Position numbers and translations under genes: made by a program. This document shows, one piece after another, positions 1 through 46,759 of a stretch of DNA of 46,759 nucleotides (position 1 is its first letter; each line of letters starts with the position of its first letter). The notes below the pieces were generated by a model, which made no database searches, had not been told where the DNA came from, and was given only the letters and a program-made list of their open reading frames with translations. Source of the stretch: Thermoproteota archaeon (GTDB taxonomy: Archaea > Thermoproteota > Bathyarchaeia > Bathyarchaeales > Bathycorpusculaceae); contig JAAZBP010000076.1 of NCBI GenBank assembly GCA_012513715.1, positions 1 through 46,759 of the forward strand, read 5' to 3'.

Positions 1-74
1 AGTTCTATGCGGGTGTTTTCGTGTGCTTTTCTGCGCTGGAAGGCTTCGGTTACTGGTTTGGGGACGTCTTGCAT
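1..74 (-). CDS. 5' end of a gene truncated by the window edge (MQDVPKPVTEAFQRRKAHENTRIE...)
   Basis: Open minus-strand frame from ATG at 74 to the window edge; codons almost all end in A/C. Confidence 0.45.
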   Translation of the reverse strand, partial: MQDVPKPVTEAFQRRKAHENTRIE

Positions 75-96
75 ATGGGTAAATATATGGGTAAAT
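73..96. repeat. Perfect 12-bp tandem duplication
   Basis: ATATGGGTAAAT x2. Confidence 0.85.
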
Positions 97-198
97 AAAT
101 AAAAGGTTTGTGTTCAAAAAACCAAACTACGCCTAAATTGCCATGTAAAATCTAAATCTAGGGGTAAAATTCAAGAGTTACGGTTATCAATATTTCTC

Positions 199-993
199 TT
201 GGCACTCGCAAGCAACGCAGCAGCATACAACGCCGACTACACTCACAATAACTACAATTCCGAAACGACTCCAACAATCGATGGCCAATACACATATGGT
301 GATGACTGGGCTGCAAGTTTAGTACAGCCCTTTGGTACGAACGGATTTTTCAGAGACGAATGGACTATGTCTCCAACTTACTATTGCCTCATAATTGAAA
401 CCGCTGACAACACTAATGACCCAGGAGATTACTGGGAAATGACTTTTGACTCGACAACTGATGGAGGAGAAACCCCGCCTAACGGAGGAACAGCGCCCCA
501 AACAGATGACTATAAAATAAGAGTTACCGGACATGGTGAGTCTGCTACGGTTCAATGGTTTAAAGGAAGCGGAACAGTCTGGAACCCAATAGCAACACCT
601 GGAGCAGAACTATTCACATATGCTCAATCACTGAGTACATCACCTATGATTGCTGACCCACACTATATACTTGAATTGAGGATAGAAAAGACATCTAATG
701 TACTTGGAACTGTGGTTATGGGTTACAATTGGGCCTCATACTATGCATATTACGATGCACACGAAGGAGGGTACGGACTTCAATCTTGGCCACCAGCACC
801 AGCAAGCCCAGATGTACCGAACAGTTGGGGATATATACCATACGTTATGAGTGCAAATCCAAGCCCAGATGTACCTGAAGGAATAGGAATAGGTGCTGTA
901 ATAATCTTATCTTCTGCTGCAGTAATAGCTGGCGCAGTACTTCTACGCAAACACCAAAAACCAAATTTTTCAGCAACTGTAACAAGCATATAA
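199..993 (+). CDS. Secreted/surface protein with C-terminal Pro motif, TM helix and basic tail (PEF-CTERM-like anchor); true N-terminus likely upstream
   Basis: C-terminus SPDVPEGIGIGAVIILSSAAVIAGAVLLRKHQK; in-frame upstream sequence reads LSIFLLALASNAAA (signal-peptide-like). Confidence 0.6.
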   Translation: MALASNAAAYNADYTHNNYNSETTPTIDGQYTYGDDWAASLVQPFGTNGFFRDEWTMSPTYYCLIIETADNTNDPGDYWEMTFDSTTDGGETPPNGGTAPQTDDYKIRVTGHGESATVQWFKGSGTVWNPIATPGAELFTYAQSLSTSPMIADPHYILELRIEKTSNVLGTVVMGYNWASYYAYYDAHEGGYGLQSWPPAPASPDVPNSWGYIPYVMSANPSPDVPEGIGIGAVIILSSAAVIAGAVLLRKHQKPNFSATVTSI

Positions 994-1019
994 AAATCGC
1001 AAATTTCCCTTCTTTTTTT

Positions 1020-1186
1020 GGCAGTGTACCAGTTTAGATTTGTTAATGAATCTTTGAGTTTATCTCTGTGTTTTTTAAGTAATAGTACAAAAATCTCGAT
1101 GAACTGAGCTCAATAATTGCCCTAACACTAAAATAAGCAAAAATTTGGCAGACAAGAATTAAACCAATCTAAATTAGGACACTGCC
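1020..1186. mobile_element. MITE-like element, ~167 bp, with ~25-bp imperfect terminal inverted repeats and a near-perfect 8-bp flanking direct repeat
   Basis: GGCAGTGTACCAGTTTAGATTTGTT (1020-1044) vs reverse complement of 1162-1186 GGCAGTGTCCTAATTTAGATTGGTT, 21/25 identical; flanks CTTTTTTT (1012-1019) and CTTTTTTA (1187-1194). Confidence 0.55.
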
Positions 1187-1555
1187 CTTTTTTAAATAAA
1201 AAGTAAATAAGTTATTTGAACAACAGGTATTGAATTCATACCAAAAGAGCATTCAGAGAAGCTTATCCAGTCAAAATCTAAGATATCGCTTAAGATAAGC
1301 TATAGAATATAAACTTCATATTTTTGTCAACTATCATTAGCTTTTCAATTCTAAAATAAAAAATTTAGAGCCAAAACAAAGCAAGAGCTAAAGTAAGAAA
1401 AAATTATTAAGACCGCAAAGGAAGATCTTTGAAATTTCCCCTGAGCCAGGCGGATAATTTTACCTTATACATTTTTAGCTGCCTTATAAAAGGGCAAGTC
1501 TTTATTCAAACTGTGTTTTAGACTTTACATATTTTGAGGGAAAAACACTAAGCAG

Positions 1556-2908
1556 TTATCTTTTCAATTGAAATCTTGACAGAATCAAAGCAAGTAACTT
1601 TTTAAGTTTTTTAAAAAGTGAATTCCAAAATGTTGGCTTCAACAATGTTGCTAAGAAAATAAATATAAAAATAGTAACAGCCAAACCCGAATAACCCCTG
1701 ATTTCCCATAGTAATAGAGCATTTTCTGAGTGGAAATAATCAAGAGAAGCCGCTAGAGAAGGGTATATCTTCCATAAGAGTGGACTAAAAATAAGCAGTG
1801 CACGATTAGCTACAGTAAAAACATAGACTAATAATTGCAATATAAACAACAGAAACATATTTCGCCTTTTAACGCTGTACCCTAGAATAAATATGAAAAG
1901 GAATGGTAATATGTCAAGAAACAATTGCTCAGATACCCATCCGTAAGTAGCCATGAAAAGCATGTAAAAAGAGATTATAGAGAGTACAAAGTCACGGTTA
2001 CCAACATATTCTTTTTTTATCCAATAAATGAAGGCGACACCTAAAAGGGGCAACCAGAGTAAACGGAAAGGCCACTGCAAAGAAACATCTATGTTTAAAA
2101 GTCCAATGTAACTCCAGAAGTTCATGCAACCAATCGTGATTTGTGTAGGGTTTGACTCAAAAACGGGTGTTGTATAGAAAACGGTTCGAAGAAAATACAG
2201 GATATCCCACTGAAAAACTGAGAAAACAATTACAGTTATGAAAACTGGTATAGATGAAGCTCCGACAAGCAGTTTCAATATATCACGTTTACCATAATTC
2301 TTTAGGGTAAAAACAATGAAAGCGGGTAAAGTAACAAGCGGATAAATTTTCAGTGCAATAGCGAGACCTAAAAATAATGCGCCTCTACTGGTTTTATTCT
2401 TTATTAAAGAGTCAAATGCTAAGAAAGTTAGTAATGCACTAAGCGTGTTTATTTGACCCCATATTGGGCCTACAAAAAAGAAGAAACTCCAAGTTAACAT
2501 AAAAAAGAGTATTCTAGAAGAATTTTTCTTGTCGAAATGTTGTTCAGCAAATTTTCCCACAACATGCGCTAAAACTAAATGCCCAAATATAACAGGCAAC
2601 TTAATGATGAAAGTCCATAAAGTGAAATTTAATCCGGAAAAAAGGTAAAGTTTGTAGGAAACACCACACCAGAGGGCCCAAAGAGGAGGATATCCTAAGT
2701 GATGAGGGGGAAGATAGATGTTTATTCCCTGATCCAGCCATATTCCTGTATTAAACCAAACGCCTAAATCGTATTGGTTTCCAGTCCACAGAGAAAGAAC
2801 AGATTCTAAAACAAAAAAACCTAAAAATAACGCAAGATACAGCTTCTTTTCACTAAATATAGCTTCCAATTTATCTTGCAAACTTTGAATTTTATTGCAG
2901 ATATCCAC
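1556..2908 (-). CDS. Multi-pass membrane protein, GT-C/DUF2029-like mannosyltransferase
   Basis: Polytopic; segment WLDQGINIYLPPHHLGYPPLWALW resembles GT87/PIG-M-like transferases. Confidence 0.6.
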   Translation of the reverse strand: MDICNKIQSLQDKLEAIFSEKKLYLALFLGFFVLESVLSLWTGNQYDLGVWFNTGIWLDQGINIYLPPHHLGYPPLWALWCGVSYKLYLFSGLNFTLWTFIIKLPVIFGHLVLAHVVGKFAEQHFDKKNSSRILFFMLTWSFFFFVGPIWGQINTLSALLTFLAFDSLIKNKTSRGALFLGLAIALKIYPLVTLPAFIVFTLKNYGKRDILKLLVGASSIPVFITVIVFSVFQWDILYFLRTVFYTTPVFESNPTQITIGCMNFWSYIGLLNIDVSLQWPFRLLWLPLLGVAFIYWIKKEYVGNRDFVLSIISFYMLFMATYGWVSEQLFLDILPFLFIFILGYSVKRRNMFLLFILQLLVYVFTVANRALLIFSPLLWKIYPSLAASLDYFHSENALLLWEIRGYSGLAVTIFIFIFLATLLKPTFWNSLFKKLKKLLALILSRFQLKR

Positions 2909-3075
2909 TTGGAGATCTCATCTTTAATGTAAATTAAATTTTTAGTTCTATTGCTTTAAGTGTTGCCCTTCAACCTATCGATTGAAAAGAACAACAGCAT
3001 AATTTGCCATAAGATAAAAGCTGTCTTTACGCAAAATGTTTTATTGGCAAACATCGAATTAAATCAGACGGAACT

Positions 3076-4035
3076 TTGCCGCCCGAAATTACAGTTGGTA
3101 TATGTGCTTACAACGAAGAAAAAAATATAGGAAATTTATTAGGGGAAATACTGAACAAACAGAATTTAAATAAAAATTATGAAATACTGGTTGTTTGCTC
3201 AGGTTGCACAGACGACACTGTTGAAATAGTAAAAGGATTTCAAAAACAATCTTCAAAAATACGCATACTCATAGAGAGCGAAAGAAAAGGCAAAGCATCA
3301 GCAATCAACCACATCCTTTCAGAAGCAAGAGGCAACGCTATCATTTTCATATCTGCCGACACATTACCAAACAGAGAATGCTTTAACAGATTACTTTCAA
3401 AGTTAGAACACCCAAAAGTAGGAATTGTATGTGGAAATCCGATACCAATTAACAGCACAAAAACCTTAGTTGGCAAATTGGTACATCTCCTTTGGGACTT
3501 CCATGACATAGTTTTCAGGTTTTTAGATAACGCTGGATTAGCTAGACATGCAACTGAAGTCTTTTGTATACGTAAAGAGATTATCGGAAAAATCCCCAAT
3601 GAAACAATCAATGACGATGCATACATTGCTTTAACGACTAAAAAGAGGGGATGGTTAATAGAATACGAACCATCAGCTAAAGTGTCAATCTGTGGTCCAC
3701 AAATATTTTATGATTATTTTCTACAAAGGCGAAGAATCCTAGTTGGACATCTACAGGTTAAAAAGTTAACAGGTGAACCACCTCAACATCTCATCTATTT
3801 GTTACCAAAGCAACCTATTCAAGTATTCAAATTATGGTTGTTACTTTTCAAAAACAACAATTTTGTTACAGTACTAACTTTTTTATCAATCGAACTTATG
3901 ACAAATTGCTGTGCGGCTATTGATTATTTGAGGAAAAAATCGTATACAAAATGGGTCATTTCGAACTCTACAAAAGAGATGATTGACATTCAGAATAATA
4001 GCGTTAAGTGTGCTTTACAGAGAAATCTCAAATAG
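3076..4035 (+). CDS. Glycosyltransferase family 2
   Basis: ITVGICAYNEEKNIGNLL...VVCSGCTDDT; GT-A fold; TTG start. Confidence 0.85.
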   Translation: MPPEITVGICAYNEEKNIGNLLGEILNKQNLNKNYEILVVCSGCTDDTVEIVKGFQKQSSKIRILIESERKGKASAINHILSEARGNAIIFISADTLPNRECFNRLLSKLEHPKVGIVCGNPIPINSTKTLVGKLVHLLWDFHDIVFRFLDNAGLARHATEVFCIRKEIIGKIPNETINDDAYIALTTKKRGWLIEYEPSAKVSICGPQIFYDYFLQRRRILVGHLQVKKLTGEPPQHLIYLLPKQPIQVFKLWLLLFKNNNFVTVLTFLSIELMTNCCAAIDYLRKKSYTKWVISNSTKEMIDIQNNSVKCALQRNLK

Positions 4036-4181
4036 TAAAAAAGTAATGTAACTAAATATGAAGTTTTGAATGCACCAAGTTGAATACAGTTCTACTTCAT
4101 TGGATAAGAAAATGAACTATAACTAATAACAAATCATAGGCACATAACTTTTTTAAAAAGAAAAAAAGCTATTTAATTAAC

Positions 4182-4652
4182 TTAGAGTAATTGGAAGTTT
4201 TCTTTAACGGTTGTGATTACTACGTGGGTGTTTGTTCGTTCAATGTATGGTAATGCAAGAATGTTTTTGGTAAAAACTCCTAATTCTTCTCTACTCTTGA
4301 ATTTAGCGATTATTATAGCATCAGTTAAACCTGTAACGTCGTAAACGCCGCAAACATTTGGAATTTTGGCAATCTCTTTCTCTGTTTCAACAAGGCGACC
4401 CTTTGACACTGTTATTTCAGTAACCACTGTTAGTTGGTAACCTAGCTTTTCATGGTCTAGAATAACTGAGTAACCTTTTATTAGGCCTTCATCCTCCATT
4501 TTTTTTATTCTAGACAGAACTGTACCAACAGAAACGCCTACGTTTTTAGCTATTTGGCGGCTTGAGAAGCGCGCATCTTTTAATAAATCGTGTAGAATTT
4601 TAATATCTGTCCCGTTTAAGTCCATATAATCTCTTCCTGCACATTCTTTCAA
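4182..4652 (-). CDS. Lrp/AsnC family transcriptional regulator
   Basis: N-terminal HTH (DIKILHDLLKDARFSSRQIAKNVGVSVGTVLSRIKKMEDEGLIKGY) plus RAM-like C-terminal domain. Confidence 0.93.
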   Translation of the reverse strand: MKECAGRDYMDLNGTDIKILHDLLKDARFSSRQIAKNVGVSVGTVLSRIKKMEDEGLIKGYSVILDHEKLGYQLTVVTEITVSKGRLVETEKEIAKIPNVCGVYDVTGLTDAIIIAKFKSREELGVFTKNILALPYIERTNTHVVITTVKENFQLL

Positions 4653-4806
4653 TAATCACTGATTTAATGAAACACACTTCTGATAATCAAGAGAATATAT
4701 TTATAAAAGTTTAGTTTAAGCAGAAAAAGTAATGACACTAAACACAGTACAAAAGACTAAAGTTTCTTTGGAATAAAACAAACAGCAAAATTAAATTAGA
4801 CGCAGA

Positions 4807-4824
4807 ACTCCAATAGTTAGGAGT
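4807..4824 (+). promoter_or_regulatory. Hairpin sequestering the guaA Shine-Dalgarno-like GGAG
   Basis: ACTCC-aatagtta-GGAGT; GTG start at 4833. Confidence 0.35.
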
Positions 4825-4832
4825 CGCTTAAA

Positions 4833-6383
4833 GTGACAACTAAATACGACACGATACTGGTCTTAGATTTCGGTGGACAATACTGCCACTTAATCGGAAG
4901 AAGAATCAGAGAAAACAGCATCTACTCAGAAATAGTGCCACATGATATTTCACCAGAAGAAATAACAGCATTAAAAGAAAAATTTAACGTTAAAGGTCTG
5001 ATTTTATCCGGTGGACCCTCGAGTGTGTGTGAGCCAAATGCACCCAAGATTCATCCTCGCTTATTGGAGGTCGACTTGCCAATACTGGGTTTATGTTATG
5101 GACACCAACTGCTTGCACAGGCAGCTGGTGGCATAGTTGAGCCGGCAACATCTAAAGAATATGGCATCACTCAAGTTACAGTAGACAAACCAATCGGGGT
5201 CCTCGAGGGGTTAAACTATAAAGAACAGGTATGGATGAGCCACGGCGATACTGTAATGGTTTCACCTCCAGATTTTGAATCATTAGCACACACAGACAGC
5301 AGCCCTGTAGCGGCATTTCGCCATAAAACAAAACCTATCTATGGAATACAATGGCATCCAGAAGTAATCCACACAGAAAAAGGCATGTTTATTCTCCAAA
5401 ACTTCATATTCAAAATCTGCAAAGCACAAGCCAACTGGCAAATGGAAGACCTCATAGAAAAAATGATTAAAGAAATTCAAACCGAAACAGAAAACGGTAA
5501 CACTATAATTGGATTAAGCGGTGGCATAGATTCAAGTGTAGCGACTGCAATCGCAGCCCAAGCTTTAGGTGACAAGTTAACCGCAGTCTTCGTTGACCAC
5601 GGGTTAATGCGAGAAGGCGAACCGGAAGCTATCAGTGAAACATTCCAGAAATTTCCAATAAATTTCATCGTAGCCAATGTCCAAGAACGATTCATGAATA
5701 AACTTAAAGGAATAATAGACCCTGAAAAGAAGCGTAAAGTGATAGGAGAAGAATTTATACGCGTTTTTGAAGAAATCGCGAATAAATCAGGAGCAGAGTA
5801 CCTAATTCAAGGCACTATATACCCAGATAGAATCGAATCTGGTTTCAAGAAAAATTCAGATAAAATTAAATCCCATCACAACGTTGCTGGTTTACCTGAA
5901 AAAATAAAGTTCAAAAAAATTCTCGAACCCCTTCGCGACCTGTACAAAGACGAGGTACGCAAGGTAGCAATAATGCTGGACCTACCAAAAGAAATAGTCA
6001 ACCGTCAACCGTTTCCAGGACCAGGATTAGCTGTTAGAGTAATCGGAGAACTAACAGATGAAAAAGTTAGAATCGCAAAAAAAGCGGACAAGATTGTAAG
6101 GGAAGAAATAGAAAATAACGATTTTGCAGTTAACCTCTGGCAATACTTTGCTGTAGTAACAGATACTAAAGCAACTGGAGTAAAAGGCGACGCAAGAGCA
6201 TATGGTTATGTAGTTGCAGTAAGGGCTATGGAAAGCCGCGAGGCAATGACTGCCAGTTTCGCCAAGATACCCTACAACGTCTTAGAGAAAATTTCCACTA
6301 GAATAGCCAACGAGATACCACAAGTTACAAGAGTGGTTTACGACGTCACTCATAAACCACCTGCAACAATTGAATGGGAATAA
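4833..6383 (+). CDS. guaA: GMP synthase (glutamine-hydrolysing), fused GATase + ATP pyrophosphatase
   Basis: LDFGGQYCHLIGRRIRE, GLCYGHQLLAQ, GLSGGIDSSVATAIA, RQPFPGPGLAVR; GTG start. Confidence 0.97.
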   Translation: MTTKYDTILVLDFGGQYCHLIGRRIRENSIYSEIVPHDISPEEITALKEKFNVKGLILSGGPSSVCEPNAPKIHPRLLEVDLPILGLCYGHQLLAQAAGGIVEPATSKEYGITQVTVDKPIGVLEGLNYKEQVWMSHGDTVMVSPPDFESLAHTDSSPVAAFRHKTKPIYGIQWHPEVIHTEKGMFILQNFIFKICKAQANWQMEDLIEKMIKEIQTETENGNTIIGLSGGIDSSVATAIAAQALGDKLTAVFVDHGLMREGEPEAISETFQKFPINFIVANVQERFMNKLKGIIDPEKKRKVIGEEFIRVFEEIANKSGAEYLIQGTIYPDRIESGFKKNSDKIKSHHNVAGLPEKIKFKKILEPLRDLYKDEVRKVAIMLDLPKEIVNRQPFPGPGLAVRVIGELTDEKVRIAKKADKIVREEIENNDFAVNLWQYFAVVTDTKATGVKGDARAYGYVVAVRAMESREAMTASFAKIPYNVLEKISTRIANEIPQVTRVVYDVTHKPPATIEWE

Positions 6384-6501
6384 AAAACCAAAGAAGCTAA
6401 ACCTCAAAAAAGAGTTCAAACGTAAAGGAAAGCAATTCAATCTGCCATACCAGTTTATATAAAAAATGAGAGATAGTGTACCGCACAACCAAGGTGATGT
6501 A

Positions 6502-7557
6502 GTGAAAGCTTTGATTTTAGCAGGCGGCTTCGCAACAAGACTTAGACCTCTAAGCTGCACCAGACCAAAAACACTCTTTCCAATAGTTAACAAGCCGTTG
6601 CTTCAATGGATTTTTGAAAGACTATCCAAAGACGGCATCGACGAAGCCATATTAGCAGTAAATGCACTAACCAAGTTTTATATAAAACAAACTAAAATTC
6701 CAAAACAAGGTTTGAAAATCAAATTTTCTGTGGATCCGCCTAAAAAACCCTTAGGCACAGGGGGACCTATAAAGAAGGCAGAGAAACTCCTTGGTCGCAG
6801 TGAACCCTTTATTGTTTTAAATGGAGACATATACGCTGAAATTGACTATAAAAAACTCTTAGAAACACATAAAAAAACAAAAGCGTTAGCAACGATAGCG
6901 TTATGCAAAGTTGAAGATCCCTGCAGTTTTGGTGTTGTAGAACTAGAAGAGAACAAAATTAGACGGTTTGTGGAAAAACCAGCTAGAGGCCAAGCACCCA
7001 GTGACTTAATCAATGCAGGAGCGTACGTTCTTGATCCTGAAGTCTTTGATTATATTCCAAAAGGTAAGCATATCTCAATAGAGCGGGATGTTTTTCCTAA
7101 AATAGTGGAACAAGGTAGACTTAGCGGATTAATAATTGAAGGTTTATGGAAAGACATTGGTAAACCTCAAGAGTATCTTGAAGCAAACAAAGCTGTTCTT
7201 GATACAATCAAGAACACAAAAAAAGATGAGAAAACCTGTTTTAAAGTGAATTCTCCATCAGCTTTAGATAAAGATGTTTCTATAGGAGAAAAATCTGTAA
7301 TTGGACCGTACGCTATTGTAGGTAGAAACGTAAAAATTGGGAAATGTGTAAGCATATCAAATTCCATAATTCTATCAGATACTGAAATTTGCGATTACGC
7401 AACAATAAAAGGTGCAATCATCGGCGAAGGCGCACATATAGGAGAATCTGCTAAAATCAACAATGGCTGCGTCGTAGGTGACAAAGTTAAAATCAAAGAT
7501 AAAGTTCAATTGAATGAAAAAACAAAAGTATGCCCAGCCAAAGAAATCAATTTTTGA
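6502..7557 (+). CDS. Sugar-phosphate nucleotidyltransferase with LbH repeats (ORF track starts at 6466; GTG at 6502 preferred)
   Basis: MKALILAGGFATRLRPLSCTRPKTLFPIVNKPLLQ; C-terminal hexapeptide repeats. Confidence 0.9.
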   Translation: MKALILAGGFATRLRPLSCTRPKTLFPIVNKPLLQWIFERLSKDGIDEAILAVNALTKFYIKQTKIPKQGLKIKFSVDPPKKPLGTGGPIKKAEKLLGRSEPFIVLNGDIYAEIDYKKLLETHKKTKALATIALCKVEDPCSFGVVELEENKIRRFVEKPARGQAPSDLINAGAYVLDPEVFDYIPKGKHISIERDVFPKIVEQGRLSGLIIEGLWKDIGKPQEYLEANKAVLDTIKNTKKDEKTCFKVNSPSALDKDVSIGEKSVIGPYAIVGRNVKIGKCVSISNSIILSDTEICDYATIKGAIIGEGAHIGESAKINNGCVVGDKVKIKDKVQLNEKTKVCPAKEINF

Positions 7558-7618
7558 AAGCTTTTTTAAACTCAACTTAACTGATAGATAACACAATACA
7601 GGTCGAGTTGAGAATCAC

Positions 7619-8989
7619 ATGAGTATAAAGAAGCTTTTTGGAACAAATGGTGTTCGAGGTTTAGTTAACAAAGAATTAACAGTTGAAATGAGCATCAAAA
7701 TTGGAGCGGCAATCGGGACATTCTTTGGGAAAAAAAAGAATTTACTATTAGGTTATGATGCACGAACCAGCGGGCCAATGTTCGCTGAAGCGGTAACGTC
7801 AGGGTTGACTGCAACAGGATGTAATGTCTATTTTGCAGGTTTAGCATCAACCCCTGCGATTCAATATGCAGTTAAAAATCACAAGATGGACGGTGGGATA
7901 ATAATATCTGCTTCACATAACCCACCTGAATACAACGGAATCAAAACAATTTGGAGCGACGGTATAGAAACATCACATGAACAAGAATCAGAAATTGAGG
8001 ACATTTACTTCAACAACAAGATAGTATATGCAGCCTGGGATAAATTGGGCGATATACGGAAAATTCAGGGAATTAACGAAGAATACAAAGACGCCATAAA
8101 AAAACATGTTAACATAGATAGAATAGCAACAAAAAAGTTCCACATAGTTGTTGACGCTGCCAACAGTGTAGGAGGAATATCCCTGCCTCCGTTGCTAAGA
8201 GAAATAGGATGTAAATGCACAACCATTAACGCTAACATTGACGGCACCTTCCCCGGACGGTTACCAGAACCAAGACCTGAAAGCCTTGGACCATTATCAG
8301 CGACAGTAAAAGCTATTGGAGCAGACATGGGTGTTGCCTTTGACGGAGACGCTGATCGCTCAATCTTTACAGATAGTGAAGGAACAGTTTACTGGGGAGA
8401 TAAAACATTCGCTATCGTAATAAAACAGTATCTTATTAAAAATCCAGGCGCAAAAATAGTTACACCAGTGAGTTCTTCTTCTCTAATCAAAGATATTGTA
8501 GAAACATACAATGGAGAATTGGTTTGGACTAAAGTTGGAAGTGTAACAGTTTCACAAAAAATGAAGGAACTTAACGCCAAATTAGGTGGAGAAGAAAACG
8601 GAGGAATTTTTTATGGTCCACACCAAGCAGTTCGTGACGGGGCAATGACAACCGCACTACTCTTAGATATAATGGCAGAAACAGGAAAAACACTTGCTCA
8701 ACTTGTTGCAGAACAACCTCAATATTTTATTGAAAAAGGCAAAATTAATTGCTCCAATGAAAAAAAGGAAAAGTTGCAACAAGAAATTTACAAACAAGTA
8801 AAAGAAGAAAACGTTAGTACAATTGATGGAGTAAAAATCTGGTTCAAAGACGATAGCGCAATACTTATTCGAGCAAGTGGAACAGAACCAGTGTTCAGGC
8901 TTTATGCAGAGGCAAAAAACCAAGAAAAGGCACTAAATCTAATTGAAGAATATAGTGCAAAGCTTGAAAAAATTTTAACAACTATATAG
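7619..8989 (+). CDS. glmM: Phosphoglucosamine/phosphomannomutase family protein
   Basis: LFGTNGVRGLVN, SASHNPPEYNGIK, DGDADRS, RASGTEPVFRLYAE. Confidence 0.9.
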   Translation: MSIKKLFGTNGVRGLVNKELTVEMSIKIGAAIGTFFGKKKNLLLGYDARTSGPMFAEAVTSGLTATGCNVYFAGLASTPAIQYAVKNHKMDGGIIISASHNPPEYNGIKTIWSDGIETSHEQESEIEDIYFNNKIVYAAWDKLGDIRKIQGINEEYKDAIKKHVNIDRIATKKFHIVVDAANSVGGISLPPLLREIGCKCTTINANIDGTFPGRLPEPRPESLGPLSATVKAIGADMGVAFDGDADRSIFTDSEGTVYWGDKTFAIVIKQYLIKNPGAKIVTPVSSSSLIKDIVETYNGELVWTKVGSVTVSQKMKELNAKLGGEENGGIFYGPHQAVRDGAMTTALLLDIMAETGKTLAQLVAEQPQYFIEKGKINCSNEKKEKLQQEIYKQVKEENVSTIDGVKIWFKDDSAILIRASGTEPVFRLYAEAKNQEKALNLIEEYSAKLEKILTTI

Positions 8990-9016
8990 GATACAAGAAG
9001 CTTTGAGGAAAAAATT

Positions 9017-10342
9017 GTGGCCGCAACCCCATTTTTAGAGCCCCAAGAGGTTAACATTGTAGAGAAACGCTCAAAACATAGCGTGGCTATTATCGGTTGT
9101 GGAGTTAAAGGAATTTTTTTCGCAAACCTTTTTGCTGAATCAGGATACACCGTAATTTGTACAGATGCTGACCCGAGTATTGTGAAGAAAACTGCAAAGG
9201 GAAAAACAATATCTTCAAAACCAGAACTTGAAATTTTGCTTAAAAACAATATAAGAAAGGGCCAAATCAGTGTGGGTAGCGAGATAAAAAAAGTTGTTTC
9301 CCAAAGCGATATAATAATCGTAACCATTTCCGCAGTTGATAAAAAAGAAAGAACAGACAATACACAGCTTTTAAACATCTGTAAGCAAGTCGGCTCAGCG
9401 ATACAACAAGGCACACTAGTGATTTATGGTGGTATCTCAACTCTAGGCTTCATAGAAGGGAATTTGAAAGAAGTATTAGAGAACACGTCCGGCCTTAAAG
9501 TAGGACAAAGTTTTGGTTTAGCATACTGTCCACTACTTAACACAAATGTACAGTTATCTGATTTAGAACTTATAGTTTCAGCTTTAGATAAAAGAAGTTT
9601 AGAGTCAGCTTCGACAGTACTCAAAACAGTAACTAAAAAAGTGAAGGAAATCAATGAAATTAAAACAGCTGAATTTGTAGCGCTAGCCACTATTACGATT
9701 CGGGACGTCAACACAGCAATAGCAAACGAGTTAGCAATTTTTTGTGAGAACGCTAACATTGACTATTTTAAAGTGATGGGGCTTTTAGGGTTAAACGAAA
9801 TTAACCTCAAACCGTCAATTTTAGATGAAGAAGAAAAAAACGAAGCGTATATGCTAGTAGATAGTTCAGAGAATTTGAATATTAAACTTAGACTACCAAC
9901 TTTAGCCAGGCAAATAAACGAAGATATGCTTAAACATGCAGTAAAAATAACCCAGAACACCCTAAGAAGACTCAATAAAACACTTAGAAGGAGCAAAGTA
10001 ACAATTTTAGGTAATACAAAGCCAGAGTCTACTAACGAGAGTTTTATTAGAATAATTGAACAGAAAGGCGCAAAGGTCAATCTCTATGATCATTCAATAA
10101 AAAAAGACGACGTTAAATCAGAAAAAGTAAAAAACAATTTGAATGAGGCGGTTGAAGGAACAGATTGTATTATCATAGTGAACTGGCAAGATCAATTCAA
10201 TCGTTTAAACATAAAAAGATTCAAATCGTTAATGAAGTCGCCTGCTGCAATAATAGATTTTAGTGGCAAATTAGATCCAAAAAAGATAGAAACAGAAGGA
10301 TTCATATACGCTAGCTTAGGAAGAGGAACTGATTATAAATGA
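9017..10342 (+). CDS. UDP-glucose/GDP-mannose dehydrogenase-like protein, divergent (canonical catalytic Cys loop not seen)
   Basis: N-terminal Rossmann VAIIGCGVKGIFFANLFAESGYTV; C-terminal UDP-binding-like VTILGNTKPESTNES...; GTG start. Confidence 0.75.
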   Translation: MAATPFLEPQEVNIVEKRSKHSVAIIGCGVKGIFFANLFAESGYTVICTDADPSIVKKTAKGKTISSKPELEILLKNNIRKGQISVGSEIKKVVSQSDIIIVTISAVDKKERTDNTQLLNICKQVGSAIQQGTLVIYGGISTLGFIEGNLKEVLENTSGLKVGQSFGLAYCPLLNTNVQLSDLELIVSALDKRSLESASTVLKTVTKKVKEINEIKTAEFVALATITIRDVNTAIANELAIFCENANIDYFKVMGLLGLNEINLKPSILDEEEKNEAYMLVDSSENLNIKLRLPTLARQINEDMLKHAVKITQNTLRRLNKTLRRSKVTILGNTKPESTNESFIRIIEQKGAKVNLYDHSIKKDDVKSEKVKNNLNEAVEGTDCIIIVNWQDQFNRLNIKRFKSLMKSPAAIIDFSGKLDPKKIETEGFIYASLGRGTDYK

Positions 10343-11289
10343 CTAAATTGGGTGTAGCGGTGATTGGTGCTGGGCAGTGGGGAAAAAACCACGTACGAGT
10401 CTACAGCGAACTACCAAACGCAGAACTAATAGCAGTATGCGACAAAAACAAACAAACCGCCAAAACAATAGCAAAACAATACAAAATAAAAGCCTACACA
10501 AACACCACACAAATGCTAAAAAACAAAGACATAAAAGCAGTAAACATCTGCACATGGTCCACACACCTAGCAAAAGAAGCACAAAAAGCCCTAAACCAAG
10601 AAAAACACGTCCTAATAGAAAAACCCATGGCAACAACCCCACAACAAGCCCAACAACTAGTACAACAAGCAAAACAAAACAACCTACACCTAACAGTAGG
10701 ATTCCTAATGCGCTTCATACCAGGACTACAACACATACACCAAACAGCACAAACAAACCAAAACGGACAAATCGTATGCGCAACAGCCAAACGCGTATCA
10801 CAATGGCCCCAAAGAATAGGAGACGTAGGAGTAGTAAAAGACACAGCAATACACGACATAGACACAATGAACTACCTATTCAACCAACAACCAACAACCG
10901 TATACGCCAAAACAGGAAACCTAAAAAACAAAAAATACGAAGACTACGCACACATAATGCTAACATACAAAAACGCACAAACAGCATTCATAGAAACAAA
11001 CTGGCTAACACCCTACAAAACAAGAACCCTAACAGTAACAGCAACCCAAGCAATAATGAAACTAGACTACATAACACAAGAAATAACAATAGAAAAACAA
11101 ACAGAAACAACAAAACCAAGACTACCAATACAAGAACCACTAAAAGCAGAACTACAACACTTCATAGAATGCATCACACAACACAAAAAACCACAAATAA
11201 CAGGAGAAGACGGAGTAAAAGCCCTAACAGTAGCCACAGCAGCACTCAAATCGTCAGCAAAAAACAAAGCAATAAAACTAGAAACATAA
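10339..11289 (+). CDS. Gfo/Idh/MocA family oxidoreductase (nucleotide-sugar 3-dehydrogenase-like)
   Basis: GVAVIGAGQWGKNHVRVY, HVLIEKPMA, DTAIHDIDTMNYL; ATGA overlap with upstream gene. Confidence 0.9.
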   Translation: MTKLGVAVIGAGQWGKNHVRVYSELPNAELIAVCDKNKQTAKTIAKQYKIKAYTNTTQMLKNKDIKAVNICTWSTHLAKEAQKALNQEKHVLIEKPMATTPQQAQQLVQQAKQNNLHLTVGFLMRFIPGLQHIHQTAQTNQNGQIVCATAKRVSQWPQRIGDVGVVKDTAIHDIDTMNYLFNQQPTTVYAKTGNLKNKKYEDYAHIMLTYKNAQTAFIETNWLTPYKTRTLTVTATQAIMKLDYITQEITIEKQTETTKPRLPIQEPLKAELQHFIECITQHKKPQITGEDGVKALTVATAALKSSAKNKAIKLET

Positions 11290-11300
11290 AAACAAAAAAA

Positions 11301-11570
11301 TCACTTCAAACAAAAAGGCTTACCCTCAGAAACGATTTTATCAGGGATTTTTTCTCGCCATTTCTTAAGGAAAGGTAAGTCTTCTGCTTCTTTGCGGAGT
11401 TCATCTGGAAGCATTTCTGGGATTTCGTCTCTAATAGGGTACCAGCGATTACATTCTGGGCAAACAATTAACCCTTCAACTATTTCGTCTTTTTCATTAA
11501 AAACATGAAGTTCAAGGGGATGATGTTTGTCTATTGGACAGGCTAAGATATCCATCAGTTTACGTTTCAT
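11301..11570 (-). CDS. Trm112-like zinc-ribbon protein
   Basis: MKRKLMDILACPIDKHHPLELHV...EGLIVCPECNRWYPIRDEIPEMLPDELR. Confidence 0.85.
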   Translation of the reverse strand: MKRKLMDILACPIDKHHPLELHVFNEKDEIVEGLIVCPECNRWYPIRDEIPEMLPDELRKEAEDLPFLKKWREKIPDKIVSEGKPFCLK

Positions 11571-11604
11571 TTAGATTCCACTAAAGTAATAGGAGGTTTC
11601 TAGG

Positions 11605-12480
11605 CTATAAAAACTTGCTTGGTGACTCATTTATGTTAATATCCAACACAGTTTGATACCAGTTGGGACCAATTGGGCGCACGATACGGGATGATGAAAA
11701 AACGTAGAATACGCCTAAATTGTCTAAAGTATCAGCGACTTTCTTCTGGGTTTTTTCTAAAGGATTTTCACCTTTACTTGCATGTTGAAAATCGTAGTAA
11801 TGTATCCAGCCGCCTTCTTTTTTCAGGGCTGACAAAGCAGAGGGAAGATATTCTAATGCTTTCTCGGGCAGGAGCATCAAAACTCGGTCAGCCAAACCTT
11901 GCAAGTTGGTTAAAACCAATTTCTTTGAATCACCAAGTAAAGGAAACACTCGTCCGTAAACGCCGTTAAGCTTTACATTATCCTGCATGAAATTGTAAGC
12001 TATGGGGTTAATGTCAATTGAGTATACTATTGCAGAATGGACTTTCTTAGCAATCAGTATACTAAAACAACCTACACCTGAGAACATATTAACTACTTTT
12101 TCGTTGGGTAATACTTTGTTGGCTATTCGTGAACGTTCAAAGGATAGCCGTGGTGAAAAATAACAGTTTTTTACATCAACTGAAAAAACACAACCATTTT
12201 CTTTATGATTAGTGATTGTTTTATTTTCACCTGCCAAGAGGATTAGTTCTCTAACTCTAAAGTCATCTTTTACAGGGCTTTTTTGAAGAAATACACTTTT
12301 AACATTCTTATGAGTATGCATTATTTGTTTTGCTATTTCACTTGCGTCTTGAAGGCCGCTGGAAGGGATTTTTATAATTACTATGTTACCAATTATGTCA
12401 AAAGAGCTGAATATCTTATTTAATGCTTCAGGCGAAATTACATTTGCAAGTTTATTCTTCAGTCTTTTCCTCAACACCAT
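11605..12480 (-). CDS. trm5: tRNA (guanine37-N1)-methyltransferase Trm5 family
   Basis: SVDVKNCYFSPRLSFERSRIA, VVNMFSGVGCFSI; class I MTase. Confidence 0.88.
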   Translation of the reverse strand: MVLRKRLKNKLANVISPEALNKIFSSFDIIGNIVIIKIPSSGLQDASEIAKQIMHTHKNVKSVFLQKSPVKDDFRVRELILLAGENKTITNHKENGCVFSVDVKNCYFSPRLSFERSRIANKVLPNEKVVNMFSGVGCFSILIAKKVHSAIVYSIDINPIAYNFMQDNVKLNGVYGRVFPLLGDSKKLVLTNLQGLADRVLMLLPEKALEYLPSALSALKKEGGWIHYYDFQHASKGENPLEKTQKKVADTLDNLGVFYVFSSSRIVRPIGPNWYQTVLDININESPSKFL

Positions 12481-12552
12481 ATCCTCATTTGGTTAACTTA
12501 TTGGAAATGTTTAAAAGTAAAATGCTTTTCTTTGTAGGAAGAGGCGTTTCCT

Positions 12553-12714
12553 TTGGAAAAATCAGGTATTGTTTATGAATGCATGAGATGTGGGTCAAGA
12601 GTACCTTCTGAAGAATTAGAATTACGTGGCGGAGAAACTAAATGCATCATCTGTGGATATAGAATACTAAAAAAAGTTAAGCCGCCAGTAGTAAAAAGAG
12701 TCCAAGCTAAATAA
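12553..12714 (+). CDS. rpoP: DNA-directed RNA polymerase subunit Rpo12 (RpoP); absent from ORF track
   Basis: TTG start; MEKSGIVYECMRCGSRVPSEELELRGGETKCIICGYRILKKVKPPVVKRVQAK, 53 aa with two CxxC. Confidence 0.9.
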   Translation: MEKSGIVYECMRCGSRVPSEELELRGGETKCIICGYRILKKVKPPVVKRVQAK

Positions 12715-12767
12715 GAAAATAGAGAAGCTTGTGCCGAAAGGCACGAGTAAATTAGTTGTTAAGTTTT

Positions 12768-13067
12768 TTAGAAAAAGTCTTGGTCTCCAAGTTTACGTAA
12801 TGCTTTTCCTTTCAGTTTAATAGATTCACCTAAGAAATCATCATCTAAGTCTTTCTCGACTGTTTTGCGTTTAACTGTCTCGCCGCATATGCCTCCGGGT
12901 AGAAGACGACGTTTTGTACAAATTGAATAATTGCATTTGGCAACATTGCATGGTTCATCAGTTTCTCTGCACCAAACTGAATCTCGACGATATAAGGCTG
13001 AATTTTTTGCACATCTGAAGGAATTACATGTTGGATAACAAGTTTTTGTCTGAGCCAACAGATACAC
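12768..13067 (-). CDS. Small cysteine-rich protein, unknown function
   Basis: CYPTCNSFRC...WCRETDEPCNVAKCNYSICTKRR...GGIC, 8 Cys; favoured over overlapping ORF 12845-13228. Confidence 0.6.
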   Translation of the reverse strand: MYLLAQTKTCYPTCNSFRCAKNSALYRRDSVWCRETDEPCNVAKCNYSICTKRRLLPGGICGETVKRKTVEKDLDDDFLGESIKLKGKALRKLGDQDFF

Positions 13068-13167
13068 CTCAATGGTTTATCAAAATATTGATAGTTTTTA
13101 CTGTTCTTTGATTTTCTTATTGAAGACTTAAAACCCATATAAACCTTGTTCTGGTAAAACAATGAAT

Positions 13168-15237
13168 TTAAGCGGATAACTCTAATGAGGATTTCATTTT
13201 TCGATGCATAAAAAAGTCTATAATACAAAAAACAGCAATAATTGCAATTAACATAACGATAGTAATATAGGCACTTGCTTGGATGAGTGAACCTCCAATA
13301 GTTACATATTTGTCTATTTTCACTTGTACTGTTGTGGGTTCTTGGACATTAGCTATCAGTGTTTGTGAAGCATCAGGTACACCTTGTGCCTGGGCGATTA
13401 TTTGGAGGTCACCACCAATTACATTTTCAAAAACGGCCACACCATCACTTTGAGTCATTGCTGAAGCTTTTGTGGGACCGTTCAGGTTTACTGTTGCACT
13501 ATTAATTGGTGTACCGAAAAAATCAACCACTAAAACAGTCAACTTAATTCCGTAGAGATTACAGTTAATTTGTTTCTGAACATCACTAAACACTTGGATG
13601 TCTAATTCATTGATTAATGCGTTATCTGTATATACTCTAACTCGATATTTTCCAAAAGTAATTTGAGTCTCAACTAGACCGTCGTTATCAGTTGTTACGG
13701 AATGGAATAATCCATTTGAAATTTCAACAAATTCTAAACGTGCTTTTGATATAGCTTCGTGGTTATATCCTGTCACAGTAAAATTTACAGTCCTAGTCGG
13801 ACAGATAATGGTGACTTCCACAATTGCTTGATTAGGTAAATTATTTACTGTATTATTTAAAGTGTTAAATCTTTGATTATACATAGAAGCATCAATAGTA
13901 TATGTTGCTCCAATAAATGTTGAAACTAAAAAGTAATTACCGGAAGGGTCTGTTTGACCGGAAACGCTTCCATTTTTAGAAATGCTGCCACTTTGATAAT
14001 TATATTTAATGTCTAAATTGACAAAAGGTAACCCTATACCATCAACTGTCTGAACTGTGACCTTTAAATCATTTAATTTACAGACTAAATTGAAAGTTCC
14101 GTTACCTGTAACAGTAATGTCTGCTGTTCCAATAGTAATTTCATCTAAATAGGCAGTTAAAGTGTGGGGACCTTTTTCAAGCTTAAAGTTAGTTAAGCCA
14201 TTAATGTCAGTTGTAGAATTGGATAGCTTTTTAGTTGCTGAGTCGAGCGCTTGAATTACAATATCTGCTACAGGTCTATTGGATAAACTTGAAGCTTGTA
14301 CTGCAACGTTATAGCCGGGAATTGTAAAAGTTTGTTGGTCTTGTATTGGTTTTTGTTGCCCTTCTGGAACGATTCTTGCGATATAATTCCCAATCGATAT
14401 TGTCGTAGGAACTACCCACCTTATTCCTATAACTCCTCCAGAAGAGGCAAGAACTGATTTTGACCAGAGAAGTTCACCGCTAACACTGTTTATTGTTATT
14501 GTGGCAGTTTGGTAAGGTTGGTAACCTATTGCTCTTAAGGTCGCAGTTTCACCTCGATGGTAAGAGGGCAAGTCAAGAATGTTAACAAAAAAAGTGTCAG
14601 TTGCCAGAGTACCATTAAAAGCCACTTTGTAAGGTCCAACGTAATCAGTAACAGCGCCAGAAGGTGAAAAAGTATTGCTTGGGAAAAGGAGCTCTTTTTG
14701 TGCAGTACCCTTTACGTCTGGAGTACCCAAATCCACATCTACAGTGTAAGTTGCACCAGTAGGGACAGTAACTTCTATATGCGCACCGTAAGAAGTGCCA
14801 AGTGACCCCCCAGTAACAGCGACATTCAAAGACACTGGATTTCCTTCCTGAACTATTATCGGATTCGAAGTTACAGCATAACCAATCATAACGGTAAATT
14901 CTTTAGATGCCTGAACATTTGTTGAAATATCTCTTAGAGCGAGCGCATAACGTGCAGCTGGAACTTCGGGGACAGTAAAGTTTGCTTCAACGTTATAACC
15001 TTCAGATACGCCACTATATACGATTGTATTTCCTAAAATAACGTGGTATGAACCATTTAAAGTTGAAATTGAGCCAACTACACTAACAGTTGAACCTGCA
15101 ACACCACTATAAGAACTCAGAGTTAATTGAACAATGTTGATACCCGGTGAACTCTGAGCTGATACAACTAAGGGAGATAGTAAAGGAGGAAACAGTAGAC
15201 ATAACACTATAGTCGCTATAACAAGTCTATATTCCAA
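13168..15237 (-). CDS. Large secreted surface protein with Ig-like/carboxypeptidase-regulatory-like repeats and C-terminal TM anchor
   Basis: Signal peptide LVIATIVLCLLFPPLLSPLVVSAQ; beta-rich repeats with TTDINGLTNF / TTDNDGLVET / TQSDGVAVF; C-terminal hydrophobic segment plus basic tail. Confidence 0.8.
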   Translation of the reverse strand: MEYRLVIATIVLCLLFPPLLSPLVVSAQSSPGINIVQLTLSSYSGVAGSTVSVVGSISTLNGSYHVILGNTIVYSGVSEGYNVEANFTVPEVPAARYALALRDISTNVQASKEFTVMIGYAVTSNPIIVQEGNPVSLNVAVTGGSLGTSYGAHIEVTVPTGATYTVDVDLGTPDVKGTAQKELLFPSNTFSPSGAVTDYVGPYKVAFNGTLATDTFFVNILDLPSYHRGETATLRAIGYQPYQTATITINSVSGELLWSKSVLASSGGVIGIRWVVPTTISIGNYIARIVPEGQQKPIQDQQTFTIPGYNVAVQASSLSNRPVADIVIQALDSATKKLSNSTTDINGLTNFKLEKGPHTLTAYLDEITIGTADITVTGNGTFNLVCKLNDLKVTVQTVDGIGLPFVNLDIKYNYQSGSISKNGSVSGQTDPSGNYFLVSTFIGATYTIDASMYNQRFNTLNNTVNNLPNQAIVEVTIICPTRTVNFTVTGYNHEAISKARLEFVEISNGLFHSVTTDNDGLVETQITFGKYRVRVYTDNALINELDIQVFSDVQKQINCNLYGIKLTVLVVDFFGTPINSATVNLNGPTKASAMTQSDGVAVFENVIGGDLQIIAQAQGVPDASQTLIANVQEPTTVQVKIDKYVTIGGSLIQASAYITIVMLIAIIAVFCIIDFFMHRKMKSSLELSA

Positions 15238-15422
15238 ACCATTTCACACCCCTTTACCAGATAGTAAACAAGCTGGATGGTCATGTTTAGCTAAGAGCTA
15301 AAATTAAACTTTACCATTTAACAGAGGAAGTGAAGAAGCTAAATAAGGTTTAAAAAAGGAGTTATAAGATAGGGATTCTTAAAAGCAGGATTTCCTAATC
15401 AAATAAGTTCGGTGTCTGTGAT

Positions 15423-16385
15423 TTGGATGAACTATTAGAGCAGAGGCTTATAACAGCATTAAAAAAACAGAAGTACCATTTAATTGGCAAACATTCTGCA
15501 GTAAAAAGATGCAAATGGCTCTACGAATCAATAGTTAACAATAGACCATGCTATAAACAGAAGTTTTACGGCATTCAATCTCACCGTTGCATTCAGATGT
15601 CACCCTCTCTTTACTATTGTACCCAAGAATGTTTGTTCTGTTGGAGAATTCAAAGCGGAGATTTAGAAACCAAATGGAATGAAATGCATAATCCAAACAG
15701 AGACACACCAGAGCAGATAGTTGAAGGCTGCTTTAGAGCTCAAGAAAAAATAATATCCGGATATAAAGGTAATGAAAAAACGGATTGGGTAAAGTTACGG
15801 GAAGCACAGAGACCTAACCAAGTTGCCATAAGCCTAACTGGAGAACCAACACTTTATGAACCGCTTGGTGAATTGATTGAATTATTTAAGAAAAAGGGTT
15901 TAACTACTTTCTTAGTAACCAATGGAACCTTACCAACGAGACTTCTGAATCTAAAACAAGAACCAACGCAACTTTATGTTTCACTTTGTGCACCTAACGA
16001 GAATGTTTACAACAAAGTATGCCGGCCTCAATTTTCGAGTGCCTGGTCTAAACTAAACGAAACATTAGAAACACTGCAGAGTTTTCGTTGCCCAACAGCG
16101 ATACGCATGACGATGGTTAAAAAACATAATATGGAGTTAATAGAGCAATACTCCAAAATTGTTAACAAAGCTAACCCAACATACGTCGAAGTGAAAGCAT
16201 ACATGCACATAGGATTTTCTAATTTGCGCTTAAGTTTTGATAATATGCCCATGCATGAAGAGGTGAAAGAATTCGCTGCAGAATTAGCAAAGCATACTGG
16301 CTATAATGTTTTAAATGAAGCCCCTGAAAGTCGTGTTGTGCTCTTAAGTAGATTGAAAAAACCAATACAAGTAGGTAACAGATAA
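15423..16385 (+). CDS. taw1: TYW1/Taw1, radical SAM 4-demethylwyosine synthase
   Basis: MSPSLYYCTQECLFCWR, SLTGEPTLYEPLGEL, VTNGTLPTRL; TTG start. Confidence 0.93.
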   Translation: MDELLEQRLITALKKQKYHLIGKHSAVKRCKWLYESIVNNRPCYKQKFYGIQSHRCIQMSPSLYYCTQECLFCWRIQSGDLETKWNEMHNPNRDTPEQIVEGCFRAQEKIISGYKGNEKTDWVKLREAQRPNQVAISLTGEPTLYEPLGELIELFKKKGLTTFLVTNGTLPTRLLNLKQEPTQLYVSLCAPNENVYNKVCRPQFSSAWSKLNETLETLQSFRCPTAIRMTMVKKHNMELIEQYSKIVNKANPTYVEVKAYMHIGFSNLRLSFDNMPMHEEVKEFAAELAKHTGYNVLNEAPESRVVLLSRLKKPIQVGNR

Positions 16386-16472
16386 CCTATTGGCGCTCAC
16401 AAAATTTATGTTAATAATAATTTTGGATAAATTAAGAAATTGAAATAAACAACCCGAGTTTATTCTATTAGG

Positions 16473-17123
16473 GTGTTGTTACTGTCTTCATTAGAAAATA
16501 TTATTCACCAAATAAGAAAGGAACTTATGTTAAAGAATAAAATTCGTGAAGATACACACGAAAACATACGTAAAGCAACTAGCTTATCCAAACAATCAAT
16601 ACTACTTTTACATCAGAAGAAATTCGATGAGTCTAAACAAAAGTTGCAGTCAGCCAGAGATATAATTGAGAACCTAAAGAAGCAAGCTTTAGAAAATCCA
16701 GAAGGCATCTATGGAGGCATGTTTAGCGCTGCCCTTCAAGAGTATGCTGAAGCAAATATTTTACTGATTTTAGTACAAGAGGAACGTTTTGTTTGTCCAG
16801 ATGAGATTAAGGTACCTTGCGTTGAATATGTTTTAGGGTTAGCAGATGTAATTGGTGAGTGTAGACGTTTAGCACTAGACAGTCTTCGCGATAATCAAGT
16901 ACAAAAAGGAGCCCAATTTCTAGAGATTATGGATCAAATATTCATCCAACTTTTAGCTTTGGATGAAGCATATATGCTTGTTCCGGGGCTACGTCACAAA
17001 TCCGATATTGCGAGACGCATAATAGAAAATACCAGGGGGGACATAACATTAGAAGTCCGCAGAGAATCCCTTGAAAGTTATCTTAAAAAATTGATGCCGC
17101 AGAGCAAAAAAAAGGAATCCTGA
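16473..17123 (+). CDS. Translin-family protein (RNA/ssDNA-binding)
   Basis: GGMFSAALQEYAEANILL, YVLGLADVIGECRRLALDSLR, all-alpha architecture. Confidence 0.8.
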   Translation: MLLLSSLENIIHQIRKELMLKNKIREDTHENIRKATSLSKQSILLLHQKKFDESKQKLQSARDIIENLKKQALENPEGIYGGMFSAALQEYAEANILLILVQEERFVCPDEIKVPCVEYVLGLADVIGECRRLALDSLRDNQVQKGAQFLEIMDQIFIQLLALDEAYMLVPGLRHKSDIARRIIENTRGDITLEVRRESLESYLKKLMPQSKKKES

Positions 17124-17284
17124 TAAGTAAATACTGATTTCAAAAAGAAAAATAAAAGAGATGCGACACAAATGTGTACTAAAAATAAGAAGACAGTAAC
17201 TTTTGTGAAATCTTCGGATTATGAAAAGTGAAAGTAAAGTAAATAACTGAATTAAACATTAGACTGTAAATTGAGGGTAACTTA

Positions 17285-17617
17285 TTGTCGGAAAAGATAT
17301 CGTTTACTGATTTCGAAAAACTTGATTTACGCATAGGAAAAATAGTTGAGGCAATACAGGTTCCGAATTCTAAGAAACTAATAAAAATCACTGCAGCATT
17401 CGGTGATGAAAAAAGACAAGCAGTAGCAGGGCTACTCAAATATTATAAACCCGAAGAGTTAGTTGGTAAAAAATGTGTTTTCTTAATAAACCTCCAACAT
17501 CGTCTGTTAGCAGGTATTGAATCGCAGTGTATGATTTTGGCAGCTGAAGACACTGAAGGCAATGTTTCAGTTTTGCAGCCAGAGAAAGATATTCCTGAAG
17601 GAAGTAAAGTAGGATAA
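17285..17617 (+). CDS. Stand-alone MetG C-terminal/EMAPII-like tRNA-binding domain
   Basis: FTDFEKLDLRIGKIVEAIQVPNSKKLIKITAAFGDEKRQAVAGLLKYY; TTG start. Confidence 0.87.
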   Translation: MSEKISFTDFEKLDLRIGKIVEAIQVPNSKKLIKITAAFGDEKRQAVAGLLKYYKPEELVGKKCVFLINLQHRLLAGIESQCMILAAEDTEGNVSVLQPEKDIPEGSKVG

Positions 17618-17708
17618 AATAACTTCTTTAGCATCACTTGAACTTATGGAAAAGTAAATTAGTTATCTAACAGCGATATTGTAGTAATTTATTGTGAAGG
17701 TTAACTAA

Positions 17709-18716
17709 ATGGGAATTAATGAAGAACCACTAATGTGGGTAGAAAAATATCGACCAAAAAACCTAGACGAAGTTATTGGCTTACACGACATTGTTGAAAG
17801 CCTTAAAGCATTTATGAGAAACCCAAAGACCATGCCGCACCTCATGTTAACCGGAGTGCCAGGGACTGGTAAAACAACAATTGCACTCGCAATCGCCCAT
17901 GAGTTATATGGTAAAAACTGGAGAAATTTCACCCTTGAATTGAACGCCTCTGATGAAAGAGGCATTGACACTGTCAGAGACAGAATAAAAGATTTCAGTC
18001 GTTACAGTCGCTCAGGTTTTGGAGATATACCTTTTGCATTAATTATTCTTGATGAATCTGATCAAATGACTGGACCAGCTCAAACAGCACTCAGAAGGAT
18101 AATGGAAATAGGATCACGGACCTCTAGATTTATTCTAATTTGTAACCAATCTAGCAAGATAATCGAGCCAATTCAAAGTCGGTGCGCTATTTTTCGTTTT
18201 TCAAGAGTAGATAGACAAGCTATGAAGGAGCATTTACAGGAAATCGCTAAAAAAGAAAAAGTAGAACTACAACCTGAAGCCGCTGAAAGAATTGTAGAAT
18301 ACTCTGAGGGCGATTTAAGGCATGCTATAAATGCGTTACAGACAGCAGCAGCTTACAAGGAAGGGGTAGTTGATGAAAAAACTGTATCATTGGTAATCGG
18401 TGAAGCCAGTCCCATACAAGTTCAGAAAATGATTCGTAAAGCACTATACGGTGACTTTATGGAATCCAGAAAAACAATGTATGAGATAATGGGCTCTTAT
18501 GGCTTTTCAGGCTCAGAGATTATAAGACAAATACAGAGAGAACTCTTTAAAATGTCGGACATTACCCCAGAGCAAAAAGCGGACCTATCAAACATAATCG
18601 GTGAATACGACTATAGGTTGACACAAGGCGCAAACAGCGATATTCAACTTAGTGCACTTTTAGCCCAGTTTGCAAAATATGGAAAGGATATAGAGGAAAA
18701 TTATGCAGCGAAATGA
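17709..18716 (+). CDS. rfcS: Replication factor C small subunit
   Basis: WVEKYRPKNLDEVIG, GVPGTGKTT, LDESDQMT. Confidence 0.96.
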   Translation: MGINEEPLMWVEKYRPKNLDEVIGLHDIVESLKAFMRNPKTMPHLMLTGVPGTGKTTIALAIAHELYGKNWRNFTLELNASDERGIDTVRDRIKDFSRYSRSGFGDIPFALIILDESDQMTGPAQTALRRIMEIGSRTSRFILICNQSSKIIEPIQSRCAIFRFSRVDRQAMKEHLQEIAKKEKVELQPEAAERIVEYSEGDLRHAINALQTAAAYKEGVVDEKTVSLVIGEASPIQVQKMIRKALYGDFMESRKTMYEIMGSYGFSGSEIIRQIQRELFKMSDITPEQKADLSNIIGEYDYRLTQGANSDIQLSALLAQFAKYGKDIEENYAAK

Positions 18717-19941
18717 GTCACTGTGGGTTGAAAAATACCGACCTAAAAAGAAAGAAGATATAATGGGTAATGAAGAAGCAAAAGAACTCTTTGTTGAATG
18801 GCTTAAAAATAAGAGGCACACCAAAAAAGCAGTTTTACTTTATGGGCCACCTGGAGTAGGAAAAACTGCATTGGTAAATGCTGTAGCTAACGAGTTCAAC
18901 TATAATGTAATTGAAATGAATGCTAGTGATACAAGATCAGAAAAAGCGATAAATTTACTTGCAAAACCAGCTACATCATATACTGCATTGGACAATTTTA
19001 CTAAGACAAAAGAAACTAAGGGTAACGTACTCTTTTTAGATGAAGTAGACGGAATCGCAGGTAATGAGGATAGAGGGGGAGTAAACGCAATAATAAAAAT
19101 TGTTGAAAAATCCCTCGTTCCTGTAATAATGGCAGCTAATAACCCAGAGATTGATAAACTCCGACCGCTAAAGAAGGTGTGTTTACTTATACGGTTCCAG
19201 CAAGTGCGCATTCCCCTCGTTATAGCACTATTACAAAAGATTTGTATTACTGAGAACATTAAAGCTGAATTTGAAGCATTAGAGAGGATAGCTCAGAATA
19301 GTAGAGGGGACGTTCGCTCAGCAATAAATGACTTACAGAGTCTAAGTGAAGAAAATCATATTCTAACAATCCAAGACACTATTATTTTGAATTCCAGAAA
19401 TAAAGACATAAGTATGGATGATACATTACGAGGCTTTTTTTCTGCACAATCAATTGCAGAAGCATCAAATTTATTGAGGTACTCAAATGTTGACTATGAT
19501 GAGTTTATACTTACAGTAAGCGATAATCTGCCAAAGCGTTATAGCAACAATGAAGAACTATCCTGTGCATACGATTATGTGTCTCAAGCTGATGTTTTCA
19601 GAGGCAGAGTTGGATTTGAAAATTGGCATTTACTGAAATATTTTTACAATTCCTTAGCACAAGCAGCTGCTGTAAATCCTAACTCATATAAACCGTTCAC
19701 ATTTATTACGCCACCAATAAAAATCATAACTCTTTTCTGGACAAAGAGTAAAAGAACCATTTTAGGCAACATCTGCAATAAGATAGGGGTAAAATGTCAT
19801 GTCTCACAGGATAAAGCAAAAAGCGAGTTTGTGCCTTTCATAAAAAGTATGTTAGATAAAAAGAAAGCTCACCCTATTTTGGCATGGTTCAATTTCACAG
19901 CTGAAGAAGTTAATTTCTTAAATGAAATGAAGAGGTTTTGA
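18703..19941 (+). CDS. rfcL: Replication factor C large subunit
   Basis: LWVEKYRPKKKEDIMGNEEAK, GPPGVGKTALV, LDEVDGIAGNEDRGG. Confidence 0.94.
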   Translation: MQRNESLWVEKYRPKKKEDIMGNEEAKELFVEWLKNKRHTKKAVLLYGPPGVGKTALVNAVANEFNYNVIEMNASDTRSEKAINLLAKPATSYTALDNFTKTKETKGNVLFLDEVDGIAGNEDRGGVNAIIKIVEKSLVPVIMAANNPEIDKLRPLKKVCLLIRFQQVRIPLVIALLQKICITENIKAEFEALERIAQNSRGDVRSAINDLQSLSEENHILTIQDTIILNSRNKDISMDDTLRGFFSAQSIAEASNLLRYSNVDYDEFILTVSDNLPKRYSNNEELSCAYDYVSQADVFRGRVGFENWHLLKYFYNSLAQAAAVNPNSYKPFTFITPPIKIITLFWTKSKRTILGNICNKIGVKCHVSQDKAKSEFVPFIKSMLDKKKAHPILAWFNFTAEEVNFLNEMKRF

Positions 19942-19944
19942 GCG

Positions 19945-20280
19945 ATGATTGTTTTAAACAAGAACGCATTTAAACTTCCACGTGTTGAAAAAGAAAAATT
20001 CGTCAACCTGCTTCGCTTAGGGTTAGAGTACAATCGAGACAAAAATGTTTACTTAATTAAAAGTTATAATAACATAGAAAAATTGATGGATACAATAAGT
20101 AGCATACTCGGTGTAGAAGTAGTTTTTTTACAAAATTGTATAAGATGTGGAAAAGATTTTCCCTGCAAAGAATGCAACTACAAAGACTTGTGTGCAACAA
20201 AGAATTTGCCATTTAGCTGTGTTTGTCCTCAGTGTCTGCGTAACATGAAACCGAAACAAGATACTTTAGTCGATTTTTAG
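19945..20280 (+). CDS. Small protein with Cys-rich C-terminal domain, unknown function, co-directional with RFC genes
   Basis: NCIRCGKDFPCKECNYKDLCATKNLPFSCVCPQC: 8 Cys in ~35 residues; 3-nt gap from rfcL. Confidence 0.75.
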   Translation: MIVLNKNAFKLPRVEKEKFVNLLRLGLEYNRDKNVYLIKSYNNIEKLMDTISSILGVEVVFLQNCIRCGKDFPCKECNYKDLCATKNLPFSCVCPQCLRNMKPKQDTLVDF

Positions 20281-20489
20281 ACAAATATTCAGTTATTCAA
20301 ACATTGAATTGATAAAATAATAAAGGAGTAAAATTGATAAATTTTTATAGGGTATTTATATCATTTGGACACATGTTTCATTTACCAATCAATTTCATTC
20401 CTTTTTCTGCACATATTGCATATTCACCATAATTAAATATAGAGCTGCAGTTCAAAGTAGACAAATGCACAATCTCTGAGGTATAATAA

Positions 20490-21830
<1,341 letters not shown>

Positions 21831-21832
21831 GA

Positions 21833-21850
21833 GGGAAACCTGTTTTTCCC
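21833..21850 (+). terminator. Hairpin just after gdhA stop
   Basis: GGGAAA-cctgtt-TTTCCC dyad 3 nt after TAA. Confidence 0.35.
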
Positions 21851-22095
21851 CACCTACATTTTTCAGTAAAAGAACAAATGAGTTTATTTGAAAATGACAA
21901 AAAATATACCATAAAATAACCAACACAAAACACCAATTTTAGATAAAAAAACCATCAATTAAAAAGATAATTCAAAGCCACGTCCGTGAATTCTGCTAAT
22001 AAAATAGCAGATAGAGGGATTCAGTCACAACAAAAACGCCTATTCAAGTTGATAAATTATCTAGCAAACGCTTAAAGCTCTATCTGACATATGTT

Positions 22096-22695
22096 TTGAA
22101 CCCTAAAGAGCACTGTGTTGAGGGTATAAGAACGTTGGCAGAGAAAATAAATACGTTAGACTTCTGCTATGAAAATTCTCTGGTTAAAATTGTAGCAAAC
22201 CGCAATTGTCCAGAGATAAAACTCGCCGGATTAACCGTTGGACCCTTTGATGAAGGTAATGAATACGAAATTTATTTTTGGGTTGCAAAAGAATTAGCAA
22301 AGTCAGCTATGGTACATTTCCGAGAAGAAGACATCTTGGACGCTACTAAATTGTTCAAAGCACAATGGAAAGAAGGGGTACAAATTCCCGGGCAAATATC
22401 AGAGTTACCTCGAGATTTTTATCCTAAACTTCGTCGATTCTTAAAAGATTCAAAAGAACAAGCAACTATTACGCAACAGGCTGAAAAGTTTCAAGAATGC
22501 GATAGAGTAAAACAATTATCACGTGACATAGTAAACTCTAGATTAAAAAAAATCGTATCACTATCTTCAACTCCTGGTCGAAGCGAGCAAGTCCTAAAAA
22601 AGCTCACCACAGAAGAAAAACTAATCTATGAACAATTAATGAAAATTATTTCCGAGTGGAAAAAGAAAATTCTAGAAAACGGAGTTGAAAAGTAG
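22096..22695 (+). CDS. GINS complex protein (Gins23-like), directly upstream of MCM
   Basis: Alpha-helical LAGLTVGPFDEGNEYEIYFWVAKELAKSAMVHFREED; overlaps mcm start; context. Confidence 0.75.
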   Translation: MNPKEHCVEGIRTLAEKINTLDFCYENSLVKIVANRNCPEIKLAGLTVGPFDEGNEYEIYFWVAKELAKSAMVHFREEDILDATKLFKAQWKEGVQIPGQISELPRDFYPKLRRFLKDSKEQATITQQAEKFQECDRVKQLSRDIVNSRLKKIVSLSSTPGRSEQVLKKLTTEEKLIYEQLMKIISEWKKKILENGVEK

Positions 22696-24727
22696 ATTGA
22701 CTTTAGAGACGGTAGAACCGACCCAACGTTTTCAAGAATTTTTTAAAAGGGAAAATTATCGCCAGAAAATAGCTCAGCTGGCTATTAGTGGAAGAGGGTC
22801 ATTGACAATAGACTTTGAGGAGTTGTATGGATTTGACCAAACCCTGTCTGAGATGTTACTAGCTAAACCTGAAGAGTACCTTCAATATGCAGGTAAAGGC
22901 GCTTATGAGCAACTCCGAATAGAAGACAGTGAATACGCAGAGAAATTAGATAAAATAATTGTAAGAGTTGTAAAGTTACTAGGCAGAGAGGTACTACGTA
23001 AACTTGGCTCAAGACAAATGAGCAAACTAGTAATGGTCGAAGGAATTGTAGTTCGCGCAACCCCAGTAAGACCTATGGTGCAAGTAGCAGCATTCAAATG
23101 TAAACGCTGTGGAACTATGAATCATGTGGACCAAAATGGACAGTTTCTTAAAGCACCATCGATATGTATGGCACCTGACTGTGGAAGAGATGGCCCCTTT
23201 GAGTTTAACCAAGAAGAATCAATATTTATAGACTCACAAGATTTACGTCTACAAGAAAAACCTGAGGATCTCCCACCAGGTCAACTCCCCAGAGTGTTAG
23301 CAGTAAAACTTGTAGGTGACGAAATAGTAGATCTTGCTAGACCAGGAGATCATGTTTCAGTTGTAGGTATAGTACGTGCTTTTGCACCTTCACTGATGGG
23401 AATGGGAAAACTTCGCACATTCATCCTTCAACTTGACGCTAACTCTATAGAAGTTTTAGGAAAAGAACCTGAAACATCACCACCCACGCCTGAGGAAGAA
23501 GAAAAAATACTTAAATTATCTAGGGATCCGCTAGTACACAAAAAGATTATGAGTTCAATTGCGCCTTCGATTTTTGGTTTGGATCACGTAAAAGAAGCTA
23601 TAATGTACCTACTTTTTGGCGGAGTATCCAAGAGTCTACCAGATGTAAATGTAAGAGGCGAAATGAATGCATTACTTATCGGTGACCCGGGTACAGCCAA
23701 ATCACAATTACTACAATATGTTTCAAAGATAGCTCCAAGGGGATTATACACTTCAGGCAGAGGAACAACTGCGGCTGGTTTAACTGCTGCTGTAGTTCGT
23801 GAAAAAGGTGGTAGTATGAGTCTTGAAGCAGGAGCATTGGTTTTAGCCGATAAAGGAATTGCATGCATTGATGAAATGGACAAAATGCGTCCCGAAGACC
23901 GTGTAGCTATCCATGAGGCTATGGAACAGCATACAGTTTCAGTTGCAAAGGGAGGTATTGTAGCCACTTTAAACGCGAGAACCGCGGTTTTAGCTGCAGC
24001 CAACCCATCATTAGGCAGATATGAACCAAACAGGACTGTGGCAGAAAATATTTCATTACCAGTTACAATTCTTTCCCGTTTTGACCTGATTTTTGTACTT
24101 CGCGATGTACCAAACAAAGAAGCTGACGGTAAATTATCAAGGCATATACTGGAGATTCACAGACGTGGAGTGGTACCTACTGAAGCACAAGTCAACTCAG
24201 AATTACTTAGAAAATATGTTAGTTATGCAAAGGGAATAAAACCAGAGTTGAGCAATGAAGCACTTAAAAAACTCAGTGACTTCTACTTGGCTATGCGTTC
24301 AGCGAGTGAGTCTGAAGGTTCACCAGTTGCAATTACAGCACGCCAACTTGAATCACTTGTTCGAGTTGCTGAAGCAAGAGCACGTGTAGCATTACGCCCA
24401 GAAGTAAGTGCAGAAGACGCTGAATCAGCCATTGCGATAATGAAGCGATCCCTTGAAGAAGTAGGCATTGATATGTCATCATACAAAGTTGACATTGACC
24501 TGATAATGACGGGCAGACCAAAGAGCATCCGTGATAGGTTAGGAATAGTCATTTCAACAATAGTGGATATGGAGAAAATAACAGGCATAGTTGAGAAAGA
24601 CGCTTTGATAAATGAACTAGAAACTAAACATAAAATCCCTAGAGGAGAAATAGAACGGATGATAAGCCAATTGCTTCGAGAAGGAACTATTTACGAACCT
24701 AGAGAAGGCAGTTTAAAGAAAACATAG
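22685..24727 (+). CDS. mcm: Replicative helicase MCM
   Basis: GDPGTAKSQLLQYVSKIAPRGLYTSGRGTTAAGLTAAV, CIDEMDKM, ILSRFDLIFVLRD; Zn motif CKRCG...C. Confidence 0.97.
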   Translation: MKSRLTLETVEPTQRFQEFFKRENYRQKIAQLAISGRGSLTIDFEELYGFDQTLSEMLLAKPEEYLQYAGKGAYEQLRIEDSEYAEKLDKIIVRVVKLLGREVLRKLGSRQMSKLVMVEGIVVRATPVRPMVQVAAFKCKRCGTMNHVDQNGQFLKAPSICMAPDCGRDGPFEFNQEESIFIDSQDLRLQEKPEDLPPGQLPRVLAVKLVGDEIVDLARPGDHVSVVGIVRAFAPSLMGMGKLRTFILQLDANSIEVLGKEPETSPPTPEEEEKILKLSRDPLVHKKIMSSIAPSIFGLDHVKEAIMYLLFGGVSKSLPDVNVRGEMNALLIGDPGTAKSQLLQYVSKIAPRGLYTSGRGTTAAGLTAAVVREKGGSMSLEAGALVLADKGIACIDEMDKMRPEDRVAIHEAMEQHTVSVAKGGIVATLNARTAVLAAANPSLGRYEPNRTVAENISLPVTILSRFDLIFVLRDVPNKEADGKLSRHILEIHRRGVVPTEAQVNSELLRKYVSYAKGIKPELSNEALKKLSDFYLAMRSASESEGSPVAITARQLESLVRVAEARARVALRPEVSAEDAESAIAIMKRSLEEVGIDMSSYKVDIDLIMTGRPKSIRDRLGIVISTIVDMEKITGIVEKDALINELETKHKIPRGEIERMISQLLREGTIYEPREGSLKKT

Positions 24728-24808
24728 AAAAATAAGTGACCGTTAAAACGTCTTTCCAAGAATTAAAGCTCTCGGTCAACAGAGAAAAGATGGTTAAAAA
24801 AAACTACT

Positions 24809-25579
24809 TTAAGAGATATAGGTAGTCTTTTTATCATCCTGTTTTTTTGTTTCTTCTGCTTCTAAAGCTCTTTTTTCTTCTATTTGCTGCAATTTTGCGA
24901 CCATAGTCTCTGACTTAACTATTTCTTCATCCAACCCTTTTAAATCCAAGTTGAAGTGGAAAGTTTCTTTGAGCACTTCCAATACACTTTTTGACGACAT
25001 AGGATCAGGTAAATAACCACGTGTTTCGCCTAAAAGGCAAAGAGCATCAATCTTTTTGAATTTTGAAAGCCCTAATATGAGTCCTGCTGTGCCCACAATT
25101 GGGCTACCTGCCTTACTTAGAATTCCACCTGCGGCTAAAGCTTGCTCAAGAAGAACATGATTCGTTGCAGCAATGAACACTCTCGGTTTCTCTTTAGGCT
25201 CCATTCGATATCCTCCTATGGTTGCAATTGTTTTTACACCATATTTTTCTGAAAAATCAAGCATTCTATTGGCTATTTCATATTGGCCTTCAATAGTTTG
25301 ACTTTGACTGTCACCAGTAAATAAAATAAGATCATTGCCATCAGGATTTTTATGATAATAAAAAGCGCCCCTAAGGAGGCGAACATTACCTTTTTTGTTG
25401 ACTAAAACAAAATATGGAAAGTGTGGAGAATAGAGATAAGCGAATTTTATCGGTTTGAGTTGTTTTATAAGGTATCTTAACGCTATTTTACCGACCAGCC
25501 CTAAACCAGGCAGACCTTCAATCAATACAGGGTTATTTGGTTGAATTTGAAGAAATTCTTTTATGTAAGTTTCTTTCAT
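24809..25579 (-). CDS. PAC2 family protein (proteasome assembly chaperone-like)
   Basis: PVLIEGLPGLGLVGKIALRYLIKQL, TIGGYRMEPKEKPRVFIAAT, LLGETRGYLPDP. Confidence 0.9.
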   Translation of the reverse strand: MKETYIKEFLQIQPNNPVLIEGLPGLGLVGKIALRYLIKQLKPIKFAYLYSPHFPYFVLVNKKGNVRLLRGAFYYHKNPDGNDLILFTGDSQSQTIEGQYEIANRMLDFSEKYGVKTIATIGGYRMEPKEKPRVFIAATNHVLLEQALAAGGILSKAGSPIVGTAGLILGLSKFKKIDALCLLGETRGYLPDPMSSKSVLEVLKETFHFNLDLKGLDEEIVKSETMVAKLQQIEEKRALEAEETKKQDDKKTTYIS

Positions 25580-25743
25580 TCCACGCTACTCCTTTTCATC
25601 ATCATTCTATATTTTAAATATTTGTCAACTGGGGAAAACTTAGCTGGATGCGGTATTCGTACGGGTCCATTACAAACTGGGCATTTACTCTGATTAAGGG
25701 TATACCTTTTACAGTTTACACATTTCCGAAGCTGCCAGCCCAA
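25576..25743 (-). CDS. nop10: H/ACA RNP protein Nop10; absent from ORF track
   Basis: TTG start; MGWQLRKCVNCKRYTLNQSKCPVCNGPVRIPHPAKFSPVDKYLKYRMMMKRSSVE, 55 aa; stop overlaps PAC2 start (ATGA). Confidence 0.9.
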   Translation of the reverse strand: MGWQLRKCVNCKRYTLNQSKCPVCNGPVRIPHPAKFSPVDKYLKYRMMMKRSSVE

Positions 25744-25897
25744 TTGTTTTACTCTCCGTTAACGCAAAAAGAAAAGTCATCTTTTACGTAATAATTGTTA
25801 AAACTAATGAAGGGGGGTATATTTAGTATTGCCAAGGGTAATTTGCCACAAATTTTTGGCAACCTAGGCTTATGCTCAGCCATTTAAAGAGCCAGCT

Positions 25898-26095
25898 TTA
25901 CTCGAGAATTGCCTGTACATCGCCATTAATTTTAGCTCTGCCGCCAGTGGGTTCAGCTAATGTTACTCCACAGACATTACAGGTTACTTTATTGACAGCA
26001 TTACTAAAGAGAAGTTGTTCATTGCCACATTTTTGGCATTTTACTCTCAGGAAGAGGCTTTTTGGTTTGGGGATGAGTTTATTCCAATTTGACAT
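25898..26095 (-). CDS. rps27e: Ribosomal protein eS27 (S27e)
   Basis: FLRVKCQKCGNEQLLFSNAVNKVTCNVCGVTLAEPTGGRA. Confidence 0.95.
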   Translation of the reverse strand: MSNWNKLIPKPKSLFLRVKCQKCGNEQLLFSNAVNKVTCNVCGVTLAEPTGGRAKINGDVQAILE

Positions 26096-26113
26096 TTTCT
26101 ATTCTCCTTATAT

Positions 26114-26398
26114 TTATTGAATAACTAGTTTCCTTAGGCGAATTCCATCCTTGTGGCGCATGAAACTACATACTTTACATTTAAGACGCAAAGTTTGCTT
26201 TTTAGTTGTCTTCGCGAATTCATGTTGTAAGGGATACTTTTGTCCACCATACCCTTTCTTTTCGCGTTCATGGTGACGTTCACCTTTAGCTAAGGCTCTT
26301 CGTTTTCCCGCCTTGTAGAGGGTTACACTATGAAGTTGATGAGATTTACATTTAGGACAGTAAGTCTTTACTTCTTTGGGAACGTTCAAGTTCTTCAC
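26114..26398 (-). CDS. rpl44e: Ribosomal protein eL42 (L44e)
   Basis: KEVKTYCPKCKSHQLHSVTLYKAGKRR...GYGGQKYPLQHEFAKTTKKQTLRLKC. Confidence 0.96.
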   Translation of the reverse strand: MKNLNVPKEVKTYCPKCKSHQLHSVTLYKAGKRRALAKGERHHEREKKGYGGQKYPLQHEFAKTTKKQTLRLKCKVCSFMRHKDGIRLRKLVIQ

Positions 26399-26751
26399 TA
26401 CCAGCTTTGCATAAAAGAAACATACACATTCTTATACTTTTTCGCTAATCATTAAAAAATAGAAGCTGATAGCTATTCTTTTTATAAAAGACAAAGAAAA
26501 ATGTGTGGTTAAAACTCCAAGTTTGAACTAACAATTTATAACAATTTTAAGATTGACATAGGAAGCAGGGTAAACAGACAAAACGTTTTCTAAATAATCT
26601 CCTTGGATTTGCGGCTAAAATAAATAGATAATAAAAAAGTAACTGCCTCAAATTGTATTAAAGCGTTTAAGGGAAATAAGTAGAGGGGAGTGGCCGGTTA
26701 ATTGTGCAACCCTCATTTAGCTACAGTGAAAACTTTGTCCGATAGACTAAA

Positions 26752-26759
26752 TTTATAAA
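26752..26759 (+). promoter_or_regulatory. Probable archaeal TATA box for pcn
   Basis: TTTATAAA about 60 nt upstream of the pcn start. Confidence 0.45.
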
Positions 26760-26816
26760 CTCAGAGTGTAATGATAAGCTATATAACATTACGAATCATG
26801 CAATAGTGCGAGGAAG

Positions 26817-27578
26817 ATGAACATGTTCAAGCTTAAAGTGTCTGACGCAAAATTACTAAGAGATATGGCTACAGCCATCTCAATTCTAGTTGATGAAGCA
26901 ACATTCAAAATCGATCCTGACGGTTTGAAATTAAGAGCTATGGATCCTTCACGCGTTGCAATGATAGATTTTGAGTGGCCAAAAACGATTTTTCAAGAAT
27001 TCAATGTAGATGAACCAACAAAAATTTGTTTAAACATAAGTGAGCTACTTAAACTTCTAAAAAGAGCAGGCAAAGAGGAATGCGTAGAGTTATCACTCGA
27101 TGAAAAAACAGGACGATTACAAGTTACGATAACAGGAAAGTATTCCAGAAACTTTACCATGCCTACACTTGATGCTTCAGAAGAAGAAGTTCCAACTCCA
27201 AAAATTAATTTTAACATAAAAGCGAAGACCACCACACAGGGTTTGAGTCAAGCAATCGAGGACGCACAACTAGTAAGCGATCATGTTAGAATTGAAGCTG
27301 AACCGGAAAAAATGACACTTAGTGCATCAGGTGACCTAATGGGCGCTACAATTACAATCCAAAAAGGCAACGATGCACTTTTGGACTTGGAAGTTAAAGA
27401 GAATGCCAAAGCAACATTTAGCTTGAGTTATCTTTCAGAGATAATTAAAGCAGCATCAGCAACTTCGGAGATAGCAACGTTAGAATTCTCAACTGATATG
27501 CCAGTAAAAATTGACTTTCAACAGTCAAAAGAGGGGAAATTGACCTTTTTCTTGGCGCCCAGAATAGAATCTGAGTAA
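26817..27578 (+). CDS. pcn: DNA polymerase sliding clamp (PCNA)
   Basis: LKLRAMDPSRVAMIDFEWP, LTFFLAPRIESE. Confidence 0.95.
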   Translation: MNMFKLKVSDAKLLRDMATAISILVDEATFKIDPDGLKLRAMDPSRVAMIDFEWPKTIFQEFNVDEPTKICLNISELLKLLKRAGKEECVELSLDEKTGRLQVTITGKYSRNFTMPTLDASEEEVPTPKINFNIKAKTTTQGLSQAIEDAQLVSDHVRIEAEPEKMTLSASGDLMGATITIQKGNDALLDLEVKENAKATFSLSYLSEIIKAASATSEIATLEFSTDMPVKIDFQQSKEGKLTFFLAPRIESE

Positions 27579-27603
27579 AACAAACGTGTATAATAGTTTA
27601 GTT

Positions 27604-27620
27604 CCGTCTTTTTTAGACGG
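27604..27620 (+). terminator. Hairpin downstream of pcn
   Basis: CCGTCT-ttttt-AGACGG perfect 6-bp stem 26 nt after stop. Confidence 0.35.
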
Positions 27621-28091
27621 CCCATAATTTTAGTATTCAATTAATTGAGTCTGTACCTTGGTTAACAGAGCAGGTAAAAATTTGAAAAGGAGTTTGCGGG
27701 TTTCTAAAGGTGAAGAGACCAAAAGAGGATAAAGACTACAATATTTCATTGCTAATTATCAGAAAAAGACTGCTTCATTAATAATCGCCTCATAGAGTTA
27801 GTTAAAAAATGGATAAGTTCCAACTATAGTATAGATTATGAGTCGTGTAATTTTTTAAAAAGAAAAATGTCGTAGACCTTGATTATAAGAAATGAGTATC
27901 AAAAGTAAGTAAGAGGGATATATACAGAATGGGGAGGGTACTCTTCCAGGTGATTATTTTTATAAACTTATAGATATAATGAGATAAGTACATCAGAGTT
28001 ATTAATGGAGGATAAAAAAAACAAACAAAACAAAAGGATGAAATTTGTTAAAGCTTATTAATTCATAAATATAGCTATTGGATGAGCAAAT

Positions 28092-28832
28092 ATGGGCTAC
28101 CAGATAGTTGGAAATTCACTATATTCTGAAGTTGGCGTGATTTTACCAACTTATGGTGAAGCTGAAAATATTGGTAATTTAATTGAGGATATAGAAAAAC
28201 TTAGAATAGATACATCGATATTAGTTATAGATGATTCCAGCCCGGATGGAACTGCTAATGTTGTTTTAGAAAAACAAAAAAAATACCCCAATGTTATGCT
28301 CTACAGCAGACCAACAAAAGCGGGTCTGGGAACGGCGATAACTGATGGCTTCAAATTTTTTTTGGCAGCTGAAAAGTCGCCGAAATATGTATTGACAATG
28401 GACGCAGATTATTCTCATGATCCGAAAGATATTCCAAAACTTCTAACAAAAATTAAGGATTGCGATTGCGCTATAGTCGTGGCTAGTAGGTATAGTAAAG
28501 GTGGACAAATAGCATACTGGCCGATGACGAGAAAAATTGTAAGTAAACTTGCTAACATCATGGCCAGAACTGCGTTAGGTCTAAATCTAAAAGATTGTAC
28601 CGCGGGTTTTCGTTGTTATTCTACAGCATTTCTTAAAGAGACAATAGTCAATCTGCATAGCCACACATATGAAATCCAGATAGAAACAATACGACAAGCA
28701 AAAATTAGAAATTTTGAAGTGAAAGAAGTTCCAGTATTATTTGTCAATAGGAAACAGGGAAAATCAAAGTTGACATGGACAGAAATGAAAAGTTTCTTGT
28801 CATACACAATAAAAACACTGCTAAAGCGTTAA
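28092..28832 (+). CDS. GT2 glycosyltransferase, dolichyl-phosphate mannose synthase-like
   Basis: VILPTYGEAENIGNLIEDIEKL, IDDSSPDGTANV, MDADYSHDPKDIP. Confidence 0.93.
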   Translation: MGYQIVGNSLYSEVGVILPTYGEAENIGNLIEDIEKLRIDTSILVIDDSSPDGTANVVLEKQKKYPNVMLYSRPTKAGLGTAITDGFKFFLAAEKSPKYVLTMDADYSHDPKDIPKLLTKIKDCDCAIVVASRYSKGGQIAYWPMTRKIVSKLANIMARTALGLNLKDCTAGFRCYSTAFLKETIVNLHSHTYEIQIETIRQAKIRNFEVKEVPVLFVNRKQGKSKLTWTEMKSFLSYTIKTLLKR

Positions 28833-29079
28833 CAAAATTAGAAGTGTATTTTATTCTAAAAACAAAATATCAAAAGTAAATAGGGTATAACTGACACTTT
28901 AACTTAAGCTAATCAGCAACATATAAGATAAATTTTAAGAATCAACAAAATATAGCAGCTAATAATTTTCTTATATGCAAATAGTAACCAATATAACTAT
29001 GATAGAAAGTGCAAGACTATTTAGAACTGACATAATTAAATTACTGAAAAACATTATCTAAAAGCTCAGAGGAAAAATT

Positions 29080-30315
29080 ATGGAGGATTCCAGAGAATTT
29101 GTGTACCAAAAATTCAGTGAATATTACAGAGATTCCTCCACAGTTATCCCTAAAATTCAAAGGTCACATCAAAGAGAATACGGTTACCTAATGTTAAAGG
29201 AACGTTTTATGGTTAGACATCGCCGATTCACAACAGTAGAAGAAGTTAAGACAGCTCTCTCAGAAATAGTTCCCTCAGACGTTTATCACAGTTGTGCTTA
29301 CTACGAGAACCCTGATTATGAAATGGATAAGAAAAAATGGTTAGGTTCAGACATAGTTTTTGATATAGACGCAGACCACATTCCGACTTCATGTGATAAA
29401 CTTCATGACGAATTCATTTGTAGCAAATGCAGATTTACTGGCAGAGGATTAACACCAGAATATTGCCCTGTTTGCGGATGTACAAAATTTGAAACTAAAA
29501 CTTGGCCTTGTGAAATATGTATTCAATCTGCTAGAGAAGAAGCAGTTAAACTTATCGACATATTAGAAAATGATTTTGGTTTTGGGCAAAAAGAGATACG
29601 AACGTTTTTTTCAGGTCACAGAGGATATCACGTACATATTGAAGAGGAAGCTATACAATCATTAGATGCATTAGCTAGAAAAGAAATTGTAGATTACATT
29701 ATAGGTTTGGGGTTAGATATCTTAAATAAAAATTCAAAAAGAGAAAAACATGGCAGAAGGAAGCCTGCTAAGAAATTTGGATTACATGACTTTGGGTGGA
29801 ATAGAAGATTAAAAAATGGTATGGAAAAAATTTTGAATAATTCTAAAAAAGAAGACCTTAAAGTTTTAGGTTTAAAGAATAAAAGTTTGTTTGAAAACAA
29901 AGATGTAATCATTCAAAGAGCAATAAAAGAGGGCAAATGGGAAAGTATACACGGCGTTAGTGATCAGACATGGCTAAAACTTGCTGATAACGTTAGAAAA
30001 ATTCAGTCTGCAAAAATTGATACTGTAGTAACAACGGACATCCACCGTCTCATACGTATGGATGGAACATTACATGGTAAGACAGGACTTAAAAAAATCG
30101 AGTTTGCACCTAAAGAATTAAAAGATTTTGATCCATTCACTGGAGCGGTAGCTTTTAAAAAGGGCAAAGTCAAAGTGTTGGTGTCTGATGCTCCAGAGTT
30201 CATATTGGGGGGCGAAACTTTGGGTCCATTTAAGAAACAAAAAGTTGAGTTACCAGTTGCAGCTGCGGTCATGCTTATTTGTAAAGGAAGAGCTGAGGTG
30301 ATAGCTAATGTATAA
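29080..30315 (+). CDS. priS: DNA primase small catalytic subunit PriS
   Basis: SDIVFDIDADHIP, FFSGHRGYHVHIE, DIHRLIRMDGTLHGKTGL; zinc motif CSKCRFTGRGLTPEYCPVCGC. Confidence 0.96.
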   Translation: MEDSREFVYQKFSEYYRDSSTVIPKIQRSHQREYGYLMLKERFMVRHRRFTTVEEVKTALSEIVPSDVYHSCAYYENPDYEMDKKKWLGSDIVFDIDADHIPTSCDKLHDEFICSKCRFTGRGLTPEYCPVCGCTKFETKTWPCEICIQSAREEAVKLIDILENDFGFGQKEIRTFFSGHRGYHVHIEEEAIQSLDALARKEIVDYIIGLGLDILNKNSKREKHGRRKPAKKFGLHDFGWNRRLKNGMEKILNNSKKEDLKVLGLKNKSLFENKDVIIQRAIKEGKWESIHGVSDQTWLKLADNVRKIQSAKIDTVVTTDIHRLIRMDGTLHGKTGLKKIEFAPKELKDFDPFTGAVAFKKGKVKVLVSDAPEFILGGETLGPFKKQKVELPVAAAVMLICKGRAEVIANV

Positions 30316-30886
30316 CTCTCTATATTCCGCTTGGCGAAGAGAAGTAGAGGATAATACGCTTGGAGGCTTGGAACCTGACTTTTACGTTAGAATAACGGAG
30401 TATCTAAAAAGTATTAGAAAAGATGATAAAGACTTGGACAGTAAATCAGTTAAACTCCGTTTGCTTAAGCTTGAGGAAAGAAATGTTGAGAGGATGCTTG
30501 AGGAACTGCTAAGATTAAGATATAAAAAAATCCTGAGAACAATAACTAAAATACAAAAAGCACCTAAGGAACTACTAACAAGAGAAGAGGAAGAGATGTG
30601 TGAAAGCTTCGTAACCTTTGCAGATTCCTATAATCAATTTGTAAAAAATCTAATGCAGGGAAAAGAAATACAGAATGATACATCAACTAAAGAATACATT
30701 AAACCAGAAAAACATGTTACCCATAAGAGATTAACATTAAGATTTACGAAAAACATCCCAGCTATAATGGGCGCAGATATGAAATCTTATGGGCCATTCA
30801 CCGCTGAAGATATTGCTTCTTTACCAACATTAAATGCACAGATTCTGATAAAACAGGGATTAGCTGTTTTATTAGATTTTGCCTGA
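30308..30886 (+). CDS. GINS complex protein (Gins51-like)
   Basis: RLLKLEERNVERMLEELLRLRYKKI, C-terminal IPAIMGADMKSYGPFTAEDIASLPTLNAQILIKQGLA; overlaps priS. Confidence 0.9.
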   Translation: MYNSLYSAWRREVEDNTLGGLEPDFYVRITEYLKSIRKDDKDLDSKSVKLRLLKLEERNVERMLEELLRLRYKKILRTITKIQKAPKELLTREEEEMCESFVTFADSYNQFVKNLMQGKEIQNDTSTKEYIKPEKHVTHKRLTLRFTKNIPAIMGADMKSYGPFTAEDIASLPTLNAQILIKQGLAVLLDFA

Positions 30887-31022
30887 TTAGCATCCTTAAA
30901 CAGCTGATCCAAATTTAACAATTTTCAGAAAAATAAAAATAAGAATGATAGTGCTCTAAAAATTAGATAAATAAGGAATAAAAATAAAGGTAGTTAATTA
31001 AGAAAAGATAGGTTGTCGTAAA

Positions 31023-31385
31023 TCAACTATATTCTCTATAGGTGTAATTACATTTTGTGCAACGTAGAAATTGTGTAGATGACTCATCTGCACCGCGGGT
31101 TTGTACTTGCCATACATAGGCATTTCTATTTCCACATTTAGGGCATTCAATACGTACAGTAGGTAAAGTGCTTAGTTTCTGTTCTTCTTTGCCAATTACG
31201 GCAACAAATTGTTGAGGATTATGCTGAATCACTTTGGCTACTTTGGGCTCAACTTTGTCGCTTGCTTCTAGTTTCTTGTAACCGCATTTGGCACAAGCAA
31301 GAACTAGGCTTGCTTCTTTACCGCTCTTAGTTTTTTTTGGTTCTAGACGCGAACCACATTTAGGGCAGAATTCCATTCTCGTCAC
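31023..31385 (-). CDS. tfs: Transcription factor S (TFIIS/RPB9-like)
   Basis: FCPKCGSRLEPKK...ECPKCGNRNAYVWQVQTRGADESSTQFLRCTKCNYTYREY. Confidence 0.93.
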   Translation of the reverse strand: MTRMEFCPKCGSRLEPKKTKSGKEASLVLACAKCGYKKLEASDKVEPKVAKVIQHNPQQFVAVIGKEEQKLSTLPTVRIECPKCGNRNAYVWQVQTRGADESSTQFLRCTKCNYTYREYS

Positions 31386-31449
31386 ACTTTCCCTTTTGGG
31401 GGATTCCCTTAGCGCAGTAGCTTTTATACTTTTTCCATTTTTAAGTGGT

Positions 31450-32031
31450 TCAAGATGTAATCCCTGAAGCTATGAGATGTGCTACACGTAAAGGTTCAGG
31501 TAAAATAGCTCTTCTGGAAGTGACAGCTAATACTTCAACAGCGTCAACCAAAGAAAGCCCAGCTAATTCCAGATAAATTTTAACTTCCTTATGCCTTACT
31601 TCAAAAATTTTTCCTGCATTTAAAATAATCTGCCATCTATCCTCAGAATTAGGTAAACATTTGATGGCTTCATAGATTGAATCCATATCAGGTTTCTTGC
31701 GAATGAAAACTAATACTGGAATACCAGTAGCTTCGTTTAATTGTTTAATATTTACAATATTAAAACCTGCGAGGGTCAATCCGTTTAACATTATTAGACG
31801 CAGCTGCCGATGATGAGGTGAACTATTAATCATTTTTGATAGCTTAATTGTGGCGTCTAAACCATCAACCAAAATTTTTGTATGCATTACACCTTCTATC
31901 GAGTCGCCACCACGAAAAACTACACCGACAACTATAACTTCACCTTTCTTGTGTGGTATAAATCGTCCGTCATCTATCCCTATTACGCGGAACTCACTTT
32001 TTATTATTCGAAAAGCCCTCTCACCACTCAA
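31450..32031 (-). CDS. DUF99 family protein
   Basis: FRVIGIDDGRFIPHKKGEVIVVGVVFRGGDSIEGVMHTKILVDGLDAT. Confidence 0.85.
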   Translation of the reverse strand: MSGERAFRIIKSEFRVIGIDDGRFIPHKKGEVIVVGVVFRGGDSIEGVMHTKILVDGLDATIKLSKMINSSPHHRQLRLIMLNGLTLAGFNIVNIKQLNEATGIPVLVFIRKKPDMDSIYEAIKCLPNSEDRWQIILNAGKIFEVRHKEVKIYLELAGLSLVDAVEVLAVTSRRAILPEPLRVAHLIASGITS

Positions 32032-32108
32032 AGAGCTTAAACCTTAATTAGTAATAAAACAAGCTTAAATAAAATTTGTACCTAAAGGGTTGGAAGAAGA
32101 AAAAACAG

Positions 32109-32390
32109 TTATTCCTTTAGAACTTGTTCAAGCTCTTTCCCGAAAGCGTCGTTAGCTGCTCTAACCTTTGATATTGCCTCAAGCAAGGCTTCTTCAGGTT
32201 TATGATTGTTTTTCATCCTGATGTATATAATTGGGCTAGAAGCTAACGGGTGTGGTACATCATAGCCTGCAAAGTCAACGGTTTCATCTTCTAAAAGACG
32301 ATTTTGAAGCATGTTACAAAGTCCATGACTGGAACCTTCAAGTTCTATTTTAAGTTCATTTTCAGTCTTTTTCAATATTTTTACTTTCAT
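32109..32390 (-). CDS. rpoL: RNA polymerase subunit Rpo11 (RpoL)
   Basis: ELEGSSHGLCNMLQNRLLEDETVDFAGYDVPHPL. Confidence 0.92.
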   Translation of the reverse strand: MKVKILKKTENELKIELEGSSHGLCNMLQNRLLEDETVDFAGYDVPHPLASSPIIYIRMKNNHKPEEALLEAISKVRAANDAFGKELEQVLKE

Positions 32391-32404
32391 TAATTTTTAC
32401 CCCT

Positions 32405-32986
32405 CTATAGTGATTCCCTGTTGTAGTCTAGAGACATTTTGCGTCTTTCGATATTTCCACATTTGGGACATTTAAGATTATACTTATCTTGTACAAGCAA
32501 TGTAGCGTCGCGTGAACAGAAAGCATACAATATTCCCAAGCCTTTATCGTTTGTTGTTAAATGAAAAACTTGGTTCTTTTCACTTATTACTTTGGCTTTT
32601 ACTATATCACCTGGTTTGCATACATCACTCATAGAGTCCACGTATCGGTCAGAGACATCAGAAACGTGAAGTATACCACCGAAGTTGCCGGAAATCTTCT
32701 TTTTACCAACTTTGAAGATTTTAACTAACACATTGTCTGACTGGGCATTTCCTATTTGACCAATTATAACAGAGCCAACTTTTGGGACAATAGCTTCTTT
32801 GGCTATGGGATAAACTGATACACGCCTATTCTGTAAATCTAAAAGTGAACGACCGATAATTTTTGAGAAAATTACACCGTCTTTAACGTATGTTCCTGAG
32901 TCTGGTATAAACTCTTCAATTACGCCCAATCTTTCTCCGGGCAAGACTAAATGACCGCTTTTTTGTTCAGGAGCTTTCAGAGACAT
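32405..32986 (-). CDS. csl4: Exosome RNA-binding subunit Csl4
   Basis: S1-like core (PKVGSVIIGQIGNAQSDNVLVKIF) plus zinc ribbon CSRD...LKCPKCGNIERRKMS. Confidence 0.9.
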   Translation of the reverse strand: MSLKAPEQKSGHLVLPGERLGVIEEFIPDSGTYVKDGVIFSKIIGRSLLDLQNRRVSVYPIAKEAIVPKVGSVIIGQIGNAQSDNVLVKIFKVGKKKISGNFGGILHVSDVSDRYVDSMSDVCKPGDIVKAKVISEKNQVFHLTTNDKGLGILYAFCSRDATLLVQDKYNLKCPKCGNIERRKMSLDYNRESL

Positions 32987-33112
32987 GATATGTTACCTTT
33001 ATTATGTAAAGTATAAACCTAATTTTGATTAACGCACATCCTTAGTTTCAATTCTCCGCAATAAACCTTTTGATTAACAAATAAAAATGGGCCTGAAACA
33101 GATGATTTAAGA

Positions 33113-33820
33113 CTAAAGCTTTTTGATGACATATAAGTCGATGATGAAGTCGTATTTCATTTTTTTATGAAAACTAAAAAGTTTTGGAATTGTCATACAC
33201 ATTGAATAGACTGCTTTCACATAGCCACCATGTTTACTGATGAACTGTTCTAGGAAAGGTGAGGGAGAAACCTGTATAAAATCTTGATTTTTGAGGAGTT
33301 TAACAAGTTTTAAATCAACTTCAGGATGATTGTGAAAAGAATAGACTGAGCTGCCTACTTCTAGAGCTTTTAATAAAAAAGCTCTATCGGCTTCGCGAGT
33401 TTGAACTCCAAAAGGGGGATTCTGTAAGACAGTGTCAAACTTTCCTGAAATAGAAGCTATATCACCGTTGATCCATTCTGTATTCTCAGTTAGAAATGTT
33501 TTTTCTGAATTCTCATAAGCGGTTTTAACAGCTAATCTGTCTACATCAACACCTACAACATTTTTTGCACCTAGAAAAGCTGCGCCTAAACCTAGCCTTC
33601 CAGTTCCACAACCCAAATCTATAATTGATTTGCCTATTATGTCACCGTTTGTATAAGTTGCAAGGTAAAGCATGTTAGCAGCTATTGCTTCAGAAGTTGT
33701 GTACTGTTCCAGATGTGCTTGTGGTGTGGGTTGTGGAGTAAGTGAGGCAATAAAGAGTTCAAGGTCTAACTTACGAATAATCCTTCTTTGATTAGATTCT
33801 CCCATGAATATTCCCCACAA
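33113..33820 (-). CDS. METTL5-like N6-adenine methyltransferase (start likely at internal Met ~33805)
   Basis: LEQYTTSEAIAANMLYLA, IDLGCGTGRLGLGAAFLGA, LQNPPFGVQTREADRAFL. Confidence 0.88.
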   Translation of the reverse strand: MWGIFMGESNQRRIIRKLDLELFIASLTPQPTPQAHLEQYTTSEAIAANMLYLATYTNGDIIGKSIIDLGCGTGRLGLGAAFLGAKNVVGVDVDRLAVKTAYENSEKTFLTENTEWINGDIASISGKFDTVLQNPPFGVQTREADRAFLLKALEVGSSVYSFHNHPEVDLKLVKLLKNQDFIQVSPSPFLEQFISKHGGYVKAVYSMCMTIPKLFSFHKKMKYDFIIDLYVIKKL

Positions 33821-34767
33821 ACAACCATAAACTCATTAACTGTTAAGATTGGTTTTTGAAACTTTCTTGGTGTATCAAGAGAAATTCTGGGGCAAGCCGT
33901 ATTTATGTAAGCATCTATATTGGGAAAATCCAGAAGTAAATCAGGATTAAGTTCTCTGCCAGCTAATAAAAATGCGGATTTTCCAAATTTTTCAGCTAAC
34001 GTTTTTACTTCAAGCGCTTGCTCTAAATGTTTTTGACCGGGTTTCAGACCTATCAAAATACCGAGGGTTTTTGCGTTTTTCGCTGCTTGGATACTTGTGA
34101 AACGTTGATTCAGAATTTTTTTTGCCTCCTCAGTAATCAAATAGGCTCTGTTATCGTAAGGGTCAATTATGATTGTTGGTTTAAATGTAGCCAGAGCAAT
34201 TCCGAGCGCGTGAAAAAGTCCTCCGCCGATAAAAAGAAAAGCATCAACTTTGCCAGCTATAGATTTGGCATTACTATAGTTGCAACCTATTACTTGTCCA
34301 GGATAGCTCAATTGACCTGCATTGCCTATTACTACTGTTTTACCCAATTTTGTAAGAAGAGATTTTGCATTGTCAAGTTCGTCTATGTGCTGGATTGAAG
34401 TTGTTAAACCAATTCTTTTGTATTCAGTTAAGAGGTTTTTTGCCTGAATAATCGAGTTTTCTACTTGGATTTTGGAGTGTGTTTCAACATAAAGAGCGGG
34501 AATTTTTGTTTGTGTAACCATTTTTGAGTGCCCAAAATGCACGATTAAATCAGCGTTTAAATCTTCAGCTTCATTGACGGCTATGTCACAGGCGCCATAA
34601 CAGGGGTCTATTGAGATTATTGCAGATGACCCATAGTCCTCAATAGATTTAACAAGGTGAATAGCGTATGGTTTCAATCCTTGGGGCATCTGAAGTAGAA
34701 CTCTTTTGGCGTTGAATTTAGAGATTGTCTCTTTAATTTTTTCTTCTTCAAAATCGTATTTGTTCAT
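33766..34767 (-). CDS. dph2: Diphthamide synthase Dph2-like radical SAM enzyme
   Basis: RVLLQMPQGLKPYAIHLVKSIE, SIDPCYGACDIAVNEAE, INTACPRISLD. Confidence 0.93.
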   Translation of the reverse strand: MNKYDFEEEKIKETISKFNAKRVLLQMPQGLKPYAIHLVKSIEDYGSSAIISIDPCYGACDIAVNEAEDLNADLIVHFGHSKMVTQTKIPALYVETHSKIQVENSIIQAKNLLTEYKRIGLTTSIQHIDELDNAKSLLTKLGKTVVIGNAGQLSYPGQVIGCNYSNAKSIAGKVDAFLFIGGGLFHALGIALATFKPTIIIDPYDNRAYLITEEAKKILNQRFTSIQAAKNAKTLGILIGLKPGQKHLEQALEVKTLAEKFGKSAFLLAGRELNPDLLLDFPNIDAYINTACPRISLDTPRKFQKPILTVNEFMVVCGEYSWENLIKEGLFVS

Positions 34768-34820
34768 AGCCTATCAACTAATAAAAAATAAAAGAAATAA
34801 AAAGTGGAGAAATAATTTTT

Positions 34821-37235
34821 TTACCATTCCCAGTCGGGAATTGGTTTCTTTAAAGGTTGACCGCGTGCTAAAGCAGCTTGCTCAGCAAGTCGCTCTAAGA
34901 TTATTTTTTGTTCAATACTTGCAACAAGCTTTCTTGTGGCAACTACTGCGTCATTATTTACAGATATGCTATCTATTCCTGCGCGGACTAAAAATTCAGC
35001 GAAGTCAGGCAAATTAGAAGGCCCCTCACCGCAGATACTTACTGTACAACCGTTTTCATGAGCGACTTTAATCAAGTGTGCAATTATGCGTTTAACTGCT
35101 GGGTCGCGCTCGTCAAAGTAGCCCATTTGACCTAAACGTTCAGAGTCACGGTCAATCATAAGTACTCCCTGAGTCATGTCGTTTGAGCCTATACTGAAGC
35201 CGTCTACTAGTTTACTGAATTCGTCTGCCATTATTGCGATTGCAGGTGTTTCTGCCATGAACCATATTTTGAAGTCTTTGTTACGTTCTAAGCCTTCTTC
35301 TTTCATTATTTGAAGAACTTGTTTAGCTTCCCATAATGTTCGAACCATTGGCAGCATTACATAGACGTTTTTGAGTCCCCATTCTTCGCGGCATTTTTTG
35401 ATTGCTTGGCACTCAAGTCTAAAGGCTTGTATGTACCATTTGCTTATGTATCGACTGCAGCCTCTCCAACCTAACATTGGGTTTTCTTCGACGATTTCGT
35501 ATTTTGCTCCGCCTTTGAGTTCACGGTATTCGTTAGTTTTAAAGTCACTTAGACGAACAACAACTGGTTTAGGTTGAATAGTTCTAGCTACAGTGGATAC
35601 TGCATTTGCGAGTTTATCAACAAATTTTTGTCCTTCGTTGTTGTCAACGAACAACATGGGATGTTGTCCTATTGCTGAAGTTAGAATGAATTCAGTACGC
35701 ATCAAACCTATGCCTTCAAAAGGCAAATTCTTGTAGGTTTCAATCATCTCTGGAGTTCCGAGATTCATGTATATTTTTGTCGCAGTTATGGGTGCAGCCT
35801 CTTGAGTTGAAATTGAATTTCCATTTGTTTGTGATTGCGTAGCCTGCTCCATTATACCTTCATAAATTACAGCGTTTCTTGAATCAACAGTATAATCCTT
35901 GCCTGTTTTCATAACTTGAGTCGCTACTTCTGTACCTACAACACAGGGAATGTTAAGTTCTCTACTTACTATTGCAGCATGAGAGGTTATTCCGCCTTTG
36001 TCAGTTACTATGGCACTAGCCATTTTCATAAATGGTACAAAGTCAGGGTTAGTCATGTCAGTTACAAGAATATCTCCTTTTTTCATGTTATGGTTGGCAT
36101 CATCAAGATTCAAGACAACTTTGGCTTTGCCTATACCATAACCTCTTCGACCTGCAGATATTCCTCTAACTACAATTTTTAGAGTTTCTTTATTGTTGTT
36201 TTCTTGCATTTCAGGTGCCTCGTTTTCTTTTAAACCAAAAACAGTTTCAGGACGTGCTTGAACAAGCATCATATTTTCTGGGTAAGGTAAGTCCTGATCA
36301 ATCGCCCATTCAATATCCATGGGTTTTTTATAGTGTTTTTCGACTCGCTTAGCAAGTTCAGCTAGAGCCATAATTTCTTTATCAGTTATACAAACAAGTT
36401 TTTGTTCAGCCTCAGGAATATCCATGTGTACAGTTTTTCCTGTATTAGGGTCACGTATGAACTTGATTGTTTTCTTGGCGATTCTTCTTTCTTTAATCTT
36501 CATTGTAGTTTTGTCAACTACGAAATCGTCAGGATTCACTGCACCAGAAACTACAGTTTCGCCTAAACCATAGTTTCCTTCAATCACTATTTCGTTGCGG
36601 TCACCAGTTACAGGGTTGATTGTAAACATTACACCTGCAGCACGTGAGTTAACCATTTTTTGCACACCCACACTTATGAAGACTTTTTCGTGGGCGAACC
36701 CCTTTTCGTTTCGGTAAAAAATTGCGCGTGGTGTAAAGAGGCTTGACCAACATTTTATTACTTTCTCTAATAATTCGTCTGCGCCTTTCACGTTTAGAAA
36801 AGTTTCCTGTTGACCTGCAAATGATGCATCAGGAAGATCTTCTGCAGTTGCGCTTGAACGTACAGCAACGAAGGTATCTTTTAAGTTAAAACGCCTGTTT
36901 AGGTCAGCGTAAGCTTTTCGTATGGCGTCCTCAATTTCTTGAGGCATTGGAGTTTTTTCGATAAGTTCACGAATTTTTTTTGATGCAGCATCATACTGTT
37001 GAGGATCATTTGGGTTTGTGACTGTTTCATTTATTATTTTGTAGATTTGTTCAGCTATTTTCTTCTCTGCAATATAACGTTCATATGAATATGCAGTTAC
37101 TGCAAAACCAAAAGGAACGGGTAACCCCGCATTAATCAGTTCACCCAAGCTAGCGTTTTTTCCGCCGACAAGGGAGACATCAGTATTTCTTAAAACATCA
37201 AACCATAAAACAAGCTCTTTTTCTTTAACGCTCAA
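34821..37235 (-). CDS. ppsA: Phosphoenolpyruvate synthase (TTG at 37235 preferred; overlaps rpl10e stop)
   Basis: LVGGKNASLGEL, TDKGGITSHAAIVSRELNIPCVVGT, ISICGEGPSNLPDFAEFLVRAGIDSISVN. Confidence 0.95.
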   Translation of the reverse strand: MSVKEKELVLWFDVLRNTDVSLVGGKNASLGELINAGLPVPFGFAVTAYSYERYIAEKKIAEQIYKIINETVTNPNDPQQYDAASKKIRELIEKTPMPQEIEDAIRKAYADLNRRFNLKDTFVAVRSSATAEDLPDASFAGQQETFLNVKGADELLEKVIKCWSSLFTPRAIFYRNEKGFAHEKVFISVGVQKMVNSRAAGVMFTINPVTGDRNEIVIEGNYGLGETVVSGAVNPDDFVVDKTTMKIKERRIAKKTIKFIRDPNTGKTVHMDIPEAEQKLVCITDKEIMALAELAKRVEKHYKKPMDIEWAIDQDLPYPENMMLVQARPETVFGLKENEAPEMQENNNKETLKIVVRGISAGRRGYGIGKAKVVLNLDDANHNMKKGDILVTDMTNPDFVPFMKMASAIVTDKGGITSHAAIVSRELNIPCVVGTEVATQVMKTGKDYTVDSRNAVIYEGIMEQATQSQTNGNSISTQEAAPITATKIYMNLGTPEMIETYKNLPFEGIGLMRTEFILTSAIGQHPMLFVDNNEGQKFVDKLANAVSTVARTIQPKPVVVRLSDFKTNEYRELKGGAKYEIVEENPMLGWRGCSRYISKWYIQAFRLECQAIKKCREEWGLKNVYVMLPMVRTLWEAKQVLQIMKEEGLERNKDFKIWFMAETPAIAIMADEFSKLVDGFSIGSNDMTQGVLMIDRDSERLGQMGYFDERDPAVKRIIAHLIKVAHENGCTVSICGEGPSNLPDFAEFLVRAGIDSISVNNDAVVATRKLVASIEQKIILERLAEQAALARGQPLKKPIPDWEW

Positions 37236-37774
37236 GTCGTCTCCGTCTCCGGTTGAGCTTCTTCCACTTGAGCGGGAGAAGCTTGAATCTTGGAGATTAC
37301 TATTTTGCAAGCTATTGGAAGCTTTGCACTACCTCTTTTGAGTGATTCTTTGGCTGTTTCTATAGCTGACGCTTTAACTTTAACTGTTATTATTGTTTGT
37401 CCTACTTCGACTTTGGCTGCTGTACCGACTGCGGTTCCGAAAGATCTCCTCATCCCTTGTTGGAGACGGTCTGCGTGAGCACCGAAAATCATTTTGTTTT
37501 CTCTTAGGATAATATGAGGATATGGATGAACCACCATCAAGTAGTCGTTAACAAGTTTATCCATTAAAACACGGTTAGTAGCTACACGAGCAGCTTCTAG
37601 AGCACAATGACGTATCTGAACCCGTTCTGTAGCAAGCAGTCTACCTTCAATCTCGAAGTCTGCTTTTGTATCGCCCATAGTAAACTTAACAATCTTTGGA
37701 GGAGGAAAACCGCGGGCGTAATCCTTTCGTGTATAAGCACGGTTTTTAACGTGTCTAAAGTTTTTTGCGTGCAT
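37232..37774 (-). CDS. rpl10e: Ribosomal protein uL16 (L10e)
   Basis: VKNRAYTRKDYARGFPPPKIVKFTMGD...VHPYPHIILRENKMIFGAHADRLQQGMRRSFG. Confidence 0.95.
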   Translation of the reverse strand: MHAKNFRHVKNRAYTRKDYARGFPPPKIVKFTMGDTKADFEIEGRLLATERVQIRHCALEAARVATNRVLMDKLVNDYLMVVHPYPHIILRENKMIFGAHADRLQQGMRRSFGTAVGTAAKVEVGQTIITVKVKASAIETAKESLKRGSAKLPIACKIVISKIQASPAQVEEAQPETETT

Positions 37775-37943
37775 GCAACGTCACTTTCGTAAGCATACTC
37801 TCTTCTCCAGCGATATTTAAACGATTTGCAGATATTCATTGATGCTGACATATATTTTTTTAAGTTCTTACTGTTTCCAATAAGAAACAGCATAGATAAT
37901 CATAGCAGTAACTTAAATAGGTGAGAGACTTTTGATTTTTTAA

Positions 37944-39236
37944 ATGTCACAGTTGCTTTTTATTTCAGGAAAAAACTGGATGCTCTCGTTAGCAGAGCTT
38001 ACAAACTACTTTAGCTCACGAAACATAGAATTCAAGCTTGAATATTTTTCAAGAGAATTCTTTGTAGTAAAATTTGAAGATAGTTTTAATCCTGAAAAAA
38101 TCAAAGATTTGGGTGGAACAATAAAAATCGGTGAGATAAAAACAACAATACCTAACGAAGTTGTTAAAGAAGCGTTTTTATCAAAAAATAAACAAGCCCA
38201 AAAAAAAATAGTTGAACTCTTAGCTGGAAGCAGCATCAGTAAAATGATGACTAAAACAACTAAAAAGCTCCTGTTTGGAGTGAGTGTATATTTTACTGAT
38301 AATGCTTTTTCGCATTTTTCTGGACAGATTCAAAGGTTTATTGGTAGTTCAATAAAAAAAGAGTTGGAAAAGTCTGGGATAAGCAGTAATTTCATGGGGT
38401 ACACTAAAGACCGAAAAGCTCAGCTCAGTAATGTTGAAGTTCTAAAGAAAAATCTGATTGAAAATCAATCTGAAATCTTGTTTTGTATTGGTAAAAAAGA
38501 AGCGTGGGTCGCGTCCACAGTTGCTATTCATAACCCATTTGAGTTCCAGAAAAGAGACATCTACAAACCCAATCAGAGGAAAATCTTTGGTATGCCTCCA
38601 AGACTAGCGCGGATAATGGTTAATCTCTCAGGATGTAATGATGGTAAGATATTGTTGGATTCTTTCTGTGGTGTAGGCACTATCCTCCAAGAGGCGCTAT
38701 TAGAGGAAGTCATGGTTGTTGGAGTTGACGTTAACTCTTGGTGTGTTAAAGCTGCCGAGGAGAATCTGGATTGGTTATCAAGAGAATACAACCTTTCAGC
38801 CGCAGATTATCGTGTTGTTCAAGGAGATGTTGATAGGTTAACTGAGAAAATTGGGGTTGAAAGTGTAGACTGTATTGTTTCTGAACCGGATTTAGGTCCT
38901 GCATTGAAGGATTTCCCCACTGTTCCGTATGCTGAAAAAATCATTGAAAAACTTAAGCCGATGTTTTTTAGGTTTATTGAGGAGGCCTATAAGGTGCTTA
39001 GACCAAATGGCAGGTTGGTTTTGGTTACACCTTACATTAGAACACGTTCGAGGCAAGCCGTAACTATGCCTGTTGACGAGAAGATAAGTTCATGTGGTTT
39101 TAGGCGAGTGCATTCCTTTTCCAGAGAAATGTTTAATGAGGAGTTAAATATTGGCCAGTTGGTTCATACTGCAACTTTAATTGAGGCTGATGATCGCCAC
39201 AAAATTGGTCGCGAAATTCATGTACTACAGAAATAG
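37944..39236 (+). CDS. THUMP-domain tRNA (guanine10-N2)-methyltransferase Trm-G10/Trm11-like
   Basis: RDIYKPNQRKIFGMPPRLARIMVNLSG, LLDSFCGVGTILQEALL, VDCIVSEPDLGP. Confidence 0.9.
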   Translation: MSQLLFISGKNWMLSLAELTNYFSSRNIEFKLEYFSREFFVVKFEDSFNPEKIKDLGGTIKIGEIKTTIPNEVVKEAFLSKNKQAQKKIVELLAGSSISKMMTKTTKKLLFGVSVYFTDNAFSHFSGQIQRFIGSSIKKELEKSGISSNFMGYTKDRKAQLSNVEVLKKNLIENQSEILFCIGKKEAWVASTVAIHNPFEFQKRDIYKPNQRKIFGMPPRLARIMVNLSGCNDGKILLDSFCGVGTILQEALLEEVMVVGVDVNSWCVKAAEENLDWLSREYNLSAADYRVVQGDVDRLTEKIGVESVDCIVSEPDLGPALKDFPTVPYAEKIIEKLKPMFFRFIEEAYKVLRPNGRLVLVTPYIRTRSRQAVTMPVDEKISSCGFRRVHSFSREMFNEELNIGQLVHTATLIEADDRHKIGREIHVLQK

Positions 39237-39307
39237 GGCAAATGATATACAGATAATTTATTAGTTTGTAAAGTAGACTATGTTTCCAAACCGTATGAGG
39301 AACAAAA

Positions 39308-39802
39308 ATGGCAACTGACACCAAAAATAAAAGACCTAATTGGGACAGATACTTCTTAGATCTGTGTGAAGCAATTGCTGCACGTGCAACTTGCGACCGG
39401 GGAAAATGTGGTTGTGTAATAGTCAAAGACAAAAGGATAATGACAACAGGCTACGTAGGTGCACCTGCTGGGCTTCCACATTGTGATGAGGAGGGACACG
39501 ACATACGTAAAGTAACGAATTCAAATGGTGAAGTTACCCAACATTGTGTACGAACTTTACATGCGGAACAAAATGCTATTCTTCAAGCTGCAAGGTTTGG
39601 TATACCATTAGAAGGCGCGACACTGTTTTGTAAAATGACACCGTGCCGGACATGTGCAATGATGATAATTAACGCGGGAATAAAAAGAGTCGTATGTGAG
39701 AAACGTTACCATGCTGATTCAGATACGATTTGTATGTTCAAACAAGCAGGAATTGAACTTACAATAGTTAATCATGAATTTGAAAAGTATGATAACCAGT
39801 GA
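39308..39802 (+). CDS. dCMP deaminase-like cytidine deaminase superfamily protein
   Basis: HCVRTLHAEQNAILQAARFG, CKMTPCRTCAMMIINAGIKRVVCEKRY. Confidence 0.93.
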   Translation: MATDTKNKRPNWDRYFLDLCEAIAARATCDRGKCGCVIVKDKRIMTTGYVGAPAGLPHCDEEGHDIRKVTNSNGEVTQHCVRTLHAEQNAILQAARFGIPLEGATLFCKMTPCRTCAMMIINAGIKRVVCEKRYHADSDTICMFKQAGIELTIVNHEFEKYDNQ

Positions 39803-39957
39803 ATAGCGGATTAAGTTAAAAATCAAGTTTGAATGAGAGCAATAAAAGTTTAGTCTTCCAGTTTTCGGCGGATATAAAAATAAGAAAGTAAAATTTATTC
39901 ATAATTTGGTGAATTATAAAAAGTAATATACTAAAAGATTAGACAACTAAATATTTT

Positions 39958-40587
39958 TTAGTGTAGATTTTCTGGTTTTGCTTTGGCTTCTATTAATGTT
40001 AGAGTTTCAAAGAAAGGAAGGTTACGGTTAGCTATAACAGAAGCATTCAATCCCTGTCTATTAAAAGCCAATATTGTTTCGTTAACACCTGTTAGTGTCG
40101 ACTGCATCAGTAGAACTCTACCGTTCTTTTTTAAGTGTAAAGCTACTTTTGAAATAAAGCGGTCAACTACCTCTCGCCCATTTGCGCCCCCAGCCCAAGC
40201 TCGACCAATCCAAGATGACATCTCATTATCCTCAGAAGGCAAGTATGGAGCATTAAACAAAATCAGATCAAAGAACACATTTGTTTTTAGAAATGTGAAG
40301 AGATCACCTTGTACAAAACTTATTCCACTTACACCATTGAGTTTCGCATTTTGTTTAGCACAACGAATCGCATAAGGATTCAAGTCAACTGCAACTACAC
40401 TTTGAGCCTTTTGTGCAGCTAAAACGCTTAGAATACCACAGCCAGTACCTAAATCTAAAACTTTTTCGTCAGATCTAACATCGAGGTTATCTGCGAAGAG
40501 AAAAGAGTCTTCAGCTGGCTCGTATACATCGCTGTAAACATCAAAAAAGAGACTTCCGAAGTGTACACGCTTAGTTGAGCAGTTCAT
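39958..40587 (-). CDS. HemK2/Mtq2-like glutamine methyltransferase
   Basis: VYEPAEDSFLFADNL, VLDLGTGCGILSVLAA, LILFNAPYLPS. Confidence 0.9.
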   Translation of the reverse strand: MNCSTKRVHFGSLFFDVYSDVYEPAEDSFLFADNLDVRSDEKVLDLGTGCGILSVLAAQKAQSVVAVDLNPYAIRCAKQNAKLNGVSGISFVQGDLFTFLKTNVFFDLILFNAPYLPSEDNEMSSWIGRAWAGGANGREVVDRFISKVALHLKKNGRVLLMQSTLTGVNETILAFNRQGLNASVIANRNLPFFETLTLIEAKAKPENLH

Positions 40588-41389
40588 TTGCTATTGCTCC
40601 GAAATCAACTGGTGATAAATCTCTAACACGCCTATCAGGATAGGGTATACTTTGGGCAAGTTTTACTGCGGTTTGTTTATCAAATTTAAGAGTGCCCTTT
40701 AAAAAGGGCAAGATAGCTTTAGAAAGTTTTTTGTTGCGTTCAGTAAAGAGACTTTTAACTAACTTTACGAAAACATCGTTGTTTTTAACCTCGAAGGGTT
40801 TAGTTATCCATGGTTTAAGGCGGAGTATAACAGAGTCAACTTCAGGCTGAGGGTAGAACAGTGTTTTTGGCACGTAGTCAAAAAGCTTCACTTCTGCATT
40901 TTGCTGAGCAACTACAGTTAACCAACTGTATTCTTCACTTCCAACCGCTGCAATAAGGCGATTAGCAAACTCTTTCTGCAGAATCATAACTGCACAATCA
41001 ACTCTATGTTCTAAACCCCATATAATCAATTGTGAAGATAGATAGTAAGGTGGGATTGCGATTATTTTGTTGAAATGTGGGAGCGCAACTTTGAAAACGT
41101 CACCTTTGATTACAGTTACGTTATCCAATCCTTTTACTTGTTCATGTAGAAAATCAGCAAGTTGAGGGTCTTTCTCAACAGCTATAATTGCCCTGCATTT
41201 GTCTGAAAGAAAACGGGTCATAAAACCTAAACCTGCACCTGGATCCAAAACTACATCTGTGGCGGTTAAATCAACGTAACTACATAGTTTGGGATAAAGT
41301 GAAGGTTCAACCATGAAGTTTTGGCCTAACAGTTTATTCGGATTAATTTTATGGGTTAAAAGCAGCTGAGAGATATCCTCTAAGCTCAT
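40571..41389 (-). CDS. ksgA: 16S rRNA dimethyladenosine transferase KsgA/Dim1
   Basis: LLGQNFMVEPSLYPKL, VLDPGAGLGFMTRFL, IIAIPPYYLSSQLI. Confidence 0.94.
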   Translation of the reverse strand: MSLEDISQLLLTHKINPNKLLGQNFMVEPSLYPKLCSYVDLTATDVVLDPGAGLGFMTRFLSDKCRAIIAVEKDPQLADFLHEQVKGLDNVTVIKGDVFKVALPHFNKIIAIPPYYLSSQLIIWGLEHRVDCAVMILQKEFANRLIAAVGSEEYSWLTVVAQQNAEVKLFDYVPKTLFYPQPEVDSVILRLKPWITKPFEVKNNDVFVKLVKSLFTERNKKLSKAILPFLKGTLKFDKQTAVKLAQSIPYPDRRVRDLSPVDFGAIANELLN

Positions 41390-41399
41390 TGTTTATGCC

Positions 41400-41975
41400 T
41401 TATTGTACACGTGTGAATAAACGGTATTTGCTGTCGCCTTCAAGTTCTTCCATGACACGTTTAGTGATTAATTTGGCTGGGCTGGGTAATTCAGTGCGTT
41501 TCTGCAGGTCTTCGAAGCTTTCGAATGGTTTGCGTTGCCGCTCATTTATAACTTGCCACATGTATTTTTTACCTATACCAGGCACCAGTTCTAATGCATG
41601 CATACGTGGAGTAACTGCACGTGCAGTATTGAAGAAGTTTACAAACCATTTTTCCCGGTTTAAAACTATTTTAGAAATTACAGTTGGAAGTTCCGCTTTA
41701 GCTGATGCTGTTAATTCATCATACCCAATGCGGCCAATGATATATGTAACCTCTTCTCGGGTTTGCTTGCCTACATGCACCCGGTCACCAGGTTTTAGCA
41801 TCAACCCTTCTTTTACTAGAGCTTCTAAAACGGTAAAGAATTCTTCACCTACGCATTGAATCAAAGCGCCTGCTCGATAACCTGCACGGCCAGTAGGGCG
41901 AAAACTAGGTTTACCATGCGGTAAGTAGTCTAACACGTAAGCATTTTCTTCATACCGTTTTTCCATAAATATCAC
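41400..41975 (-). CDS. DUF655 family protein (HhH-like)
   Basis: AYVLDYLPHGKPSFRPTGRAGYRAGALIQCVGEEFFTVLE...MHALELVPGIGKKYMWQVINER. Confidence 0.9.
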   Translation of the reverse strand: MIFMEKRYEENAYVLDYLPHGKPSFRPTGRAGYRAGALIQCVGEEFFTVLEALVKEGLMLKPGDRVHVGKQTREEVTYIIGRIGYDELTASAKAELPTVISKIVLNREKWFVNFFNTARAVTPRMHALELVPGIGKKYMWQVINERQRKPFESFEDLQKRTELPSPAKLITKRVMEELEGDSKYRLFTRVQ

Positions 41976-42029
41976 TATATACTCTAATGTATCAGTGTTT
42001 TCTGGTTTAAAACACTTTAGCCTTTTTAC

Positions 42030-42398
42030 CTATTTGAGTGTCCTGTTTTCGTTTAAAAGTTCGACTATGGTGTTCAATTTTGCAGTTTCAATAATTTTAC
42101 GTCCGCCAGCTAAAAAGATTCTTAATTCATCAATTGTTTCTGGCATACAATTAATAATTTGGACAGCCTCAGATTCATCTATCTCATAGTCTTTAACAAG
42201 AGTCTGCAAGAGGTATTCAGCTTTCTCAGGAGTGACTTTAGAGAATCTGTTAGCGTAATCTAAGGTACGACGTTGAAATTGGTCAAGGTTTTCTTCACCT
42301 ATAGTTTCAAGTATTTTCTTAACTTGAGGCAGTGTTACACGGTTTTCGCTTACTTCTCTCTTGCTCATCTTTATCTCACTTACCTGTATATGGCTCAA
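42030..42398 (-). CDS. rpoF: RNA polymerase subunit Rpo4 (RpoF)
   Basis: RRTLDYANRFSKVTPEKAEYLLQTLV...AVQIINCMPETIDELRIFLAG. Confidence 0.92.
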   Translation of the reverse strand: MSHIQVSEIKMSKREVSENRVTLPQVKKILETIGEENLDQFQRRTLDYANRFSKVTPEKAEYLLQTLVKDYEIDESEAVQIINCMPETIDELRIFLAGGRKIIETAKLNTIVELLNENRTLK

Positions 42399-42672
42399 GA
42401 TGTTCTGAACGAACGATTATTTGTTTAATAGCTTCACCTTGCGGAACATCGACAACATATCCTCTGCCTCGTTTCTCCACGATTAAACCTATTTTTCCAT
42501 GGAACCTTTTATGAGGCATACTTTTCTGTACGCTAGAATCCATCTTTATGATTACTTGATCATTAGATTTGTATTCGTGAAGGATTTTGCTGATTTTTGG
42601 TTTTCCTTTTTCCCGAGTTGGTTTACGCAGAAGACTGCGAGTGCCCGAGTAATAGCCTTTTGAACCTTTCAT
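42376..42672 (-). CDS. rpl21e: Ribosomal protein eL21 (L21e)
   Basis: GSKGYYSGTRSLLRK...HKRFHGKIGLIVEKRGRGYVVDV. Confidence 0.95.
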   Translation of the reverse strand: MKGSKGYYSGTRSLLRKPTREKGKPKISKILHEYKSNDQVIIKMDSSVQKSMPHKRFHGKIGLIVEKRGRGYVVDVPQGEAIKQIIVRSEHLEPYTGK

Positions 42673-42687
42673 CCGATTTTCACCTTT

Positions 42688-44019
42688 TTACTCCATTATT
42701 ACATTGAGAACGTCAAGCTTAAGTGTCTTCGCTGGGTTATTAAGCAAAGCAGATACGTTTGGTACCGTACGTCCCTCATCTCCAGACACCAATTCTTTAA
42801 CGTAGAGTCCGCCTTGGCAACGAATTTTCAGGAGGACTCTTTTGAGTGTCACCTTCTTTACTTCGACCTTATATATGTACCTTTCTCGGATAATGTCAGC
42901 CCTTCGATGCACAACACGTATTGGCGTTTGTTGTTTCACCATTGTCCCGGAGAGTTTTTCTTCTATGGTTTTTAAATCATCATCAGCTAATTCTTTTTCA
43001 AATTCAGCTAGCAGATGATATTCTTTTTGGGCACCTTCACCTTTTTTTAGGTGTCGGACTACATCTTTAGAGGCGAAATTTAAACCTGAAACTTGTATTT
43101 TTCCTGAGGAATCCGTGTTGATTTGTTTTTCAACCTGTTTTAGGTCAATAAATCGTTTTTTTGGTTTTGAAATCTCGATTACAAAAGGTCTACCGTTGCC
43201 AAGCATTCTAGCGTCTATGTCTTCGCGTCCAGAAGCATGGAAAAATGATTCATGCCCCTGTGTTATTTCGAGGAGAAACTTGGAGGATAGTTCTTCTACT
43301 GATTCTGGATACATTTTTCCTGTTCCACCGCATTTTTCGCAGCCTTTACCGCGGCAGCTTGAACAGAACCATTTAGATTGGGGAATATCGCGGACTAATT
43401 TACGGTAGCGTCCAGCAACGAATAGAGGGTTAATTTGAAGTCGTATTTTTTCTGTAAATGGATTTACTACGACTACGAGGTCTGGTTTAAGGTAATCTGC
43501 TTCTTTACCTGTTAAATTTCCTATCGCTTTACCAAATACTCTTCCGAATTCATGACGTAAACTTTCTCCATATGTAATGTTGAATTTTGCCTTGAATTCG
43601 TCTTCTTGTTCTTCAATCTTTGGAGGCAATTCAATTCCGATTAGAAACGTTGAGAATTCGTATTCTTTAAGGGATTCTATAGCAGTTTGGCTTAACTTGT
43701 CGGTAAGGTCAAATTTGTTTTCGCATAAGTAGCATTCTTCTTTGATTTCTTTTTTGGTTATACGTTTCTTTAGATGTTTTAGGGTTTCTTGTGCAGTAAC
43801 AGAAAAACCAGAAGTTGCTAAAACTTTTAGCTGTTTTATGCCTTGTTTAGCGTCTGAGGTTACAAGGTCATTAGCTTGCATAGTTAAACTTAGTTTAAGT
43901 GCTGAACCGCGAATATTGTTTTCAAGGTTATAGCCTAACTGAGCGAATTGTCTACCTAAACAGTGATCACATAAGGGGTATTTGGTGAGTAACTCGAAGG
44001 CTTTTTCTAAGAGGTCCAT
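42688..44019 (-). CDS. pus10: tRNA pseudouridine synthase Pus10
   Basis: LCDHCLGRQFAQLG, HASGREDIDARMLGNGRPFVIEI, YVKELVSGDEGRTVPNVSALL. Confidence 0.95.
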   Translation of the reverse strand: MDLLEKAFELLTKYPLCDHCLGRQFAQLGYNLENNIRGSALKLSLTMQANDLVTSDAKQGIKQLKVLATSGFSVTAQETLKHLKKRITKKEIKEECYLCENKFDLTDKLSQTAIESLKEYEFSTFLIGIELPPKIEEQEDEFKAKFNITYGESLRHEFGRVFGKAIGNLTGKEADYLKPDLVVVVNPFTEKIRLQINPLFVAGRYRKLVRDIPQSKWFCSSCRGKGCEKCGGTGKMYPESVEELSSKFLLEITQGHESFFHASGREDIDARMLGNGRPFVIEISKPKKRFIDLKQVEKQINTDSSGKIQVSGLNFASKDVVRHLKKGEGAQKEYHLLAEFEKELADDDLKTIEEKLSGTMVKQQTPIRVVHRRADIIRERYIYKVEVKKVTLKRVLLKIRCQGGLYVKELVSGDEGRTVPNVSALLNNPAKTLKLDVLNVIME

Positions 44020-44029
44020 TAGTTTTAGC

Positions 44030-45376
44030 CTACTTAAAACCTGGGGGCATACCCATACTTTTACCGCCTAATCCAAAAGGCATTTTCTTTTTGCGTTTAA
44101 ACATCTTTAACATTTTACGCATCATAAGATATTGTTTTAAAAGTTCTTTCACTTCTTTTTCTGTGGTCCCTGAACCTCTTGCTATACGTCTCGCTCTTGA
44201 AGAATTTAATATTTTAGGGTTTTCTTTTTCTTGTATTGTCATTGACTGGATGATTACTCGCCACTTGTCTAGACGGCCTTCAGCAGTGTTGAGCATTTCA
44301 TCAGGCATATTATAGGACATTCCAGGAAGCATTTTGAGTACTTTACTAAAAGGACCCATGTTTTTTACTGCTGAAAATTGCTCGTACATGTCTGTTAAAG
44401 TGAAGTTGCCGCTGAGTATCTCTTTTGCTTTTTTCTGAGGTACTTTAATTTCGGCGTCGTGAACCTTTTCAAGAAGAGTTTCCAAATCACCCATACCTAA
44501 AAGTCTACCTACGAACCGTGAGGGAATGAAGGGTTCGATGTCTTCTATTTTTTCTCCGGTTCCGATGAATACAATTGGTGCGCCTGTAGCTGCAACAGCT
44601 GATAATGCGCCGCCCCCTCTTGAGGATCCATCTAGTTTTGTTACAATGATTGCGCCTATTGGAGTTGCTTCATGGAAAGTTTTTGCTTGAAGCAATGCCT
44701 GTTGCCCGATTGTGCCGTCTATGACCATTATGACTTCGTCGGGTTTAATGCTTTTTTCAAGGTCTTTCATTTCTTTTATTAAGTCTTTTTCTTCTTTATG
44801 GCGGCCTGCAGTGTCAACAATTATCAAATCTTTATCTTTAAACTCTTTAAGGCCTTCTTTAACGATTTTCACTGGATCTTTTGTTTTCGGTTCACCATAT
44901 ATGGATAAATTAATTCTGTTTGCTAACTGTTGAAGTTGGGCAAATGCGCCTGGTCGATATGTGTCTGCACAAATAAGCCCTATTTTTAATCCTCTTTTCT
45001 GGAAATATCGTGAAAGTTTAGCTGAATGTGTAGTTTTACCTGAACCTTGAATACCTACAAGCATTATGATTTTCTTTTTTCCAGGTTCTACTTTAAGTGG
45101 AACTGGTTTATCTCCGACGAAATGGGTTAGTTCTTCATATACTACTTTTATTACATGTTCACGTCGCGATATGCCTGGTGGCACCTTCTCTTTTAAGGCG
45201 CGTTCCTCTATGTTTTTTGAAATTTTTAGTACAAGCTGCACATTAACGTCTGATTGTAGTAATGCTCTTTGGATATCACGGACTAGTTCTTTGACTGCAG
45301 CTTCGTCTACTACGCCAGCCTTAAACAATTTCTTTATAGCATTTGTTAATGATGATCCTAACTTGTCTAGTGCCAT
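44030..45376 (-). CDS. srp54: Signal recognition particle GTPase SRP54
   Basis: LVGIQGSGKTTHSAKLSRYFQ, VDTAGRHKEE, TKLDGSSRGGGALS. Confidence 0.97.
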   Translation of the reverse strand: MALDKLGSSLTNAIKKLFKAGVVDEAAVKELVRDIQRALLQSDVNVQLVLKISKNIEERALKEKVPPGISRREHVIKVVYEELTHFVGDKPVPLKVEPGKKKIIMLVGIQGSGKTTHSAKLSRYFQKRGLKIGLICADTYRPGAFAQLQQLANRINLSIYGEPKTKDPVKIVKEGLKEFKDKDLIIVDTAGRHKEEKDLIKEMKDLEKSIKPDEVIMVIDGTIGQQALLQAKTFHEATPIGAIIVTKLDGSSRGGGALSAVAATGAPIVFIGTGEKIEDIEPFIPSRFVGRLLGMGDLETLLEKVHDAEIKVPQKKAKEILSGNFTLTDMYEQFSAVKNMGPFSKVLKMLPGMSYNMPDEMLNTAEGRLDKWRVIIQSMTIQEKENPKILNSSRARRIARGSGTTEKEVKELLKQYLMMRKMLKMFKRKKKMPFGLGGKSMGMPPGFK

Positions 45377-45766
45377 CAGAGTTCTCCAGCCTAACAGTTT
45401 ATTATCCCTTTAAATAAAGATTACACAAAAACAGAGGTTCCTCAGAAGGGAGTTTTTTGGTTTTTTGAAGCCTCAGTTTCCCCATTTGAGTATTCTTCAC
45501 AATTCAGACGGCTCTTCATGCATCATTGGCTTCACTTAAAAATGGCTTTAAGGTAGAAAATAAACTTTGCAATCGAACTTGAAAGATATAGAAGGAAGGC
45601 TTCAGCGAAAATGATTCCAATAAGACTAATTGGCTAGCTTCCTGCGTTATTATCGTTTTTTATTTTGCTGTGAACTACTAAATTACTAACATATTTTTGA
45701 TATATTCAAAAAAGAGTTAACTTGAATAAATTTGATTAAATTCTATATATGGAAAGTTAGGAGAGC

Positions 45767-46159
45767 TTATTTTGCTCGCACAATTTTTACTTTACCAAGA
45801 ATTTTCCAGTATTCGATTTCGGTGCCAGCAACCAGTTTTGCTTTAAGGTCTTCTTCGTCAGGAAACGGTGCATCAATGTATTCAAAGGTTTCCAAGTCCA
45901 TAATCTGTACACCTGTCGGGTTAACTGCAAAAACTTGGCCGGGTCGTTTATCAATAATTGGAACTTCTGCTTGAGCGTCTACTGGTTTTACGAATTGACG
46001 TTTTTGGTCATCAAAGACGCCTATTGCAACTATTCTTGCTTTGGCGGCACCATGTTTTCCAGGTTTAGATTTTGCTATATCCACTATACGACATGGTTCA
46101 CCATCAATCATCATGTATCCGCCGACGCGTAATTCTCCAACACCTATAGGTCTACTCAT
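45767..46159 (-). CDS. eif5A: Translation factor aIF5A
   Basis: CRIVDIAKSKPGKHGAAKARIVAIGVF (hypusine loop). Confidence 0.95.
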   Translation of the reverse strand: MSRPIGVGELRVGGYMMIDGEPCRIVDIAKSKPGKHGAAKARIVAIGVFDDQKRQFVKPVDAQAEVPIIDKRPGQVFAVNPTGVQIMDLETFEYIDAPFPDEEDLKAKLVAGTEIEYWKILGKVKIVRAK

Positions 46160-46358
46160 ATATTCACCACACTTTTTTGTTCTATTTAAAGCAATTTCGT
46201 TTTACACTAATATATAGATATGTGTTGGAGTTTTGAAGCTGTAATATTTATTTTTGTTTTGAAATATCTGTATACAGTAAAGATTTAGTTTGTTCGTGGT
46301 TTATAGGATGCTCAGAAAGAATTTTTAGATTAATAATTAAAAAAAGAAGAAAGTTGTG

Positions 46359-46759
46359 CTAGTATGTCGGTGGGGGCGGTGGAATATAGTTTTGCTGTGG
46401 AACCTGAGCAGGTCTCTTCTTCTTTACCACTAAGATAACTACAACAACTACTACGACTGCAACTATTAGGCCTATGATGATGATCAGGTTTGTTCCGCTG
46501 AATAGACCACTGGGGGTCTGAGTGGGTGGTGGTGAAGTAGTTCCTCCGCTTTGAGTAGGTGAAGGTGAAGTAGTTCCTCCGATGCTGTTGAGTAGAGTCA
46601 TTACAGATTTTTCACTTGCAGTATTTGCATCATAAAATGCGTAAGCGTTAATGTAGTATGAACCTTTAACGAAGACTAATTCTAAGATGTATGCATCGTA
46701 TTCTTGGTCGTAGGCTTTTGCGTATCCAGCTGAGACACCTGCAACAGTCATTATTCCAC
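46359..46759 (-). CDS. C-terminal part of a surface protein, truncated by window edge
   Basis: SPSPTQSGGTTSPPPTQTPSG linker, TM IIIIGLIVAVVVVVVVILVV, KKKRP...IPPPPPTY tail; frame open at edge. Confidence 0.65.
   Translation of the reverse strand, partial: GIMTVAGVSAGYAKAYDQEYDAYILELVFVKGSYYINAYAFYDANTASEKSVMTLLNSIGGTTSPSPTQSGGTTSPPPTQTPSGLFSGTNLIIIIGLIVAVVVVVVVILVVKKKRPAQVPQQNYIPPPPPTY
46531..46581. repeat. Direct repeat, 33-bp period, in surface-protein linker
   Basis: GGTGAAGTAGTTCCTCCG at 46531-46548 and 46564-46581. Confidence 0.8.

Follow-up and report, generated by a model that had tools for sequence, protein, structure and literature searches.

The question raised by this locus is why one gene, lying between neighbours of mixed third positions, should be written for nearly its whole length in codons that end in A or C. 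The window, that is, the whole stretch of DNA analysed, comprises 46,759 nucleotides of a Thermoproteota archaeon of the Bathycorpusculaceae (contig JAAZBP010000076.1), and the features on which the analysis draws are the following.

9017..10342, + strand: UDP-sugar dehydrogenase-like gene without tract, control for synteny and substitution direction
10339..11289, + strand: tract-bearing gene of a Gfo/Idh/MocA-family oxidoreductase, 316 amino acids (Pfam PF01408, 7.3e-30; PF02894, 4.6e-17)
10348..10380, + strand: short stretch, codons 4-13, of third positions G or T save for one A, adjoining the A/C tract
10381..11333, + strand: A/C tract, third positions A or C except in ATG, TGG and one TCG, running about 44 bp beyond the stop
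11290..11333, + strand: non-coding extension of the tract between convergent genes, 79.5% A+C
11301..11570, - strand: Trm112-like gene, convergent, control, without tract except for about ten G/T-ended codons at its 3' end
11605..12480, - strand: TRM5/TYW2-like methyltransferase gene without tract, control

The A/C tract of the Gfo/Idh gene

The original prediction had described a tract of A- or C-ended codons from codon 15 to the stop with a single TCG, and the description proved accurate, since the codon counts agree. Over codons 15-315 the third positions are A in 209 cases, C in 83 and G in 10, the ten G being accounted for by six ATG, three TGG and the TCG at 11251. The statement that leucine is written without TTA or TTG was likewise borne out by all 23 leucine codons (22 CTA and one CTC), and so were the mixed third positions of the neighbouring genes and the integrity of the Gfo/Idh motifs, both Pfam domains being matched. 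When ATG and TGG are skipped, the longest run of A/C-ended codons in this gene reaches 281, and the runner-up gene in the window reaches 21. Independently of frame, the A+C content of 10381-11333 is 76.9%, against 59.2% for the best other 900-bp stretch and a mean of 51.1% (sd 4.1), and a second-order Markov control of the window contained zero tracts. The left edge is sharp, an abrupt switch from keto to amino bases against the G/T-ended stretch at 10348-10380, which is so short that it reaches only modest significance, and on the right the tract ends some 44 bp downstream of the stop. The G/T-ended codons at the 3' end of the Trm112-like gene have the same physical polarity as the adjoining A/C tract. 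Elsewhere in the window, at 39308-39802 on the + strand, lies the sole gene of the dCMP/cytidine deaminase family found in the source genome, with ordinary codon usage.

Distribution of the tracts

The tract had been taken to be special to the Gfo/Idh gene, which is wrong, for it is one among many in the genus. Scanning for runs of 25 A/C-ended codons yielded 50 runs in the source genome (31 + 19), some of which are simple Pro/Thr-type repeats and many of which lie in ordinary genes on other contigs. Among the relatives, of which those with a name are Candidatus Bathyarchaeota, scanned for runs of 35, such runs were held by 57 of 61 genomes, on both strands, with the highest counts in genomes G023 (359), G026 (345) and G027 (287). 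In a phylum-wide sample scanned for runs of 39, counts of at least 36 were confined to the family of the window and ranged elsewhere from 0 to 28, the runs outside the family being taken as counts, uninspected, with simple repeats among those listed. We regard it as very probable that a strand-polarised phenomenon at the level of DNA is real and genus-wide, and have little confidence in any one mechanism for it. The open-access literature offered no account of such tracts in Bathyarchaeia, and as far as we could find they have apparently not been described before.

Anatomy and polarity

In a three-state segmentation by coding sense, M tracts (A/C third positions) and K tracts (G/T third positions) were each found to move the first and second codon positions, and the first positions of leucine codons, in the same direction as the third. 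Both polarities occur in one genome and even in one gene, as in a transposase-like gene on contig C161, which is M over codons 0-149 and becomes K over codons 269-455, and the sense bias varies by species, G026 being mostly K and G007 mostly M. A frame-free segmentation of three tract-rich genomes, on contigs not picked for tracts, gave median lengths of 257-380 bp and placed 17-29% of the sampled DNA in tracts, against 0.2-1.7% in Markov controls. Patch size ranges from about 0.1 to 2 kb and the edges are sharp. Because the regions of G000, G007, G041 and G060 were picked for containing tracts, only G023, G026, G027 and G058 give roughly unbiased fractions. With genes called by a simple score, tracts covered 34% of the DNA outside called genes in G023 and 42% in G027, and intergenic DNA was hit at least as hard as genic DNA in G023, G026 and G027. 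Around start codons tracts are about half as frequent. Within tracts all six reading frames are almost open, since one strand has little G or T, and naive choice of ORFs was misled by this, in the window as well. A Rfam scan of tract-rich loci returned one tRNA and nothing else.

The polarity of the tracts alternates within kilobases, without the long-range switching of an origin and terminus; in the near-complete G007 the runs of the two strands (46 and 45) are interleaved without replichore pattern. Relative to the transcribed strand polarity is also inconsistent, as the shares of sense-M and sense-K flip sign between species and both occur within one gene. The idea that tracts arise at promoters, M tracts lying towards the 5' ends and K tracts towards the 3' ends, failed across species, and a junction signature of the kind left by double-strand breaks was discarded because K-to-M junctions are as frequent as M-to-K junctions. 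A search for an initiation site or a consistent point of polarity found none. In G007, A/C-sense runs take up 15.6% of codons and G/T-sense runs 1.8%, with leucine TTA retained, and for this reason the A/C-sense excess of this genome may be partly an ordinary translational codon preference overlaid on tracts. At loci L191-L210 of the same genome, A/C-ended sense codons are frequent outside sharp tracts too. Two side observations concern repeats. The right ends of L061 (about 8924-9048) and L045 (about 1453-1575), on contigs C21 and C41 of G000, carry identical A/C tract sequence, and since both contigs end in it, some tracts coincide with assembly-breaking repeats. In L164, inverted G-run/TCTAAAGAGAGA repeats at 15390-15430 and 18010-18095 bracket a segment whose + strand is A/C at the left end and G/T at the right end.

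Orthologues and branch length of the protein

Orthologues of the Gfo/Idh gene were found in 39 of 46 genomes, with the upstream and downstream neighbours kept around them in most of the genus. Most of these orthologues are without tract, and some bear partial ones: a long, eroded M tract occupies the corresponding region in G009 and in G021, and a shorter one is present in G011. Since synteny is kept, most orthologues are tract-free and some are partly affected, the gene is native, and tracts have been gained, lost or eroded over time. An in-frame TGA in the Gfo orthologue of G025 (L133) marks a possible pseudogene or assembly error.

In trees of single proteins, the Gfo/Idh protein of the window groups within the genus, and its terminal branch measures 0.320, where branches in its group have a median of 0.058 and reach 0.096 at most. 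The neighbour proteins of the same lineage have branches that are long, not extreme (0.453 with a maximum of 0.442, and 0.350 with a maximum of 0.406). Where an amino-acid column is conserved to at least 80% elsewhere, replacements towards A/C-richer codons number 35 and those in the opposite sense 3 (p = 7e-8).

Direction and type of change

The Gfo tract shows 40 changes towards A/C at conserved first and second positions (19 transitions and 21 transversions), 3 transitions and no transversion away, and 13 changes within A/C, whereas the pooled neighbour genes gave 22 transitions and 3 transversions towards A/C against 26 and 6 away. In other M tracts of the same syntenic region in relatives, transversions were 13 towards and 2 away, compared with 72 to 127 outside tracts (p = 1.6e-4), and a transition bias was absent at conserved non-synonymous sites of these tracts (10 to 12). 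K tracts lean the opposite way to M tracts, with too few events to test. The original prediction had proposed a strand-specific process at the level of DNA, in which T turns into C and G into A and the change is preserved where synonymous. In outline this agrees with the data, which include both polarities, genic and intergenic DNA, and a protein dragged along; its restriction to synonymous transitions is too narrow for a tract whose changes towards A/C are transversions (21) as often as transitions (19).

The genomes G041 and G060 are about 94% identical and have most of their tracts in common. In the shared tracts, synonymous changes that cross between amino and keto bases are suppressed, both as transitions (43/1163 vs 718/8022) and as transversions (5/1163 vs 101/8022), while exchange between A and C is not suppressed (36/609) and is raised 2.8-fold. 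We infer from these counts that a tract is a maintained state, set by the amino or keto class of the base and not by the type of mutation. On the keto strand the change from C to T is more complete than that from A to G, with exceptions of 3.9% vs 17%.

A hairpin repeat in G023

G023 contains a hairpin-forming repeat, about 120-145 bp long, in at least 42 copies, for example at L152:8091-8235; its ends are of the type CAGACTGTCC...GGACAGTCTC, and its orientation follows the polarity of the surrounding tract. Read in the orientation of the repeat itself, the flanks of up to 50 bp are A/C-rich (>0.62) in 35 of 43 copies and G/T-rich (<0.38) in 1 of 43, and at a distance of about 500 bp nothing of the effect is left above background. 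Of seven other repeat families, six have no relation between orientation and polarity, and the seventh has three copies only. Since the most consensus-like copy already has A/C flanks, the repeat is read as inserting into existing tracts in a fixed orientation; alternatively, the element may cause the tracts, or may plainly prefer A/C-rich targets. It is possibly a single-strand-inserting element, and its orientation would be expected if one strand were mostly treated as single-stranded DNA at such loci, bearing only indirectly on the persistent single-stranded G/T strand that deamination would require. Within the repeat, transitions towards and away from A/C number 114:66 in A/C-flanked copies and 38:61 in neutral-flanked copies (p = 9e-5).

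Possible causes of the tracts

The best fit to these observations is a process acting on DNA, stable at each locus, that favours amino (A, C) over keto (G, T) bases on one strand. As the source of the tracts we prefer, though with low confidence, strand-polar recombination with rejection of keto-keto mismatches, according to the specificity of EndoMS/NucS. The EndoMS of Sulfolobus cuts G/T, G/G and T/T mismatches and spares A/A, C/C, A/C, T/C and A/G (PMC7736090), and the amino/keto class boundary of the tracts coincides exactly with this specificity. Were one particular strand always the single strand that invades when homologous recombination or DNA uptake takes place at a tract locus, any keto variant it carried would meet a keto base, in a G/T, G/G or T/T mismatch, and would be rejected when EndoMS/NucS cuts, while an amino variant would meet an amino base (A/C, A/A or C/C), would be ignored by the enzyme and could stay. 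Repeated conversion biased in this way would render the invading strand A/C and its complement G/T. The bias or suppression of crossing changes, with A and C exchanged unsuppressed, is what conversion leads one to expect, except for the transitions at conserved sites of the other M tracts. Against this mechanism, the raised A and C exchange in M tracts is unpredicted by biased conversion alone, and a motif scan for NucS, in the sampled loci only, gave zero matches. The wider proposal is that an unrecognised evolutionary force operates in Bathyarchaeia, either strand-polar conversion in favour of amino bases or an equivalent bias at the level of base class. It would rewrite patches of kilobase size towards A and C on one strand and G and T on the other, without regard to genes, would override protein conservation and would cover more than a quarter of some genomes; this seems to us plausible though short of probable.

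A different origin would be strand-restricted deamination, in which a long-lived single strand (R-loop, D-loop or similar) suffers C to U and A to hypoxanthine and becomes the G/T strand, and which we regard as unlikely. The codon signature equals the one found on the A/C-rich L strand of mitochondrial DNA (PMC3269012), the fuller conversion of C to T than of A to G on the keto strand fits such chemistry, and so does the shift of transitions towards A/C by A/C flanks in the non-coding G023 repeat. In addition, EndoV (deoxyinosine endonuclease) is missing or broken in 20 of 32 genus genomes, including the nine densest in tracts and with fragments containing stops in G012 and G021, and genomes without it carry 59.8 tracts per Mb vs 22.1, with p = 0.017 when phylogeny is ignored. 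Within subclades, however, EndoV loss and tract load part company, for G021 and G017 lack EndoV and have few tracts, and G018 and G011 have it and many, and the loss was rejected as the cause on the ground that its association with load is inconsistent there. Loss of uracil repair (UDG) or of an EndoQ-like enzyme was rejected as well, being without relation to tract load, as was a multiplication of genes for nucleotide deaminases, since a genome has just 0-2 members of the dCMP deaminase family. Moreover, deamination predicts unbiased transversions, whereas transversions towards A/C and away from it stand at 21:0 for the Gfo tract and at 13:2 for the other M tracts, and crossing transversions are suppressed in stable tracts. 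Since transversions are biased too, deamination is excluded as the sole cause, and a pure strand redistribution of transitions, favoured after the analysis of the G023 repeat, was dropped for the same reason.

Selection on the nucleotides themselves, for instance for DNA or RNA free of self-pairing for a few hundred bases at a stretch, which either A/C or G/T could provide, would act on the amino or keto class whatever the mutation type and would suppress crossing changes, as observed; even so, we think it improbable. The original prediction had offered an unstructured mRNA, and this fits the Gfo/Idh gene, whose mRNA has far less structure than synonymous recodings of it (z = +6.0). It does not fit a G/T-sense gene, where structure is unchanged (z = 0.0), or mosaic genes, whose structure exceeds that of their recodings (z = -4.8, -3.0), and is excluded as a general cause. 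Selection of any such kind must also face the intergenic DNA of G023, G026 and G027, at least equally affected, the overriding of conserved amino acids, and tract-free orthologues of the same gene, which no known reason would exempt from it. Translational selection, by which A- and C-ended codons would be optimal as Watson-Crick partners of U34/G34 tRNAs, finds some ground in G007, where A/C-sense runs dominate with TTA kept and part of the signal may be codon preference. As an explanation of the tracts it is very unlikely, for G/T-sense tracts use the opposite codons in all sampled genomes and dominate G026, and the tract of the window avoids TTA, shifts first and second positions and includes non-coding DNA; the use of both codon sets and the intergenic tracts exclude it as a general cause. 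The sharp edge inside the gene could recall a chimeric assembly or a gene taken up from a genome that has this codon usage throughout, the latter being a refutation that the original prediction had named. Either is scarcely credible, since the syntenic orthologues are mostly free of tract and unbiased: the neighbours are conserved around them in most of the genus, the protein lies inside the genus tree, albeit on a long branch, and partial tracts occur in the orthologues of G009, G021 and G011.

Relation to known strand asymmetries

In animal mitochondrial DNA a G/T-rich H strand faces an A/C-rich L strand, and the likeness to the tracts extends to the same base classes and a strand-wise effect on codons (PMC3269012). 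The mitochondrial molecule differs in having one polarity, strand-displacement replication and deamination transitions, whereas the tracts of Bathyarchaeia form alternating patches of 0.1-2 kb that are blind to gene direction and include transversions. The GC skew of bacterial and archaeal replichores (chirochores) is, like the tracts, a strand asymmetry independent of coding direction; unlike it, the tracts switch every few hundred bases. GC-biased gene conversion shares the logic proposed here, in that a base-class mismatch bias in recombination drives composition despite protein constraint, but the proposed conversion would favour amino over keto bases on one strand and thus produce asymmetry, not a change of GC. 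Diversity-generating retroelements also cause strand-specific local change in coding DNA. They alter template adenines in a variable repeat and diversify the protein, whereas the changes in tracts leave G/T, have A as the favoured end state, conserve the fold and are genome-wide and intergenic; judged by the direction of the changes, such an element was rejected because adenine-specific mutagenesis does not agree with A as the favoured end state. We know of no cause of strand compositional asymmetry that yields alternating kilobase patches, ignores replication and transcription and biases transversions, and for this reason we rate the phenomenon as new in kind, although its broad heading, strand compositional asymmetry, is already known.

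If this reading is true, these genomes would be split into short strand-polarised patches by a process tied neither to replication direction nor to transcription, and the new kind of strand asymmetry would offer a handle on mismatch handling and the polarity of recombination in archaea without cultured models. Gene calling, codon-usage tests, phylogenies and dN/dS in this group of Bathyarchaeia are distorted by the tracts; in the tree of the Gfo/Idh protein, for instance, no other terminal branch of the genus is as long as that of the window's own protein.
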